Below are positions 1 to 64,000 of a stretch of 64,000 nt of DNA, piece by piece; the stretch's first letter is position 1; each line of letters starts with the position of its first letter. The stretch comes from Baekduia soli (GTDB taxonomy: Bacteria; Actinomycetota; Thermoleophilia; Solirubrobacterales; Solirubrobacteraceae). The DNA lies in the NCBI RefSeq assembly GCF_007970665.1, contig NZ_CP042430.1:3844001-3908000 (forward strand), read 5' to 3'. The position numbers were made by a program, and so were the translations under genes. The notes beneath the pieces were generated by a model. It saw nothing but the letters and a program-made list of their open reading frames with translations, made no database searches and was not told the DNA's origin.

Positions 1-481
1 CGCGGCCCGGCCCGAGTTGGACCGCAGCACGGACGCCTACGTCGCGCGCCTGCGCGGCCTGGACCGCGGGATCGCCCGCTGCATGGCGCGCGTGCCGGCC
101 GCCGAGCGCCGCCTGGTCACCGACCACGACGCGTTCGCCTACTTCGCCAACCGCTACGGCATCACCGTCGTCGGCGCCGTCATCCCCTCGCAGACCACCC
201 AGGCCCAGCCCTCGGCCGGCGACCTGGCCGCGCTGAGCGCGACGATCGCCCGCGCGCACGTGCGCGCCGTCTTCCCGGAGGCCTCGCTGAGCACGAAGCT
301 CGCCCGGGCCATCGCGCGCCAGACCGGCGCCCGCGCCGACCTGTCGCTCTACGGCGACACGCTCGGGCCCGCGGGCTCGGCGGGCGCGACCTACATCGGG
401 ATGGAGCAGGCCGACGCCGATGCGATGGTGCGCGGCTTCACCGGCGACGCGCAGCGCTGCCGCCCGGGGGCCGGCGCATGA
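1..481 (+). CDS. Zinc/manganese ABC transporter substrate-binding protein (ZnuA/TroA family), C-terminal part
   Basis: Only the last ~159 residues are in the window; the frame is open to the left edge, so the start lies upstream. The segment HDAFAYFANRYGI carries the histidine that binds metal in cluster A-I binding proteins, and SLYGDTLG holds the conserved late aspartate region of the same fold. The protein would sit outside the membrane and hand Zn2+ or Mn2+ to the permease. Its stop codon overlaps the ATG of the ATPase gene (ATGA), so the three transporter genes are one operon. Zinc is favoured over manganese because of the neighbouring Zur-like regulator; this is inference. Confidence 0.85.
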   Translation, partial: AARPELDRSTDAYVARLRGLDRGIARCMARVPAAERRLVTDHDAFAYFANRYGITVVGAVIPSQTTQAQPSAGDLAALSATIARAHVRAVFPEASLSTKLARAIARQTGARADLSLYGDTLGPAGSAGATYIGMEQADADAMVRGFTGDAQRCRPGAGA

Positions 482-1224
482 GCGCCGGCGCGCTGGTGGC
501 CGCCGACGGCCTGGCCGCCGGGTACGGCGGGCCGCCCGTCCTGCAGGGCGTCACGTTCGCCGTGAAGGCGGGCGAGCGCGTGGCCGTCCTGGGGCCCAAC
601 GGCGGCGGCAAGACCACGCTGTTCCGCACGCTGCTCGGTGAGCTGCGGCCCAGCGCCGGCACGGTCGTGCGCCCGCCGCGCATCGGCGTCGTGCCCCAGA
701 CGGAGCGCTCGCGCCTCGACTTCCCGGTCAGCGCGCTGGACGTCGCGCTCATGGGCACGCTGTCGACGCTGCCCTGGTGGCGGCAGCCCGGGCGCGCGGA
801 CCGCCGCCGCGCCCGCCGCGCGCTGGCCGACGTCGGCCTGGCCGACCGCATGCACCGTACGTTCGGCGACCTCAGCGGTGGCCAGCGCCAGCGCGTCCTC
901 GTCGCCCGGGCGCTCGTCCAGGACGCGCCCGTCCTGCTGCTCGACGAGTCCTACGTCGGGCTCGACGCGCCGAGCGTCGACCTGCTCGACGAGCTGCTGG
1001 CGACCCTGACGGCCCAGGGGCGTGCGCTGCTCATCGCCACCCACGACGTCGACCAGGCCCGCGGCTGGGAGCGCGTGCTGTGCCTCAACCGCCGCCAGGT
1101 CGCGTTCGGCGCGCCGGCCGACGTGCTCACCCGCGCGACGCTGGAGGCCACCTACGGCGGCGAGATCGTCGAGCTGCCCGGCGAGCGCTGCGTCCTGCCC
1201 CCCCACCACCACGACCACGCGTGA
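478..1224 (+). CDS. znuC: Metal ABC transporter ATP-binding protein (ZnuC-like)
   Basis: 248-residue ATPase that powers import of the metal delivered by the upstream binding protein. Visible motifs in order: Walker A GPNGGGKTT (residues 39-47), ABC signature LSGGQRQR (about 138-145), Walker B VLLLDES with the catalytic glutamate, and the switch histidine in ATHD. The tail ends in HHHDHA, a short histidine-rich stretch that could bind metal. It starts in a 4-base ATGA overlap with the binding protein and ends in a GTGA overlap with the permease, indicating translational coupling. Family assignment is firm; metal specificity is inferred from context. Confidence 0.93.
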   Translation: MSAGALVAADGLAAGYGGPPVLQGVTFAVKAGERVAVLGPNGGGKTTLFRTLLGELRPSAGTVVRPPRIGVVPQTERSRLDFPVSALDVALMGTLSTLPWWRQPGRADRRRARRALADVGLADRMHRTFGDLSGGQRQRVLVARALVQDAPVLLLDESYVGLDAPSVDLLDELLATLTAQGRALLIATHDVDQARGWERVLCLNRRQVAFGAPADVLTRATLEATYGGEIVELPGERCVLPPHHHDHA

Positions 1225-2078
1225 TCACGGCGACGCTCTGGCACGCGCTGGTCGCGCCCTGGGAGCAGGGGATCGACCGGCGCGCGCTGCTGGAGGTCGT
1301 GCTGCTCGGGCTGACCGGCGGCGCGCTGGGCTGCTGGATCATCTTCTACGACCTGAGCTATGCGAGCGAGTCGCTGGCCCACGCGCTGCTGCCGGGCCTC
1401 GTCCTCGCGGCGCTGACGGGCCTGCCGCTCATCCTCGGCGGCGCGGCCGGGCTCGTCGTGGCGGCGCTGGCCATCGCGGCCGCGGCGCGCACCCCGGCGA
1501 TCGGCCGGGACACGGCGGTCGCGGTCGTCGTGACCGCGTTGCTGGGGCTGGGCGCGCTGCTGGCGCTGTCGCCCGCGTCGCCGGCGGGCCTGGGCGAGCT
1601 GCTGTTCGGCGACGTCCTGGGCGTCGGCGACACGGACCTCGCGCTGGCCGCGGGGCTGGCCGTCGTCGTGCTCGCCGCGCTGTGGCTGCTGCACGGCCGG
1701 CTGCTGCTCGTCGGGTTCGACCGCCTCAACGCCGGGGCGCTCGGCGTCCGCGCCCCCGTCGTCGACGCGCTGCTGCTGCTCCTGGTGGCCGGCGCGCTGC
1801 TCGTCGCGGTGCAGGGCATGGGCAACCTGCTCGTCATCGCGGTGCTCGTGGGGCCCGCGGCCTGCGCCCGCGCGCTGACGCACCGCATGCCGTCGATGAT
1901 GGCCGTGGCCGCCGCGATCGCGATCCTGGCCGGCACCGGCGGCCTGTACCTGTCCTACTACGCGCGGACCGCCGCCGGCGCGTCCATCGCGGGGGTCATC
2001 GTGGCCGCCTACGTCGCGGCGGTGGGCGCCGGCGCGGTGCGTGGCCGCCTCGGCTCGTCGCGCGCGGCCTCGGCCTGA
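1221..2078 (+). CDS. znuB: Metal ABC transporter permease (ZnuB/ABC-3 family)
   Basis: 285-residue hydrophobic protein with about eight or nine membrane segments rich in Leu, Ala and Val. The pattern ALLPGLVLA near residue 55 and GNLLVIAVLVGPAACA near residue 200 are typical of ABC-3 family permeases for zinc and manganese. I take the GTG at 1221 because it makes a GTGA overlap with the ATPase stop codon; the open frame further upstream is a shadow of that gene. The last ~70 bases overlap the 3' end of the convergent Fur-family gene, so the two transcripts are antisense to each other there. Confidence 0.9.
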   Translation: MITATLWHALVAPWEQGIDRRALLEVVLLGLTGGALGCWIIFYDLSYASESLAHALLPGLVLAALTGLPLILGGAAGLVVAALAIAAAARTPAIGRDTAVAVVVTALLGLGALLALSPASPAGLGELLFGDVLGVGDTDLALAAGLAVVVLAALWLLHGRLLLVGFDRLNAGALGVRAPVVDALLLLLVAGALLVAVQGMGNLLVIAVLVGPAACARALTHRMPSMMAVAAAIAILAGTGGLYLSYYARTAAGASIAGVIVAAYVAAVGAGAVRGRLGSSRAASA

Positions 2079-2524
2079 CGGCAGTCGGCGCAGGCGCCGT
2101 GCAGCACGACGTCGTGCTCGGCGACCGCGAAGGTCACGCGCTGCGCGAGGCGCCGGATCGCGCGCTCGAGCTCGGGGTCCTCGAACGGGATGACCTGGCC
2201 GCATGCGTCGCAGACCATGTGATGGTGGTGGCCCTCCTCGCGGGCGGCCTCGAAGCGCGCGAGCCCCTGGCCGACCTCGACGCGCGTGACCATCCGCAGC
2301 GCCTCGAGCTCGTCGAGGATCCGGTAGATGCTGGCCCGCGCGACCCCGCGGCCGCCGCGGGTCCGCAGCGCCTGCTCCAGCTCGGTCGCCGACAGGGCGC
2401 AGCGCTGCTCGTCGAGCAGCGCGATGAGCGCGGCCCGCGCACCGCCGCGACGGTACCCGGCCCCGGCCAGCGCCTCGGTCGCCCGGGCGCCCCAGTCCGC
2501 GTGCTCGTGCTCCGTGAGACCCAT
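2009..2524 (-). CDS. zur: Fur-family metal-responsive repressor, probably Zur
   Basis: 171-residue Fur-family protein with an N-terminal winged helix (RRGGARAALIALL ... SIYRILDEL) and a C-terminal metal-binding part containing HHHHMVCDACG and GACADCRQ, the two CxxC pairs that hold structural zinc. It converges on a zinc-type ABC operon, so a zinc-sensing role is more likely than an iron-sensing one. ATG 2524 is chosen because a TACCCT hexamer (2533-2538) lies 8 bases upstream, suggesting a leaderless message; GTG 2530 and TTG 2533 are in-frame alternatives. Its 3' end overlaps the permease gene by 70 bases. Confidence 0.88.
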   Translation of the reverse strand: MGLTEHEHADWGARATEALAGAGYRRGGARAALIALLDEQRCALSATELEQALRTRGGRGVARASIYRILDELEALRMVTRVEVGQGLARFEAAREEGHHHHMVCDACGQVIPFEDPELERAIRRLAQRVTFAVAEHDVVLHGACADCRQAEAARDEPRRPRTAPAPTAAT

Positions 2525-2572
2525 TCCCACCAAGGGTAGCCGCGCAGGGGCGGCGGAGGGCAGCGGGGATCG

Positions 2573-4530
2573 CTACGCCGTGAGCTTGACCGCGACGTGC
2601 GACATCGGCTCGGCGAGGGCGTCGACGAGCTGGCTCAGCCGGCGCCGCTCGGTCGTGCCGACCTCGTCGTAGGAGGGGAACGCCTTGCCCTCCTTCAGCG
2701 TGGCCAGCCGCGCGTTGACCGCGTCGAACCGCGCGGCGATCGTCGCCGCCAGCGCCGGGTCGCGCCTGCGCAGCGCCGGCGCCAGCAGGCCGAACGTCGC
2801 CTCCGACCCCGCCACGTTGGCCTCGAAGTCCGACAGGTCGGTGTGGGAGTAGCGGTCCTCCTCGCCGGTGATCTTGGAGGCGAGACCTCGTCGAGCAGCC
2901 CGTTGGCCCCGTTGGCCAACTCCTCGGGCTGATACTCCAGGCCCTCGGTCCTGGCCTGCAGGCGCTTGACGTCGGCCAGCAGCTTGTCGGCGATCGGCCC
3001 CATGCCCGCGGTGCTGTTGCGCACCCAGAGCGCCTGCTCGATGCGGTGGAAGCCCGTCCACCGGTGCCCCTGCTCGACGTCGTTGACGCGCGCGTCGATC
3101 TCGGGGTCCAGGGTGCCGAAGGACTCCGCGACGGGCTCGATCGTCTCGTAGGGCGCCCGCGTGGACGCGAAGAGCGACTTCGCCCTGGCGACGTCGCCGG
3201 CCTTGACGGCCGCGACGAACACGGTCGTGCGCTTGACGAGCTCGGTGGCCTGGGACTCGACGTAGCCGCGATAGGAGGCCGTGGCCGTGCGCAGCTGCGC
3301 GTCGCCGGTCGCGGCCACGGCCGTGCCGCCCACCTCGACGGTGCCGGTCGCCGCGGTCTTGCCGCCCGGGCAGGCCATGGCGTAGGTGCCGGGCTTCAGG
3401 TTGACGGTGAACGAGCCCGACAGGCCCGCGACCACGTTCTCCTTCTCGCCCAGGATCCGCGAGCCCGACAGGACCTCGAACTCGCTGACGCGGCTCGTCC
3501 CGCCGTTGCTGACCCTGAACGTCGTCGGGCCGGCCGAGAGCTTGAGCATGGCGGGCTCGCAGCCCGCGTCGGTGAGCGTGACGGCGACCTCCTTCGTGCC
3601 CGCGCCGGACCCGCCCGGCCCCCCCGAGCCGCCCGACGAGCCGCAGGCGACCAGGCCGAGCACGACGCCGGCCAGCAGCACGCCGGCGACCGCGGTGCTC
3701 TTGGCGGCCCGGCGCCGGCCCGGCGCGGCCCGGCGCTTGGGCGCCAGCACGAACAGCACGGCGGGGATCGCGTAGGCCAGGTAGGCGACGAGCTCGATGA
3801 TGACCGGCCGGGGCTGCAGGCCCAGCATGCCGGTCAGCAGCGCCGCGGTCCACGTGCCGGGCACGACGAGCCGGCTCAGGTCGAGCGCCTCACCCTGCCC
3901 GAAGGTGACCCAGCCCGCCTCGTGTCCGGTGTGGAAGGCCGTGGCCAGCAGGCCGGCGGCGACGAGGGCGAGCACGACCCCGGTGGCGCGGAAGAAGCGC
4001 GCGTAGTCGAGGCGCATGCCTCCGCGGTAGAGCAGGATGCCGATGACGATCGCGGCCGCGACGCCCAGCACGGCGCCGGTGCCCGCGCTCGAGGGGTCCT
4101 CGGCGCTCTGGAAGGCGGCGACGAGGAAGACGGCGGTCTCCAGGCCCTCGCGGAACACGGCGAAGAAGGCCATGGCCACCAGCGCGCCGACCGAGCCCTG
4201 CCGCAGCGCCGATCCGGCGCTGGCGCGCAGGTCGCCGGCCAGCGTCGCGGCGTTGCGGCGCATCCACAGCAGCATCCAGGTCACGATGCCGACGGCCAGC
4301 AGGCCGATGATCGTCTCGAGCTGCTCCTGCTGGCGCTGGGGCAGCTCCTGATCGACGAGGTGCAGCGCGATCCCCACGCCCAGGCAGATCACCGAGGCCA
4401 GGGCGACGCCGGCCCACACCCACCGCAGCGCGCCGCGGGCGCCCTCCTGGCGCAGGAAGGTCGCGATGATCGAGACGATGAGCGCGGCCTCGACTCCCTC
4501 GCGCAGGCCGATGACGAACGTCGGAAGCAT
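2573..4530 (-). CDS. EfeU-EfeO fusion iron transporter (FTR1 permease + cupredoxin + M75 imelysin domain), frameshifted
   Basis: Residues 1-265 are an FTR1/EfeU ferric permease with seven or so membrane segments and both REGxE iron motifs (REGVE 10-14, REGLE 127-131). After a basic linker, a further hydrophobic segment ends in a lipobox-like LVAC (Cys296) and a Gly/Ser linker, then a cupredoxin-like domain (about 315-405) and an EfeO/M75 domain. The frame breaks near 2881: the conserved region after ANGLLDEV continues (SKITGEEDRYSHTDL) in the next frame, as if one base were lost. Restored length would be about 652 residues. EfeU and EfeO are separate proteins in E. coli; here one polypeptide carries both. 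The break is probably an assembly error. Confidence 0.85.
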
Positions 4531-4541
4531 GGGGGCGCATC

Positions 4542-4593
4542 TTAGGGATCCCTAAATCCCTATGTCGGGTTCCCTAATTCGGGATGCCTAACC
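4542..4593. promoter_or_regulatory. Palindromic iron-box-like operator (IdeR/DtxR-type half-sites)
   Basis: Just upstream of the EfeU-EfeO start lies a perfect 14-base palindrome, TTAGGGATCCCTAA (4542-4555), followed by further TCCCTAA and GCCTAACC half-sites to 4593. DtxR/IdeR repressors bind 19-base boxes built from TTAGG and CCTAA arms, so an iron-dependent repressor is the best guess. The exact regulator cannot be told from sequence alone, because the spacing differs from the textbook box. Confidence 0.5.
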
Positions 4594-4650
4594 TGGCGCG
4601 TCGGCGCTCATCTCGCTGGCGGCCGCGCCCCGCGGGTACCGTCGGCGGAC

Positions 4651-5259
4651 ATGACGACGATGATCCTCGAGCATGAGCTCGGCCTGACCTGGGTGATGCC
4701 CGACGCGATGCAGCGGGCCTCCCACGCGCTGACCGACGACGGGCGCGTGTGGCTCATCGACCCCGTCGACGACGAGGCCGCGCTGGCGCGCGTCGGCGCC
4801 CTGGACGGCGAGCCAGCCGGCGTGCTGCAGCTGCTGGACCGCCACAACCGCGACTGCGCGGCCATCGCGGCGCGCCTGGGCGTCGCCCATCACGTCGTGC
4901 CCGAGGTCCTGGCCGACTCGCCGTTCACGCCGCGGCGCGTCATCCGCAACCGGCTGTGGAAGGAGGTCGCGCTGTGGTGGCCCGCCCGGGCCGCGCTCGT
5001 CGTCGCCGAGGTCGTCGGCTGCGCGCCGGCGTTCACCCTCGGGGCCGGCCCCGTCGGCGTGCACCCCGCGCGCCGGCTCCTGCCCCCGCGCGACCTCCGC
5101 GAGCTCGCACCCGAGCACCTGCTCGTCGGTCACGGACCGCCCCGCCACGGCCCGCAGACCACGCAGGAGCTGGCCACCGCGATCGATCGCTCGGTGCGCG
5201 ACGTGCCGCGCCTGGTGCTCTCCCTGCCGTCGCTCATCCGCTCCGCGCGACAGGGCTGA
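4651..5259 (+). CDS. MBL-fold-like hypothetical protein
   Basis: 202 residues. The opening HELGLTWVMPDAMQRASHALTDDGRVWLIDPVDDE and the later LQLLDRHNRDCAAIAARLGVAHH and HLLVGHGPP resemble the strand-loop layout of metallo-beta-lactamase-fold proteins, but the HxHxDH metal motif is reduced to DRHNRDC, so hydrolase activity is uncertain. The ATG at 4651 is preceded by TACCGT eight bases upstream, consistent with a leaderless transcript. It is divergent from the iron transporter gene and shares its intergenic region. No substrate can be assigned. Confidence 0.6.
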   Translation: MTTMILEHELGLTWVMPDAMQRASHALTDDGRVWLIDPVDDEAALARVGALDGEPAGVLQLLDRHNRDCAAIAARLGVAHHVVPEVLADSPFTPRRVIRNRLWKEVALWWPARAALVVAEVVGCAPAFTLGAGPVGVHPARRLLPPRDLRELAPEHLLVGHGPPRHGPQTTQELATAIDRSVRDVPRLVLSLPSLIRSARQG

Positions 5260-5327
5260 GGCGCGCGCCGGAGCGCGTGGGGCGCGACTATGCTCCGCCG
5301 GTCCGAGTCCCGACCAGGAGCACCACC

Positions 5328-6107
5328 GTGACCGAGCCCGTGCTGTCCCCCGTGCTTGACGCCTTCCGCCTCGACGGCCGGGTGGCCGTCGTGACCGGCG
5401 CGTCCTCGGGCCTGGGCGTCGCGTTCGCCCGCGCGCTGGCCGAGGCCGGGGCCGACGTCGCGCTGGGCGCCCGGCGCGCCGACCGCCTGCAGGAGACCCG
5501 GGCGCTCGTCGAGTCCCTCGGCCGCCGGGCCATCGCGGTCGCCACCGACGTCGCGCGACCCGAGGACTGCCACGCGCTCGTGCAGGCCGCGATGGACGAG
5601 CTCGGGCGCGTCGACATCCTGGTCAACAACGCCGGGATCGGCACTGCGGTGCCCGCGCTCAAGGAGGCGCCCGAGGCGTTCCGCCGGGTCATCGACATCA
5701 ACCTCAACGGCTGCTACTGGATGGCCCAGGCCGCCGGCGCGGTCATGGAGCCCGGCAGCAGCATCATCAACATCTCCAGCGTCCTGGGCCTGACGACGGC
5801 GGGCATGCCGCAGGCCGCCTACGCGGCCAGCAAGGCCGGCCTGGACGGGCTGACCCGCGACCTGGCCCAGCAGTGGACGGGCCGGCGCGGGATCCGCGTC
5901 AACTCGATCGCCCCGGGCTTCTTCGCCTCGGAGATGACCGACCAGTACCCCGAGGGCTACCTCGAGCTGCAGTCCAAGCGGATCCTGGCCGGGCGCATCG
6001 GCGACCCCCGGGAGCTCGCCGCCGCCGTCGTGTTCATGGCCGGCGCCGGCGCCGGCTACATCACCGGCCAGACCCTCTACGTCGACGGCGGGCTGACGAT
6101 CACCTGA
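5328..6107 (+). CDS. SDR-family NAD(P)-dependent oxidoreductase
   Basis: 259-residue classical short-chain dehydrogenase. Visible: the cofactor motif TGASSGLG near residue 24, NNAGIG near residue 102, the catalytic serine in NISSVLG, and YAASKAG (YxxxK) near residue 165. The tail AGYITGQTLYVDGGLTIT is typical of the family. GTG 5328 is chosen because an AGGAG ribosome site lies 7 bases upstream; the long open frame before it shadows the previous gene. The 3' end overlaps the convergent GST-like gene by 8 bases. Substrate unknown. Confidence 0.9.
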   Translation: MTEPVLSPVLDAFRLDGRVAVVTGASSGLGVAFARALAEAGADVALGARRADRLQETRALVESLGRRAIAVATDVARPEDCHALVQAAMDELGRVDILVNNAGIGTAVPALKEAPEAFRRVIDINLNGCYWMAQAAGAVMEPGSSIINISSVLGLTTAGMPQAAYAASKAGLDGLTRDLAQQWTGRRGIRVNSIAPGFFASEMTDQYPEGYLELQSKRILAGRIGDPRELAAAVVFMAGAGAGYITGQTLYVDGGLTIT

Positions 6108-6842
6108 CGGGCACCCACCCGGCCGGGAACGCCCCGGCGGGCACGCGGCCCGGGCGGTCGGCGAACCAGCGCCGGGCGACCTGCTCGGCGGGACGGCCGG
6201 TCAGCAGCCCGTGCAGGTCCTCCACCGCCAGCAGGACGCTGAGCGTGGAGCCGATCTGCAGGTCGGCGGCGTTGGGCCGCTCGCCGCCGAGCACGCCGCC
6301 GGCCACGAGCGCGTCGACGTGGTCCAGCCGGGCGGGGAGCCCGGCGAGGTCGGCGGCCAGGCGCTGCGCGGTGATGCCGTGGTACCTCCACGACGCCCGC
6401 GCGAAGCGGATCGCGTGGTCGGTGCCCGCCGGGTCGAGCGGCGGGCCGCCGGCGAAGGTGCCCAGCGCCTCGGGGCGGAAGTGCAGCGCGCCCCACGGCA
6501 GCCGCCGCCCGAGGTCCTGGAGCTCGTCATCGCCCCAGCGCGCCGCCTCGGCCACGGCGTCGCCGAGGGGGCCGGGAACAGGCTGGGCTCGGGGGCGAGC
6601 TCCTCCAGGCGCCGGAAGATGGCGTTGGAGCCGTGCACCGGAACGCCGTCGACCAGCAGCCCAGGCACCGTGCCGCGGCCCTCGCCGTAGACGCGCTGCA
6701 TCTCCTCGACGTGGCGGCCGGGAGCCAGCTCGACGCGCTCGTAGTCCAGGCCCTTGAGCGCCAGCGCCGCCTCGACCGCCACGCACGGGTGCGAGATCGC
6801 CAGGAGGTGCAGGACGAGCCGCGGCGGCGCGGCGGCGCTCAC
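6100..6842 (-). CDS. Glutathione S-transferase family protein, frameshifted
   Basis: An N-terminal thioredoxin-like GST domain (LHLLAISHPCVAVEAALALKGLDYERVEL ... VPGLLVDGVPVHGSNAI) is read from a GTG at 6842, and the helical C-terminal domain (AVAEAARWGDDELQDLGRRL ... ADLQIGSTLSVLL) continues in another frame to 6100. The switch falls at a run of five G (plus strand 6567-6571); adding one base restores a 247-residue protein of normal GST length. The start overlaps the stop of the upstream hypothetical gene (GTGA). Either a genuine pseudogene or a homopolymer error; I favour error. Confidence 0.75.
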
Positions 6843-7183
6843 GCCGCGACGGGATCCGGGTCGTGCAGGAGGAACCCGGCGGCGTCGAGGATGCCACGAT
6901 CGCGCAGCCGCGCCAGGCGGGCGACGAGCGCGCCGTCCCCGCTCTCCCAGGCCGCCACGGTGGCCGAGGCGTCCAGCGGGCGCAGGCCGGCAGCGGGCGG
7001 GTCGTCGAGCGCCTGGCGGAACCAGGCCAGGTCGTCGGAGGCCCGGCGCGGCCGTCCGACGCCCCCGGCCTGCCAGGGGTCTTCGCCGGCGCGCCGCTCG
7101 GGGACGCCGGGGGGACGGGTGAGCGCGACGCCCAGCGCGCCCATCCAATCCGGTTGCGGAGCCACCAGCTCGAGGATCGCCAT
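6839..7183 (-). CDS. Hypothetical protein, cotranscribed with the GST-like gene
   Basis: 114 residues, no recognised domain. It is Pro/Arg-rich in the middle and ends in ARLRDRGILDAAGFLLHDPDPVAA. ATG 7183 is preferred over ATG 7201 because GATAGT (7190-7195) lies 6 bases upstream, like other leaderless starts here. Its stop forms a GTGA overlap with the GST-like gene, so the two are translationally coupled and probably act together. No function proposed. Confidence 0.6.
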   Translation of the reverse strand: MAILELVAPQPDWMGALGVALTRPPGVPERRAGEDPWQAGGVGRPRRASDDLAWFRQALDDPPAAGLRPLDASATVAAWESGDGALVARLARLRDRGILDAAGFLLHDPDPVAA

Positions 7184-7266
7184 GTGGCAACTATCCCCCA
7201 TGACGCGAGCCGATGATCACGAGTCTCGGGCGCCGGGGGCCTGGGCGGACGCCGTGCCGGGCCCGC

Positions 7267-7566
7267 TCAGGCCGCGCGCGGCACCGTGCCGGTGCGCACG
7301 AGGCCGGCGTATGCCTCGCCGAAGGCGTCCACGGCGGCCGGGTCGAACCGAGTGCCCGCGCAGCGGCGCAGCTCCGCCAGCGCGGCATCGGCGTGCAGCG
7401 CCGGCCGGTAGACGTCCCCGGTCGCCCACGCCACGATCCCGGCGGCGACGAGCAGCCAGGCCGTGCGGTCGGCGCGGTGGCGCAGGGCGCCCGCCGTCCA
7501 GCGAAGAAGCTCGTTGAGCTCGAAGATCGCCAGCCAGAGGCCCAGGGCTCCGAGTGCCCGACCAGA
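7267..7566 (-). pseudogene. Remnant of a membrane HD-GYP signalling protein with an internal deletion
   Basis: The frame joins two pieces that do not normally touch. The first (LWLAIFELNELLRW ... AWLLVAAGIVAWATGDVYR) looks like the N-terminal membrane sensor region of c-di-GMP proteins. The second (RPALHADAALAELRRCAGTRFDPAAVDAF) is the usual extreme C-terminus of HD-GYP phosphodiesterases. The catalytic HD and GYP core is missing, and there is no convincing start. It therefore appears to be the decayed, internally deleted residue of one gene. Inference from sequence pattern only. Confidence 0.45.
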
Positions 7567-7649
7567 GGAGGGAGGCGGCGTCGGGCCACGCCCCTCCGAT
7601 CGACCGGACCCGGGTTCGGTCGAGCCGGGCTGTCCGGCTGCGGCCGGGC

Positions 7650-8753
7650 TCAGGCGACCGTCTGGAGGTCCTTGGGCAGACCGGTCAGGACCTCGCACCC
7701 GTCGTCGGTGACGATGACGAGGTCCTCGATGCGCACGCCGACCGCGCCGGGCACGTAGACGCCGGGCTCGACGGTGACGACCTGTCCGGCCGCCAGCGTC
7801 GCCTCGCTGCGCTGCGACAGCCGCGGGCCCTCGTGGACCTCGACGCCGACGCCGTGGCCCAGGCCGTGGCCGAAGTGCTCGCCGTGGCCGGCCGCGGTGA
7901 TGATGTCGCGCGCCACCGTGTCGACCTCGCGCCCGGAGGCGCCGGGGCGGATCGCCGCCAGCGCCGACTCCTGCGCGCGCAGCACCAGCGCGTAGATCTC
8001 GGCGTCGCGCGGGTCGAGCTCGCCCGTCGCGTAGGTCCGGGTGCAGTCCGAGGCGTAGCCGTCCAGCACGGCGCCCCAGTCGATCGTCACCAGCGTGCCC
8101 GCGGGGATCTCGACGTCGCGCGGCTCGGCGTGCGGCAGCGCGCTGTGGGCGGCGGCGGCGACGATCGGCGGGAACGACACCGACTGCGCGCCCGCGCGGC
8201 GCATCGTGAACTCGAGGTCGAGCGCGACGTCGCGCTCCGTGCGACCCGCCAGGCCGCGGCCCAGAACCTCGGTCATCGCGGCGTCGGCCAGGCGTGTGGC
8301 GGCGCGGATGCGCTCCAGCTCGCCGGGGTCCTTGACGAGGCGCAGCCCCTCCAGGATCCCGCCGGCCGGCACGAGCTCGATCCCCTCGGCGACGCCCTCG
8401 GCGAGGGTGGCGTGGTCCTTGACGGGCAGGTGGGCATCGTCGAAGCCCACGCGCAGCGGCGCCTCGGCGCCGGCGCCGGGGCCGGGCAGCGCCTGCGCGG
8501 CGGCGGGCAGCAGCTCCTGGGTGATCCGCCGCTCCCAGCCCTCGTCGAGCTGCTCGGCCGACTGGGTCAGGTAGCGGAAGTCGGTCAGGAAGAGGCGCAG
8601 CCCGCCCTCGGCCCGGGCGCCGACGACGGCCAGCCCACTGGAGCCCGTGAAGCCCGTGAGCCAGCCCACGTCCACCCCGCGGGTGACGAGGAGGGCGTCG
8701 AGGTCGCGCTCGCGCAGGGCGGCGGCCAGGCGGTCGGGGCGGTCCATGCTCAT
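7650..8753 (-). CDS. pepP: M24-family aminopeptidase (Xaa-Pro peptidase-like)
   Basis: 367 residues with an N-terminal creatinase-like domain and a C-terminal pita-bread catalytic domain. The five metal ligands are visible in order: Asp in TIDWGAV, Asp in SDCTRTY, His in GHGLGHGVG, Glu in TVEPGVY and Glu in RIEDL. It would remove N-terminal residues next to proline in the cytoplasm. It follows aroQ after 34 bases on the same strand, so it is the distal gene of the pil-aro run. ATG 8747 is an alternative start. The symbol is by family; pepQ-type specificity is possible. Confidence 0.88.
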   Translation of the reverse strand: MSMDRPDRLAAALRERDLDALLVTRGVDVGWLTGFTGSSGLAVVGARAEGGLRLFLTDFRYLTQSAEQLDEGWERRITQELLPAAAQALPGPGAGAEAPLRVGFDDAHLPVKDHATLAEGVAEGIELVPAGGILEGLRLVKDPGELERIRAATRLADAAMTEVLGRGLAGRTERDVALDLEFTMRRAGAQSVSFPPIVAAAAHSALPHAEPRDVEIPAGTLVTIDWGAVLDGYASDCTRTYATGELDPRDAEIYALVLRAQESALAAIRPGASGREVDTVARDIITAAGHGEHFGHGLGHGVGVEVHEGPRLSQRSEATLAAGQVVTVEPGVYVPGAVGVRIEDLVIVTDDGCEVLTGLPKDLQTVA

Positions 8754-8787
8754 CGTCGGCTCTGGGTCTCCGGGTCGGGGCGGCGGG

Positions 8788-9231
8788 TCAGGCGAGGTGG
8801 CGCTTGAGGATCGCGAGGGCCTCGCGGTAGCCCTCGACGCCCTGGCCGGCGACCGTCGCCACGCACAGGTCGCGGATGACGGAGACCCGGCGGAACTCCT
8901 CGCGGTGCTCGACGTCGGACAGGTGGACCTCCACGGCGGGCACGGCGGCGATCTCCAGCGCGTCGCGGATCGCCCATGCGTAGTGCGTCCAGGCGCCGGG
9001 GTTGAGGATGACGCCGTCGGCCAGGCCCTCGAGGCGGTGCAGGTGCCCGACGAACTCGCCCTCGCTGTTGGTCTGGAAGAAGCGCGGCTCGAGATCGAGC
9101 TCGTGGGCGAAGCCCTCGATCTGCTGCTCGAGCTGGTCGAAGGTGAGGTCGCCGTAGTGGGCGGCCGGGCGGCGCCCGAGCATGTCGAGGTTGACGCCGT
9201 GGACGATGTCGATGCGGTTGCGCGTGGTCAC
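8788..9231 (-). CDS. aroQ: Type II 3-dehydroquinate dehydratase
   Basis: 147 residues, normal for the type II enzyme that converts 3-dehydroquinate to 3-dehydroshikimate. Key sites are present: GRRPAAHYG (catalytic Arg and Tyr loop), NSEGE, NPGAWTHYAWAIRDAL with the catalytic His, VEVHLSDV and REEFRRVSV. The usual NGPNLN opening is changed to HGVNLD, so this is a divergent member. GTG 9231 overlaps the aroKB stop (GTGA), which fixes the start and indicates coupling. Confidence 0.9.
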   Translation of the reverse strand: MTTRNRIDIVHGVNLDMLGRRPAAHYGDLTFDQLEQQIEGFAHELDLEPRFFQTNSEGEFVGHLHRLEGLADGVILNPGAWTHYAWAIRDALEIAAVPAVEVHLSDVEHREEFRRVSVIRDLCVATVAGQGVEGYREALAILKRHLA

Positions 9232-10766
9232 GATGTGGCCGCCAACTCTCGCACGGCCAGCGCGACGTCGTCGTCGCCGACGGTCTCGCCGTGCACGACG
9301 TCGCCCGCGGCGCGGACCAGGACGAACGGCGTGCGGGCCTGTGAGGTGCGCTTCTTGTCCAGGCGCGTGGCGGCCAGCACGGCGTCGGCGTCGACGTCGG
9401 GCAGCGTCGTCGGCAGCCCGGCGGCGCCCAGCAGCCCCGCGACCTCCTCGCGCAGGTCGGGCAGGCCGCTGAGGCGCAGCGCGGCGAGCAGCCCCAGGCC
9501 CACGGCCTCCCCGTGGCGCAGCGTGCCGTAGCCCAGGACCGTCTCGAGCGCGTGGCCGACGGTGTGGCCGAGGTTGAGCACCTGGCGGCGACCGCCGTCG
9601 CGCTCGTCGGAGGCGACGACGGCGAGCTTCGTGCGCGCACAGGCCAGGATGACGTCGTCGTCGACCGGGCCGCCGGCCGCGATCGTCTCCCACAGCGGCC
9701 CGCCGGCGATGAGCGCGGTCTTGAGCACCTCCGCGTAGCCCGCGGCGTGCTCCTCGGGCGGCAGCGTGGCCAGCGTCGAGGTGTCGGCCAGCACGGCGGC
9801 GGGCTGGTGGTAGGCGCCGACGTAGTTCTTGGCCTCGGGCAGGTCGACCCCGGTCTTGCCGCCGTAGGCCGAGTCGACCTGGGAGACGATCGTCGTCGGG
9901 GCCTGCACGACGGGGATGCCGCGCTGGAAGCACGCGGCGCAGAACCCCGCGAGGTCGCCGACGACGCCGCCGCCGAGCGCGATGAGGTGGTCGGCGCGCG
10001 TCACGCCCTGGGCGACGAGCGCGTGCCAGACGCGCTCGGCCGTGGCCAGCGTCTTGTGCGCCTCGCCCGGCGGGATCTCGACGAGCCCGGCCAGCCCGTG
10101 CAGGGCGCCGACATGGTGCTCGGCCACGGCGGTGTCGGTCACGCACACCGCGCGCCCGGCCAGCGCGGTGCCCGCGCCGGGGGCCAGCGCCAGGGCCCCG
10201 CGCCCGACGAACACGGGGTACTCGCCCGAGGCGGCGTGCGCCCAGGCCAGGCGGGTGCCGGGCGGCGCGTCCTGGAGGGTGCGCAGCGCGCCGTCGGCCC
10301 GGGCGGCGACGTGGCGGTCGGCGGCCTCGGGCAGGAACGCGTCGGCCAGCGTCTCATAGCGCCGCAGGCGCCGGTCGTAGAGGGCCTCGAAGCCGGCACG
10401 GTCGCGCGCCAGCGGGCGGCCGTGGCCGGCGGCGCGCTGCCACGCCAGCTCGGCCGAGACCTCGACGAGCACGGTGGTGTGCCCCGCCAGCGCGGCGGCG
10501 ACCCGGTCGGAGAGCACGGTGCCGCCGCCGACGGAGACGACGAGGTCGTCGTCGCCGGACAGCAGGCGCAGCGCGGTCTCCTCCTCGGCGGCGCGGAAGA
10601 CCGCCTCGCCGTCGGTGTCGAAGACCTCCTGGATCGGGCGGCCGAAGTGGCGGCGCAGGAGGTCGTCGGTGTCGACGTGCTCGACGCCCCGGGCGGCCGC
10701 CAGCTCCCGGGCGAGGGTCGTCTTGCCCGCGCCCATGAAGCCGATGAAGACGGTCAGCCGCGCCAC
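9228..10766 (-). CDS. aroKB: Bifunctional shikimate kinase / 3-dehydroquinate synthase
   Basis: 512-residue fusion. Residues 1-165 are shikimate kinase, with P-loop GFMGAGKTT (9-17), DTDDLLRRHFG for shikimate binding and VSVGGG. Residues from about 170 are dehydroquinate synthase, with EAHKTL, GGGVVGDLAGFCA, the PTTIVSQVDSAYGGKTGV nucleotide and substrate motif, and the metal ligands in NLGHTVGHALE and RHGEAVGLG. One polypeptide thus does step 2 and step 5 of the shikimate pathway. An AroK-AroB fusion is also known in Thermotoga. The gene overlaps aroC by 13 bases and aroQ by 4. Confidence 0.95.
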   Translation of the reverse strand: MARLTVFIGFMGAGKTTLARELAAARGVEHVDTDDLLRRHFGRPIQEVFDTDGEAVFRAAEEETALRLLSGDDDLVVSVGGGTVLSDRVAAALAGHTTVLVEVSAELAWQRAAGHGRPLARDRAGFEALYDRRLRRYETLADAFLPEAADRHVAARADGALRTLQDAPPGTRLAWAHAASGEYPVFVGRGALALAPGAGTALAGRAVCVTDTAVAEHHVGALHGLAGLVEIPPGEAHKTLATAERVWHALVAQGVTRADHLIALGGGVVGDLAGFCAACFQRGIPVVQAPTTIVSQVDSAYGGKTGVDLPEAKNYVGAYHQPAAVLADTSTLATLPPEEHAAGYAEVLKTALIAGGPLWETIAAGGPVDDDVILACARTKLAVVASDERDGGRRQVLNLGHTVGHALETVLGYGTLRHGEAVGLGLLAALRLSGLPDLREEVAGLLGAAGLPTTLPDVDADAVLAATRLDKKRTSQARTPFVLVRAAGDVVHGETVGDDDVALAVRELAATS

Positions 10767-11920
10767 GCGATCCGCTCGCGGTAGCGCTCCACGGCCTCAC
10801 GGACGTCGTCGATGTGGTCGCCGCCGAACTTCTGGCGGTAGGCGTCGGCCAGCACGTAGGCCAGCATCGCCTCCCCCACGACGCCCGCGGCGGGCACCAC
10901 GCACGAGTCGGTGCGCTCGCGCAGCGCCTGCGCCGGCTCGTGGGTGGCGATGTCGACGGAGCGCAGCGGCTTGGTGAGCGTGGGGATCGGCTTCATCGCG
11001 ACGCGCACGTTGAGCGGCTGGCCGGTGGTCATGCCGCCCTCCAGCCCGCCGGCGTGGTTCGTCAGCCGGTGGTAGCCGCGCTCCTCGTCGTAGAAGATCT
11101 CGTCGTGGCTGTGGGACCCCGGGGCCGCCGCGAGGCCGAAGCCGTCGCCGAAGGCCACGCCCTTGGCGGCCTGGATCGAGCACAGCGCGCCGCCGATGCG
11201 CCCGTCGAGGCGCTCCTCCCAGCTGACGTGCGACCCCAGACCGGGGACCAGCCCGAAGGCGATGACCTCGAAGACGCCGCCGATCGACTCGTTGGCCTTG
11301 CGCTGCACGTTGATGTGCTTGACCATCGCCGCGCTGGCCTCGGGGTCCAGGCAGCGCACGGGGTCCTCGTCGACGCCGGCGAAGTCCGCGGGTGCGGGCG
11401 GGCCCTCGCGCGGAGCGGCGTGGACGTCGCCGATCTGGACGACGTGGCTGAGGACCTGCACGCCGACAGCGCCCAGGAACGCCTTGCACAGCGCGCCGCC
11501 GGCGACGCGCGCGGCGGTCTCGCGGGCGCTGGCGCGCTCGAGCACGTTGCGCACGTCGCTGAAGCGGTACTTCTGCACCCCGACGAGGTCGGCGTGCCCC
11601 GGGCGCGGCAGGTGGACCTCGGGCACGTCGGCGTCGACGGGCCAGGGGTTCATCCGCTCCTCCCAGTTGGCGTAGTCGCGGTTGGGGACCTGGAGGGCGA
11701 TCGGGCCGCCGAGCGTGCGGCCGTGACGCACGCCCGCGGTCACGTTGGCGTGGTCGCGCTCGATCTTCATGCGCCCGCCGCGGCCGTGGCCGAGTTGGCG
11801 GCGCGCCATGTCGCGGTCGATGGCCTCCTGCTCGAGCCCCAGGCCCGCCGGCAGGCCCTCGACGATGCAGGTCAGCCCGGGCCCGTGGGATTCCCCCGCG
11901 GTGATCAAGTTCAGCGCCAT
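10754..11920 (-). CDS. aroC: Chorismate synthase
   Basis: 388 residues, usual length. It converts EPSP to chorismate with reduced FMN. Recognisable stretches are GESHGPGL at residues 9-16, RRQLGHGRGGRM, the RASARETAARVAGGALCKAFL region, and GGLEGGMTTGQPL. It lies 24 bases downstream of the PilP-position gene, so pilus and aromatic genes share one run. TAGACT lies 10 bases before the ATG, hinting at an internal promoter for the aro part. Confidence 0.95.
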   Translation of the reverse strand: MALNLITAGESHGPGLTCIVEGLPAGLGLEQEAIDRDMARRQLGHGRGGRMKIERDHANVTAGVRHGRTLGGPIALQVPNRDYANWEERMNPWPVDADVPEVHLPRPGHADLVGVQKYRFSDVRNVLERASARETAARVAGGALCKAFLGAVGVQVLSHVVQIGDVHAAPREGPPAPADFAGVDEDPVRCLDPEASAAMVKHINVQRKANESIGGVFEVIAFGLVPGLGSHVSWEERLDGRIGGALCSIQAAKGVAFGDGFGLAAAPGSHSHDEIFYDEERGYHRLTNHAGGLEGGMTTGQPLNVRVAMKPIPTLTKPLRSVDIATHEPAQALRERTDSCVVPAAGVVGEAMLAYVLADAYRQKFGGDHIDDVREAVERYRERIAWRG

Positions 11921-11944
11921 GCGGCGCTGAAGTCTATGAGGCGG

Positions 11945-12957
11945 CTACGGCTGGGGGCTGGCGGGCACCGTCGGGACCGTCGAGGTGGTCTGCTCGGCGG
12001 CCGGGCCGGCGGCGGCCTTGGCCACGCTGCTGGGCAGGTTGGCCGCATCCACGTGCACGGCCGGGTCCTTCGCCACCAGCACGCCGAGGCTGCGGGAGTA
12101 GTCCCACCCGGCCAGAGCGGCGGGGTCCTGGACGGCGAGCTGGCGCAGGAAGTCCCGGCCCGCCGCGGACTCTCGGGCGCGGGCGCGGGCGGCTGACGCC
12201 GCCGTGGCCGCCTTGACCTTCGCGATCCCGGTCAGCTCGAGCTCGTACTGGACCACGCCGGCGGTCCCGCTGCCGAGATCGAAGAACTCGACGTCGCCCT
12301 TCTTGAGCTCGATCTCCTGGCACACCGAGGCCGACGGCTTGCACGTGCCGTCACCCGTGGCCACGGCGTCGGATGAGACGAGGAAGACCGCGGTCTTCTG
12401 GTCGGCCTTGACACCGAGGAACACGAAGAAGGGATTGTCGGCCGACGGCAGCGGCGTCAGCCGTGCCAGATCGGGGTAGCTCTTCTGTGCGCCGTCCTCG
12501 CCGAACCGGACGCTCACCCTGAACGTCTCGTTGGTCGGCGTCGTGGGCGTCGTCGCCGGCGGGATCGGGGTCGGGGTCGGCTTCGACGGCGTGGCGCCGC
12601 CCGTGCTCGACGTGCCGGGCGCCGGCGGCCGGCTGGTTGTCGGGGCCGACTGCGTCGGCTGCGTCACGGGCTTCGGCACGTGGTGCTGGACAAAGGGGTT
12701 GCGCAGCGTTCCGGCCCGCTGGACCTGCCCGCCGCCTGCTGCTCGAGGCTGATGACCTGCTCGCGAGCGGCGTCCGGGCGGTTGGCGAGGCCGGCCGCCG
12801 CGCCACCCTTGGTGGTGGGGACGACATCGGCCGCGTGGTTGGAGTCGCGCCCGACGACGACGGGCACCGCGACGAGCGCGATCAGGAGCGCGACCGACAC
12901 GGGCCACAGCTTCTTCTCGACGAGGTCGTGCAGGACGTTGCGAAGGAAGCTCATCAC
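11945..12957 (-). CDS. Pilus assembly protein in the PilP position, frameshifted
   Basis: Begins with a cytoplasmic end and one membrane segment (LWPVSVALLIALVAVPVVV), then a Pro/Thr-rich linker and a soluble domain (ETFRVSVRFGEDGAQKSYPDLARLTPLPSADNPFFVFLGV) whose layout suits a pilus alignment protein. The N-terminal and C-terminal parts are in different frames; the switch lies at a CCC run near 12728-12730, and one extra base joins LEQQAAG to QVQRAGTLRNPF in frame. Restored length is about 337 residues. GTG 12957 overlaps the pilO stop. The gene follows pilM-pilN-pilO, which is why I call it PilP-position; sequence similarity to PilP itself is not evident. Confidence 0.65.
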
Positions 12958-13691
12958 TTGTTCCCGATCAGGCTGGCCGTCACCGGCGTTGTGGCGGTCG
13001 AGGAGGTCCCGGAGGCAGGGATCGTGGCGCCCGCCGTCAGACCCTCGTCGGTCGGAAGCAGGTAGGCGGTGACGGCGACGTTCGCATCGATCTGCGGGAA
13101 GCCCTTGGGGCCGGCGGTGAGGCTCACTCCGTCGACCGTGAGGAGGCGGCCCTTGACCGCAATGCTCTTGCCGTCGACCGAGGTGAGGTCGTCAAGGGAC
13201 TTCAGGAACCGCTGCATGTTGAAGAACGATCCGTTGAAGTCGAATGAGAACGGCATCGTCGGGAAGCCCGCAGCCCCGACGGTGGCACCCGGGGGCAGGA
13301 CGCTGGGCGAGGTCGTCGACGTGAGCCCGGCCGTTGAGGCCGCCGGTGCCGCCGCGACGGCGCCGCTGTTGAGCTTGATCGTGCGGAAGTCGACGTGGTG
13401 GTCGTGGGCCGTGTGCTCGAGCTGGTAGACGAGCGACGGGACGTCAGCGTCGACAGGAACGGACTTGCCGAGCCGCACCACCGTGGTGTAGTCGGCTGCG
13501 TAGTGCCGCTTGGCGGCCTGGCCGCTGGCCAGACTGGCCCGAGCGGTGTCGAGTCGCTGCTGGGCCGAGGTCACCTGCACGGTGACGTCGGACGCCTCCT
13601 TGCGCCGGGGCGACAGGATGAGCATCCAGAACGCCGCAGTGAGGGCGAGGAGGCCCACGACGATCAGGACGGTGCGGTCACGCGCGGTCAC
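12954..13691 (-). CDS. pilO: Type IV pilus inner-membrane alignment protein PilO
   Basis: 245 residues. One N-terminal membrane segment (RTVLIVVGLLALTAAFWMLIL), then a coiled-coil stretch (VQVTSAQQRLDTARASL) and an alpha/beta domain ending in FDFNGSFFNMQRFLKSLDDL, the usual layout of PilO. With PilN and PilM it forms the complex that links the pilus motor to the assembly platform. GTG 13691 overlaps the pilN stop and its own stop overlaps the next start, so it is tightly coupled. Confidence 0.85.
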   Translation of the reverse strand: MTARDRTVLIVVGLLALTAAFWMLILSPRRKEASDVTVQVTSAQQRLDTARASLASGQAAKRHYAADYTTVVRLGKSVPVDADVPSLVYQLEHTAHDHHVDFRTIKLNSGAVAAAPAASTAGLTSTTSPSVLPPGATVGAAGFPTMPFSFDFNGSFFNMQRFLKSLDDLTSVDGKSIAVKGRLLTVDGVSLTAGPKGFPQIDANVAVTAYLLPTDEGLTAGATIPASGTSSTATTPVTASLIGNK

Positions 13692-14527
13692 GGGGTGGTC
13701 CCTCCGGTGGCTGCGGGGGTCGAGGTGTTGGGCTTGGGCGCCGGCGGGGTGGCCGCCGTGGCCGAGGACGTCGCCGGCAGCGCCGTGGACGCCGAGCTGG
13801 ACGACGCCGTCACGGCGGCAGGCGTCGTGACGCTCGCCGGCACCGCCGGGGTCGACTCGTAGAAGACGACCATGGTGAACTGGGGGAAGTGGCTGTGGCC
13901 GTTGCGGCAGTCCGCGCCGCCGCCGCTGCCGCCGGACGCTCCGGCGCCGGTGTTGCTCGCCGCCACCTTCTGCGAAGAGTCCAGCGCCACGCTCTGCACC
14001 CCGTCGATGAGGCGCAGGCGGGTCATCATGCGGGCCACCGACGCCTGGCTGGTGGTGCACCCGGCCACCACGATGGCCGGCACGGGAAGTGCCGTGCGCA
14101 GGGACGAGCCGCCGGCGCCCCCGGAGCCACCGCCCAGGTTGACCCCCGGCGACGTGGTCCCGGTGATCGAGGTCAGCCAGGCGTTGCGCGGCACGACACG
14201 AGCCAGCTCGCGCAGCGAGTGCGCCCAGTCGAACCGGCTGTTGGCCAGCTGGGTGACGGTGGCGACGCGCTTGGCGCGCAGGGAGGTGAACCTGGTGTAG
14301 TTCGTGAGCGCGGGCAGCTGGGCCTCGGCGGCCTCGGCCTGTCGTGTGACCGACGCCAGCTGGCTCTTCTTGTCGTTGACCGACTTGCCGGAGATGACGT
14401 AGGCGGTGGCCATGACGACGAGCAGTGCCAGCGCACCGATCAGGATGTAGGCGCCGCCGCCGGAGCGGCCTGCGGTCCCGCCGGAGCCGCGCTGCTGCTC
14501 GGCGGGGATGAGGTTGACGGCCCTCAT
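13688..14527 (-). CDS. pilN: Type IV pilus assembly protein PilN
   Basis: 279 residues. The opening MRAVNLIPAEQQ contains the NLIP motif by which PilN docks into PilM. A membrane segment (YILIGALALLVVMATAYVI) and a coiled coil follow, then a periplasm-side domain. Unlike proteobacterial PilN it ends in a long low-complexity Ser/Thr/Ala/Pro tail (about 50 residues). Position between pilM and pilO, with 4-base overlaps on both sides, supports the call. Confidence 0.9.
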   Translation of the reverse strand: MRAVNLIPAEQQRGSGGTAGRSGGGAYILIGALALLVVMATAYVISGKSVNDKKSQLASVTRQAEAAEAQLPALTNYTRFTSLRAKRVATVTQLANSRFDWAHSLRELARVVPRNAWLTSITGTTSPGVNLGGGSGGAGGSSLRTALPVPAIVVAGCTTSQASVARMMTRLRLIDGVQSVALDSSQKVAASNTGAGASGGSGGGADCRNGHSHFPQFTMVVFYESTPAVPASVTTPAAVTASSSSASTALPATSSATAATPPAPKPNTSTPAATGGTTP

Positions 14528-15582
14528 GCGTGCGCGGCCTCCTCGACGGCCAGTCCGGCCGCGATCGTGAGCAGATGGGGATCCAAGCCGTCCGGCGTGC
14601 CTTCGACGGGGATGCAGTCCACCGGCATGCCGAGCTCGGCGGCGAGGGCGTCGCCGAAGCCCTGTACCCCTGCCGCAGCACCGGTCAGCACCGCACGCTC
14701 GACGCGCGGGCTCATGCCGTCCTGGGCATGGTGGAAGTCGAGCGAGTTGCGGACCTCGCCACCGATGCGACGTACGCCATCGAGCAGCACCGTTCGGGCC
14801 TCCTCGGCGATCTCATCGTGGTCGTCGGAGGTCATCTCGCTCACCGGCGTGACCAGGCCGACGTGGCGGAGCCAGCCGCGTGCATGCGCCAGCGTGAGGC
14901 CCTTGCGCTCCGCAAGCTCGATCGCGATCGACTCAAGTCCACCACCGACGACGCGCGTGAACAGGCACATCGTGCCCTCGGCGACCGCGAGGTTCGTGAG
15001 CCCACCGACCGACAGGTAGAGCACCGGCTCGGGCTCCTCCGTGGCCGTCGGGCGATACAGCGCACGGATCATGGCGAACGCGGAGAGGTCGACGCCCTCG
15101 GGCTTGAGCCCGGCCGCCTTGCAGGCCGCCAGGACCTTGTCGACCATCTCGCGGCGGGCCGCGACGAGCAGAACGCGCAGGCGCCGGCCGTGGTCGGTGT
15201 CGACGATGTCCAGCGGCTGGAAGTCGAGGACCGCGCTGTCCAGCGGCATCGGGATCTGGTCCTCGGCCTGGAAGCGGACGGCCGCCTCGAGCTCCTTGCG
15301 ATCCTCGATCGGGGGAAGCTCCAGGACGCGAACCACGATCTTCTGGTTGGCGATCCCGATGCGGACCTTCTTGTCGAGGCCCTTGTTCTCGCGGTAGAGC
15401 GAGCGGAGGGCCTCGGCGAGGCCGGCGACGTCGTTGACCTCGCCGTCGCGGATGATGCCGGTCTCCAGAGGGACCACCGCGGCGTGCTTCACCGAGATGT
15501 GACCGTTGACGGTCACCGCGGCGGCGTGGATGGCGGAGGGCTCGATCTCGAGCCCGACGATGGTGGGTGCGCGCTTGGCCAT
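14524..15582 (-). CDS. pilM: Type IV pilus actin-like ATPase PilM
   Basis: 352-residue actin/FtsA-like protein on the cytoplasmic side of the pilus platform. Seen: the N-terminal phosphate-1 strand VGLEIEPSAIHAAAV, ELPPIEDRKELEAAVRFQAEDQIPMPL typical of PilM, and the nucleotide region LTGAAAGVQGFGDALA. ATG 15582 is the first in-frame start that keeps a normal PilM beginning (MAKRAPTIVGLEI); the longer frame upstream has no family support. The pilN start overlaps its stop. Confidence 0.92.
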   Translation of the reverse strand: MAKRAPTIVGLEIEPSAIHAAAVTVNGHISVKHAAVVPLETGIIRDGEVNDVAGLAEALRSLYRENKGLDKKVRIGIANQKIVVRVLELPPIEDRKELEAAVRFQAEDQIPMPLDSAVLDFQPLDIVDTDHGRRLRVLLVAARREMVDKVLAACKAAGLKPEGVDLSAFAMIRALYRPTATEEPEPVLYLSVGGLTNLAVAEGTMCLFTRVVGGGLESIAIELAERKGLTLAHARGWLRHVGLVTPVSEMTSDDHDEIAEEARTVLLDGVRRIGGEVRNSLDFHHAQDGMSPRVERAVLTGAAAGVQGFGDALAAELGMPVDCIPVEGTPDGLDPHLLTIAAGLAVEEAAHA

Positions 15583-15693
15583 GATCTCAGGACAGTGGTT
15601 CGACGGGGACGGTCGTGGGCTGAAGGACACGCCCCGACACCCTCGGTTGTTCGTCCAAAGGGGCCGGTGCTTGAGGGCCGTCGGCCCCGGCGC

Positions 15694-16449
15694 CTAGAAG
15701 CGGTCCAGGTAGCCGTTGACGATCGCGTCGCCGGCGAACAGTGCGATCAGCGCGCCGGCGGCCATGAAGGGTCCGAACGGCACCTTGGCGCGCCGCCCCT
15801 CCGAGACGCCCTTGCTGGCGACGATCGCCGCGCCGACCACGACGCCGAGGATCAGCGCGATGAACAGCGCGGGCACCACCAGGCGGCCCAGGTACAGGCC
15901 GAGCACGCCGGCGAGCTTGACATCGCCCATCCCCATGCCCTTGTTGTGGATGAGCGCGGGCAGGTAGAAGAACAGCAGGGCGCCGGCCCCGGCCGCGAGC
16001 TGCTCGGGCAGGTGTGAGGGCTCGAGCACGGCGCCGAGCGCGACCGCCAGGATCGCCGCCGGGCCGGTGAGCCGGTTCGGGATGATCTTGTGGTCGAGAT
16101 CGATGACCGCGATCGGGACGAGGAACGTCACCAGCACGAGCCCCAGCACCAGCTGCAGCGTGTCGTCGCCCTTGACGGCGACGACGAGCACGTAGAGCGC
16201 GGCGGTGATCGCCTCGACGATCGGATATCGGGCCGAGATCCGCTCGGCGCAGCCGCGGCAGCGTCCGCGCAGCAGCAGCCACGAGATCACGGGGATGTTG
16301 TCGTACGGGCGCACGGGCGTGTCGCATCCTGGGCACTTGGAGCGCGGGCGCACGAGGGACTCGCGGCGCGGTAGGCGCCATGAGACGACGTTGAGGAACG
16401 AGCCGATGATCAGGCCGAGGAGCGCGGCCGGCGCGAGCGCGGGAACCAT
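15694..16449 (-). CDS. pilD: Prepilin peptidase / N-methyltransferase
   Basis: 251 residues, polytopic A24-family aspartic protease that trims and methylates prepilins. It has the N-terminal GSFLNVVSWRLPRRES motif, the two zinc CxxC pairs (KCPGCDTPVRPYDNIPVISW and GRCRGC), and the catalytic aspartates in AVIDLDHKIIPN and GMGMGDVKL. All the prepilin-like proteins just upstream are its expected substrates. A 111-base gap separates it from pilM. Confidence 0.94.
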   Translation of the reverse strand: MVPALAPAALLGLIIGSFLNVVSWRLPRRESLVRPRSKCPGCDTPVRPYDNIPVISWLLLRGRCRGCAERISARYPIVEAITAALYVLVVAVKGDDTLQLVLGLVLVTFLVPIAVIDLDHKIIPNRLTGPAAILAVALGAVLEPSHLPEQLAAGAGALLFFYLPALIHNKGMGMGDVKLAGVLGLYLGRLVVPALFIALILGVVVGAAIVASKGVSEGRRAKVPFGPFMAAGALIALFAGDAIVNGYLDRF

Positions 16450-16511
16450 GTCCCAGTTGTCGGCACCTGGCCGGCCGGCTTGACGGACGCGCGTCTGACG
16501 GGACGGGCGTG

Positions 16512-17816
16512 CTAGGCGCCCGGCTGGATCTCGCGCCAGCTGTTCTGGATGATGCCCGCGGCCGCGAGGCTCTTGACGGCGTCGTAGCCGTGGTCGTCGA
16601 ACCTGATGTTCAGCCCGCTCTCGCCGGCGTCCATCCGCCCGGGGCCGTCGATGATGACGCCGCCGTTGATGAGCGTGTTGCCGCTGGTCGTGATCAGCGA
16701 GGCGCTCGACTGCGGCGCCGATCCCAGCGTCGGCGGCACGCCCATGTTGGCGTGATAGATCACGCCGTTGAAGACGGTGGTGCCGCCGAGCGTGAGGGTG
16801 GAATTGGCGTTGAGGAAGATCAGGAAGCCGGGGTCCGCGACGCTGTTCCACGTCACGTTGCCCGTGTAGCTGCAGTTGCCGGTGGTGTCAACGACGACGA
16901 CGTTTCCGGCCAACGAGCCGGGGCAACCGGTGTAATACGTCGACTCGGCCTTCGCGGTGTTGATGAAGCGGGTGATCTGGTCCTGGGTGAACACCGGCGC
17001 CGAGCTGTAGCCCTCGACGTGTGACTGGAAGCCGCTGATCTGGTTGTTGAGCAGGCTGTTCCACGCTGTGGTGGTCTGTGTCGGCGCGCGCCCCAGCGGC
17101 TGGCCCATGCACGGGGTCGAACCGGACTCCGCCGGCCCGCCGGACCCAGCCGTTGCCGGCACCGTGCAGCGGACCGCGACGATACCGCCGTTGGACTGGA
17201 TGATCGGACCATTGTGCTGGCCGTTGTTCTCGATGGTCAACGCCCCGGTGATCAGCGCCGCGTGCGGCACCGACTCCGCCTGCGTCTGCTCTTGGACGAG
17301 CGACACGATGACGCGCGTGTGACCGCGGACGGTCGCCTCCGCGCGAACCCAGACCCTGCCGTCGTTGTTGGCGTCACAGCCGCACTGGGTTCCGATGCGA
17401 GAGTCGGCGAAGTACCCGTCCAGGCTGCCGCTGTTGTCGTACACGTTGGTCTTCCACGTGATCGCCACGTTGCTGTCGGCGCCGGGCACCAGCGTGGTCA
17501 GCTCGCTCGCGCTGGGGCAGAACGCCCCGCCGGGGCACGGCATGAAGCCGACGACCGCGTTCGTCGACCCGTCGGGGTTCTGGCCGTTCATGCCCGACCA
17601 GTGATGCGAGATCTGGGTGATCTGGGCGTTGAGCGCGGCCTCGGAGACGTTGAAGGCCGTCTCGCGCTGACGCTGGCTGGCCGTCAGCTTTGACTGTCCG
17701 TCCACGAAGGTCATGGCGCCGAGGCCGAGGGCCAGCATGAACGCCATGAGCACCACGGCGATGACGAGCGCGATGCCGTCTTCTCCGGAAAGCCGGCGGA
17801 TACGAGTGTCGGTCAT
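16512..17816 (-). CDS. PilX-like minor pilin / pilus-associated protein
   Basis: 434 residues. The N-terminus (GEDGIALVIAVVLMAFMLALGLGAMTFVDGQ) is a PilX-type signal-anchor with the G-I/A cleavage environment of non-classical prepilins. The large remainder is Ser/Asn/Gly-rich and has six to eight cysteines in two clusters (FMPCPGGAFCP, GTQCGCDANNDG), suggesting a disulfide-stabilised surface domain. It starts in an ATGA overlap with the PKD-bearing minor pilin. Likely part of the pilus tip or priming complex; exact role unknown. Confidence 0.75.
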   Translation of the reverse strand: MTDTRIRRLSGEDGIALVIAVVLMAFMLALGLGAMTFVDGQSKLTASQRQRETAFNVSEAALNAQITQISHHWSGMNGQNPDGSTNAVVGFMPCPGGAFCPSASELTTLVPGADSNVAITWKTNVYDNSGSLDGYFADSRIGTQCGCDANNDGRVWVRAEATVRGHTRVIVSLVQEQTQAESVPHAALITGALTIENNGQHNGPIIQSNGGIVAVRCTVPATAGSGGPAESGSTPCMGQPLGRAPTQTTTAWNSLLNNQISGFQSHVEGYSSAPVFTQDQITRFINTAKAESTYYTGCPGSLAGNVVVVDTTGNCSYTGNVTWNSVADPGFLIFLNANSTLTLGGTTVFNGVIYHANMGVPPTLGSAPQSSASLITTSGNTLINGGVIIDGPGRMDAGESGLNIRFDDHGYDAVKSLAAAGIIQNSWREIQPGA

Positions 17817-18718
17817 GAGACGGTCACGTTGCTCTTGGTCAGGGAGTTCGGCAGTCCGCTGGGGTCGGTGACCGTCAGCGTGATCGCGTGGGCGCCCGTG
17901 GTGGTCGTGTAGCGGAAGTACTCCGAGTCGCTGATGCTGTGGGCCCCACAGGTGCCCACCGTGCTGGTCGCCGCGGGGTCGTACCAGCAGTAGGTCAGCG
18001 GGTCGTTGTCGGGATCCGAGGACGAGCTGCCGTCGAGGACGAGCACGCCGCCTCCCGCCGCACTCGTCGTGAAGCTGGCCGTGGGCGCGCGATCCTGGTT
18101 GCGCAGATCCACCCCGGTGGCCACCTCCTGCTCACGAGGCCCCACCCCCGGGTCGATGTCGACGAACAGGTCGATCCCCACCCGGCGGATGTCGCTGTTG
18201 ACCGCCGAGTCGAAGGAGAACACCGGCCGCGTCGCGCCGTTGTCGGTGTTGACGATGTCTTGGGCGACGACGCGGGCGTTGGACCAGCCGGTGCCGGGGC
18301 ACGCGGCGGCACTGCTGGGCGCGACGGTGCTCGCCGTGATCGTGCTGGGCAGCATCTCCATCGTCCAGAGCTTGCGCGAGGCACCGGCCAGGCAATAGCG
18401 CACGAACTCGATGTTCTGCGGGTTGCTCGCGGGCGGCGTGCCGGTCGCGGCGACCGTCTCGAAGATCAGGTCATACGGATTGGCCAGCGATACCGCGTTG
18501 GGCTGCAGCGCCGTCGGCGTCGCGAGGTTGCGCATCTGGCGCGCCATCCGGTCGGTGGCGGTCCGGGCGCGGTCGGTCGACTGCGTGCGGACCTGGTTGT
18601 CGCGCACGTTGCGGTTGAAGACGTCGAACGCCGCGTAGGTCGCCATGAGGACGAACCCGAAGATCATGACCGCGACCAGCAGCCCGATCAGGGTGAACTC
18701 CCCGCGCTCGGAGCGCAT
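17813..18718 (-). CDS. PilW-like minor pilin with PKD-like C-terminal domain
   Basis: 301 residues. The N-terminus MRSERGEFTLIGLLVAVMIFGFVLMATYAAFDVFNR is prepilin-like but unusual: the cleavage glycine is followed by EFTLIG, so the glutamate normally at mature position 5 is absent there and a glutamate sits at position 1. The body resembles PilW/GspJ. From about residue 215 a PKD-like domain (APTASFTTS ... LDGSSSSDPDNDPLTYCWYDPA ... HAITLTVTDPSG) is seen. It shares one base with the upstream stop and four with the PilX-like start. Confidence 0.75.
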   Translation of the reverse strand: MRSERGEFTLIGLLVAVMIFGFVLMATYAAFDVFNRNVRDNQVRTQSTDRARTATDRMARQMRNLATPTALQPNAVSLANPYDLIFETVAATGTPPASNPQNIEFVRYCLAGASRKLWTMEMLPSTITASTVAPSSAAACPGTGWSNARVVAQDIVNTDNGATRPVFSFDSAVNSDIRRVGIDLFVDIDPGVGPREQEVATGVDLRNQDRAPTASFTTSAAGGGVLVLDGSSSSDPDNDPLTYCWYDPAATSTVGTCGAHSISDSEYFRYTTTTGAHAITLTVTDPSGLPNSLTKSNVTVS

Positions 18719-20358
18719 CACGAGCTGACCGTGACCCCGGTCGACTTGGCGCCCTCGAGGCCCTGCGTGTCGATCGCGCTGACCATGTAGGTGAAGGTCT
18801 TGTTGTTGCCGATCTGGTCGGTGTAGGTGGTGGCCGTGCCGTTGGAGTAGCCGATCGGGGTGCTGCTGTCCGAGCGGTAGATCGCGTATTTCTGGACGGC
18901 GGTCTCGGCGTCGGTCGAGGCGTTCCACGTCAAGGTCACGCTCTTGTTGGCGCCACTGCCGGTCACAGCACCCGCGGCCAGGCCGGTCGGCGTGGTCGGC
19001 ACGGTGTTGGCGCTGGACTGCGTCGCCGTCTGGACGTTCGATGGCCGGCCCTCGCGCACCGCTCCGCCCAGCGTGTCCAGGGCCACGACCCAGTAGCTCA
19101 CCGTGACTCCTGTGGGCGGGTTGGTGTCGGTGCAGCTCAGCGCCGACACCTGGCTGCAGACCACCTGCGGTGTCCCGGAGCTGTTCTGGCGGTACATGCG
19201 GTACCCCACGATGTCCCGGTCGGGCGGCGCGTTCCATGTCCCCGTGACGGACCCGGTACCGGCGCCCGTGAGCGAGAAGCCGGTGGGCGCGAACGGGATG
19301 CGTCGGTTCAACGCCATCGCGACGTCCAGCTCGTTGCCGTGGATGCCGCCGGCGTCCTGGACCCGCGCCCCGATGAGATAGGTGCCGTCGAGCACCTCTC
19401 CGGCCGCGGGCGCGGTCTCGCTGGCCGGAGCGGCGTTGCCCAGGCTCCATGTGAACGTGCCACTGGTGCCCGACCACGAGGTCGGCCCCTGGTCGACGCC
19501 GCCGAGCAGCCAGTTGACCTGGTTGGCGGACTGGCTGCTGGTGGCCGTGAAGGTGATGCTCGCGGCGTTGGCGCCGCTCGCGTCCGGGGTGACCGTGTAG
19601 CCGTTGGCCCCCAGGGTGCCAACGTCCGGGACGATCGAGGTGATCGCCCCGTAGGCGGCCAGGCCCGGGAAGGGCACCGTGGCCTGCTGGAGCACGTAGC
19701 GCGAGCCGGCCCCACGGTCCCAGGTCACCAGGGTCACCAGGCGCTTGAAGTCATCGGGCTGCGAGTCGCAGGTACCCGCCGCGACGCTCGTCCCGGACGG
19801 GCAGCTGCTGGCCGAGCTCTGCACCAGGCCGTCGACCTGGCCGTCGACGTTGGTGTCCAGCCCGCAGTCGCCGGCATCGGCTCCGGGGCTGCCGCCCGTC
19901 CCGTTGATGCGGGCCGGCACGCCGATGAGGGCCTGGCACGTGGACGCGGTGGCCTGGACCGCGGAGCGCGTGCAGAACTCGCCGGCCGCGTGGGCCCCGG
20001 TGCCATCGCCGGGGTCGTCGACGGAGCAGACGCCGGCCGACACGGTGTAGGTGATCCCGCGCCGCTTGATCGTCCATCCCGGACCGGCCCCGGCGTTGGC
20101 GAAGCCCGGCATGCCCTGTAGCGTGGCGACCACGGTCGAGGGACGCAGGGACTGGTAGCGCACGGAGCGGGCGGACTCGGCGAGCTCGCGCGCCAGCGCG
20201 AGACCCTGCTCGCGGGCCTTGTTGGACGTCGTCGTGCCGTTGGCGGTGTTGACGATCGTCGTCACACCCAGGATCCCGACGATCAGGATCAGCGCCGCGA
20301 CCATCACCTCGATGATCGTGAAGCCATCTTGACTGTGGACCGCACTCGACCGTTCCAT
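18718..20358 (-). CDS. PilV-like minor pilin with fibronectin type III repeats
   Basis: 546 residues, far longer than an ordinary minor pilin. Prepilin signal SQDGFTIIEVMVAALILIVGILG, cleaved after Gly, then a pseudopilin body with eight or more cysteines. The C-terminal third has two fibronectin III-like repeats (about residues 350-440 and 455-546), marked by PTGFSLTGAGTGSVTGTWNAPPDRDIVGYRMYR and PTGLAAGAVTGSGANKSVTLTWNAS ... YAIYRS. Such domains on a pilus protein suggest binding to a surface or polymer. ATG 20358 is preceded by a GGAGG ribosome site and by the repeated leader element described separately. Confidence 0.8.
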   Translation of the reverse strand: MERSSAVHSQDGFTIIEVMVAALILIVGILGVTTIVNTANGTTTSNKAREQGLALARELAESARSVRYQSLRPSTVVATLQGMPGFANAGAGPGWTIKRRGITYTVSAGVCSVDDPGDGTGAHAAGEFCTRSAVQATASTCQALIGVPARINGTGGSPGADAGDCGLDTNVDGQVDGLVQSSASSCPSGTSVAAGTCDSQPDDFKRLVTLVTWDRGAGSRYVLQQATVPFPGLAAYGAITSIVPDVGTLGANGYTVTPDASGANAASITFTATSSQSANQVNWLLGGVDQGPTSWSGTSGTFTWSLGNAAPASETAPAAGEVLDGTYLIGARVQDAGGIHGNELDVAMALNRRIPFAPTGFSLTGAGTGSVTGTWNAPPDRDIVGYRMYRQNSSGTPQVVCSQVSALSCTDTNPPTGVTVSYWVVALDTLGGAVREGRPSNVQTATQSSANTVPTTPTGLAAGAVTGSGANKSVTLTWNASTDAETAVQKYAIYRSDSSTPIGYSNGTATTYTDQIGNNKTFTYMVSAIDTQGLEGAKSTGVTVSS

Positions 20359-20370
20359 GGCCCTCCGTGC

Positions 20371-20414
20371 ATCGGCAGCCCGCTCCGCCAGCAGGAACCC
20401 CTCTCGGCGGATGG
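20371..20414 (-). promoter_or_regulatory. Leader element B (CCATCCGCCGAG ... GCCGAT), before the Fn3 minor pilin
   Basis: On the minus strand CCATCCGCCGAG (20414-20403) and GCCGAT (20376-20371) precede the start codon by 45 and 12 bases. The same two blocks with exactly the same spacing precede the second pilin gene. GCCGAT matches the -10 core of sigma-28/WhiG-type promoters, but no matching -35 is seen, so promoter versus RNA element is open. Confidence 0.4.
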
Positions 20415-20444
20415 ACGAGCCTCGACGGCGTCCTGGGCGTCGCG

Positions 20445-20873
20445 CTACCACTGGTCGCCGGACGCGTCGGCGACCTTGCACGAGCCCACGCCGACGGCCG
20501 TGCAGGTCCTGGTGAACGTCGCACCCGCCTTGGTGATGATGAAGACGTTGCCCGACTTCGACGACTGCCGGACCACGAAGCCGCCCTGCACGCTGGTCGC
20601 CGTGAAGGCGACGCCCGGCGCGAGCGGGGTGTCGGCGGTCGGGCACTTGGTGTAGTCCTGGCCGTCGGCGAAGCAGGCCTCGATCTGGGAGACCGCGTTG
20701 CGGACGTCGGACTTCGCCGCCGTGTCCTGGCCGCGCTGCTGGTAGGCCAGGAACGTGGGCAGCGCGATCGCGGCGAGGATCCCGATGATCAGGATCACGA
20801 CGAGCAGCTCGATGAGCGTGAAGCCGTCCTCGCGGGTGACGGAGCGGGGGGTGTCGAGCTGGGGGGCCGTCAT
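20445..20873 (-). CDS. Type IV major-pilin-like protein (pilin 2)
   Basis: 142 residues with a classic prepilin leader REDG followed by FTLIELLVVILIIGILAAIALP, so cleavage by PilD gives an N-terminal Phe and keeps Glu5. The globular part (ACFADGQDYTKCP ... TRTCTAVGVGSCKV) has two cysteine pairs, the last forming a D-loop-like disulfide. It is clearly a paralogue of the pilin gene just upstream, probably by tandem duplication. ATG 20873 follows the repeated leader element A. Confidence 0.9.
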   Translation of the reverse strand: MTAPQLDTPRSVTREDGFTLIELLVVILIIGILAAIALPTFLAYQQRGQDTAAKSDVRNAVSQIEACFADGQDYTKCPTADTPLAPGVAFTATSVQGGFVVRQSSKSGNVFIITKAGATFTRTCTAVGVGSCKVADASGDQW

Positions 20874-20885
20874 GACATCCGAGTG

Positions 20886-20929
20886 ATCGGCCGCCACGGG
20901 GCGGACCGCGAGGCCGGCTCGGCGGATGG
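20886..20929 (-). promoter_or_regulatory. Leader element A (CCATCCGCCGAG ... GCCGAT), before pilin 2
   Basis: Minus-strand CCATCCGCCGAG (20929-20918) and GCCGAT (20891-20886), 45 and 12 bases before ATG 20873. The sequence between differs from element B while the length does not. A CATCCG/CGGATG inverted repeat also spans this leader, so it may fold. Confidence 0.4.
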
Positions 20930-20982
20930 TTGAGCGCCGACGCGCCATTTCTGGGGAGCGCCCAGGACGGTCACGCACAACG

Positions 20983-21012
20983 CCGCGAGGCGGGCCGAAG
21001 CCCGCCTCGCGG
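20983..21012 (-). terminator. Strong GC hairpin between the two pilin genes
   Basis: A perfect 13-base-pair stem, CCGCGAGGCGGGC, closed by a TTCG tetraloop on the minus strand, lies 29 bases after the stop of pilin 1 and well before pilin 2. There is no U-tract. It could be a partial terminator or an mRNA-stabilising hairpin that makes the first pilin more abundant than the downstream genes, a common arrangement for major subunits. Confidence 0.6.
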
Positions 21013-21041
21013 TGGTACTGCTCGGTGGGGCGATGGGTGCG

Positions 21042-21437
21042 CTACCAGCTGCCGCCGGTCTGGCAGGAGCCCACGCCCGGCTTGTCGCACGAGCGGGTGT
21101 AGTTGCCCGACGCGTCACGGGCGATGGTGAACGTCGTGCCGGACTTCGACAGCGACGCGACCGAGTAGGTGGTCTTGGTCGACGTCGGCGTCACGGTGGC
21201 CGCCAGCGGGCTGTCGGCGTTCGGGCAGGCGGTGTAGTCCTGCGTATCGGTGAAGCAGGACTCCATCTGCGAGACGGCGTTACGCGCGTCGGACTTCGCC
21301 GAGGCGTCCTGGCCCTTCTTCTGCTGGCCGAGGAAGCTCGGCAGCGCGATCGCGGCAAGGATGCCGATGATCAGGATGACGACGAGGAGCTCGATGAGCG
21401 TAAAGCCCTCGTCCTCGTTCTTGAAACGCTGAAGCAA
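21042..21437 (-). CDS. pilA: Type IV major pilin (pilin 1)
   Basis: 131 residues. Leader LLQRFKNEDEG then FTLIELLVVILIIGILAAIALPSFLGQQ, the standard type IV pilin N-terminus; the globular part has ESCFTDTQDYTACP and YTRSCDKPGVGSCQTGGSW with two disulfide-capable pairs. TTG 21437 is chosen because AGGAGG sits 8 bases upstream and the leader length is then normal; the frame extends upstream without support. First gene of the pilus run and followed by a strong hairpin, hence probably the main fibre subunit. Confidence 0.9.
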   Translation of the reverse strand: MLQRFKNEDEGFTLIELLVVILIIGILAAIALPSFLGQQKKGQDASAKSDARNAVSQMESCFTDTQDYTACPNADSPLAATVTPTSTKTTYSVASLSKSGTTFTIARDASGNYTRSCDKPGVGSCQTGGSW

Positions 21438-21683
21438 GACGATCCCTCCTGAGGATCTCGGTTGGCCTTCTACGCGCGGGTCCGCAGTCACCGGGAGCCC
21501 TTCGGAGGTCAAGGTCTTGAGCAGCAGGCCCCGTCCGTACGCCCGGTGGTGTCATCACCACACAGACGAGGTCATCGGTAGACGCGCCCAGGGCTGCAGC
21601 CCCGGAGGCCTCCCGTGGACGTTCGTCCTAGGTTCGGGACCCCATGGGTGAGGCGCGTCCCCCGGGGCGGCCCCCCGGGGCGC
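21438..21683. other. Intergenic region upstream of pilin 1
   Basis: 246 bases between the pilin 1 start and the small zinc-finger gene. It contains the palindrome GGGCTGCAGCCC near 21592-21603 and a GTGGTG-TCAT-CACCAC hairpin at 21546-21561. Both would lie in a long pilin leader if transcription starts upstream of them. I see no clear promoter, riboswitch or small gene. Confidence 0.4.
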
Positions 21684-21896
21684 TCAGGACGTGGCGGGAG
21701 GGGGTGTGTCGCCGGCGGCGGCGCGGCGTGCGGCCTGGGCGTCGTGATCACCCAGAAACCGGCCGGTGCCCTCGCACCACGCGCACGGGACCTCGGAGGG
21801 CGAGCCCCCGAGGTTGGAGATCAGCGTGCCCGTCCCCCGGCAGACCGAGCAGGGCAGCGGCTGGTCGGGCTCGGGTGTGGCGTCGTCGGTGCTCAC
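21684..21896 (-). CDS. Small zinc-finger protein with two CxxCxGTG motifs
   Basis: 70 residues from GTG 21896. Two repeats, CSVCRGTGTL and CAWCEGTGRF, match the DnaJ-type cysteine-rich repeat and would bind one zinc ion. No J domain is present. It is similar in kind to short stand-alone DnaJ-zinc-finger proteins found in many actinobacteria; function unknown. Nothing in the neighbourhood points to a partner. Confidence 0.65.
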   Translation of the reverse strand: MSTDDATPEPDQPLPCSVCRGTGTLISNLGGSPSEVPCAWCEGTGRFLGDHDAQAARRAAAGDTPPPATS

Positions 21897-22039
21897 GGCG
21901 TGCGCGAGCGTAGCGGCTCGCCGCCGGCGCACGGGCCCCGCCCGGCGGCCGGGGCGGCTCCGGAACCCGCATCCGGTCCGGTGGCGACGCGGTGGACTGG
22001 ACCTGTCGGCCGGACCGGTCGGGCGCTAGCGTCGTGCCG

Positions 22040-22314
22040 GTGACGACGTCCGGCCCCGCCCCTCCCCCGCCGCGCGCACGCCGGCGCTGCGCACGCGCCT
22101 GGCCGCGCTGGCCGGGTCCCAGCTCGCGTGGAGGGCGCCCGCGCTGGCGCTCGTCGGCGTGCAGTACCTCCTGCACGCGCCGAACCACGTCCTCGACAGC
22201 GGCCGGGACCACCCGGCGTGGGTCGGGCCGTTGGACGTGGTCGCGCCCGGCGGCGGGGCGCTCCTCGTCGCGACCCTGCTGCGCGCGGCCCTGCAGGCCG
22301 AGGGCCGGTCGTGA
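22040..22314 (+). CDS. Small hypothetical membrane-associated protein, frameshifted
   Basis: Starting at GTG 22040, with TAGCGT 7 bases upstream, the frame reads VTTSGPAPPP and then must shift at a run of five C (22064-22068) to give RTRLAALAGSQLAWRAPALALVGVQYLLHAPNHVLDSG ... LLVATLLRAAL. One inserted base gives about 91 residues with one or two hydrophobic segments. Its stop overlaps the GTG of the epimerase gene (GTGA), which supports the second frame being real. No function recognised. Confidence 0.55.
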
Positions 22315-23225
22315 GGGTCCTGCTCGCGGGGGCCACGGGGGCCATCGGGCGCCCGCTGCTGGCGCGGCTGGTGGCCGAGGGCCACGACGTCGTCGGGACC
22401 ACCCGTGATCTCGCGCGCGCCACGGCCATCGAGCGCGAGGGCGCCACGGCCGCGGTGCTCGACGCCTTCGACGCCGCCGCCGTGCGCGACACCGTGCTGG
22501 CCGCCCGGCCGGAGGTCGTCATCCACCAGCTCACCGCGCTGCCGGCCGCGCCCGACCCCAAGGCGATGGGCGCCGCGGTCCAGCAGACCTCGCGGCTGCG
22601 CCGCAAGACGGTCCCCGTGTTCCTCGACGCCGCCCGCGAGGCCGGCGCCCGGCGCGCGATCGTCCAGAGCATCGCGTTCGTGACCCGCCCCGACGGGCGC
22701 CCGGTCCACGACGAGGACGCGCCGCTGGAGGACGACATGGCGGCCGGCGCGGTGGGCGCCATGGAGGCCGCGGTCCGGGCCGCCGACGGCCTGGAGGGCG
22801 TCGTGCTGCGCTACGGCTTCTTCTACGGGCCCGGCACCTGGTACGCCCGCGACGGCGCGGTCGCCGAGCTCATCCGCCGGCGCCGCTACCCGCTGATCGG
22901 CAGCGCCCAGGGCCGTAGCTCGTGGGTGCACGTCGACGACGCCGTCGACGCGACCGTCCGCGCCCTGGACCACGGCGCGCCCGGCGTCTACAACGTCTGC
23001 GACGACGCGCCCGCGACCCAGGCCGAGTGGCTCCCGGAGGCGGCGCGGCTGCTGGGCGCCCGGCCCCCGCGCCACGTGCCCGCGTGGCTGGCGCGGCGTC
23101 TGGCCGGACCCGTCGTGGTCCACTACGCCACGACGCTGCCCGGCAGCGCCAACGGCCGCGCCCGTGCCGCCTTCTCGTGGTCGCCGCGGCCCTGGCGCGA
23201 GGGCTTCGCGGAGGTCCTGCGCTGA
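22311..23225 (+). CDS. Atypical NAD-dependent epimerase/dehydratase (extended SDR fold)
   Basis: 304 residues. Rossmann motif GATGAIG (residues 7-13) at the N-terminus, then strands typical of extended SDRs, and WVHVDDAVDATVRAL and GVYNVCDD near the C-terminus. The YxxxK catalytic pair expected near residue 150 is not seen (the region reads AAGAVGAMEAAVRAA), so it may be a reductase-like or non-catalytic member. Translation is coupled to the preceding small gene; the following gene starts in its stop codon. Confidence 0.8.
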   Translation: MRVLLAGATGAIGRPLLARLVAEGHDVVGTTRDLARATAIEREGATAAVLDAFDAAAVRDTVLAARPEVVIHQLTALPAAPDPKAMGAAVQQTSRLRRKTVPVFLDAAREAGARRAIVQSIAFVTRPDGRPVHDEDAPLEDDMAAGAVGAMEAAVRAADGLEGVVLRYGFFYGPGTWYARDGAVAELIRRRRYPLIGSAQGRSSWVHVDDAVDATVRALDHGAPGVYNVCDDAPATQAEWLPEAARLLGARPPRHVPAWLARRLAGPVVVHYATTLPGSANGRARAAFSWSPRPWREGFAEVLR

Positions 23226-24145
23226 GCGCGGCGCCCGACCGAACCGGCCGCTTCGCCCCCTCCCCCACGGGCACGCTGCACCTGGGCAACCTGCGCACCG
23301 CGCTGCTGGCCTGGCTGTACGCCCGCGCCCAGGGGGCGGCGTTCCGGCTGCGCGTCGAGGACCTCGACGCCGGCCGCGTGCGGCCCGGGCTGGAGGCCGC
23401 GCAGCTGGCCGACCTGGCGGCGATCGGCGTGGACTGGGACGGCCCGGTCGTGCGCCAGTCCGAGCGCCTGGAGCGCTACGGGGACGCGCTGGGCGTGCTG
23501 GACGCCGACGGTGCCCTGTACCCGTGCTGGTGCACCCGTGCAGAGATCCGCGAGGCCGCCTCGGCGCCGCACGGCGACCTGCCCGAGGGGCACTACCCCG
23601 GCACGTGCCGCCGGCTGACGGCCGCGCAGCGCGCCGAGCGCGAGCGCTCCGGGCGGCCTCCCGCGCTGCGCGTCGACGCGGGCGCGGCCCGCATCGCGTT
23701 CACCGACCGCCTGCGAGGCCCCCGGTCCGGAGTGGTCGACGACTTCGTCGTGCGCCGCAACGACGGCGCCCACGCCTACAACCTCGCCGTCGTCGTCGAC
23801 GACGGCGCCCAGGGGGTCGGGGAGGTCGTCCGCGGCGAGGACCTGCTGGACTCGACGCCCCGCCAGCTCTGGCTCGGCGGCCGCCTCGGCCTGCCCGCCG
23901 CGTCCTACGCACACGTGCCGCTCGTGCTGGGTGGCGACGGCGCCCGCCTGGCCAAGCGCCATGGCGCGGTCACGCTCGCCGACCGCATCGAGCTCGGCGA
24001 GACGCCCGCCGCCGTCCGCGGCCGGCTCGCCGCGTCCGTCGGCCTGGCCGCCCCCGGCGAGCAGCCCTCGCCCGCGCAGCTCGTCGAGCGCTTCGATCCG
24101 GCGCGCTTCGAACCCGGGCCGTCCGGTCCCCTGCCCGGGGTCTAG
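23222..24145 (+). CDS. gluQ: Glutamyl-Q tRNA(Asp) synthetase
   Basis: About 307 residues. HIGH-type motif TGTLHLGNLRTAL, zinc ligands in YPCWCTRAEI and YPGTCRR, and a KMSKS-like LAKRHG, but no anticodon-binding domain: the hallmark of GluQ-RS, which charges glutamate onto queuosine in tRNA(Asp). No ATG or GTG lies close to the protein start; CTG 23222 overlaps the previous stop as CTGA, mirroring the GTGA overlaps here. GTG 23177 is the nearest standard alternative. Confidence 0.85.
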   Translation: MSAAPDRTGRFAPSPTGTLHLGNLRTALLAWLYARAQGAAFRLRVEDLDAGRVRPGLEAAQLADLAAIGVDWDGPVVRQSERLERYGDALGVLDADGALYPCWCTRAEIREAASAPHGDLPEGHYPGTCRRLTAAQRAERERSGRPPALRVDAGAARIAFTDRLRGPRSGVVDDFVVRRNDGAHAYNLAVVVDDGAQGVGEVVRGEDLLDSTPRQLWLGGRLGLPAASYAHVPLVLGGDGARLAKRHGAVTLADRIELGETPAAVRGRLAASVGLAAPGEQPSPAQLVERFDPARFEPGPSGPLPGV

Positions 24146-24193
24146 CGGTACAGGGGAACGCGGCCACCCGCAATGCGGGTAGCGTGCGCGCCC

Positions 24194-25351
24194 ATGTCGC
24201 GGACCACCGCCGAGATCGCCGCGCGCGCCCGGGAGACCGGGCGCCTGGGCATCGACACCGAGTTCATGGGCGAGGGCCGCTACCAGCCCCTGCTCTGCCT
24301 CGTGCAGATCGCGCTGGACGCCGGCGACGGCGAGTCCGAGGTCATCGTGCTCGACCCGCTCACCGAGACCTACGACCCCGAGCCGCTGGCCGACGTGATG
24401 GCCGACCCCGGCGTCGAGATCGTCCTGCACGCCGCGCGCCAGGACGTCGCGCTGCTGCGTCGCGACTGGGGCCGGCCGCTGCGCAACGTCTTCGACACCC
24501 AGGTCGCCGCCGGCTTCGCCGGCATGCGCGCCCAGCTCGGCTACGAGCCGCTGCTGAAGGAGACGCTCGGCGTGCGGCTGCGCAAGTCGGCGTCGTTCAC
24601 GCGCTGGGACGACCGGCCGCTCACCGACGAGCAGCTCGGCTACGCGCGTGAGGACGTCCTGCACCTCCTCCCGCTCGCGGGCGCGCTGCAGGACCGCCTC
24701 GCCGAGCTCGGCCGGCTGGAGTGGGCCCGGGAGGAGTGCCGCGCCTTCGAGGACATCGACGACCGCCGCGACCTCGACCTGGTCTTCGGCAAGCTGCCGC
24801 GGGTCAACTCGCTGGAGCCCGCCCAGCGCGCCGTCGCCCGCGAGCTCGTCGAGTGGCGCGAGGAGGCCGCCCGCAGCGGGGACCGCCCGGTCTCCAGCGT
24901 CCTGCACGACGCCGCGCTCATCGAGATCGCCAAGCGCCGTCCCCAGAGCACCGACCGCCTGCGCCAGATCCGTGGCCTCAACGACGCGACGCTGCACCGC
25001 CGCGGGAAGGCCATCGTCGAGGCCGTCGCCCGCGGCCGCGAGCGCGACCCGATCCCGGTCGAGGGCGTGCGGCCCACGCAGCCCGACGCCGAGGACGCCC
25101 CGCTCATCGCCCTCGGCGAGGCGCTCATCCGCACCCGCGCGATGGAGGCCGGGCTGGCCTACGAGCTCATCGCGGCACGCGCCGACCTGCAGCGCATCAT
25201 CACCGCCGTGCGCGCGGACGAGGACGAGCCCGCGGTCCGCACACTGCAGGGCTGGCGGCGTGAGGTCGTCGGCCTCGAGCTGCTCGAGCTGCTGCACGGG
25301 CGCCGCGCGCTGCGCGTCGGCCCCACGCGCCGCATCGACATCACCGACTGA
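24194..25351 (+). CDS. rnd: Ribonuclease D
   Basis: 385 residues. 3'-5' exonuclease domain with DEDD residues visible in GIDTEFMGEGRYQ, HAARQDVALL and YAREDVLHLL (Tyr type), followed by an HRDC domain (NSLEPAQRAVARELVEWREEAAR ... ALIEIAKRRPQSTDRLRQI). It would trim tRNA precursors in the cytoplasm. ATG 24194 is preceded by TAGCGT 8 bases upstream. It converges on the diguanylate cyclase gene with an 11-base gap. Confidence 0.92.
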   Translation: MSRTTAEIAARARETGRLGIDTEFMGEGRYQPLLCLVQIALDAGDGESEVIVLDPLTETYDPEPLADVMADPGVEIVLHAARQDVALLRRDWGRPLRNVFDTQVAAGFAGMRAQLGYEPLLKETLGVRLRKSASFTRWDDRPLTDEQLGYAREDVLHLLPLAGALQDRLAELGRLEWAREECRAFEDIDDRRDLDLVFGKLPRVNSLEPAQRAVARELVEWREEAARSGDRPVSSVLHDAALIEIAKRRPQSTDRLRQIRGLNDATLHRRGKAIVEAVARGRERDPIPVEGVRPTQPDAEDAPLIALGEALIRTRAMEAGLAYELIAARADLQRIITAVRADEDEPAVRTLQGWRREVVGLELLELLHGRRALRVGPTRRIDITD

Positions 25352-25362
25352 GCGCCCGCGGC

Positions 25363-26436
25363 TCAGGCGGCCAGCAGGCCGGCGAGCGCGGGACCGGCCG
25401 CCACGCGGACGCGGTCGCGGCCGGCCTCCTTGGCCTCGTACAGCGCCTGGTCGGCGGCGGCGAACACAGCGTCGTAGGCGAAGCACCCGGGCTCCGAGGC
25501 GCTGACGCCGAAGGACATGGTGACGTCCAGGCCGGCGGCCGGGGCGCCGGCGACCGCCGTCCGCAGGGTCTCGGCGACGGCCGCGGCGTACTGGGGCCGG
25601 GCGCCCGCGAGGATGACCAGGAACTCCTCCCCGCCCAGCCGGTAGGCGAGGTCGTGGGCGCGTAGCGCCTTGCGCAGCCGGTAGGCCACGTCCCTGAGCA
25701 CGGCGTCGCCGGCGGCGTGGCCGTGCGTGTCGTTGACGGCCTTGAAGTGATCCAGGTCGCCGACGACCAGGGCCACGGGCTCGTGCAGGATCGCCGCCTG
25801 CTGGGTCAGCTCGGCGATGCGCGTCTGCAGCGCGTGGCGGTTCAGCATGCCCGTCAGCGGGTCGATGACCGCCGAGCTGCGATGCTCGAGGTCGGAGTTC
25901 ATGAGCGCCGAGGACAGCAGCGCGACGGCGGCCAGCAGCGCCGCGGGCATCACGATGGCCTCGGGATGGCGGGCGGCGTAGCCCGGATCGACGCCCACGG
26001 TGGTCGCCAGCAGCAGGACCCACACCAGCGCCACACCCGCCCCCACGGCCCGGCTGTTGAAGCGCGCGGGCAGCGTGACGAGTGGGATGACGAGCCAGGC
26101 CACGGCGGGGCTGCGCGGCCCGCCCGTCAGGGCGATGGAGCCCGCGATCGCCAGCTCGGCGAGCACCCAGGCCGACGCGATCGTCCGCTCGGGCCGCGGG
26201 GCCGTGGGCAGATGGCGGTCGACGACGCGGAAGCCGAGGATCGCCAGCGCCAGCGGCAGCAGCGTCCACCAGCCGATCCAGTGGCCCGAGACGACCAGCG
26301 CGGTGCCGAGGGCCACGAACGATGCCCGGCGGAACGGGCGCAGGCGCTCCTCCATGTCCACGGCGCGGACGCGGTCGGCGGGGTCGGGACAGAGCCACGT
26401 GCGCGGGGCGACGCCGGGGTCCGGTGGGTCGGGCAT
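25363..26436 (-). CDS. Membrane diguanylate cyclase (GGDEF)
   Basis: 357 residues. About five membrane segments (residues 40-190) precede a GGDEF domain that begins at DPLTGMLNRHAL. The active-site motif is GGEEF, a functional variant, and RAHD five residues before it is the inhibitory I-site (RxxD), so product feedback is expected. It makes c-di-GMP from two GTP. c-di-GMP often controls type IV pili, whose genes flank this region on both sides, but no direct link is seen. Confidence 0.92.
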   Translation of the reverse strand: MPDPPDPGVAPRTWLCPDPADRVRAVDMEERLRPFRRASFVALGTALVVSGHWIGWWTLLPLALAILGFRVVDRHLPTAPRPERTIASAWVLAELAIAGSIALTGGPRSPAVAWLVIPLVTLPARFNSRAVGAGVALVWVLLLATTVGVDPGYAARHPEAIVMPAALLAAVALLSSALMNSDLEHRSSAVIDPLTGMLNRHALQTRIAELTQQAAILHEPVALVVGDLDHFKAVNDTHGHAAGDAVLRDVAYRLRKALRAHDLAYRLGGEEFLVILAGARPQYAAAVAETLRTAVAGAPAAGLDVTMSFGVSASEPGCFAYDAVFAAADQALYEAKEAGRDRVRVAAGPALAGLLAA

Positions 26437-26514
26437 CTGTCCAGGTCGTCGGTTGCCGGGCGACCCGACCTGAGCGCAACGCGTCGTCCTTGCACGACCT
26501 TTGTCGCCGAAGCG

Positions 26515-27123
26515 TCACTGACAGGACGGGGCGCAGTCGGTCTGGCGCCCGCCGTCGGAGGTCGCCGCGACCGTGCGCGCCTGAAACCGGAACGCGTCGA
26601 AGATCTTCTGCACGCCGAGGCGCGCGAACTCCGCGCGGGTGACCAGCACCGTGATGTGGTCGCCCTGCAGGCCGATCGTCGCGGCGACCTTGCGGAAGCT
26701 CGCGCCCGACTCGCCGGTGTCGATCATCGCCGCGGGGTCGGCCGCGCCCAGGACCGTCGTCTCGAGCTGGACGACCGGGGTCTCGGCGGTCCGGGGGCGC
26801 AGGACGAGCACGAAGGCGACCGCCGGCTTGACGGTGCCCTGCGTCCGGTACTCGACGCAGAGCCCGCCGGGGCCGCGCGCGATGCGCACGCTGACCAGGT
26901 CGCCCTGGGTCAGCTTCGGATCGCCGGGCCGGCGGCCCCTCTGGTCGTCGCCGGGGTCGTCGAGCTGGGTCGGGCGCCCGATCTTGGTGCAGTCGGTCAG
27001 CGTGCCGTAGAGCTTGGGCTGGTCGGAGCCGCAGCCGGCCAGCAGCGCCGCGGCGCCCAGCAGGGCGGCCATAGGGCCGGCGATGGTCCGGAGGGCGCGG
27101 GGCACGGGCGCGGAGTCTGGCAC
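26515..27123 (-). CDS. Hypothetical lipoprotein
   Basis: 202 residues from GTG 27123. Signal peptide with MAALLGAAALLAGC, so Cys31 is the likely lipidated residue. The mature part is a beta-rich domain (DLVSVRIARGPGGLCVEYRTQG ... AFVLVLRPRTAETPVVQLET) and ends CAPSCQ, with four further cysteines. No known family recognised. It lies 78 bases beyond the cyclase start on the same strand, so it would be the upstream gene of that pair. Confidence 0.65.
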   Translation of the reverse strand: MPDSAPVPRALRTIAGPMAALLGAAALLAGCGSDQPKLYGTLTDCTKIGRPTQLDDPGDDQRGRRPGDPKLTQGDLVSVRIARGPGGLCVEYRTQGTVKPAVAFVLVLRPRTAETPVVQLETTVLGAADPAAMIDTGESGASFRKVAATIGLQGDHITVLVTRAEFARLGVQKIFDAFRFQARTVAATSDGGRQTDCAPSCQ

Positions 27124-27187
27124 GGCGTCGGACCGCGGAGGTCCACGCCGCCGTTTGGGCTGCGCGGAAGAGGAGCACCACGGAGGC

Positions 27188-27742
27188 ATGAGCCTCACCA
27201 CCACCGCGCTGCGCGGCGTCATCGGACCGCTGTTCGTCGGGCACGGGACCCAGAAGCTGTTCGGCTGGTTCGGCGGCCAGGGCCCCGACGCGACCGGCGG
27301 CTTCTTCGAGCAGCTCGGCCTGCGCCCCGGGCGGCGCAACGCCATCGCCGCGGGCGCGGCGGAGGCCGGCGGCGGGGTCCTGCTGACCCTCGGCGCGTTC
27401 ACGCCGCTGGCCGCGACGCTGGTCTCGAGCACGATGATCACGGCGATCCGCAAGGTCCATGCCCCGAAGGGCCCGTGGGTCACCGAGCAGGGCTGGGAGT
27501 ACAACGCGGTGCTCATCGCGGCCGTGACCGCGCTGGCCGAGCACGGCCCGGGCCGCCCGTCGGTCGACGCGCGCCTGCTCCCCGGCTTCAAGGGCCGGGG
27601 CTGGGCGCTGGCCTCGCTGGGCGCGGCGGTCGCCGGCTCCTACCTGGTCGACGTCCTCTCCGAGCCGGCGGCGTCCACTGAGCCGCCCGCCTCGCCGAAC
27701 GGCGCCGCGCCCGCTCCGGAGACCGCCGGCAGCACCGCCTGA
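27188..27742 (+). CDS. DoxX-family membrane protein
   Basis: 184 residues with four predicted membrane segments. The opening LRGVIGPLFVGHGTQKLFGWFGGQG and GGFFEQLGLRP are characteristic of DoxX proteins, small membrane proteins linked with thiol or redox homeostasis. A CGGAGG ribosome site lies just before the ATG. The C-terminal ~30 residues are a low-complexity Pro/Ala tail. The exact role is not known. Confidence 0.85.
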   Translation: MSLTTTALRGVIGPLFVGHGTQKLFGWFGGQGPDATGGFFEQLGLRPGRRNAIAAGAAEAGGGVLLTLGAFTPLAATLVSSTMITAIRKVHAPKGPWVTEQGWEYNAVLIAAVTALAEHGPGRPSVDARLLPGFKGRGWALASLGAAVAGSYLVDVLSEPAASTEPPASPNGAAPAPETAGSTA

Positions 27743-27843
27743 CGCGCTCGTCGCCCGGTGCGCGCCCGCCGGGCGGCGGTGCCACCGCTCACCGCTGGAG
27801 CACCCTCCGATCGGGACCGTGGGACGCCGGCGCCGGGGGTCGC

Positions 27844-27849
27844 TAGATT
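27844..27849 (+). promoter_or_regulatory. -10 hexamer TAGATT for a leaderless transcript
   Basis: TAGATT ends exactly 6 bases before GTG 27856, so transcription should begin at or next to the start codon. No ribosome-binding site is present. It is the cleanest plus-strand example of a pattern seen before many genes in this window. Confidence 0.55.
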
Positions 27850-27855
27850 GCGCGC

Positions 27856-29490
27856 GTGCCAGGTGACGCCCTCCTGCGAGCCGCAGGCTCGCTGCGCGCG
27901 GCCTACGAGGCCGTCGACTGGGCGTCGACGCCGCTCGGGCCGGTCGAGACCTGGACCACGACGCTGCGCAACGCGGTCGACATCGCGCTGCACACGCGCT
28001 TCCCGGTGACCCTGCTGTGGGGCCCGGAGTTCGTGCTGATCTACAACGAGGCCTACGCGCCGATCATCGCCGACAAGCACCCGGCGGCCCTCGGCCGGAC
28101 CGCCGAGGCGGTGTTCCCCGAGGCCTGGGACACGATCGGACCGCTCATGCGCCATGTGCGCGCCGACCACGGCGCGGTCTGGATGGAGGACCTGGCGCTG
28201 CCCCTGCAGCGCAACGGACGCCTCGAGGAGGCCTACTTCACGTTCTCCTACTCTCCCGTGCGCAACGAGGCCGGCGACATCGAGGGCCTCATCGACATCG
28301 CGGTCGAGACGACGCGCCAGGTGGTCGACCAGCGCCGCATGCGGCTGCACGGGCGGCTCCGCGAGGCGCTCTCCGACGTGCAGCGCACGGCGGACATCGC
28401 CGCCTCGGCGCTCCCCGTCCTGCGCGGCGACCCGGACGACCTGCCGCTCGTCGACCTGCACCTGGCCGGCGGCGCCCGGCACGAGCCGCGGCTGCCCGAC
28501 GCGCCCGCGCGCCCGCTCGCCGGACGGGGCCTCGTCCTGGAGGAGACAGGCGCGGGCCGCGTCGCGTGGCTGGGCCTCGGGCGCGGCGGCCCCGAGACCG
28601 AGCCGCTCCTGGTGGTCGGGCTCAGCGAGCACCTGGCCGCCGACGAGCCCTACCTCGCGTTCCTGCGGTTCATCGCCTCGTCGCTGTCGCAGGCGCTGGA
28701 CCGCGTGACGGTGCGCGAGGCCGAGCGCGCCGTCGCGGCGGCCGAGCGCAGCATGTCCGAGGCCCTGCAGCGCAGCCTGCTGACCACGCCGCTGGCGCCC
28801 GACGACCTCCAGATCGCGGTGCGCTATCTGCCCGCCGCCGCCCAGGCCGAGATCGGGGGCGACTGGTACGACTCCTTCCTCCTGCCCGACGGCCCGCTGA
28901 CCCTGGTCATCGGCGACGTCTCGGGGCACGACCGCCACGCGGCCGCGGCGATGGCGCAGGTGCGCAACCTGCTGCGGGGCATCGCCTACACGCCGGGCCG
29001 CTCGCCCGCCGAGGTCCTCGCGGGCCTGGACCGCGCCATGCACGGCCTCGCGCTGGACCTGGTCGCCACCGCGGTGCTGGCCCAGGTCGAGCAGGACGCC
29101 GACCAGGAGCGCCACGGCCGGCACGTCCTGCGCTGGTCCAACGCCGGTCATCCGCCCCCCGTGCTGCTGGACCCCGACGGCCGCGCGCGGCTCCTGGAGT
29201 CCACCCCCGACCCCCTGCTGGGAGTGGCGGCCGGCCGGCGCACCGACCACACGGTCGAGCTGACGCCGGGCGCCAGCGTGCTGCTCTACACCGACGGCCT
29301 CATCGAGCGCCGCGGCGTCGCGCTCGAAGAGCGGCTGGACTGGCTGGCCCGGGCGCTGGACGGCTGCGAGGCCATGGACGCCGAGCAGCTCTGCGACCAC
29401 GTCCTCGACCAGCTCGACGACGACGTCGACGACGACGTGGCCCTGCTCGTCGTGCACGCGCCCCGCGAGGACCCGGGTGGGCGGGCCTAG
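27856..29490 (+). CDS. PAS-GAF-SpoIIE serine phosphatase (RsbU/RsbP-like)
   Basis: 544 residues. An N-terminal PAS domain (about 30-155; FPVTLLWGPEFVLIYNEAYAPII), a degenerate GAF-like middle part, a short coiled coil, then a PP2C-type SpoIIE phosphatase from about 300. Metal-site motifs GGDWYDSF, GDVSGHDRHAAAAM and DDDVALLVV are present. Such enzymes dephosphorylate a STAS anti-anti-sigma factor in response to a sensed signal. A STAS gene lies at 49015 in the same window and could be a target; that is inference. Confidence 0.9.
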   Translation: MPGDALLRAAGSLRAAYEAVDWASTPLGPVETWTTTLRNAVDIALHTRFPVTLLWGPEFVLIYNEAYAPIIADKHPAALGRTAEAVFPEAWDTIGPLMRHVRADHGAVWMEDLALPLQRNGRLEEAYFTFSYSPVRNEAGDIEGLIDIAVETTRQVVDQRRMRLHGRLREALSDVQRTADIAASALPVLRGDPDDLPLVDLHLAGGARHEPRLPDAPARPLAGRGLVLEETGAGRVAWLGLGRGGPETEPLLVVGLSEHLAADEPYLAFLRFIASSLSQALDRVTVREAERAVAAAERSMSEALQRSLLTTPLAPDDLQIAVRYLPAAAQAEIGGDWYDSFLLPDGPLTLVIGDVSGHDRHAAAAMAQVRNLLRGIAYTPGRSPAEVLAGLDRAMHGLALDLVATAVLAQVEQDADQERHGRHVLRWSNAGHPPPVLLDPDGRARLLESTPDPLLGVAAGRRTDHTVELTPGASVLLYTDGLIERRGVALEERLDWLARALDGCEAMDAEQLCDHVLDQLDDDVDDDVALLVVHAPREDPGGRA

Positions 29491-29491
29491 C

Positions 29492-29516
29492 CGCGCCGGG
29501 CCCCGGGCCCGGCGCG
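29492..29516. terminator. Bidirectional hairpin between convergent genes
   Basis: CGCGCCGGGCCC and its exact reverse complement are separated by one base, giving a 12-base-pair arm palindrome between the phosphatase stop and the convergent cupin stop. It has no T-run on either side, as is usual in GC-rich actinobacteria. Probable terminator for both genes. Confidence 0.55.
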
Positions 29517-29529
29517 ACCCGGCCGAGCC

Positions 29530-29892
29530 TCACGCCCGCTGGGCGTAGCCCGTCAGCCCGCCGAAGTCGACGAGCACGCAGGGCTCGTCGCCCACCGTCC
29601 AGGCGTCGTGCCCGGGCGGCATGTTGAACGCGTCGCCGGGGCCGTAGGCGTGCTCCTCGCCGTCGTCCATCCGGACGGTCATGTGACCCGACAGCACGTA
29701 GCCGACGTGCGCGACCTGGCAGCTGTCGGTGCCCGCCAGCGGCTTGACGTCGTTGGACCACCTCCAGCCCGGCTCGAACGTCCCGCGCCCGACCGGGCCG
29801 CTGTCGAGATGGACGAGGTCGACGCGGCCGTTGGCCTGGAACGCCCGCACCTCGTCGGGCGCGTCGAACGTCTTGCCTTGCAGACTGCTCAT
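29530..29892 (-). CDS. Cupin-domain protein
   Basis: 120 residues, a single cupin barrel. The two motifs appear as QVAHVGYVLSGHMTVRMDDGEEHAYGPGDAF and PPGHDAWTVGDEPCVLVDF, retaining histidines that could hold a metal. Small single-domain cupins of this type are often signal- or stress-associated, but no substrate can be given. An AAGGAG ribosome site lies upstream of the ATG. Confidence 0.8.
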   Translation of the reverse strand: MSSLQGKTFDAPDEVRAFQANGRVDLVHLDSGPVGRGTFEPGWRWSNDVKPLAGTDSCQVAHVGYVLSGHMTVRMDDGEEHAYGPGDAFNMPPGHDAWTVGDEPCVLVDFGGLTGYAQRA

Positions 29893-29993
29893 CGCAGCTC
29901 CTTCGTGCCGCAGGGATGATCGCCGACGCTAGTCCCTGCGGCGACGCCGTGGGGAGAATCTTTCCGCGCCGCGATGCCCCGCCGACGACCAGC

Positions 29994-31201
29994 CTACTTG
30001 ATCGAGTCGTACACCTTGAAGAGCGGCATGTACATCGAGATGACGATGAAGCCGACCATGCCACCGACGATCACGATCATCACCGGCTCGAGGATCGACG
30101 CCAGCTGCTTGACGGCGGCGTTGACCTGATCCTCGTAGAAGTCGGCGATCTTGGTCAACATGGTGTCCATCGCGCCGGTCTCCTCGCCGACGCCGACCAT
30201 GTGGCCGACCATGCTCGGAAACACCGGTGCAGCCTTCAGCGGGTCGGCGATCGTGCCGCCCTGGCGGACGCTCTCGATCACATCGGCCATGGCCTTCTCG
30301 ATGCACCAGTTGCCCGCGGTCTTGCCGGTGATCTCCAGCGCCGCCATCAGTGGCACACCAGCGCTGACCAGCGCAGACAACGTCCGTGACCAGCGCGCGA
30401 GCGCGATCTTCTGGACGATGTCGCCGATCTTCATCGGGATCCGCAGCTTGAACGTGTCCCACATCCGCAGGCCACCCGACGTGGCCTTCCACTTGCGGAA
30501 GGCGGCGACCAGCCCGAGGCCTCCGGCGATGAGCGCCCACCAGTAGCCGGTCATGAGATTCGACAGCGCGACGGTGAACTTCGTGATGGTCGGCAGGTCG
30601 CCGCCGAACTGCTTGAAGACGCCGATGAAGACGGGGACGAGGAACACCACCAAGGCGATGAGGACGCTGAAGGCGAACCCCATGACCACGAGCGGATAGG
30701 CCATCGCGGCGCGGACCTGACGCCGCAATGAGTCGGCGGACTCGAGCTGGGACGCGACCCGCTCCAGCGACTGGTCCAGGACCCCCCGGTCTCGCCGGCC
30801 CGTGTCATGGCCACGAACAGCCCGTTGAACACCTTCGGGTGGCGTTCGAGGCTGTCAGACAGCGGCAATCCCGCCTCGACGTCCTTGCGCACCGCGACCA
30901 GCGTCTCGGCCAGCTTCTTGTTCTCGGTCTGAGCCTCGAGGACGTAGAGCGCCCGCAGGATCGTCATGCCGCTGCTCACCATCGTGGCGAGCTGGCGCGT
31001 GAGGACCGTCAGGTCCTGCGACTTGATCCGGTTCAGGAAGCCCAGCTCGAGCTGCTTGGAGCCGTGCTTGCCGGCGATGTCGAGGACGATCAGCCCGCGC
31101 TGCTTGAGCTGATCGGCGACGACCTGCTTGCTCTCGGCCTCGACCTCACCCGACGCCCTGGCGCCGGTGAGATCCATCGCCTTGAAGACGTAGGTCGCCA
31201 T
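29994..31201 (-). CDS. pilC: Type IV pilus assembly platform protein PilC, frameshifted
   Basis: About 402 residues once repaired. N-terminal GspF domain (TYVFKAMDLTGARASGEVEAES ... VLTRQLATMVSSGMTILRAL) and a second GspF domain (IVQKIALARWSRTLSALVSAGVPLMAALEIT), with three membrane segments. The frame breaks after MTRAGETGG at a run of six C on the plus strand (30782-30787); a seventh restores GGVLDQSLERVASQLE. PilC is the membrane platform on which PilB and PilT act. It starts 2 bases after pilT ends, so the two are cotranscribed. Confidence 0.88.
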
Positions 31202-31203
31202 GC

Positions 31204-32286
31204 TCAGGCCGCCATCTGGAACCCGCCGCCCATGAGGCGCCGCAGCTCCTCGGGCGTCGACGACCGCGCCTCGGCGGCGCGCTGGCTGATCTTGCCCGAC
31301 CGCACCAGCCCGGCGAGCGCGGTGTCGAGCGTCTGCATGCCGACCCCCGCGCCGGTCTGCATGGCTGAGGGGATCTGATGGGTCTTGCCCTCCCGGATCA
31401 GGTTCCGGACGGCCGGCGTGGGCACGAGCGTCTCGCAGGCGACGACCCTGGCCGATCCGTCGGCGGTCGGGATGAGGGTCTGGGTCATGACGCCCTGCAG
31501 CGCGACCGACAGCTGGACACGGACCTGGGACTGCTGATGGCTCGGGAAGACGTCGATGATGCGGTCGATCGTCTGCGGAGCGCTCTGGGTGTGCAGCGTC
31601 GCGAGGACGAGGTGGCCGGTCTCAGCCGCCGTCAGCGCGGTGCCGATGGTCTCCAGGTCGCGCATCTCGCCGACGAGGATGACGTCGGGGTCCTGGCGAA
31701 GCGCCGCCTTCAGGGCTGCGGCGAAGCTCGTCGCGTCTGAGCCGAGCTCGCGTTGGTTGACCATGCACTTCTTGTGGCTGTGCAGGAACTCGATCGGGTC
31801 CTCGATGGTGAGGATGTGCTCCTCGCGCGACTCGTTGATCTCGTTGATCATCGAGGCCAGCGACGTCGACTTGCCCGATCCCGTCGGACCGGTCACGAGG
31901 ATCAGGCCGCGGGGCTTGGTGCAGAAGTCGTGGACGACGGGCGGCAGCCCGAGATCGTCGATCGGCACGATCTGCGAGGGGATCAGACGCAGGGCTGCGC
32001 CGATCGCCGAGCGCTGCATGTAGGCGTTGACACGGAAGCGGGCCATCCCGGGCACCGCGTAGGCGAAGTCCAGCTGCCAGTCGGTCTCGAGCCGCTGGCG
32101 CTGGTCGTTCGTGAGGATCCCGTACACGAGCTCGCGCGTATCGGTGGGATCCATGACCGGGTAGTCGTCCAGCGACGTCAGGCGTCCCCGGACTCTGACC
32201 TTGGGTCGCGAACCGGCCGTGATGTGCAGGTCGGAGGCCCGACGATCGAGCACATCCATGAGGAGCTTGGCGAAGTCGAAGCGCAC
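31204..32286 (-). CDS. pilT: Type IV pilus retraction ATPase PilT
   Basis: 360 residues. Walker A GPTGSGKST, Asp box (TIEDPIEFLH), Walker B and the His box TGHLVLATLHTQSA are all present, as is the C-terminal AVRNLIREGKTHQI segment characteristic of PilT rather than PilB. It forms a cytoplasmic hexamer that pulls the pilus back, giving twitching motility. GTG 32286 opens at the usual RFDFAKLLMDVLDRRASDLH. A sigma-28-like promoter candidate abuts the start. Confidence 0.94.
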   Translation of the reverse strand: MRFDFAKLLMDVLDRRASDLHITAGSRPKVRVRGRLTSLDDYPVMDPTDTRELVYGILTNDQRQRLETDWQLDFAYAVPGMARFRVNAYMQRSAIGAALRLIPSQIVPIDDLGLPPVVHDFCTKPRGLILVTGPTGSGKSTSLASMINEINESREEHILTIEDPIEFLHSHKKCMVNQRELGSDATSFAAALKAALRQDPDVILVGEMRDLETIGTALTAAETGHLVLATLHTQSAPQTIDRIIDVFPSHQQSQVRVQLSVALQGVMTQTLIPTADGSARVVACETLVPTPAVRNLIREGKTHQIPSAMQTGAGVGMQTLDTALAGLVRSGKISQRAAEARSSTPEELRRLMGGGFQMAA

Positions 32287-32293
32287 GCTCCGA

Positions 32294-32322
32294 TGGTCGG
32301 CCCGCCGTGGCCCTTTCTTGAG
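32294..32322 (-). promoter_or_regulatory. Sigma-28/WhiG-like promoter candidate for pilT-pilC
   Basis: Minus-strand CTCAAG (32322-32317), a 15-base spacer, then GCCGACCA (32301-32294). This resembles TCAAG/TAAAG-N15-GCCGATAA, the FliA/SigD/WhiG consensus. The -10 ends 7 bases before GTG 32286, so the message would be almost leaderless. Pattern match only. Confidence 0.35.
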
Positions 32323-32352
32323 CGGTCACCGCCGCACTGGACGGGCCGCGGG

Positions 32353-33303
32353 TCAGTAGCGGCTTCCGACCGCGGCGGGCAGCGCGTCGAGCTCGGCCAG
32401 ATCGTCGGTCCCGAGCATGACCTCGGTGGCGCCGACGTTCTCCTCGAGGTACGCGATGCGCTTCGTGCCGGGGATCGGGATGACGTGGTCGCCCTGGGCC
32501 AGCGTCCAGGCCAGCGCGACCTGCCCGGTCGTGGCCTCATGGCGCGCCGCGACGCGCTGCACGCCCTCCACGATCGCGAGGTTGGCGGCAATCGCGTCGT
32601 CGTCGAACCGCGGCCGGGTGCGGCGCGAGTCGTCGACCTCGAGCTCGTCGCGGGAGCGCAGCCGACCGGTGAGGAAGCCCCGGCCCAGCGGCGAGAACGG
32701 CACGAACGCGATCCCGTGCTCGGCGCAGAACGGCACGATCTCGGCCAGCGGGTCACGCGTCCACAGCGACAGCTCGCTCTGCACCGCGGTGATCGGGTGC
32801 ACGGCGTGGGCGCGGCGCAGCTCGTCGAGGCTGACCTCCGAGACGCCGATGGCCCGGACCTTGCCCGACCCCACGCCCTCGGCCAGCGCGCCGACGCTCT
32901 CCTCGATCGGTACCTGGGGGTCGGGCCGGTGCAGGTAGTGCAGGTCGATGTGGTCGACGCCCAGGCGCTGCAGCGACCCGTCGAGGCAGGCGCGGATGTG
33001 ATCGGGCCGGCCGTTGCGGCCGATCCGGTTGCCCGCGCCGTCCTGCACGACCAGCCCGCACTTCGTGGCCAGCGTGACCTCGTCGCGGCGCCCGGCGATC
33101 GCCCGGCCGATGAGCTCCTCGTTGGTGAACGGGCCGTAGAGGTCGGCGGTGTCGATGAGCGTGCAGCCGAGGTCGATGGCGCGGTGCACGACGGCGACGC
33201 CGTCGACGCCCTCGCGCCCGCCGTAGGCCCACGTCAGGCCCATGGCGCCGTAGCCGATGACCCCCACCTCGGGGCCGGTGCTGCCGAGCTTGCGGGTGTG
33301 CAT
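32353..33303 (-). CDS. Aldo/keto reductase
   Basis: 316 residues, NADPH-dependent TIM-barrel reductase. The catalytic tetrad is visible: Asp and Tyr in DTADLYGPFTNEE, Lys in LATKCGL and His in DLHYLHRPDPQV. The C-terminal IPIPGTKRIAYLEENVGA binds the cofactor phosphate. It interrupts the pil gene block between pilT and pilB and has its own leaderless-type promoter (TAAGGT, 33310-33315, 6 bases before ATG), so it is probably a later insertion with no pilus role. Confidence 0.92.
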   Translation of the reverse strand: MHTRKLGSTGPEVGVIGYGAMGLTWAYGGREGVDGVAVVHRAIDLGCTLIDTADLYGPFTNEELIGRAIAGRRDEVTLATKCGLVVQDGAGNRIGRNGRPDHIRACLDGSLQRLGVDHIDLHYLHRPDPQVPIEESVGALAEGVGSGKVRAIGVSEVSLDELRRAHAVHPITAVQSELSLWTRDPLAEIVPFCAEHGIAFVPFSPLGRGFLTGRLRSRDELEVDDSRRTRPRFDDDAIAANLAIVEGVQRVAARHEATTGQVALAWTLAQGDHVIPIPGTKRIAYLEENVGATEVMLGTDDLAELDALPAAVGSRY

Positions 33304-33412
33304 GGGTGCACCTTAGGACGCGGAATGCTCGCGGCGTCCGGTCAGGCGCCCGGCCGCGGGTCTCCCCCGCCGCGCGAACCCCCGCGAGGAACCCCGGCCT
33401 CCCGGTCCGGCA

Positions 33413-35248
33413 TCACCCCGTACCCGTGACGCGCGCCACTTCGGCGATCGACGTTCGGCCCTGCTTGACCTTCTCGAGGCCATCGTCGCGCAGCCGGCAC
33501 ATGCCGTCGCGCATCGCGATCTCCGCGATGCGGTCGGCCGGCGCGCGCTCGATCGCCAGCCGGCGGATCTCGTCGGTGATCGTCATGACCTCGTAGAGGC
33601 CGATACGCCCCTTGTAGCCCGATCCGCCGCAGCGCCCGCAGCCCTTGGGGTCGTAGGCCTCGATGTCGACGTGCGAGCGGAAGCCGTGGTCCAGCAACAC
33701 GGCCGAGGAGATGATCGTGCGCTCCTTGCAGTGCGAGCACAGCGTGCGGCACAGGCGCTGGGCGATGACGCAGTCCACGGCCGAGGCCACCAGGAACGGC
33801 TCGATGCCCATCTCGACCAGGCGGGTGATCGACGTCGGCGCGTCGTTGGTGTGCAGCGTGGAGAGCACGAGATGGCCGGTGAGCGCGGCCTCGATCGCGA
33901 TCTTCGCCGTCTCGGCGTCGCGGATCTCGCCGACCATGATCACATCGGGGTCGGCGCGCATCATGGCGCGAAGGCCGTTGGCGAACGTCAGGCCGGCCTT
34001 CTTGTTGACCTGGACCTGGGTGATGCCCTCGAGCTGGTACTCAACCGGATCCTCGATCGTGATGATGTTCTTCTCGGGGGTGTTCAGCTCCCCGACCGCC
34101 GCGTACAGCGACGTCGACTTGCCGGAGCCCGTTGGGCCCGTGACGAGCACCGCGCCGTAGGCCTGGTGGAAGGCCTTCTTGAACCGCGCGGCATCGTCCT
34201 CGCCCATCCCGAGCTTGGCGAAGTCGAAGACGACGTTGGACTTGTCCAGGATGCGGATGACGATGTTCTCGCCGTGCACCGACGGCAGCGTCACCACGCG
34301 CAGGTCGATGTGGCGCCCGTCGAGGCTGAGCCCGACGCGGCCGTCCTGGGGCAGGCGACGCTCGGCGATGTCGAGGTCGCTCATGATCTTCAGCCGCGAC
34401 ACGACGCCGCTGACCATGCGCCGCGGCACGGTCATCGATTCGATGAGCACGCCGTCGATGCGGAAGCGCACGCGCATCGAGCCGTCCTCGGGCTCGAAGT
34501 GGATGTCCGACGAGCCCTGCTCGGCTGCCTGGGCGATGATCTGGTTGACAAGCCTGATGACCGGCGCGTCGTCGGCCGACTCACGCAGGTCGACGATCTC
34601 GCCGGGGCCGTCGTCGGCATCGATGTCCAGCTCGGCCGTCGCGGCGACGTGGTCCAGGCGGCTCTGGCGCGAGATGAGGACCGCGATGTCCTCGCGGGAG
34701 GCCACGGCGACGCGAACCTCGTAGCCCGTCATCAGCGCGATGTCGTCGACGGCCAGGACGTTGGCCGGGTCGGCCATCGCGATGAGCAGTCCGCGCTCGC
34801 CGATGAACTGCACCGGCACCGCCTCGTAGCGCTTGGCCGCCGCCGGTGCGATGAGGTTGGCCGCCGACATGTCGACGTGGAAGACGTTGAGGTCGAGGTG
34901 ATCGAGCCCGTGGCGCTCGGCGACCGCGCGCGACAGCGCCTCCTGGGTCAGCGCGCCTTGATCGAGCAGGACGTGCTCGGGGGTGGCACCCCGGGCGCGG
35001 GCGGCCTCGACGGCCTGCTCGACGCGCGGGCGGTCCACGAAGCCCAGGTCGACGATGACGTCGGTGAGGAACCGCGCGCTGCCGCCGCCGGTGCGACGGG
35101 GCGGCGACACGCCGTTCCAGTCGGCTGGACGTTCGTTGGACGCGATGGTGCTCAGCGGGAGGGCCGCGGCGGCCGGAACCGGCTCAGGGGCCGGCGTGCC
35201 GTCGATCGGCGGCACGGCTGTCAGGTGCGGTTGCGGTTCCGGTGTCAT
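33413..35248 (-). CDS. pilB: Type IV pilus extension ATPase PilB
   Basis: 611 residues. Disordered N-terminus, an MshE/GspE N-terminal domain (FLTDVIVDLGFVDRPRVEQAVEAARARG; such domains can bind c-di-GMP), then the ATPase core with GPTGSGKST, TIEDPVEYQLEGITQVQVN and GHLVLSTLHTND. The zinc tetracysteine (CSHC ... CGRC) specific to PilB/GspE is present. It drives pilus polymerisation. ATG 35248 is chosen; GTG 35269 is alternative. Either way the gene starts inside the 3' end of aroE, an overlap of at least 65 bases. Confidence 0.93.
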   Translation of the reverse strand: MTPEPQPHLTAVPPIDGTPAPEPVPAAAALPLSTIASNERPADWNGVSPPRRTGGGSARFLTDVIVDLGFVDRPRVEQAVEAARARGATPEHVLLDQGALTQEALSRAVAERHGLDHLDLNVFHVDMSAANLIAPAAAKRYEAVPVQFIGERGLLIAMADPANVLAVDDIALMTGYEVRVAVASREDIAVLISRQSRLDHVAATAELDIDADDGPGEIVDLRESADDAPVIRLVNQIIAQAAEQGSSDIHFEPEDGSMRVRFRIDGVLIESMTVPRRMVSGVVSRLKIMSDLDIAERRLPQDGRVGLSLDGRHIDLRVVTLPSVHGENIVIRILDKSNVVFDFAKLGMGEDDAARFKKAFHQAYGAVLVTGPTGSGKSTSLYAAVGELNTPEKNIITIEDPVEYQLEGITQVQVNKKAGLTFANGLRAMMRADPDVIMVGEIRDAETAKIAIEAALTGHLVLSTLHTNDAPTSITRLVEMGIEPFLVASAVDCVIAQRLCRTLCSHCKERTIISSAVLLDHGFRSHVDIEAYDPKGCGRCGGSGYKGRIGLYEVMTITDEIRRLAIERAPADRIAEIAMRDGMCRLRDDGLEKVKQGRTSIAEVARVTGTG

Positions 35249-36053
35249 GTTCGTCGGGGCTCGCTCCACGCACGCTCTCCCGCATCACGGCGATGGGTGC
35301 CCTGCGGCCCGTCCAGGCCTCGAGGCTGAGCGCTCCCTGGCGGACGAGGACCTCCAGGCCGTCGACCACCGTGCATCCCCGGCGCCGCGCTTCCGCGACG
35401 AGCCCGGTGCCGCCGGCCCGGTAGACCAGGTCCGCCACGGTTGCGTACTCGCTCAGGGCATCGGCACCGACCGGCAGCGCCTTGAACTCCCCGCCGCTCA
35501 GCCCGACACTCGTGCAGTTGACGAGCAGGTCGGCCGCGATCGGCGTCTCGACGACATCCACGCCGAGGTCGGCCGCCAGCCGCCGGGCCCGTTCCGGCGT
35601 GCGGTTGAGCACGGCCACCCGGGCCGCGCCGGCCTCGCGCAGCGCCCAGGCCACGCCGCGCGCGCTGCCGCCCGCCCCGAGCACCAGCGCGACCTTCCCC
35701 GCCGGATGGGCGCCCTGGTCGGCCAGGGCCGCCAGCAGGCCCGGCGCGTCGGTGTTGGCGGCGTGGATCGTGCCCCCGGCGAACGTCAGGGTGTTCGCCG
35801 CGCCGATCGCCCGCGCCGCATCGGTGGCCTCGTCGGCCAGGGCCAGCGCCGCCTCCTTGTGCGGGATCGTGACGTTGGCGCCGACGAAGCCCGAGCCCGG
35901 CAGGGCGCGCACCGTCTCGGCGAAGATCTCCGGGGGCACGGGCAGGCGCTGGTAGTGCCAGTCGCGAAGGCCCAGCTCGGCCAGCGCCGCGTTGTGCATG
36001 GCGGGCGAGCGGCTGTGGGACACCGGCCAGCCGAGGACGCCGAGGCGCTTCAT
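35184..36053 (-). CDS. aroE: Shikimate dehydrogenase
   Basis: 289 residues. Substrate motif GWPVSHSRSPAMHNAAL, catalytic Lys and Asp in NVTIPHKEAAL and NTDAPGLL, NADP site LGAGGSARGVAWAL and NRTPERAR. It reduces 3-dehydroshikimate to shikimate. The conserved part ends near residue 265; the remaining ~24 residues are a non-conserved tail that overlaps the pilB start. It lies 4 bases after mltG, so mltG-aroE-pilB read as an operon. Confidence 0.93.
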   Translation of the reverse strand: MKRLGVLGWPVSHSRSPAMHNAALAELGLRDWHYQRLPVPPEIFAETVRALPGSGFVGANVTIPHKEAALALADEATDAARAIGAANTLTFAGGTIHAANTDAPGLLAALADQGAHPAGKVALVLGAGGSARGVAWALREAGAARVAVLNRTPERARRLAADLGVDVVETPIAADLLVNCTSVGLSGGEFKALPVGADALSEYATVADLVYRAGGTGLVAEARRRGCTVVDGLEVLVRQGALSLEAWTGRRAPIAVMRESVRGASPDEHDTGTATAPDSRAADRRHAGP

Positions 36054-36057
36054 CGCG

Positions 36058-37599
36058 TCAGCAGTGCGACGGGTCCTTGCCGCCGAGCTGCGCCCGCTTG
36101 GCGTTGTAGGCGGCGACGTCCTTCTGGAACTGCGCGTCGGTGGAGGAGAACGCGTGCGCGCCGTTGCCACAGGGCTTGACGACGTAGAACAGGTAGGGCA
36201 CCGACGCGGGCCGCAGCGCCGCCTGGATCGAGGCCAGGCCGGGGCTGCCGATCGGCGTCGGCGGCAGGCCGGTGCGCCTGCGCGTGTTGAACACCGAGTC
36301 CGACTGCAGCTCGGACTGGCGCAGCGGGCGCGACCAGTTCTTCAGGGCGTAGCGCAGCGTGGCGTCGATGCCGAGCGGGTCGCCGCGCTTGAGGCGGTTG
36401 TAGATGACGGCGGCGATCAGGCGCCGGTCCTTGGGCACCTGCGCCTCGCGCTCGATCATCGAGGCGATGATGAGCACGTCGTAGGCCGAGAGGTTCTTGC
36501 GCCGAGCCGCTCGCAGGTCGAGCTTGTCGAACGTGCGCCGGAACGTCGCGAGCTGCTGGGCGACCAGGTCGGAGGCCGTGGCGCCGCGCCTGAGCTCGTA
36601 GGTCGCCGGGAACAGGAAGCCCTCCAGCGTGCGGGTGCCCTTCGGCACGCCATAGCCCTTGAAGCCCGTGACGGTCCGCGGGTCGCGCGTGGCGGCCTTG
36701 AGGTAGCTGCCGCCCAGCCCCGCGCTGCGGATGAGGGGCGCCTCCTCCCCGATCGAGCGTCCCTCGGGGATCGTGAGCTTCGTGAGCGGCGCCTGTTTCG
36801 GGTTGCGCGTCAGCACGTCCAGCGCCGCGGCGTAGCTCATGTCGCGCCGCAGCGTGAACGTGCCGGCCTTCAGGTCGCCGCGGCGGCCCGAGATGCGGGC
36901 ACGCAGACCGAAGTAGAATGCCGAGTCGATGACGCCGCGCTGCTCGAGCAGGTCGGCCACCTGCGTGGCCGTCGAGCCCTGGGGCACGGTCACCCGCACC
37001 GGGCGGGCCGCGTCGCCGGCGCCCGCGAAGGGCTGGAAGACGCGGTAGGCGAACCAGCCCACGGCGACGAGCAGCACGAGGACCAGGATGCCCGCGAAGC
37101 GGCGCCCCGTGCGCCGGCGGTTGGGCAGGCCGCGGCGCTTGAACGGCACGGGCGCCGGGGCGGTGTGCCGCGGGCCGGCGACCTGCGGCAGGTCGCGCAC
37201 CGACGGCGCACCGGCGCGCCGCAGCGGCGCCGGGGCCTCGCCGTCGGCGCCGGCCGGCGGCACGGTCACGCGGTCATGCACCTCGGTCCTGGGGTCGCGG
37301 GGCTCGTGGTGGGACTCGCGGGCGACGGGCTCGAAGGCCAGCGGCGCGGGATCGGCCTCCCACGCCGGCGGGGCCGGCGCGGGCGCGACGGGCTCGGGCG
37401 CGACGGGCTCGGGCGGCGCGACGGGCCCGGCCGGCGCGACGGGCTCGGCCGGCGTTGGCGCCGGGACGTCGGCGGCGCGGCCCTCGCGCTCGGCGCGGCG
37501 GCGCTCGCGCTCCAGGCGGGCGGCCTCGCGCTCGGCGGCGCTGCGCTCGCCGGGGGTCTGCGCGGGCTCGTCGCGGCCGGCGCCGAACAGCGGGGTCAT
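36058..37599 (-). CDS. mltG: Endolytic murein transglycosylase MltG
   Basis: 513 residues. A long charged and Pro-rich cytoplasmic N-terminus (about 160 residues), one membrane segment (RFAGILVLVLLVAVGWFAYRVF), a LysM-like region and the YceG catalytic domain with SMIEREAQVPKDRRLIAAVIYNRL, in which the glutamate of MIERE is the expected catalytic residue. It cuts nascent peptidoglycan strands and sets glycan length. ATG 37599 overlaps the ruvX stop (ATGA). Confidence 0.92.
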   Translation of the reverse strand: MTPLFGAGRDEPAQTPGERSAAEREAARLERERRRAEREGRAADVPAPTPAEPVAPAGPVAPPEPVAPEPVAPAPAPPAWEADPAPLAFEPVARESHHEPRDPRTEVHDRVTVPPAGADGEAPAPLRRAGAPSVRDLPQVAGPRHTAPAPVPFKRRGLPNRRRTGRRFAGILVLVLLVAVGWFAYRVFQPFAGAGDAARPVRVTVPQGSTATQVADLLEQRGVIDSAFYFGLRARISGRRGDLKAGTFTLRRDMSYAAALDVLTRNPKQAPLTKLTIPEGRSIGEEAPLIRSAGLGGSYLKAATRDPRTVTGFKGYGVPKGTRTLEGFLFPATYELRRGATASDLVAQQLATFRRTFDKLDLRAARRKNLSAYDVLIIASMIEREAQVPKDRRLIAAVIYNRLKRGDPLGIDATLRYALKNWSRPLRQSELQSDSVFNTRRRTGLPPTPIGSPGLASIQAALRPASVPYLFYVVKPCGNGAHAFSSTDAQFQKDVAAYNAKRAQLGGKDPSHC

Positions 37600-38006
37600 G
37601 CGGGCTCTCCGGCGTGCAGGGCAAGCCAGTCCTCGAGCAGGACAGCCGCCGCGCGCGAGTCCTCGCTCGTGCGGGAGCGCGCGGCACGGCCCGAGCGGGC
37701 CGCGATGGCGGTGGTGAAGCGCTCGTCGTAGAGCTCGACGGGAACCGGGCGCACGCGCTCGGCGAGCTTGCCCGCCCACTCCCGCGTCTCGCGCGTCTGA
37801 TCGGTGTCGTCGCCCGACAGCCCGAGCGGCAGGCCGACCACGACGCGCTGCACCTCGCGCTCGCGCACGAGGTCGGCGACGCGGGCCAGACCCCTGCGGG
37901 TCCCGGGCCGCTCGATGTGCGCGATGGGCGTGGCGAGCGTCCCCGTGGGGTCGCTCAGCGCGCAGCCGCACCGGGCCGAGCCATAGTCGAGCGCCAGCAC
38001 GCGCAC
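37596..38006 (-). CDS. ruvX: RuvX/YqgF family putative pre-16S rRNA nuclease
   Basis: 136 residues, RNase H-like fold. Conserved motifs LALDYGSARCGCALSDPTG, VVVGLPLGLSGDD, and LYDERFTT with RAARSRTSEDSRAAAVLLEDWL at the end. It is thought to process the 5' end of 16S rRNA. GTG 38006 is reported; GTG 38000 would sit 7 bases from a TAGCCT hexamer and fit the leaderless pattern better. It is the first gene of the ruvX-mltG-aroE-pilB run. Confidence 0.9.
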   Translation of the reverse strand: MRVLALDYGSARCGCALSDPTGTLATPIAHIERPGTRRGLARVADLVREREVQRVVVGLPLGLSGDDTDQTRETREWAGKLAERVRPVPVELYDERFTTAIAARSGRAARSRTSEDSRAAAVLLEDWLALHAGEPA

Positions 38007-38048
38007 GAGGCTAGGGGATCCGCAGGCCGGAAGGCCGCCCGGGGCGCC

Positions 38049-40648
<2,600 letters not shown>

Positions 40649-40652
<4 letters not shown>

Positions 40653-42055
40653 CCCGTGATCGTCGCAGATCCGACGATCACGTCCCCCGCGAGGAACACC
40701 GCGGTCTGGCCCGGCGCGGGCGCCGCGAACGGCGCGTCGAGCACCACGGCGCCGTCCTGGAGGCGGCAGGGCACGGGGGCGGCCCGGTAGCGCAGCTTGA
40801 CCGCGTCGACGGATGCCGCGTCGCGGTGCAGGCGCACCCCGCGCAGGGCCACACGCCGCACGCCCAGGTCCTCGCGCGGCCCGACGGTCACCGTGTTGGA
40901 TCGCGCGTCGGTGCGCACGACGTACAGCGGCTCGGGCGCGTGCACGCCGAGACCGCGCCGCTGGCCGACGGTGAAGTTGAAGTGCCCGCGGTGGCGGCCC
41001 AGCACGCGGCCCGTGCGATCCACGACGTCGCCCGGGCGCTCGTGCAGGCCGCCGTGGCGGGCCAGGAACCGCTCGCGCCCGGTGCCGGCCAGGAAGCAGA
41101 GGTCCTGGGAGTCGGGCTTGGCCGCCACGGGCAGCTCTTGCTCGCGTGCGAGCGCGCGGACCTCGGGCTTGGTGAGCTCCCCGAGCGGGAAGCGCAGGCG
41201 CGCCAGCGTCGCGCGGGAGAGCGCGGCGAGCATGTAGGTCTGGTCCTTGGCCGGGTCGGCGGCGGTGCGCAGCAGGCCGTCGGGCGCGCGCCGTGCGTAA
41301 TGCCCGGTGGCCAGGGTCGCGGCACCGAGGCGGTCGGCGAGGTCCACCATCGCGTCCAGCCGCACGTGGCCGTTGCAGCCGACGCAGGGGTTCGGGGTCA
41401 GGCCCTGCGCGTGCCCGGCCAGCCAGGGCTCCACGACGCCGGCCCGGAACGCGTCGCGCAGGTCGAGCGTCAGGTGCGGAAGGCCGAGGCGATGGGCGAC
41501 GGCGCGGGCGGCCCGCACCGCGCTGGCCGAGCAGCAGGAGCTCTCCGCGTCGTTCTCCGGATCGCGCCACAGCTCCAGCGTGACCGCGACGACCTCGGCG
41601 CCGCCCGCGCCCGCCAGCACCGCGGCGACCGCGCTGTCGACGCCTCCCGACATCGCCACGAGCGTGCGCCCCGCCGCGGGGGCGAGCTGCGCGTCGGCGG
41701 CGGCCGCGGCGCCCAGCGCCCGGTGCAGCGCGTCGGCGGCCAGGTCGGCGGCGTGCAGCTTGCCGGGGCTGAGGCCGCCCAGCGCGGCCGAGACGGCGCC
41801 GGCGCCCACGCGCGCGGCGTCCAGCAGCGACGCGCCGCGGACCAGCTCCACGACGGCGCTGCCCGCCGCCAGCGCGGCACCGCAGCCCGACGCGTCGAAG
41901 CCGGCGTCGATGACGGTGGCCCCCCGCACGGCGACGACGACCTTGACGAGGTCGCCGCAGACCGCGCCCCCGGCCGCGCCCGCGTGAGCGCCCGCCGGCG
42001 CATGGCCGCGGCCGGCCGGATGCTGGAGATGCTCCTCGAAGCGCTCGTCGGGCAC
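40649..42055 (-). CDS. mnmA: IscU/NifU-like domain fused to tRNA 2-thiouridylase MnmA
   Basis: 468 residues. Residues 1-115 match an IscU/NifU scaffold: VCGDLVKVVVAV (Cys33), DAGFDASGCGAALAAGSAVVELV (Cys58) and LSPGKLHAADLAADAL, where the third ligand cysteine of the family is Ala102. Residues 130-468 are MnmA, with PP-loop SGGVDS (136-141), TPNPCVGCN and DSQDLCFLAG holding the two catalytic cysteines. MnmA adds sulfur to U34 of Lys, Glu and Gln tRNAs. GTG 42055 lies 8 bases from TACACT, suggesting a leaderless message. Residual function of the scaffold part is unclear. Confidence 0.9.
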
Positions 42056-42113
42056 GGACCGCGAGTGTACGAGTCGTCGTCCAGGGTTTCGGACGGCGCT
42101 CAACTTCGTTGGG

Positions 42114-42887
42114 GTGGCGGCCGACAACGCGGGTGTGGACCAGGTCAGTCGCCCCATGCAGATCGCCCTCGTGGCCGTCGTGCTGCTCGCCGGCATGTGG
42201 TTCGCGGTGCTGCGGCCCAAGCCCGCGTCCGGCCCGTCGGCCGCCGCCGCGCCCGCCGCGCAGCCCACCGCCCCCGGCGTGGCCGGCCTGACCCGCGCGG
42301 TCGACCAGGCCAAGGGCGCCGCCGCCACCTCGGATGCGACCAACGGCCGCATCCAGGCCGCCACCGGCGGCTCGGCCAGCGTCACCACCCCGTCGACGTC
42401 CTCGGCGACCGGGGCCAAGGGCGCCGCGACCGCCAAGCCCAAGGCCTCCGTCACCAAGGCCACGGCCGCCAAGCCGGCGACCTCCTCGGCCGCGAGCGCG
42501 AAGGCCAAGGCCAAGGCCACCACGACGAAGGCCACGACGAAGGCCGCCACCCCGGTCGACCCGTCGACCGCCCTGCTGGCCTACCTGGCCAAGGGCAAGA
42601 TCGTCGTCCTGCTCTTCCACTCCGACGGCGCCGACGACCTCGCGGCCCGCAAGGCCGTCCACCAGCTCGCCCTGCGCGACAAGGGCGTCGTCTCCGCCTA
42701 CGCCCCGATCGCCAAGGTCGCCGACTACGAGGCGATCACGAGCGGCGTCCAGGTCTCCACGGCGCCGACGATCCTCGTCATCGGCAAGGACCACAAGGCG
42801 ACCGTGCTCACCGGCTACGTCGACGCCGCCGTGGTCGCCCAGGCCGTCGGCGACGCGCGCCGCGCCGACGGCGCCCGCAAGAAGTAG
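42114..42887 (+). CDS. Membrane-anchored thioredoxin-fold-like protein
   Basis: 257 residues. One N-terminal membrane segment (MQIALVAVVLLAGMWFAVL), a ~110-residue low-complexity linker of Ala, Thr, Lys and Ser with repeated KATT/KAKAKA units, then a thioredoxin-like domain (GKIVVLLFHSDGADDLAARKAVHQLALRDKGVVSAYAPIAKVADYEAITSGVQVSTAPTILVIG). The fold's cis-Pro (TAPT) is kept but there is no CxxC, so it cannot be a disulfide exchanger. It is divergent from mnmA and convergent with the IS element. GTG start. Confidence 0.7.
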   Translation: MAADNAGVDQVSRPMQIALVAVVLLAGMWFAVLRPKPASGPSAAAAPAAQPTAPGVAGLTRAVDQAKGAAATSDATNGRIQAATGGSASVTTPSTSSATGAKGAATAKPKASVTKATAAKPATSSAASAKAKAKATTTKATTKAATPVDPSTALLAYLAKGKIVVLLFHSDGADDLAARKAVHQLALRDKGVVSAYAPIAKVADYEAITSGVQVSTAPTILVIGKDHKATVLTGYVDAAVVAQAVGDARRADGARKK

Positions 42888-42904
42888 CCCCGTCCGGCCC
42901 CGCG

Positions 42905-42910
42905 CCTAGG
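42905..42910. repeat. Left copy of IS target duplication (CCTAGG)
   Basis: CCTAGG directly flanks the left IS end and is repeated at 43989-43994. It fits the 6-base NCTAGN duplication reported for IS481 of Bordetella. This copy supplies the transposase stop codon (TAG on the minus strand). Confidence 0.85.
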
Positions 42911-43874
42911 TGTTCTGCCTCAGGTCGTTCCGAACGCGGGTGATGGGCGGCCGGTTGCCGAGCGAGCTGTGGTTCCGCTCGTTGTTGTAGTGGTGCAGCC
43001 AGTGTGGCAGCGCTGCGGCTCTGGCGTCGCTTGAGCGGTAGCGCTGTCCCAGGCCCCATTCGCGTTTGAGGGTCTGCTGGTAGCGCTCGACCTTGCCGTT
43101 GTGGCGCGGCGTGCGGGGCGCGATCGTGCGATGCCGGATGCCGTGGCTGTCAAACAGGGCGGCCAGCGCCTTGTTGTGGGTGTAGGTCCAGGCGTTGTCG
43201 GTCTGCCAGCGCTCGATGATGATGCCGTGCGCAGCGAAGAACGCGATCGCCCGCTCGGTGAAGCCGATGACGGTGGCGGCCTTCTCGTCGCGGTGCAGCT
43301 CGGTGTAGGCCAGGCGGCTGTGGTCGTCGATCGCGCTGTGGGCGAACTCGTAGCCGACACGCTGGCGCTTCTCGGCGCCCGTGCGGTGACGGTTGCCGGT
43401 GACGGCATGGCCGGGTGAGGAGAACCGCGCGAAACGCTTGACGTCGTTTTGGATCAACGCCCCAGGGCACGGCCACTCAAAGCGCTGCACCGCCTCTCGG
43501 GGCGCCGGCGGCTGGCGCGACATGCCGCGCCGCTTCAGACAGCGCGAGACCGTCGCGTGCGCGATGCCGAGCTCGGAGGCGATCAGGCGCGGCCCCCAGC
43601 CCGTCCGCGTCCGCGCCTGGCAGACACGGTCGTGCAGCTCGTCGCTGGACCGCGTCGGCTGGCGATGCGGCGTCGAGGGTCGATCCTGCGCCCACGCGCC
43701 CGACGCTCGCTCGGCGTCTGAGGCGTTGCGGTACCGGTCGATCCAGTACTGCACCGTCGACACGCTCACCCGCCGACGGGCCGCTGCCTGGCGTCGAGGA
43801 AGTCCCTCGCCAAGACACCAATCAACCAGCTCGACACGCTGCCAGCTGGGCAGCCACCTACGCTTGCACTGCAT
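42906..43874 (-). CDS. IS481-family transposase
   Basis: 322 residues. N-terminal helix-turn-helix (VELVDWCLGEGLPRRQAAARRRVSVSTVQYWIDRY), a second HTH-like region, then an rve DDE core: IQNDVKRF (first Asp), WQTDNAWTY (second Asp) and NGKVERYQQTLKREW (Glu). The frame has no stop inside the element; it runs through the left repeat and terminates on TAG of the target duplication, the last Thr codon being half IS and half target. The ATG lies in the arm of a 13-base-pair hairpin. Confidence 0.94.
   Translation of the reverse strand: MQCKRRWLPSWQRVELVDWCLGEGLPRRQAAARRRVSVSTVQYWIDRYRNASDAERASGAWAQDRPSTPHRQPTRSSDELHDRVCQARTRTGWGPRLIASELGIAHATVSRCLKRRGMSRQPPAPREAVQRFEWPCPGALIQNDVKRFARFSSPGHAVTGNRHRTGAEKRQRVGYEFAHSAIDDHSRLAYTELHRDEKAATVIGFTERAIAFFAAHGIIIERWQTDNAWTYTHNKALAALFDSHGIRHRTIAPRTPRHNGKVERYQQTLKREWGLGQRYRSSDARAAALPHWLHHYNNERNHSSLGNRPPITRVRNDLRQNT
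42911..42936 (+). repeat. IS481-type left terminal inverted repeat
   Basis: TGTTCTGCCTCAGG followed by TCGTTCCGAACG. It also encodes the last residues of the transposase, on the minus strand. Confidence 0.88.
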
Positions 43875-43943
43875 CCGGGCTGATGACCTCCGAGGCCGTT
43901 GGATCCTTGAGAAGACCCACAGCCTCTGTCTCAGCCCGGATGC
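43871..43943 (-). promoter_or_regulatory. Hairpin burying the transposase start codon
   Basis: GCATCCGGGCTGA (plus 43871-43883) and its exact reverse complement (43931-43943) enclose a 47-base loop. In the minus-strand RNA the transposase AUG is inside the 3' arm. Transcripts coming from outside the IS would include both arms and hide the start, as in IS10 and IS50 protection against read-through; a transcript starting in the loop would not. Confidence 0.6.
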
Positions 43944-43962
43944 CTCAACTTCAGCCCTCAGA

Positions 43963-43988
43963 CGTTCGGAACGTCCCGAGGCACGTCA
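43963..43988 (-). repeat. IS481-type right terminal inverted repeat
   Basis: Read on the minus strand: TGACGTGCCTCGGG then ACGTTCCGAACG, matching the left end at 21 of 26 positions. Confidence 0.88.
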
Positions 43989-43994
43989 CCTAGG
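43989..43994. repeat. Right copy of IS target duplication (CCTAGG)
   Basis: Contains the TAG stop codon of aspS at 43990-43992 on the minus strand. The element therefore inserted at the stop without changing the AspRS protein. Confidence 0.85.
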
Positions 43995-45780
43995 CGCCGG
44001 ACGCCGGCGGCGGAGCCGTCGAGGCGACGTACAGCTCGCGCAGCTGGCGCTGGTCGACCGGGGCCGGTGCGCCCGTGAGCGGGTCGCCGCCGCTGGCCGT
44101 CTTGGGGAACGCGATGACGTCACGGATCGACTCGCGGCCGGCGAGGATCGCCACGATGCGGTCGATGCCCATCGCGATGCCGCCGTGCGGCGGAGCACCC
44201 TGCTTGAGCGCGTCGAGCAGGAAGCCGAACCGCCGGCGCGCCTCGTCCTCCCCCATGCCCAGCACGGAGAAGACCTGCTCCTGCACAGCCTGCTCGTGGA
44301 TGCGGATGGAGCCGCCGCCGATCTCCACCCCGTCGAGCACGAGGTCGTAGCCGCGCGAGCCCAGGGCGCCGGGGTCGGAGAAGTCCGTGCCGGTGGGCGC
44401 GGTGAACGGGTGGTGGATCGCCGCCCAGCCGTCGTCGGTGGGCTCGAACATCGGGTACTCGATGATCCACAGGACGTCATGGCGCCCGTCGGGGATCAGG
44501 CCGAAGCGCTCGCCGAGCTCCAGGCGCAGCCCCCCCAGCGATGCCGCCGCCGTGGACTCCTGATCGGCGACGAACAGCAGCAGGTCGCCCTCGGCCGCCT
44601 CGAGCTCGGCATTGACCGCGCACATCTGCTCCGTCGTGAAGAACTTCGCGAGGTTGCCCGTCCAGGGCTGGTCGCCGGAGCCGGCGACGATCGGGGCCAC
44701 GGCCTTGGCGCCGTGGATGCGCACGACGTCGTTGAGGCCCTCGAGCTCGGAGCGCGACAGCTCGCGCCGCCCGGCGTTGAGCGCGCGGATCACGCCGCCG
44801 CCCCCCAACACGCCCTCGAAGACCTTGAACTCCGACCCGCGCAGCAGCCCGCCGACGTCGTGGATCTCCAGCCCGAAGCGCGTGTCGGGCTTGTCGGAGC
44901 CGTAGCGCAGCATGGCCTCGGCGTAGGTCATCCGCGGCCACGGTGTCGGGGGGACGTCGAAGCCGTCCACCAGGCTGAAGACCGCGGTCATGACGGTCTC
45001 CATGACCTCGATGACGTCCTCCTCCTCCACGAAGGACATCTCGAGGTCGAGCTGGGTGAACTCGGGCTGGCGGAAGCCGCGCAGGTCCTCGTCGCGGAAG
45101 CAGCGCGCGATCTGGAAGTAGCGCTCGTAGCCCGCGATCATCAGCAGCTGCTTGAAGAGCTGGGGCGACTGGGGCAGCGCGTACCAGGCGCCGGGCTGCA
45201 GGCGGGAGGGCACGAGGAAGTCGCGCGCGCCCTCGGGCGTTGAGCGGGTGAGGATCGGCGTCTCGATCTCCAGGAAGTCGCGCTCGTCCAGGACGTCGCG
45301 CATCGTCTTGACGATCGCGTGGCGCAGCTCGAGCGTGCGGAGCATGACCTCGCGGCGCAGGTCGACCGCGCGGTGCTGCAGGCGCAGGGTCTCGTCGACC
45401 TCGACGTCCTCGTCGACGGGGAACGGCGGCGTGCCGGACTCCGCGAGCGTGCGCATCGAGGTGACCGAGACCTCGATGTCGCCCGTGGCGATGTTCGGGT
45501 TGCGGTTCTGCTCCTCGCGCCGCACGACCGTGCCGGCGACGCTGACGACGTGCTCGGAGCGCAGGCGCTCAGCGGCCGCGAACGCCTCGCCGCTGAGGTC
45601 GGGGTGGAACACGAGCTGCACGATCCCGCTGCGGTCGCGCACGTCGATGAAGATCAGGCCGCCGTGGTCGCGGCGCCGGTGCACCCAGCCCGCGACGCGG
45701 ACCTCGCGGCCGGCGTCGCCGTCGCGCAGGTCGCCCGCCCACGTGTCGCGGAAGCCGTTCGGGCGCGGAGCGCGCCTCAC
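43990..45780 (-). CDS. aspS: Aspartyl-tRNA synthetase
   Basis: 596 residues. N-terminal OB-fold anticodon domain (GREVRVAGWVHRRRDHGGLIFIDVRDRSG), class II motif 1, the bacterial GAD insertion, motif 2 (FRDEDLRGFRQPEFTQLD) and motif 3 (GIAMGIDRIVAILAG). GTG 45780 overlaps the hisS stop (GTGA). Its stop codon lies inside the IS target duplication. Whether it also charges tRNA(Asn) cannot be told here; gatCAB and asnS are not in the window. Confidence 0.95.
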   Translation of the reverse strand: MRRAPRPNGFRDTWAGDLRDGDAGREVRVAGWVHRRRDHGGLIFIDVRDRSGIVQLVFHPDLSGEAFAAAERLRSEHVVSVAGTVVRREEQNRNPNIATGDIEVSVTSMRTLAESGTPPFPVDEDVEVDETLRLQHRAVDLRREVMLRTLELRHAIVKTMRDVLDERDFLEIETPILTRSTPEGARDFLVPSRLQPGAWYALPQSPQLFKQLLMIAGYERYFQIARCFRDEDLRGFRQPEFTQLDLEMSFVEEEDVIEVMETVMTAVFSLVDGFDVPPTPWPRMTYAEAMLRYGSDKPDTRFGLEIHDVGGLLRGSEFKVFEGVLGGGGVIRALNAGRRELSRSELEGLNDVVRIHGAKAVAPIVAGSGDQPWTGNLAKFFTTEQMCAVNAELEAAEGDLLLFVADQESTAAASLGGLRLELGERFGLIPDGRHDVLWIIEYPMFEPTDDGWAAIHHPFTAPTGTDFSDPGALGSRGYDLVLDGVEIGGGSIRIHEQAVQEQVFSVLGMGEDEARRRFGFLLDALKQGAPPHGGIAMGIDRIVAILAGRESIRDVIAFPKTASGGDPLTGAPAPVDQRQLRELYVASTAPPPASGA

Positions 45781-47023
45781 GAGAGGTGCCGACCCTTCAG
45801 CACCGCCGCGACGACCGCCTCGGTCGCCAGCTCCTGCTGCTCGCCGCTCTCCATGTCCTTCAAGATGGTCCCTTCCTCCCCGAGGATGGCTACGTGGGCG
45901 GCACCCGACCGGTCGGCCTGCTTGAGCTGGCCCTTGCGCGAGCGGCCCCCGAGCTCGAGCTGGACCTCCAGCCCGGCACTTCGGGCCTGCTGGGCCAGGA
46001 CGAAGGCGTCGACGCCGGTCCCGGCGACGTAGAGGTCGCAGACCAGCGCGTCGCCGCCGGCCCCGGGCAGGCGCTCGCCGGCCAGCAGCAGGCGCTCGAT
46101 CCCCGCGGCCCAGCCCGACCCGGGCGCCGGGGGCAGCCCGAGTTGGGCGGCCAGGCCGTCGTAGCGCCCGCCGCCCCCGACGCCCGACTGGGCGCCGAGC
46201 GCGTCGGAGGTGAACTCGAACACCGTGCGCGTGTAGTAGTCCAGGCCGCGCACGAGGGTCGGGTCGATGACGTAGTCGATGCCGACGGCGTCCAGGCGAG
46301 CGCGGACCTCGGCGAAGTGCTCGGCGTCCTCGGGGGCCAGCTCGTCGAGCAGCAGCGGCGCGGAGGCCATGACCTCCCGCGTGCCGGGATGGTCGGAGTC
46401 GAAGGCCCGCAGCGGGTTGAGGTCGATCCGCGCACGGACGTCGTCGCTCAGGCGGTCGGCGTGGGCGCGCAGGTGCGCGGCGAGACGCTCGCGGTAGGCC
46501 GCGCGCGTCTCAGGCGTGCCGAGCGACCCGAGCCGCAGGCGCACACCCTCCACGCCGAGCTCGAAGATCAGCGTGTGCAGCAGCGCGATGAGCTCGGCGT
46601 CGACCGACGGGTCCGCGGAGCCGATCGCCTCGGCCCCGACCTGCCAGAACTGCCGGAAGCGCCCAGCTTGCGGCTTCTCCTGGCGGAAGAACGGCCCCAG
46701 GTACCAGAGCTTGACGGGCTGGGGGCCTTGTGCATCCCGTGCTCGACGTAGGCGCGCATGACCGGCGCGGTGCCCTCGGGACGCAGCGTCACCGAGCGCC
46801 CGCCGGCGTCGTCGAAGGTGTACATCTCCTTCTGGACGATGTCGGTCGACACGCCGACGCCGCGGGCGAAGAGATCGGTGTGCTCGAAGACCGGGGTCTC
46901 GACGCGGTGGTAGCCGGCGCCGCCGAGCACGCGGCGGGCGGCCGCCTCGACCGCGCGGCGCGCGGCGTCCTGCTCGGGGAGCACGTCGTACGTGCCCCGG
47001 GGAGCCTGCGGGCGCTCGCTCAA
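45777..47023 (-). CDS. hisS: Histidyl-tRNA synthetase, frameshifted
   Basis: About 415 residues when repaired. The first part (QAPRGTYDVLPEQDAARR ... TLRPEGTAPVMRAYVEHGMHKAP) and the rest (QPVKLWYLGPFFRQEKPQAGRFRQFWQVGAE ... GLDYYTRTVFEFTS, GGGGRYDGLAA) are in two frames that meet at a run of five G (plus 46721-46725); one more base joins them. TTG 47023 overlaps the upstream stop (TTGA). The gene is essential and single here, so a sequencing or assembly deletion is by far the likeliest explanation. Confidence 0.9.
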
Positions 47024-47667
47024 GATCCGGTGAGCTCGCTGAGGAAGGGGTTGCTCGCCCGCTCCCGGCCCAGCGTCGTCAGGCCCATGTGGCCCGGGTG
47101 CACGACGGTCTCGTCGTCGAAGCGGTCCAGCAGGACGGCGATGGAGGCCATCAGCGTCGCGTGGTCGGCGCCGGGCAGGTCGGTGCGCCCCACCGAGGAC
47201 TGGAACAGGACGTCGCCGCTGAAGAGCAGGGGCGGCGCCTCGCCCGCCAGCGCGTAGGTCACGTGGTCGGGGCTGTGGCCCGGCGTGGAGACGACCTCGA
47301 TCTCCAGCCCGGCGAGGTGGAGCGTCTCGCCGCCCGAGACGGTGTGCTCGGGGTCCCAGGACTCGAACGGCCCGAAGCCCGGCCAGGGCACGTAGGCCAT
47401 GATGTCCTGCAGGATCCCGACCTCGCCCCGCGGGCAGTAGACCGGCGCGCCGGTGGCGCGCGCGACCGGCGCTACCGCGCCGATGTGGTCGAAGTGGCAG
47501 TGGGTCAGCAGGATGGCCTTGAGGTCCACGCCAAGCGCGTCGATGGTGCCGAGCAGCCTCGGGGCCTCGTCGCCGGGGTCGACGAGCAGCGCCTCCGTCG
47601 CGCCCTCGCGGCGCAGCAGGTAGCTGTTCTCCTGCACCGGCCCCACCGTGAACATCCGGACGTCCAT
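47020..47667 (-). CDS. MBL-fold hydrolase (glyoxalase II-like)
   Basis: 215 residues. Full metal motif THCHFDHIGAV near residue 54, then TPGHSPDHV and FSGDVLFQSSVGRTDLPGAD and VHPGHMGLTTLG, giving both zinc sites. Proteins of this size group with hydroxyacylglutathione-hydrolase-like thioesterases, but glutathione is rare in actinobacteria, so the natural thiol may differ. It lies directly upstream of hisS, coupled by a TTGA overlap. Confidence 0.88.
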   Translation of the reverse strand: MDVRMFTVGPVQENSYLLRREGATEALLVDPGDEAPRLLGTIDALGVDLKAILLTHCHFDHIGAVAPVARATGAPVYCPRGEVGILQDIMAYVPWPGFGPFESWDPEHTVSGGETLHLAGLEIEVVSTPGHSPDHVTYALAGEAPPLLFSGDVLFQSSVGRTDLPGADHATLMASIAVLLDRFDDETVVHPGHMGLTTLGRERASNPFLSELTGS

Positions 47668-47670
47668 GCC

Positions 47671-48021
47671 CTACAACTTCCCCTGGGCCTTCTTGGCCTG
47701 GCGGCGCTTGTAGATGTAGGCGTCGGTGTAATACCCCAGGGGCACGTACATCGCGAACATGAGCAGGCCGATCGCCAGGGCCATGACGATGTTCTTCTGC
47801 AGCACGGCGACGACGACGATGAACAGCACGGAGGCGATCCCGGCGCGGTTGGCCGCCGAGCGCCACGACGGCGGCCGGTCCAGGCGGTCGGACCTCAGCG
47901 CCTTGTTGGTCTTGGCGCGCTCGGACGCGGTGGGCGCGCGCCCCGTCCGGCCGCGGGACTCGACCATGCCGGCGGCGTTGCCGCGGTGCTTCGTCCGCCG
48001 CTTGCGCTTCGTCTGGGCCAT
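47671..48021 (-). CDS. Small basic membrane protein
   Basis: 116 residues. A very basic N-terminus (MAQTKRKRRTKHRGNAAG) and about 50 charged residues precede two membrane segments (ASVLFIVVVAVLQ and IVMALAIGLLMFAMYVPLGYY), with a basic tail. No known function. TATCGT (48030-48035) lies 8 bases before the ATG. Three bases separate it from the MBL gene, so it heads that operon. Confidence 0.7.
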   Translation of the reverse strand: MAQTKRKRRTKHRGNAAGMVESRGRTGRAPTASERAKTNKALRSDRLDRPPSWRSAANRAGIASVLFIVVVAVLQKNIVMALAIGLLMFAMYVPLGYYTDAYIYKRRQAKKAQGKL

Positions 48022-48024
48022 GGC

Positions 48025-48891
48025 TCAGGACGATAGTGCTTCCAGGGCCTCCTCAACCGTCCGGCGGCCGCGGACCGGCACGTCGCCGGGGAAGGCGGCG
48101 AAGGCCGCTGCGGGCGCGAGCCCCACGAGCTCGCAGCCCGCCACCGTGGCGTGGCGCGCCACAGCGGCCACGACCGCGGCCAGCGGGACCGCGCGGTGGT
48201 CCTCCACGTTGGTCGAGACCTGGGCGATCGCGCCCCTGGCGGTGAGCTCGAGACCCAGCGCGCGGACGCCGGGCAGGCCCTCGGCCCCGCCCTCGCGGAT
48301 CGCCGCGGCGATGGCCCGCGCCTGCGCCACGCCGGCCGGCGGGGCGAGCTCGACGTTGAAGGCCACGAGCGGGGCCCGCGCGGCGACGAGCACCGCCCCC
48401 GCGGTCGGGTGCAGGCGCGCGGGCCCGAAGTCCGGGGCCAGCTCGCCGCCGGCGATCCGCCGGGCCAGGGCGTCGCGCCCGCCGCGGCGGAGGAACGCGC
48501 GCGTGCGGCCGCCGGCCAGGACGCCGTAGAGGAAGACGGGCAGCCCCACCTCGTCCCCCAGCCGCTCGGCGACGACGAGCGCCTCGGCCGCCGCGGCGCC
48601 GCGGCGGGCGTCGTCGAGGTGGACCACCGGCGCGACGTCCAGCGCCCCGACGTGCGGGTGCACGCCGCGGGCGGTGCGCAGATCGATCCGCGCGACGGCC
48701 TCCCGCGCGCCCGCGACCAGCGCGTCGGCCAGGACGCGCGGCGGCGCGGCGAGGGTGTGGACCGCCCGGTGGTGGTCGGGGTCGGCGTGGGTGTCGAGGA
48801 CCGCCGCGCCCGCCGCGCCGTAGGCCACGCCGATGGCCGCCACGACGGCGGGGTCGCGGCCCTCGGAGACGTTCGGCACGGCGATGAGCAC
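48025..48891 (-). CDS. Glutamate formimidoyltransferase-like protein
   Basis: 288 residues. Begins VLIAVPNVSEGRDPAVVAAI, the signature of the formiminotransferase N-terminal domain, with DPDHHRAVHTLA and GVHPHVGALDVAPVVHL carrying the catalytic His region. It would move a formimino group from formiminoglutamate to tetrahydrofolate in histidine breakdown. No hut genes are nearby, so the physiological role is not certain. GTG 48891. Confidence 0.88.
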   Translation of the reverse strand: MLIAVPNVSEGRDPAVVAAIGVAYGAAGAAVLDTHADPDHHRAVHTLAAPPRVLADALVAGAREAVARIDLRTARGVHPHVGALDVAPVVHLDDARRGAAAAEALVVAERLGDEVGLPVFLYGVLAGGRTRAFLRRGGRDALARRIAGGELAPDFGPARLHPTAGAVLVAARAPLVAFNVELAPPAGVAQARAIAAAIREGGAEGLPGVRALGLELTARGAIAQVSTNVEDHRAVPLAAVVAAVARHATVAGCELVGLAPAAAFAAFPGDVPVRGRRTVEEALEALSS

Positions 48892-48953
48892 GGCGACGGG
48901 GCAGGCTACCGGCGGGCCGCCGCGGTGATCACCGCTCCGATCGGTCCGGTCGC

Positions 48954-48978
48954 GTTTCGCCACGACCGCGCGGGGTAA
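48954..48978 (+). promoter_or_regulatory. Sigma-B/SigF-type promoter upstream of the STAS gene
   Basis: GTTT (48954-48957), 15-base spacer, GGGTAA (48973-48978): an exact match to the general-stress consensus GTTT-N14-16-GGGTAA. It gives a ~30-base leader with a G-rich ribosome site before ATG 49015. Since the gene encodes a likely anti-anti-sigma factor, this suggests positive autoregulation. Confidence 0.6.
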
Positions 48979-49014
48979 CCACGCCGCAATCGTCAAGAGG
49001 GGGGATGGACTCCG

Positions 49015-49371
49015 ATGTCCGGCTTCGAGCTGACGGTCCAGCAGATCGGGAAGGGTGCCGTCCGCCTTCGGCTGCGGGGATCGCTGGACCTCGCCTACGC
49101 CTACCGGTTCGACGACGAGCTGCGCCACGCCGAGCGGGACGCGTCGTCCCTGCTCGTGCTGGACCTCCGCGGCCTGGACGCCGTGGACTCCGCGGGCATG
49201 TCGCGGATCCTGGCCGCCCGCCGACGGGCGCGCCGGACGGGCCGCCGGATGGTCCTGGTGCGCGGGTCGCGGGCCGTCCAGCGGTTCCTGCAGCTCGCCG
49301 CGCTCACCGAGCACTTCGAGTACGTCAGCGCGCCGGAGGACCTGGCCGTCGCGACGGCCGGCGCCGGCTAG
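49015..49371 (+). CDS. STAS-domain anti-anti-sigma factor (RsbV-like)
   Basis: 118 residues, single STAS domain. LRLRGSLDLAYAYRFDDEL, LLVLDLRGLDAVDSAGMSRILAARRRAR and the strand RMVLVRGSRAVQRFLQL follow the RsbV/SpoIIAA fold, and the Ser of DSAGM is the phosphorylation site. When dephosphorylated it would bind an anti-sigma kinase and free a stress sigma factor. Its promoter looks sigma-B-dependent. No kinase or sigma gene is adjacent. Confidence 0.88.
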   Translation: MSGFELTVQQIGKGAVRLRLRGSLDLAYAYRFDDELRHAERDASSLLVLDLRGLDAVDSAGMSRILAARRRARRTGRRMVLVRGSRAVQRFLQLAALTEHFEYVSAPEDLAVATAGAG

Positions 49372-49396
49372 GCCGCCGGGCCGGCACGGCGCGGGG

Positions 49397-49825
49397 TCAG
49401 AGGGTCGCCAGGTCGCGGACCTGGGTGAGGCGCAGGTGGTTGCCCGAGGGGTCGCGGAAGCCGGAGTCGATGCCGTAGGGGCGCTCCTCGGGCGTCTCGA
49501 CGAACTCGACGCCGCGCCCCGTGAGCTCCTCGTAGGACGCCCAGCAGTCGTCGGTGGCCAGGAAGATCGTGCCGGCATAGCCCTTGGCCATGAGCGCGCG
49601 GACCTGGCCCGCGGAGTCGTCGTCCATCAACGGCGGTCCGGGGACCGGCATGAGGACGATCGCCATGTCGGGCTGACCGGCCGGGCCGACCGTCAGCCAG
49701 CGGAAGCCGCCCATCTCGGGCAGCGTGACGTCGGCGCGGACCTCCAGGCCGACCTTCTCGGTGTAGAACGCGAGCGCCTCGTCCTGGTCGTGCACCCAGA
49801 GCTGCGCGTTGGCGATGGTGATCAT
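49397..49825 (-). CDS. VOC-family (glyoxalase/bleomycin-resistance-like) protein
   Basis: 142 residues with the two beta-alpha-beta modules of the VOC fold (NAQLWVHDQDEALAFYTEKVGLEV ... GTIFLATDDCWASYEELTGRGVEFVETPEERPYGIDSGFRDPSGNHLRL). Metal ligands of the fold appear partly kept. Substrate unknown. It lies 40 bases downstream of an AraC-family gene on the same strand, which may regulate it. Confidence 0.85.
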   Translation of the reverse strand: MITIANAQLWVHDQDEALAFYTEKVGLEVRADVTLPEMGGFRWLTVGPAGQPDMAIVLMPVPGPPLMDDDSAGQVRALMAKGYAGTIFLATDDCWASYEELTGRGVEFVETPEERPYGIDSGFRDPSGNHLRLTQVRDLATL

Positions 49826-49865
49826 CGGGTCCTCCCGTGTCGTCGGTGATGGTGTGGGGGCCACG

Positions 49866-50300
49866 CTAGACGGGCGCGCGAGAGCTGTCTTCTCCAAACG
49901 TGCGGCGTTGCGGGCGCCCGTAGGCGCGCAGCACGCACGTCGGGACCAGCGCGCGGTCGGCGGCCGGCGGGAACGCCGCGCGGTAGGCCGCGGGCGGCAT
50001 GCCGTAGGTGCGGGTGAAGCTCGTCGTGAACGAGCCCAGGCTCTTGAGGCCGACCGAGAAGCAGATGTCGGCGACGGCGTGGTCGGTCGTGCGCAGCAGC
50101 GCGGCGGCGCGCTCCAGGCGCCGGGTCAGCAGGTAGACGTGGGGCGGCTCGCCGAACGCGGCGCGGAACGCCCGGCTGAAGTGCGCCCGCGAGAGGCCGG
50201 CGGCGCGGGCGAGGTCCTCGACGCCCAGCGGCTCGGCGTAGCGGGCGTCGGCAAGGTCCTTGGCGCGCAGCAGGTGTCGGGCGGGAGGGACGAACGCCAT
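49866..50300 (-). CDS. AraC-family transcriptional regulator (short form)
   Basis: 144 residues, essentially only the two helix-turn-helix DNA-binding domain: LARAAGLSRAHFSRAFRAAFGEPPHVYLLTRRLERAAALLRTTDHAVADICFSVGLKSLGSFTTSFTRTYGMPPAAYR. No sensor domain, so the signal is unknown. GATACT lies 8 bases before ATG 50300. It most likely controls the adjacent VOC gene and itself. Confidence 0.88.
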   Translation of the reverse strand: MAFVPPARHLLRAKDLADARYAEPLGVEDLARAAGLSRAHFSRAFRAAFGEPPHVYLLTRRLERAAALLRTTDHAVADICFSVGLKSLGSFTTSFTRTYGMPPAAYRAAFPPAADRALVPTCVLRAYGRPQRRTFGEDSSRAPV

Positions 50301-50328
50301 GCCCCTCCAGTATCCCCGGCGCACGGGA

Positions 50329-50334
50329 TAGGTT
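50329..50334 (+). promoter_or_regulatory. -10 hexamer TAGGTT for leaderless ppk2 message
   Basis: TAGGTT stands exactly 6 bases before ATG 50341, and no ribosome site is present. Confidence 0.45.
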
Positions 50335-50340
50335 GGCCCG

Positions 50341-51207
50341 ATGGACCTCGAACAGCGCCTCCGCGTGCCGGAGAAGGGCTTCCGCCTGGCCGAACGCGAT
50401 CCCGCCGACACCGCGGGCATGGCCAAGAAGGACGGCCGCAGGCGGCGCGCCCGCGACCTCGAGCGCCTGGCCGAGCTGCAGGAGCGCCTGTACGCCGAGG
50501 GCACCCGCTCGCTGCTCATCGTCCTGCAGGCCATGGACGCCGCGGGCAAGGACGGGACGATCGCCCACGTCATGTCCGGGCTCAACGCCCAGGGGGTCAG
50601 CGTGACCTCGTTCAAGCAGCCGAGCCACCTCGAGCTGGCCCACGACTTCCTCTGGCGCACGCAGCTCGCGCTGCCCGACCGCGGCGACATCGGCGTGTTC
50701 AACCGCTCGCACTACGAGGAGGTGCTCGTCGTCCGGGTGCACCCGGAGTACCTCGCCGGGCAGGGCATCGACCCGGCGCAGGCCGGCCACGAGCGGTTCT
50801 GGGAGCAGCGCTACCAGGACATCCGCGGGTGGGAGCGCCACCTGGCACGCAACGGAACGCAGGTCATCAAGTTCTTCCTGCACATCTCCCGCGAGGAGCA
50901 GCGCCGTCGCTTCCTGTCCCGGGCCGAGGAGGAGCGCAAGAACTGGAAGTTCTCCGCCGGCGACGTCGCCGAGCGTGTCCACTGGGACGCCTACCAGGAC
51001 GCCTACGAACGGGCGCTGCGCGCCACGAGCACCGAGGGCGCGCCGTGGTACGTCGTCCCCGCCGACCACAAGTGGTTCCTGCGCACGGCCGTCGCGTCGA
51101 TCATCGTCGAGCACCTGTCGGCGATGGACCCGCACTTCCCCGAGCCCACCGCCGAGGAGGAGGCGGCGATGGAGAAGGCCGTCGCCGAGCTGCGCGTGGA
51201 GGGCTGA
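50341..51207 (+). CDS. ppk2: Polyphosphate kinase 2 family protein
   Basis: 288 residues. P-loop-like VLQAMDAAGKDGTIAHVMSGLNAQGVSVTSFKQPS, lid region GDIGVFNRSHYEEVLVVRVHPEYL, and FFLHISREEQRRRFLSRAEEERKNWKFSAGD match PPK2. These cytosolic enzymes move phosphate between polyphosphate and nucleoside mono- or diphosphates. The length and single domain fit class I or III; direction of the reaction cannot be set from sequence. Confidence 0.92.
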   Translation: MDLEQRLRVPEKGFRLAERDPADTAGMAKKDGRRRRARDLERLAELQERLYAEGTRSLLIVLQAMDAAGKDGTIAHVMSGLNAQGVSVTSFKQPSHLELAHDFLWRTQLALPDRGDIGVFNRSHYEEVLVVRVHPEYLAGQGIDPAQAGHERFWEQRYQDIRGWERHLARNGTQVIKFFLHISREEQRRRFLSRAEEERKNWKFSAGDVAERVHWDAYQDAYERALRATSTEGAPWYVVPADHKWFLRTAVASIIVEHLSAMDPHFPEPTAEEEAAMEKAVAELRVEG

Positions 51208-51315
51208 GGCGTCAGGCCCCCGCCTGCGCGGGATCGACGCCCGCCTCGGGCAGCTCGCCGGCGGGACCACGAACCACGGCGCGTGCTACCTCGCAGCGCG
51301 CGGACGACGTGCGCG

Positions 51316-51717
51316 TCAGAACGACACCGCGCCGGGGCCGGCGCGGTCGACGTCGACGATCTCGCGGCCCAGCGGCAGCAGGGACACGGGGATCAACTTG
51401 AAGTTGGCCAGGCCCAGTGGGATCCCGATGATCGTCAGGCACAGGGCGATGCCGGTGACCAGGTGCCCGAGGGCCAGCCACCAGCCGCAGAGCACGAGCC
51501 ACAGGACGTTGCCGATGCCCGAGGCCAGGCCCGCGTCCGGGCGCCGGACGACGGTCCGGCCGAAGGGCCACAGCGCGAAGAGCGCTATCCGCAGCGCGGC
51601 CACGCCGAACGGGATCGTGATGATCAGGACGAAGCAGATCAGCGCCGCCAGCGCGTAGGCCAGGGCCATCCACACGCCGGCCAGGACGAGCCAGACCAGG
51701 TTGAGCAGCAGCCGCAT
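51316..51717 (-). CDS. yccF: YccF-domain membrane protein
   Basis: 133 residues with two YccF repeats, each with a membrane hairpin: LLNLVWLVLAGVWMALAYALAALICFVLIITIPFGVAALRIALFALWPFGRTVV and GNVLWLVLCGWWLALGHLVTGIALCLTIIGIPLGLANFKLIPVSLLPLGR. The internal duplication and the IPFG/IPLG turns are typical. Function unknown. It follows the GFA gene after 13 bases, on the same strand. Confidence 0.88.
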   Translation of the reverse strand: MRLLLNLVWLVLAGVWMALAYALAALICFVLIITIPFGVAALRIALFALWPFGRTVVRRPDAGLASGIGNVLWLVLCGWWLALGHLVTGIALCLTIIGIPLGLANFKLIPVSLLPLGREIVDVDRAGPGAVSF

Positions 51718-51730
51718 CGGGCCGCGCGAG

Positions 51731-52147
51731 TCAGCCCGGGAAGCCGTCGTAGCGCGGCAGCCCGTCGTCGGGGATCGGCTCCCACGGCGCCGCGTCGGCG
51801 GCGAAGATGCGCGCCGAGGGCCGGACACCCGGGTCGCCGTCGACCGCGCCCAGCCGGATCGCGACCTTGGCCGGGTCGTCGGCCATCTCGGCCCACAGGC
51901 CGGAGCCGCAGATCCCGCAGAAGACCTTGACCATGCCGCCGGGCGGCGCCCACCGCCGCAGCTCCTGCTCGCCGGAGGTGATCCGGAAGGACCCGGGCTG
52001 TGCCCAGGCCGCGGCGCCCGTGCTCCCGCCGCTGCGCCGCTGGCAGCGGGTGCAGTGGCAGTACATGGCGTCGCCGAGCGGCTCGCTGAGCTCGAAGGTC
52101 ACGGCGCCGCACCCGCAGGCGCCCGTCAGCACGGCCGTGGTCGTCAT
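51731..52147 (-). CDS. GFA-family (glutathione-dependent formaldehyde-activating enzyme-like) protein
   Basis: 138 residues. The zinc-binding cysteines are in order: CGCG near residue 11, CHCTRC near residue 30, and CGICGS near residue 78, as in GFA/CENP-V proteins. In most actinobacteria these act on unknown small molecules rather than glutathione adducts. A textbook promoter (TTGACC-N18-TAGGGT) ends 6 bases before its ATG, implying a leaderless mRNA that also covers yccF. Confidence 0.88.
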   Translation of the reverse strand: MTTTAVLTGACGCGAVTFELSEPLGDAMYCHCTRCQRRSGGSTGAAAWAQPGSFRITSGEQELRRWAPPGGMVKVFCGICGSGLWAEMADDPAKVAIRLGAVDGDPGVRPSARIFAADAAPWEPIPDDGLPRYDGFPG

Positions 52148-52153
52148 GGCCCG

Positions 52154-52183
52154 ACCCTAGCCTCGCCCGTGGCCGGCGGTCAA
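52154..52183 (-). promoter_or_regulatory. Housekeeping promoter of the GFA-yccF operon
   Basis: Minus-strand TTGACC (52183-52178), an 18-base spacer, TAGGGT (52159-52154), then 6 bases to the ATG. The -10 position predicts a transcript with no leader. Confidence 0.6.
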
Positions 52184-53433
52184 TCGGGGGCGGTCGCGTC
52201 CAGCGCGGCGACGGCCTGCTCGAAGCACGCGGCCGGCGGCGAGGTCAGCCCGAAGCCCACCGCTCCCCGCCCAAGCTCCCGGTGGACCATCACGATGTCG
52301 ATGATCGGCCGGCGGCCCGTCTCCAGCACGCGGCGGGCGTCGACGCCCGCGGGCGCCGGGGCGTCGTCCAGGAGCGGCACGCGGTAGTCGGCGTGCTCGC
52401 CCAGCGCCGTCTGCCGCGCGCCGGCGAACAGCTCGCGGGCGCGCGCCTCGCCGACGCCCACGACCGGCCACAGCGCCGGCGCCGCGGCGAGCACCGTCGC
52501 GCCGAGGCCGTAGCACTCGATGAGCAGGGAGTCGCCGCAGCCGCGGCCGGCGTCGGCGGCGGTGAAGCCGTCGAAGAGCACGCCCTCGGGCACCTCGGCG
52601 GGCGCGGTGAACCAGCGGCCCGGCACGCCGGAGATGCGCACGCCCGCCTCCGTGCCGTTGGCGCCACAGGCGGTCACCAGGCTGGAGCCCGGGACGCCGT
52701 CGGCCGCGTCGCAGGCCAGCCGGCATGCGGCGAGCGAGACGGCGACGAAGAACTGGGGGTTGGTGGCGATGAACGAGAACACGCGGTCGGCGGCCGCGGG
52801 GGTCAGGCCGGCCTGCGCCAGGCCCGGGGCCAGGAGCTCGGCCAGCAGCGACGAGGTCGCGGCGTTGCGGTTGTGCAGCTCGTCGCCGCGACGCAGACCC
52901 TCGGCCATCAGCGCGTGGGCGTCGATCCCGCCGACGATCTGCAGGGCCCGGTCCAGCGCGGGGGCCAGCTCCTCGGCCATCCACCGCAGGCGCGTCAGCA
53001 CGTCGGGCTCGTACATGCCCAGCACGAGCGCCTTGCCCTCGAGGCCCTCCATCACCGGGTGGAAGGCGCGTGCGCCCGTCGCGGCGTCCTCGACGACCAC
53101 GACCGGGGTCGACGCGGTGATCGACCCCACCCCGCCGGCCATCGACGCGTGGTCCTGGGCGGCGGCGAAGCGGATCGACCCGGCGGCCGCGGCGCTCGCG
53201 GCCTCCTCCGGCGTGGCCGCCAGCCCCTCGTTCAGCGCGGCGCCGATCATCCCGCCGCGCAGCAGCTCGGACATGTCCTCCCACGCCTGGGGCGGCGCCG
53301 CGTGCAGGATGAGGCCGGGCTCCAGGCCGGGCACGACCTCGCCGGCGGGGCGGACGGCGACGAGGCGGGGCCGTGCCGACAGCAGGCGCGCGGCGGCGAC
53401 GTCGTTGGGGGACGCGGGGGTGTCGGAGGGCAT
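52180..53433 (-). CDS. DUF1116 protein (YlbE/AllG-like, oxamate carbamoyltransferase subunit family)
   Basis: 417 residues. Conserved stretches WEDMSELLRGGMIGAALNEG, FHPVMEGLEGKALVLGMYEPDVLTRLRWM, GLRRGDELHNRNAATSSLL and TACGANGTEAGVRISG fit DUF1116, the family of E. coli YlbE. In E. coli YlbE works with FdrA (AllF) and YlbF (AllH) as an oxamate carbamoyltransferase in allantoin use. Neither partner is present here, so this copy is an orphan and may act differently. Confidence 0.8.
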   Translation of the reverse strand: MPSDTPASPNDVAAARLLSARPRLVAVRPAGEVVPGLEPGLILHAAPPQAWEDMSELLRGGMIGAALNEGLAATPEEAASAAAAGSIRFAAAQDHASMAGGVGSITASTPVVVVEDAATGARAFHPVMEGLEGKALVLGMYEPDVLTRLRWMAEELAPALDRALQIVGGIDAHALMAEGLRRGDELHNRNAATSSLLAELLAPGLAQAGLTPAAADRVFSFIATNPQFFVAVSLAACRLACDAADGVPGSSLVTACGANGTEAGVRISGVPGRWFTAPAEVPEGVLFDGFTAADAGRGCGDSLLIECYGLGATVLAAAPALWPVVGVGEARARELFAGARQTALGEHADYRVPLLDDAPAPAGVDARRVLETGRRPIIDIVMVHRELGRGAVGFGLTSPPAACFEQAVAALDATAPD

Positions 53434-53467
53434 ACCGGGAGTATCGCGGGGATGCGAAGCTCCACCC

Positions 53468-54121
53468 ATGGCCACCAGGGACGCCGGAACCGTCGAGGCC
53501 GTCAACGTCGGCGAGCCGCGCGAGGTGCAGGCCGGTGACCACACGGTGTGGACGGCGATCTGGAAGCACCCCGTCGACGGGCGGGTGGCGCTGCGCGGCG
53601 TCAACCTGGACGGCGACGACCAGGCCGACCGCACCGTGCACGGCGGACCCGACAAGGCGGTCTACGCCTATGACGCCGCGGACACGGCCTGGTGGGAGGC
53701 CGAGCTCGGCCGGTCCCTGGGCCCCGGGGCGTTCGGCGAGAACCTCACGGTGGCCGGGGTGCCGGTCTCCGAGGCGGTGATCGGCGAGCGCTGGGCCGTG
53801 GGCAGCACGCTGCTCGAGGTGGCCCAGCCGCGCCTGCCCTGCTTCAAGCTCGGCCTGCGAATGGGCGATCCGCGCTTCCTCAAGCGCTTCGCGCAGGCCG
53901 CGCGGCCCGGCGCCTATCTGCGCGTGGTGCGGGAGGGCGACATCGGCGCCGGCGACGCGGTGCAGGTGCTCTCGCGCCCGCCCCACGGCGTCACGAGCGC
54001 GCTCGTGTCCCGCGCGATCCTCGGCGAGCCCGAGCTGCTGGACGCCGCGGCGGCCGCGCCCGAGCTCCCCGGCGAGCTGCGCGCCTGGATGCTCGAGCGC
54101 GCGATGGGCCGGGGGCGCTAG
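53468..54121 (+). CDS. MOSC-domain protein (YiiM-like)
   Basis: 217 residues. MOSC core with GVNLDGDDQADRTVHGGPDKAVYAYD, GAFGENLTVAGV, and EVAQPRLPCFKLGLRMGD, whose cysteine is the expected molybdenum-cofactor-binding residue. A YiiM-type three-helix tail follows. Such proteins reduce N-hydroxylated compounds or deliver sulfur. It is divergent from the DUF1116 gene by 34 bases, so the two could share control. Confidence 0.9.
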   Translation: MATRDAGTVEAVNVGEPREVQAGDHTVWTAIWKHPVDGRVALRGVNLDGDDQADRTVHGGPDKAVYAYDAADTAWWEAELGRSLGPGAFGENLTVAGVPVSEAVIGERWAVGSTLLEVAQPRLPCFKLGLRMGDPRFLKRFAQAARPGAYLRVVREGDIGAGDAVQVLSRPPHGVTSALVSRAILGEPELLDAAAAAPELPGELRAWMLERAMGRGR

Positions 54122-54188
54122 GTCCGCGACCCGCCCCACGACGTCGACCGTGCCCGAGCGCGCGCCCGCCGTCGGCGTGCTGCGGGCG

Positions 54189-54797
54189 CTATCGCGCTGA
54201 CGAGGCGGCGCCGAGCAGCAGCTTCGCGGCCGCGATCACGTCGCCGGCCAGCCACGGCGGCAGCGAGCGGCCATCGGCGACGAGGTGGCGGCGCAGCGCG
54301 GCGCCGGGGAGGTCGACCACCGCACGGGTGACGGACTCCACCGCGCGCGCGCCGGCGCGGCCGTGCAGCGCGCGGGCGACGCGGGCCACCGCGGTCTCCA
54401 GCGGGGCGTTGATCGCGTCGAGGCGCTCGCGGAAGCCCTCGGGCGCCGCGTCGAGCAGGTCGCCGCGGCGCACGGCCAGCAGCAGGCGCGCGTCGCCGGG
54501 ATGGCGGCCGGCGAACGCGACCATCGCGCCGGCCATGGCCGCGCCCGCCGCCACCGGGTGGTCCCGGTGGGCCGCATCGGCGGCCAGGACCTCGGCCTGG
54601 AAGCGCTCCAGCGCGCGCAGCCACGCGGCGGCGACGAGGCCGTCGCGGCTGCCGAAGCGGTGGTACAGCGTGCCGACGGGCGCGCCGCTGGCCCGCGAGA
54701 TCACGGCGACCGAGGCCGCCCGCGGCCCGTCGGCCAGGACGATGTCGCGGGCGGCGTCCAGGATGTCGTCGGTCCGGTGTTTGCGAGGCGGCGCCAT
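54189..54797 (-). CDS. TetR-family repressor
   Basis: 202 residues. N-terminal helix-turn-helix (DDILDAARDIVLADGPRAASVAVISRASGAPVGTLYHRFGSRDGLVAAAW) and an all-helical ligand domain. Its start codon is only 20 bases from the start of the divergent SRPBCC gene, and a GGAAC-GATC-ATTCC palindrome fills the gap, so it almost surely represses itself and that operon. The ligand is unknown. Confidence 0.9.
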   Translation of the reverse strand: MAPPRKHRTDDILDAARDIVLADGPRAASVAVISRASGAPVGTLYHRFGSRDGLVAAAWLRALERFQAEVLAADAAHRDHPVAAGAAMAGAMVAFAGRHPGDARLLLAVRRGDLLDAAPEGFRERLDAINAPLETAVARVARALHGRAGARAVESVTRAVVDLPGAALRRHLVADGRSLPPWLAGDVIAAAKLLLGAASSAR

Positions 54798-54817
54798 ATC
54801 TGGAACGATCATTCCAT
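54798..54817. promoter_or_regulatory. TetR operator between divergent start codons
   Basis: The 20 bases between the two ATG codons hold a near-perfect palindrome centred on GATC (core 54802-54815, GGAACGATCATTCC), with ATAT on both sides. There is no room for ribosome-binding sites, so one or both messages are leaderless and their promoters must reach into the opposite gene. Confidence 0.6.
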
Positions 54818-55237
54818 ATGAGCGACCTGCCGTACATCGACACGAACGTCGCCTCCGTCGCGGCGACGCCCGAGCAGGCCTGGTCGGCCCTGCTGGCGAC
54901 CCTGCGCGGGCAGATGGGCGGCGCCGGCGCCGTGGCCCGCGCGCTGGGCTGCGATCCTGCGCGCGCGTCACCCGAGTTCGACGGGCGGCCCGGGCAGACG
55001 CTGCCGGGCTTCCGCGTCGCGCACGCCGACCCCGGGCACCGCCTCGAGCTGCGCGGGCGGCATCGCTTCTCGCGCTACAGCCTGACGTTCGCCCTGCACG
55101 ACGGCACCGTGGCGGCCGAGACGCGCGCGGCGTTCCCCGGCGTCCTCGGCCGCCTCTACCGGGCCGCGGTCATCGACTCCGGCGCGCACCGCGTCATCAC
55201 CCGCCGTCTCGTGCGGCAGGTCGCGCGCCACGCATGA
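54818..55237 (+). CDS. SRPBCC/START-like domain protein
   Basis: 139 residues. Begins IDTNVASVAATPEQAWSALLATL, the usual first strand and helix of polyketide-cyclase/START-like folds, and has RLELRGRHRFSRYSLTFALHDGTVAAETRAAFPGVLG in the middle. These domains bind hydrophobic ligands. It is the first gene of a two-gene SRPBCC operon under the TetR-type regulator, coupled by an ATGA overlap to the next. Confidence 0.75.
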   Translation: MSDLPYIDTNVASVAATPEQAWSALLATLRGQMGGAGAVARALGCDPARASPEFDGRPGQTLPGFRVAHADPGHRLELRGRHRFSRYSLTFALHDGTVAAETRAAFPGVLGRLYRAAVIDSGAHRVITRRLVRQVARHA

Positions 55238-55725
55238 TCGGCGACCGCTGGGGCGCCACCGTCGAGGAGGTCGCCGCACGCCACCCGTGCGACGCGCTGG
55301 TCCCCGCCGGCGCCGTGCGCGCCGACCGCGCGATCTCGGTCGCCGCCCCCGTCGGGCTCGTGTTCCGGTGGCTGTGCCAGCTGCGCGCGGCGCCGTACTC
55401 CTACGACTGGCTCGACAACCGCGGCCGCCGCAGCCCGGCCGAGCTGACGCTGGGCCTGGACGACCTCCGCGCCGGCCAGCGGTTCATGACGCTGTTCCGG
55501 CTCGCGTGCTTCGCGCCCGGCGAGCACCTCACGCTGCGCAGCGGCCACGCCACCGCCGTGACCTACGCCACGCGGCCTCAGGCGGCCGGGACGCGGCTGG
55601 CCGTCCGGGTCGCGCTCGCACTGCCGCGGTGGGCCGCCGCCCCGCTCGTGGCCGGCGACCTCATCATGATGCGCCGCCAGCTCCTCACGCTCCGGGCGCT
55701 GGCCGAGCGCGACGCGGCGGCCTAG
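55234..55725 (+). CDS. Second SRPBCC-like protein
   Basis: 163 residues. VRADRAISVAAPVGLVFRWLCQLRAAPYSYDWLDNRGRRSPAELTLGLDDLRAGQRFMTLFRL resembles the SRPBCC proteins found beside polyketide-cyclase-like genes in actinobacteria. Starts within the stop of the preceding gene and is surely cotranscribed. Two different ligand-binding domains under one repressor hint at a shared hydrophobic ligand; inference. Confidence 0.7.
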   Translation: MIGDRWGATVEEVAARHPCDALVPAGAVRADRAISVAAPVGLVFRWLCQLRAAPYSYDWLDNRGRRSPAELTLGLDDLRAGQRFMTLFRLACFAPGEHLTLRSGHATAVTYATRPQAAGTRLAVRVALALPRWAAAPLVAGDLIMMRRQLLTLRALAERDAAA

Positions 55726-56042
55726 GCGTCGCGCGTGCCCGGGTGCCCGTCGCCGGGCCACGGGGCCAGGACGAGCAGCAGCCGGGCGTCGGTGACGGCC
55801 TTGACCGCGTGGCGCTCGTTGGGCTCGAACACCGCGGCCAGGCCCGGTCCCCCGGTCGTCCCGGCGAGGTCGACCTCGCCCGCGATCACCACCACGTAGG
55901 CCCGCTCGTGGACCTGGTGGTCCTGCATGGCCTCGCCGGCGGCCAGCCCGATGAGGATCGAGCGCGCCTCGCCGCGGGCCGAGTGCAGGATCCGCGGCCG
56001 GCGGTCGTCGAGCTCGACGGTCTGGAGATCCCAATGTTCCAT
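55722..56042 (-). CDS. Small cupin-domain protein
   Basis: 106 residues, one cupin barrel: ILIGLAAGEAMQDHQVHERAYVVVIAGEVDLAG ... VFEPNERHAVKAVTDARLLLVLAPW. Metal-binding histidines (DHQVHE and ERHAV) are kept. TAGTCT (56049-56054) lies 6 bases before ATG 56042, a further leaderless-type start. It overlaps the convergent SRPBCC gene by 4 bases. Substrate unknown. Confidence 0.8.
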   Translation of the reverse strand: MEHWDLQTVELDDRRPRILHSARGEARSILIGLAAGEAMQDHQVHERAYVVVIAGEVDLAGTTGGPGLAAVFEPNERHAVKAVTDARLLLVLAPWPGDGHPGTRDA

Positions 56043-56189
56043 CGGTCCAGACTACGCCCTCGAGGACTCGGTGCTCGTGCCGCGCGCCCTCGACGACCCC
56101 GCGCTCTCGGACGAGATCCTGGCCGACGTGCGCGAGGCGGTGAAGTCGGACTATGCTCGTGCCGGGCACCCGGACACGAGGACACCAAC

Positions 56190-56669
56190 TTGAGCGTGAA
56201 CCCGAAGAGCAAGTCGACCGCGACGAAGGAGAACGCGCTCGACGCGCAGGAGATCGACGACTTCCTGGCCGTGCGCCAGGACGGCCGGCTCGGCACGAAC
56301 CGGGGCGACGGCTGGTGGCACGTGACCCCGATCTGGTACCTGTGGGAGGACGGCCGCTTCCACCACACGCTCGGCGCCGGCCGCCGGCACCTGCGCAACC
56401 TGCGCGCGGACCCGCACGCCACGCTGTGCGTCGACGAGGACCCGCGGCTGACCGAGGGCCTGGAGGCCGGCGCGCGCTCCGTCGTCTGCTTCGGCCTGGC
56501 CGAGCTCTCCACCGACGAGGACCTGATCCGCAGCGTCACGGAGAAGATCCTGGTGCGCTACCTGGGGCCCGAGGCGGGCGCCTACGTCGAGCCGATCATG
56601 GCCGAGGGCCGCACGATCGTGACCCTCACGCCGTCGGACTGGCTGACCTGGGACTACACCAAGGACTGA
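56190..56669 (+). CDS. PNPOx-like FMN/F420-binding protein
   Basis: 159 residues, split beta-barrel flavin fold: DAQEIDDFLAVRQDGRLGTNRGDGWWHVTPIWYLWEDGRFHHTLGAGRRHLRNLRADPHATLCVDEDPRL. The pattern matches pyridoxamine-phosphate-oxidase-like proteins, many of which in actinobacteria use cofactor F420. TTG 56190 or GTG 56196 is the start; both give a normal protein. The preceding ~145 bases after the divergent cupin show no other gene. Confidence 0.8.
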   Translation: MSVNPKSKSTATKENALDAQEIDDFLAVRQDGRLGTNRGDGWWHVTPIWYLWEDGRFHHTLGAGRRHLRNLRADPHATLCVDEDPRLTEGLEAGARSVVCFGLAELSTDEDLIRSVTEKILVRYLGPEAGAYVEPIMAEGRTIVTLTPSDWLTWDYTKD

Positions 56670-56690
56670 GGCGCCGCGGACACCGCGCGA

Positions 56691-58337
56691 TCACTCCGCC
56701 TCCGGCGCGGTGCGCGGCTCGGCCAGGCCCTGGGCGGCCAGCTCGCGCAGCTTGTTCTTCTGCACCTTGCCGGTCACGGTCATCGGGTAGTCGATGCAGA
56801 AGCGCACGTAGCGCGGCACCTTGTAGTGCGCGAGCCGCCCGCGGCAGAACGCGCGGACGTCCTCCTCGGAGAGGCCGCTGCCCTCGCGGCGCACGACCCA
56901 GGCCATGGCCTCCTCGCCGAAGCGCTCGTCGGGAACGCCGACGACCTGGGCGTCGGCGATGTCGGGGTGGGTGTGGAGGAACTCCTCGATCTCCCGCGGG
57001 TAGACGTTCTCCCCTCCCCGGATGATCATGTCCTTGATCCGCCCGACGATCCGGATGTAGCCGTCCTCGTCCATGACGGCCTGGTCGCCGGTGTGCATCC
57101 AGCGCGCGGCGTCGATGGCCTGCGCGGTGCGCTGCGGGTCCTCCCAGTAGCCGAGCATCACGCTGTAGCCGCGGGTCTGGAACTCGCCGGTCTGCCCCCG
57201 CGCCAGCGTCCGGCCGGTGTCCGGATCGGCCACGCGGATCTCGACGTGCGGATGCACGCGGCCCACGGTCGCGACGCGATGCTCCAGGTCGTCCTCGGCC
57301 AGCGTCTGGGTCGAGACCGGCGACGTCTCGGTCATCCCGTAGGCGATGGTCACCTCCCCCATGCCCATGCGGTCGATGACCTTGCGCATCACCTCGATGG
57401 GGCACGGCGAGCCCGCCATGATCCCCGTGCGCAGCGACGACAGGTCGAAGCCGTCGAAGCCGGGGTGCTCGAGCTCTGAGATGAACATCGTCGGCACGCC
57501 GTACAGCGCCGTGCACCGCTCGGACTGCACGGCCTCCAGCACCGCCCCCGGCTCGAACCCCTCGCCCGGGAGCACGACGCACGCGCCGTGGGTGGTCGCC
57601 GCCAGGTTGCCCATGACCATGCCGAAGCAGTGGTAGTACGGCACGGGCACGCAGATCACGTCGCGCTCGGTCAGCCGGCAGCCCTCGCCGACGAAGTAGC
57701 CGTTGTTGAGGATGTTGTGGTGCGAGAGCATCGCGCCCTTGGGAAAGCCCGTGGTCCCGCTGGTGTACTGGATGTTGATCGGATCGCCGGCGTCGAGCCC
57801 GGCCGAGCGGGCCCGCAGCGCCTCGGGGTCGGTCGCCTCGGCGCCGGCCAGCAGCTCCTCCCACGAAGGAGTCCCGAGGTGGACGACGTGCTCCAGGCCT
57901 TCCAGGACAGGCCGTGCGGCCTGCGCCATCGCGACGTAGTCGCTGTCCTTGAAGCGCTCGGCGGCCACGAGCATCCGGCAGCCTGACTGGCGCAGGACGT
58001 ACTCGAGCTCGTGGGACCGGTAGGCCGGGTTGATGTTGACCAGGATCACCCCGGCTCGGGCGGCCGCGTACTGCAGCACCGCCCACTCGGCGCGGTTGGG
58101 GCTCCAGATCCCCAGGCGGTCGCCGGCCTGCATCCCGCAGGCCATGAGGGCCCTGGCGACGCGGTCGACCTCGGCGTCGAACGCCGCGTAGGTCAGGCGC
58201 AGGCCCTGGGCCCGGGAGACGAGCGCGAGGCGGTCGGGGTGGCGCGCCGCGGTGCGGGCGAGGTTGTCGCCCACCGTGTCGCCCAAGAGCGGCACCGGCG
58301 ATGCCCCGTGGGCGTAGGCGGGTGTCGCTGTGGCCAT
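56691..58337 (-). CDS. Acyl-CoA synthetase (AMP-dependent ligase, FadD-like)
   Basis: 548 residues. AMP-binding motif [30 protein letters not shown], the hinge [16 protein letters not shown] and the catalytic lysine in [14 protein letters not shown]. It activates a carboxylic acid, probably a medium or long fatty acid, to its CoA thioester. ATG 58337 has a GGAGG ribosome site and a ~170-base leader from a good promoter. No partner beta-oxidation gene lies nearby. Confidence 0.93.
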
Positions 58338-58671
58338 CCTCCGTCCTCCTGACCGACCTCAGGGGGAACATTTGAGACGCGGCCCCGAGCCCCTTGGGGT
58401 GCTCTCCGCTCGTCTTCGCCCTCCGCAAGCAGAGCGCGCCGGACGAGCTTCGGAGCGGCGGGCCTCGCAACCCCATGGCCTCGCTCTCCAGGACTCGGTT
58501 CCGCGTCTTGCGACCAACGTACGCCCGCCCGGGCGGCCGCGTCAACCCCCCGCGCGAGAAACACTCCGCACTGTGCACACGAATCGTCGTGGCGGCGTCG
58601 TTCACCGAGCACACCGATACCGCCCGCGCCCTGCAGGCCCTCGGGCAGCCGGCGGCCGCGCCCCGCGCCAC
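58338..58671. other. 334-base intergenic leader of the acyl-CoA synthetase gene
   Basis: Holds the promoter at 58516-58545 and a long untranslated leader. A short frame from ATG about 58476 on the minus strand overlaps the gene start but is not family-like. No terminator or known riboswitch recognised. Confidence 0.4.
58516..58545 (-). promoter_or_regulatory. Housekeeping-type promoter of the acyl-CoA synthetase gene
   Basis: Minus-strand TTGACG (58545-58540), 18-base spacer and TACGTT (58521-58516). The predicted start is about 170 bases before the ATG, one of the few long leaders in this window. Confidence 0.6.
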
Positions 58672-59559
58672 CTACTCCTCCCCCGCCTCCTTGAGGTTCG
58701 GGTCGTCGTTGAACTCGCGCGTCGCGCGCAGGCCGGACTCCAGCATCCCGAGCTGGAGCCGGCAGTTGTCGTGCAACCCGTCCCAGCCGCCCTCGTCCTC
58801 GTCGGCGAGGATCGACTCGTACAGGCCGCGTGCGGTGGCGAAGTGCCCGTTGGCGTGCTCGGCCCCCGCCTCCCAGTAGTCGATCTCGGTGCCGCGGAAC
58901 CGGTCCGACAGCCCGTCGGCCTCCATCATGCGCGCCGCGTTGGCGACGGCCGACAGCAGCCCGAGGCGCAGCGCGTGGCGCTGGTCGCGGACGAGGCGGT
59001 AGGCCTCCTTGATGACCTCGAGGTCGGTGACCTCCAGGCCGTCGCCCGCCCGCACCGCCTGCTCGAGCGCCGCGACGGTCGCGGGGTCGGCCACGCCGGT
59101 CGCCTCGAGCTCGGGTGGGTCGGGGTCGGGTGCCGGCCCGGGGCCGGGGAACGGGGGCAGCGGCGGCGGGAGCGGGTTGGGGCCGGGCGCCGGCGCGAAG
59201 CGGCGCGTCGAGGCCTGGAAGGCCGCGACCTGCTCCTCGGTCCTGGGCCCGTAGACCCCGTCGCTGTTGAGGACCCGGTCGCCGAGCCGGGCGTTGAGCA
59301 GGACCTGGAGGCGCAGGACCCGCGGGCCCGACTCCCCGAAGGCGGCGCCCCGGGCGCGCAGCGCCTGCGCGACCGGACGGCTCTCGGTCTCCTGCACGGG
59401 CTCGGGGTCGCCGGCGACCTGGCGTGCGAGCCGGATGACGCCCGCGGTCGCGCGGTTGCCGGCCACGCGCTGCAGCGCGAGGACGCGATGGCCCGCCGCC
59501 GGTGCCGCCGGGCCCGGCGACGGCGGTGTCCGGGCCCGGTCGGGCTGCCGCGCGCGCAT
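58672..59559 (-). CDS. Peptidoglycan-binding-domain protein with an LQRxxGNRA motif
   Basis: 295 residues. Near the N-terminus LALQRVAGNRATAGVIRLARQ (28-48) matches the LQRxxGN(R)A motif common at the start of actinobacterial proteins carried with extracellular contractile injection systems and DUF4157 toxins. A PG_binding_1 domain follows (about 78-115; LRLQVLLNARLGDRVLNSDGVYGPRTEEQVAAFQ), then a Pro-rich linker and an all-helical C-terminal part of unknown kind. No signal peptide is seen. Function unknown. Confidence 0.7.
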   Translation of the reverse strand: MRARQPDRARTPPSPGPAAPAAGHRVLALQRVAGNRATAGVIRLARQVAGDPEPVQETESRPVAQALRARGAAFGESGPRVLRLQVLLNARLGDRVLNSDGVYGPRTEEQVAAFQASTRRFAPAPGPNPLPPPLPPFPGPGPAPDPDPPELEATGVADPATVAALEQAVRAGDGLEVTDLEVIKEAYRLVRDQRHALRLGLLSAVANAARMMEADGLSDRFRGTEIDYWEAGAEHANGHFATARGLYESILADEDEGGWDGLHDNCRLQLGMLESGLRATREFNDDPNLKEAGEE

Positions 59560-59649
59560 CTCGGGACGAACGTACCGCAGCCGCGCACCGGATTCGCGAC
59601 GAGCCGTCGGGCCCGGGTGACCGGGCCGCAGGACGGGTAGGGCAGGGAG

Positions 59650-60648
59650 GTGCCCGGCCGCAACGTCTCTCGCCCGTCCGCGCTCGCGCGCGCCCTCGCC
59701 GTCCCGGCGGTCCTCGCCGTGCTCGCCGCCGCCGGCTGCGGTGGCGACGGCACGGGCGGCGCGGGCACGACGACCACCGCGCCTGCGCCCAGCGCGCCGA
59801 GAACGACGACGGCCACGACCCCCGCGCCGGCGTCCCGGCTGATCGTCGGGATGGGCGATCAGAACGCCTCCACGTTCGCCAACCCGGCCTTCCTGGCCCT
59901 GGGCATCCGCCACGCACGCCTCGTCGTCTCCTACGACGCGATGTCGGTCGGGTTCGAGCGCCAGCTGGTCGACCAGTGGATGGCGGCGGTGACGAAGGCC
60001 GGGATCGCGCCCTTCGTGGCCTTCGGGCACTCGCGCGTGCACCCGGCCCGGCTGCCGAGCATCGGCGCCTACTCCGCGGCGGTGGCCGCGTTCCGCAGGC
60101 GCTACCCGCGGGTGCGCACGTTCGCCGCGTGGAACGAGGTCAACAACCAGTCCCAGCCGACCCAGCGCGCGCCGGAGCGCGCGGCGGCCTACTTCGACGC
60201 GCTGCGCGCACAGTGCCCGGGATGCACGCTGGTGGCCGGCGACGTCCTGGACCAGGCCGGGTTCGTCGGCTACCTGCGCCGCTACCGCGCCGCACTACGC
60301 AGCCGGCCGCAGATCTGGGGCCTGCACGACTACTCCGACACCAACCGCTTCCGCACCACCGGGACCAGGGCGTTCCTGCGCGCGGTCCCCGGCGAGGTGT
60401 GGCTGACCGAGACCGGCGGCGTGGCGAAGTTCGGCCGCAGCTTCCCGCTCGACCTCCAGCGCCAGGCGCGGGCGCTGCGCTACGCGTTCACGCTCGCGGA
60501 CTCGAGTCCCCGCATCACGCGCATGTACCTGTACAACTGGCTCGGCGCCGGGCCCGCCGACCGCTTCGACGCCGGGCTCGTCGAGGCGGACGGCACGACG
60601 CAGCGCCCGGCCTACCGGGCGCTGGCGCGCGTGCTGCGCCGGCGATGA
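59650..60648 (+). CDS. Secreted glycoside-hydrolase-like lipoprotein (GH-A clan)
   Basis: 332 residues from GTG 59650. Lipoprotein signal with LAAAGC, a Thr/Pro-rich linker, then a TIM-barrel-like domain. FAAWNEVNNQ has the general-acid Glu after Asn, and VWLTETGGVAKFG has a second Glu in the nucleophile position, as in clan A glycosidases. Substrate unknown; likely a surface glycan. It is divergent from the LQRxxGN protein by 90 bases. Confidence 0.78.
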   Translation: MPGRNVSRPSALARALAVPAVLAVLAAAGCGGDGTGGAGTTTTAPAPSAPRTTTATTPAPASRLIVGMGDQNASTFANPAFLALGIRHARLVVSYDAMSVGFERQLVDQWMAAVTKAGIAPFVAFGHSRVHPARLPSIGAYSAAVAAFRRRYPRVRTFAAWNEVNNQSQPTQRAPERAAAYFDALRAQCPGCTLVAGDVLDQAGFVGYLRRYRAALRSRPQIWGLHDYSDTNRFRTTGTRAFLRAVPGEVWLTETGGVAKFGRSFPLDLQRQARALRYAFTLADSSPRITRMYLYNWLGAGPADRFDAGLVEADGTTQRPAYRALARVLRRR

Positions 60649-60711
60649 CCCGTCGTCGACGTACGGCGTGCGTCGCCGGCACGGCTCGTCGGGTTCCGGA
60701 CCCGCGGGCCC

Positions 60712-62073
<1,362 letters not shown>

Positions 62074-62077
62074 CGCG

Positions 62078-63397
62078 TCAGCCACCCGCCGCCGCGAGCC
62101 GCCGCCCCGCCGGCACGAGATGCTCCGCGAACCAGTCGGCCGCCAGCCGCTGCACCGTCTCGAGCGCACCCGGCTCCTCGAACAGGTGTCCTGCGCCGGG
62201 CACGATGTCCAACCGGTGCGAGCAGCGCAACATGGCTGCCGCGTGCCGGTTGAGCTCGAGCACATCGGGGTCGTTCCCGCCGACCAGGAGCAGCGTCGGC
62301 GCGGTCACGTGGGGCAGGCGGTCGGCGGCGAGGTCCGGCCGGCCACCGCGGGACACGACGGCCTGGACCGAGACGCCCACGACAGCCGCGGCCCGCAGCG
62401 CGGCGGCGGCGCCTGTCGACGCGCCGAAGTAGCCCACGGGGAGGTCCCGGGTCTGCGGCGCCTCCAGCGCCCACCGGGTCACGAGCTCGAGCCGGCGCGC
62501 CAGCAGCGGGATGTCGAACACCAGCTCGCGGCGCCGCGCCTCGGGCTCGGTCAGCAGGTCGAACAGCAGGGTCGCGAACCCTGCCGCGTTGAGCGCTGCC
62601 GCAACGGCACGGTTGCGCGGGCTCAGGCGGCTGCTGCCGCTGCCGTGCGCGAAGATGACGAGCGCCAGCGGCCGCACGGGGAGCGTCAGATCGCCGTTGA
62701 GCACGACGCCGCCGACGTCCAGCCGCACCGGGTGCGGTGTGGCGGGCTCGCCGGCCGCCGTCCGCTCGGAGGCCGCGCCGAGCAGCGCGAGCACCTCGTC
62801 GTCGGAGACCGGGGCGAAGTCCTCATACCACCGGCCGACGCCGCGGAGGTCGTGCGGGATGGTGTGGCACACCACCTCGTCGGCCTCCTCGGCCAGGCGC
62901 GCGACGGACTCGCGAGCCCCCACGGGGACGGCGACGACGATCCGCCTCGCGCCGCGTGCTCGCAGCGCACGGACGGCGGCGAGGTCGGTCAGGCCGGTCG
63001 CCACGCCGTCGTCGACGATGACGACGGTTCGTCCGCTCACCTCGACCGCCGCGCGCCCGTCGCGGTAGCGCTCGACGCGCCGCCGCAGCTCGCGCACCTC
63101 GCGCGCGACTGTCTGATCGAGCAGCTCCTGCGTCATGCCGACGCGCTGCGCGGTGTCCCGGTCCAGGACGGCGTTTCCGTCCTCGGTGATGGCGCCCACC
63201 CCGTACTCGGGGTTGCCGGGCGCGCCGAGCTTGCGCACCGCGAGGACATCGAGCGGCGCATGCAGCGCCCGCGCGACCTCGAAGCCGACCGGCACGCCGC
63301 CACGCGGGAGCGCGATCACGACCGGGTGCTCCGAGGCGAGCGTGTCGAGCTGCTCGGCCAGCCGGCGCCCTGCGTCACGACGGTCCATGAACGTCAT
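62078..63397 (-). CDS. Phosphoribosyltransferase fused to an alpha/beta hydrolase
   Basis: 439 residues. Residues 1-215 are a type I PRTase with the PRPP loop VVIVDDGVATG (about 124-134) and ALPRGGVPVGFEVA. From about 225 to the end is a dienelactone-hydrolase-like domain with oxyanion FAHGSGSSRLSPRN, nucleophile elbow GYFGASTGAAAAL, Asp in GGNDPDVLEL and His in PGAGHLFEE. One protein thus combines a nucleotide-sugar transferase and a hydrolase. The substrate is unknown. Confidence 0.88.
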   Translation of the reverse strand: MTFMDRRDAGRRLAEQLDTLASEHPVVIALPRGGVPVGFEVARALHAPLDVLAVRKLGAPGNPEYGVGAITEDGNAVLDRDTAQRVGMTQELLDQTVAREVRELRRRVERYRDGRAAVEVSGRTVVIVDDGVATGLTDLAAVRALRARGARRIVVAVPVGARESVARLAEEADEVVCHTIPHDLRGVGRWYEDFAPVSDDEVLALLGAASERTAAGEPATPHPVRLDVGGVVLNGDLTLPVRPLALVIFAHGSGSSRLSPRNRAVAAALNAAGFATLLFDLLTEPEARRRELVFDIPLLARRLELVTRWALEAPQTRDLPVGYFGASTGAAAALRAAAVVGVSVQAVVSRGGRPDLAADRLPHVTAPTLLLVGGNDPDVLELNRHAAAMLRCSHRLDIVPGAGHLFEEPGALETVQRLAADWFAEHLVPAGRRLAAAGG

Positions 63398-63512
63398 GCA
63401 CCGATCCTGGCGCGTGCCGGCCGGGCGGACATCCGCGCCTATCCACAGCCGATCCGGGCTTTTCCGCAGTACCTCCGCGGTCGCCGGGAGGTCCGTATCG
63501 TTGGCCCGACCC

Positions 63513-63866
63513 ATGCTCCGCGGTCTCACGCCCACCGGCACCCGAGCCGGCACGTCACGATCCGGATGGCGCCGGCGGCTCGGCCTCGCGATCGCCGCCG
63601 GGTCGGTCGCGATCGAGGCCGCGGCGATCCGGCGCCGGGGCTACCCGATCGCGGGCAAGGTCGTCGTCCGCTGTCGCGACGGCCACCTCTTCACCACGCT
63701 CTGGATCCCCGGCGCGTCGGTGAAGGCCCTCCGGCTGGGCCCGTGGCGCATCCAGCGCTGCCCGGTCGGCCGGCACTGGTCGCTCGTGACGCCGGTGCGG
63801 CGAGCCGGCCTCTCGCCCGAGCAGCGGCGCCTCGCCGCCGCCGCGAGGGACGTCGGCCTCCCCTGA
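63513..63866 (+). CDS. Small protein with a conserved C/H-rich core
   Basis: 117 residues. An N-terminal basic and hydrophobic stretch (RRRLGLAIAAGSVAIEAAAIRRRGYPIAGKVV), then VVRCRDGHLFTTLWIPGASVKALRLGPWRIQRCPVGRHWSLVTPV, whose two Cys and two His could bind one metal. Similar short proteins occur in many actinobacteria without a known role. TATCGT lies 11 bases before the ATG. It is divergent from the PRTase fusion. Confidence 0.65.
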   Translation: MLRGLTPTGTRAGTSRSGWRRRLGLAIAAGSVAIEAAAIRRRGYPIAGKVVVRCRDGHLFTTLWIPGASVKALRLGPWRIQRCPVGRHWSLVTPVRRAGLSPEQRRLAAAARDVGLP

Positions 63867-63898
63867 GGCGCGGCGGGCGCGGCCGACGGACCTCGGCC

Positions 63899-63904
63899 TA
63901 CGAT
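63899..63904 (+). promoter_or_regulatory. -10 hexamer TACGAT for a leaderless cupin message
   Basis: TACGAT ends 6 bases before ATG 63911. Confidence 0.45.
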
Positions 63905-63910
63905 CGCGCC

Positions 63911-64000
63911 ATGCCGTTCACGCTCAAGAACCTCAAGCAGGATCTGGCCGACGTCGGGTCCGGCTTCGGCGGCCCGCCGGACCTGGAGTTTCACCTGGCG
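63911..64000 (+). CDS. Cupin-domain protein, N-terminal fragment
   Basis: Only 30 residues are inside the window (MPFTLKNLKQDLADVGSGF ... PDLEFHLA), and the frame is open at the right edge. The opening matches the start of small stand-alone cupins common in actinobacteria. No ribosome site; the start fits the leaderless pattern. Confidence 0.6.
   Translation, partial: MPFTLKNLKQDLADVGSGFGGPPDLEFHLA

What the first reader, a model, noticed from the sequence alone, without database searches (positions are those of the whole stretch)
40649..42055. IscU/NifU-like scaffold fused to MnmA, with the third cysteine replaced by alanine
The first ~115 residues keep two of the three scaffold cysteines (33 and 58) and the KLH context of the third, where Cys is Ala102. 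A scaffold domain joined to a tRNA thiolase suggests delivery of sulfur or a cluster in cis, or a tRNA- or protein-docking relic. Losing one ligand argues against normal 2Fe-2S assembly.
Basis: partly seen in the sequence, partly recalled or inferred. Interest (0 to 1): 0.6.

Follow-up and report, generated by a model that had tools for sequence, protein, structure and literature searches.

The report
Remodelled scaffold domain fused to MnmA
A tRNA-thiolating enzyme in soil actinobacteria carries, fused to its front, an iron-sulfur-scaffold-like domain that lacks the residue that receives sulfur in ordinary scaffolds but keeps the four that hold a metal, so it probably helps hand sulfur to the enzyme instead of building clusters.

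Summary
Residues 8-115 match Pfam NifU_N (E 1.8e-19), 131-466 are a full MnmA. The fusion is widespread: 123 fused domains, window included, were read in 13 families of the phylum, out of 180 loci. None keeps all five scaffold active-site residues. In the window's order, f5 and f21, 85 of 85 readable domains keep Cys33, Asp35, Cys58 and His101 and 0 of 85 have Cys at 102. In free ISCU those four hold the metal and the missing one is the persulfide receptor. Cys33 is the most durable residue (118 of 123); f9 keeps it alone, 19 of 19. The window genome has SufS and SufU; no IscS-type desulfurase was found. Best reading: a metal-bound, SufU-like module that docks the desulfurase and passes sulfur through Cys33 to MnmA in cis. 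Ordinary cluster assembly is unlikely. Metal binding and the sulfur path are inferred, not shown. No description of the fusion turned up in the papers searched. New variant of a known kind.

The parts
40649..42055 (-). fused gene, 468 aa, NifU_N-like domain + MnmA
42064..42069 (-). TACACT, -10-like hexamer, 8 nt between it and the GTG start; suggests a leaderless transcript
   Evidence: inference from conservation in f1; the sigma-70 consensus scan found no promoter-like site in 41950-42950
41711..42034 (-). NifU_N/IscU-type domain, residues 8-115
   Evidence: AF2 model pLDDT 95.5, best match A. fulgidus IscU 4eb5_C Z 21.2, rmsd 1.9 over 123
41957..41959 (-). Cys33, proposed persulfide acceptor and metal ligand
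   Evidence: 85 of 85 in f1-f5 and f21, 118 of 123 fused
41951..41953 (-). Asp35, proposed metal ligand
   Evidence: 85 of 85 in f1-f5 and f21, 95 of 123 fused
41882..41884 (-). Cys58, proposed metal ligand
   Evidence: 85 of 85 in f1-f5 and f21, 101 of 123 fused
41753..41755 (-). His101, proposed metal ligand
   Evidence: 85 of 85 in f1-f5 and f21, 81 of 123 fused
41750..41752 (-). Ala102, at the place of the scaffold's third Cys (persulfide receptor of ISCU)
   Evidence: Ala 58, Gly 26, Val 1 of 85
40658..41665 (-). MnmA part, residues 131-466
   Evidence: model matches S. pneumoniae TrmU 2hma Z 36.6 and E. coli MnmA-tRNA 2deu Z 35.4
41531..41536 (-). Cys174-Cys175, first CC of the C-type MnmA pattern
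   Evidence: C174 in 99 of 101, C175 in 98 of 101 MnmA read
41375..41386 (-). Cys224-x-x-Cys227 of MnmA
   Evidence: both in 101 of 101
41096..41098 (-). Cys320 of MnmA (place of E. coli Cys199; equivalence by motif, recalled)
   Evidence: 101 of 101
38049..40652 (-). alaS, 867 aa by its likely GTG start, which overlaps the fusion's stop; a frequent neighbour in the class

Best explanation
The N-terminal domain is an IscU-type domain remodelled into a metal-bound sulfur-handover module for the MnmA it is fused to. Cys33, Asp35, Cys58 and His101 hold one metal ion (Zn or Fe), which keeps the fold and docks the cysteine desulfurase (SufS in this organism). Sulfur is taken on Cys33 after the metal swaps a ligand, as in SufU, and passed in cis to the Cys224/Cys227/Cys320 centre of MnmA, which thiolates U34 of tRNA. 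Shown here: fusion, predicted fold, invariance of the four ligand positions, absence of the receptor Cys, and no IscS-type desulfurase found in the genome by the profiles used. Inferred: metal binding, SufS as partner, Cys33 as acceptor, transfer to MnmA.
For: Only five of residues 1-115 are invariant over 85 domains with 46% mean pairwise identity: Cys33, Asp35, Cys58, Gly94, His101. 23 of those 85 came from loci fetched after the pattern was seen, and all 23 fit (one f21 locus dropped as out of frame, two unreadable). In free ISCU these residues ligate Fe/Zn and the missing one receives the persulfide. In Mtb SufU the Cys of CGD is the acceptor and is freed when Zn swaps to a SufS His 19 residues before the SufS Cys; the window's SufS has a His at that spacing. 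Cys33 outlasts the other four: 118 of 123 fused, and the only one kept in f9, 19 of 19. In the window's order 1 of 33 genomes has a TIGR03402 hit better than 1e-60, none over that model's own cut-off, while 32 of 33 have a SufU-like hit apart from the fusion. Plasmodium MnmA depends on SufS and has a predicted SufE-like N-terminal part. Full-length model is confident throughout (pLDDT 95.5, pTM 0.93).
Against: In human ISCU2 only the last Cys is persulfidated and the C138S variant shows no persulfide elsewhere, so Cys33 need not be an acceptor in an IscU-type fold. The domain is IscU-like, not SufU-like (SufU model 30.1 bits against 92.5; SufU Z 14.8 against IscU 21.2). f21 has the same signature beside a class I desulfurase (12 of 12 loci by motif), so the signature does not track SufS. 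f7 makes do with a remnant, and 6 of 16 f8 loci first fetched have no fused domain, so it is dispensable. B. subtilis YrvO feeds MnmA with no carrier, and the Plasmodium authors favour direct SufS-to-MnmA transfer. Metal and interface could not be tested.
Confidence: 0.47

Rival explanations
1. Acceptorless docking module: the metal site captures the desulfurase's persulfidated cysteine as in ISCU, but since the receptor Cys is gone the sulfur goes straight to an MnmA cysteine (or its cluster). The receptor has been outsourced to the fused enzyme.
For: The desulfurase Cys replaces the first scaffold Cys as metal ligand in ISCU complexes and the metal positions the Cys loop; the receptor is what is missing in 85 of 85; fusion would supply a new receptor.
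Against: Does not explain why Cys33 alone survives in f9, where the other four are gone. Five of five free-standing f21 domains lack the receptor too, so it was not lost because of the fusion in that family.
Confidence: 0.22
2. Iron or cluster donor: the domain supplies Fe or an Fe-S cluster to a C-type MnmA that works with a [4Fe-4S] cluster.
For: MnmA here is CC-CxxC-C, and T. thermophilus MnmA of that type carries a [4Fe-4S] cluster; free ISCU binds Fe with just these four residues.
Against: No fused domain of 123 keeps the full scaffold site. The genome has SufB/D-type genes and SufS/SufU to make clusters. That MnmA clusters are needed at all is disputed for E. coli.
Confidence: 0.12
3. 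Structural or tRNA-docking relic of an old iscS-iscU-mnmA operon, with a bound metal only for stability.
For: f6 and f27 keep an unfused desulfurase-iscU-mnmA order; f7, f14 and f32 show decay of the site.
Against: A passive relic would not be expected to keep four ligand positions invariant in 85 of 85 domains of six families at 46% identity.
Confidence: 0.15

Closest known systems
IscU / clostridial-type NifU scaffold (PF01592, TIGR03419)
   Same: Predicted fold, length, CGD...GC...H motif, operon context (free iscU between desulfurase and mnmA in f6)
   Different: Third Cys absent, fused to MnmA, below the equivalog cut-off of TIGR03419 (75.8 against 187.9 bits)
SufU (TIGR01994), Zn-dependent sulfur acceptor of SufS
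   Same: Proposed way of working: first Cys as acceptor, Asp and second Cys as ligands, SufS as desulfurase
   Different: Far below the SufU model's cut-off; His where SufU has a last Cys ligand; the genome already has a separate SufU
Plasmodium MnmA with predicted SufE-like N-terminal part (PMC10219651, passages)
   Same: A sulfur-acceptor-type region in front of MnmA, SufS as sulfur source
   Different: SufE-like and apicoplast, predicted by modelling there, and its authors favour direct SufS-to-MnmA transfer
B. subtilis YrvO-MnmA
   Same: Desulfurase gene dedicated to MnmA
   Different: No carrier domain
T. thermophilus C-type MnmA
   Same: CC-CxxC-C cysteine pattern
   Different: No fused domain mentioned in the passages seen; the original paper is not held

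Membership tests
NifU_N / IscU superfamily | Match to the Pfam NifU_N model | tested here: met
   70.6 bits against 22, residues 8-115
NifU_N / IscU superfamily | IscU fold | tested here: met
   predicted model, pLDDT 95.5; 4eb5_C Z 21.2, rmsd 1.9 over 123
IscU [2Fe-2S] scaffold | Five-residue assembly site: Cys, Asp, Cys, His, Cys | tested here: not met
   Last Cys is Ala102; 0 of 123 fused domains keep all five, 13 of 13 free f6/f27 domains do, 0 of 5 free f21 domains do
IscU [2Fe-2S] scaffold | Assembles and transfers a cluster | not testable with these tools
   needs biochemistry
SufU | Above the TIGR01994 cut-off | tested here: not met
   30.1 against 92.5 bits, residues 8-82 only
SufU | Zn bound and first Cys persulfidated by SufS | not testable with these tools
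   needs biochemistry
MnmA (TrmU) | Equivalog model, PP-loop and catalytic cysteines | tested here: met
   NF001138 338 against 284 bits; CxxC and the last Cys in 101 of 101
C-type MnmA (CC-CxxC-C) | Cys pattern | tested here: met
   definition
SufE | SufE fold with a single acceptor Cys | tested here: inconclusive
   SufE-like CsdE 5nq6_B Z 7.6, rmsd 3.0 over 107, under the tool's own caution level; the window's domain has two Cys, f9 one

The most novel reading that the evidence does not exclude
An IscU domain has been turned, more than once, into a SufU/SufE-like persulfide carrier covalently tied to its client tRNA thiolase. The fused domains show the parts of the ISCU site taken apart by evolution: metal ligands without the receptor (80 of 80 fused in f1-f5 and f21), receptor Cys without the His (15 fused domains in f8, f10, f53, f71), and the first Cys alone (19 of 19 in f9); His and receptor Cys occur together in 0 of 123.
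Probability: 0.4. Interest if true: 0.75.

Novelty: new variant of a known kind. Interest (0 to 1): 0.56.

Why it matters
How sulfur reaches C-type MnmA in bacteria where no Tus relay or YrvO-type desulfurase is at hand is open. A carrier-like domain tied to the enzyme makes the sulfur path testable in one polypeptide. The set of natural domains also separates, by evolution, the metal-holding and the sulfur-accepting parts of the IscU site, which biochemists have so far separated by mutation.

Tried and rejected
Ordinary [2Fe-2S] scaffold: set aside, see membership test. Wrong start codon or chance match: rejected. A replacement cysteine elsewhere in the domain: many f21 domains have an extra Cys three residues after Cys58 and many f5 domains one near position 68 (by eye); the window has neither, so no general replacement. 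Loss of the third Cys as a result of fusion: not a general rule, since 5 of 5 free f21 domains lack it, while 13 of 13 free f6/f27 domains keep it. Link between motif and desulfurase class: not consistent (f21 against f1-f4). His101 and Cys102: never together in 123 fused domains (81 His only, 15 Cys only, 27 neither), so 'never both', not 'always one'. Number of origins: one search gave at least 4 changes for the Cys-Asp-Cys-His-without-Cys state, but it counted L057, which is cut by a contig end, as lacking the domain; without the three contig-edge rows it is 3. The tree is unrooted, so repeated loss is the likely reading, not shown. Interface between the two domains: no coordinates were given, so it was not measured. 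Desulfurase neighbours were first sought by motif, which missed the two f10 genes that lie just before the fusion in the profile search. The line of 1e-60 for 'IscS-type' is mine; over the model's own cut-off are 13 of 149 genomes, none in f1-f4.

Literature: ten searches, seven of them aimed at the fusion; no listed title or abstract start describes it, but lists were capped (20 of 22, 10 of 424). Eight papers were opened, each by passages only: PMC11784392, PMC5372745, PMC8584467, PMC10219651, PMC8924461, PMC10216065, PMC11021402, PMC6544083. Not held: PMC7025502, PMC5065719. Databases of domain architectures could not be searched and may list this one.

Rows: 180 loci were read for mnmA (window; 100; 39 of 40, L179 being a 100-base slip of mine; 40). 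123 gave a fused domain. The other 57: unfused or no domain beside mnmA, the 16 f7 loci with at most a remnant, L057 and L226 cut by contig ends, L250 and L225 without a readable domain, and L248, dropped because the reading was out of frame. One f8 fused gene (G010) has a TAG inside its frame. The f7 test used 12 of 16 f7 loci, with one shuffle each, 11 of them listed.

Full report
What is there. The gene runs on the minus strand from a GTG at 42055 to a stop at 40649 and encodes 468 residues. Residues 8-115 match Pfam NifU_N at E 1.8e-19 and residues 131-466 are a complete MnmA. The best-scoring named scaffold model is the clostridial NifU (TIGR03419, E 3.6e-21), ahead of IscU (1e-14) and SufU (4.1e-7), all below their own cut-offs. 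The start is supported by a TACACT hexamer just upstream; 15 of 19 family-f1 genes have a TANNNT at that place. The stop overlaps the likely start of alaS, and alaS follows in 13 of 19 f1, 16 of 18 f5 and 11 of 12 f21 loci read by then.

How far it extends. Genomes searched here are unnamed; families are called f1, f2 and so on, f1 being the window's. A separate scan of named genomes gave 34 loci, mostly Solirubrobacteraceae, Solirubrobacterales and Thermoleophilaceae. Of 149 genomes of the class, window's included, 141 gave an MnmA match. I read 100 of these loci beside the window and 20 more later. Fused domains were read in 19 of 19 f1, 8 of 9 f2 (the ninth cut by a contig end), 3 of 3 f3, 2 of 2 f4, 23 of 24 f5, 10 of 17 f8, 19 of 19 f9 and 2 of 2 f10 loci. 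f6 is unfused in 10 of 10, with a free iscU just before mnmA in 9 of 10 and a desulfurase before that. f7 keeps a short remnant: 12 of 12 extensions tested score E under 0.01 against the domain profile, listed shuffled copies 0.09 or worse, and a profile comparison gives probability 96%.

The active site. Across 123 fused domains none keeps all five residues of the scaffold site; Cys33 is kept in 118, Cys58 in 101, Asp35 in 95, His101 in 81, the third Cys in 15. The readable domains of f1-f5 and f21, 80 fused and 5 free, all have Cys, Asp, Cys, His and none has the third Cys (Ala 58, Gly 26, Val 1). The only invariant positions among residues 1-115 are Cys33, Asp35, Cys58, Gly94 and His101, at a mean pairwise identity of 46%. 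Twenty-three of the 85 came from loci fetched after the pattern was seen. On a tree of the MnmA part the pattern needs at least three changes once contig-edge rows are left out; the tree is unrooted. f8, f10, f53 and f71 show the reverse in 15 domains: third Cys kept, His lost. f9 keeps only Cys33, 19 of 19. f14 and f32, 5 domains, are degenerate.

What the residues mean. A review and a 2024 structural paper (passages read) say that free ISCU binds Fe or Zn by the first Cys, the Asp, the second Cys and the His, that the last Cys is the persulfide receptor, and that the metal positions the desulfurase's Cys loop. In the transfer complex the first Cys and the His move off the metal and the last Cys joins it, so the division is clean for the free protein only. 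The window's domain keeps the free-state metal ligands and lacks the receptor. In SufU the acceptor is instead the Cys of CGD, freed when Zn swaps a ligand to a His of SufS (Mtb proteins). The durability of Cys33 argues for that second scheme, but human ISCU2 without its receptor was not persulfidated elsewhere. Both stay as competing models.

The cell. The window's genome has SufS and SufU side by side, two SufB/D-type genes about 9-11 kb further on, a second class-II-like desulfurase (L134), and no TIGR03402 hit better than 4e-34. In the window's order 1 of 33 genomes (G107) has a hit better than 1e-60, and 32 of 33 have a SufU-like hit. f21, with the same signature, has a class I desulfurase just upstream in 12 of 12 loci by motif, which speaks against a strict tie to SufS. 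The MnmA part is of the CC-CxxC-C type, whose T. thermophilus member carries a [4Fe-4S] cluster. Plasmodium MnmA is fed by SufS and has a predicted SufE-like front part, though its authors favour direct transfer; it is the closest analogue found.

Structure. The domain alone (58 sequences) and the full protein (63 sequences) are predicted with mean pLDDT 95.5 each and pTM 0.90 and 0.93. The last helix of the domain ends near residue 121 and the first MnmA strand starts near 127, so the linker is short. Best matches are A. fulgidus IscU from its complex with IscS (Z 21.2) and, for the MnmA part, S. pneumoniae and E. coli MnmA (Z 36.6, 35.4). A confident model does not show that the two parts work together.

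Conclusion. Not a normal cluster scaffold, and not a dead relic in this lineage. The best-supported reading is a metal-bound sulfur-handover domain for MnmA, with Cys33 as the likely acceptor. The chemistry is inferred by homology and needs the bench tests listed.

Noticed in passing
L256:93-3653:+ (G048), L257:4466-7432:- (G012); frames of 1152-1312 aa with the same profile hit for G066, G088, G112, G042, G024, G036: In family f9 a molybdopterin oxidoreductase is fused to a C-terminal class I cysteine desulfurase (Pfam Molybdopterin + Molydop_binding + Aminotran_5 in the two scanned). It suggests sulfuration of the molybdenum cofactor in cis and deserves its own study.
   Followed up: partly
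L202:4001-4384:+: A contig labelled Acidobacteriaceae encodes a free-standing 127 aa NifU_N protein with the same Cys-Asp-Cys-His signature and Ala at the third Cys; no mnmA seen among the ORFs of that 7.8 kb locus.
   Followed up: partly
window 42906-43874 (-): An ORF that reads by eye as an IS-type transposase (322 aa) lies upstream of the fused gene, behind a divergent 257 aa ORF (42114-42887 +).
   Followed up: no
L134 (G000:C1:3147840-3148988): Second class-II-like desulfurase in the genome, with active-site loop RHGCFCAHP instead of RAGHHCAQP; role unknown.
   Followed up: no
L211: A contig labelled Chlamydiae carries a fused gene 53% identical in the domain to the window's; probably a mis-assigned contig.
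   Followed up: no
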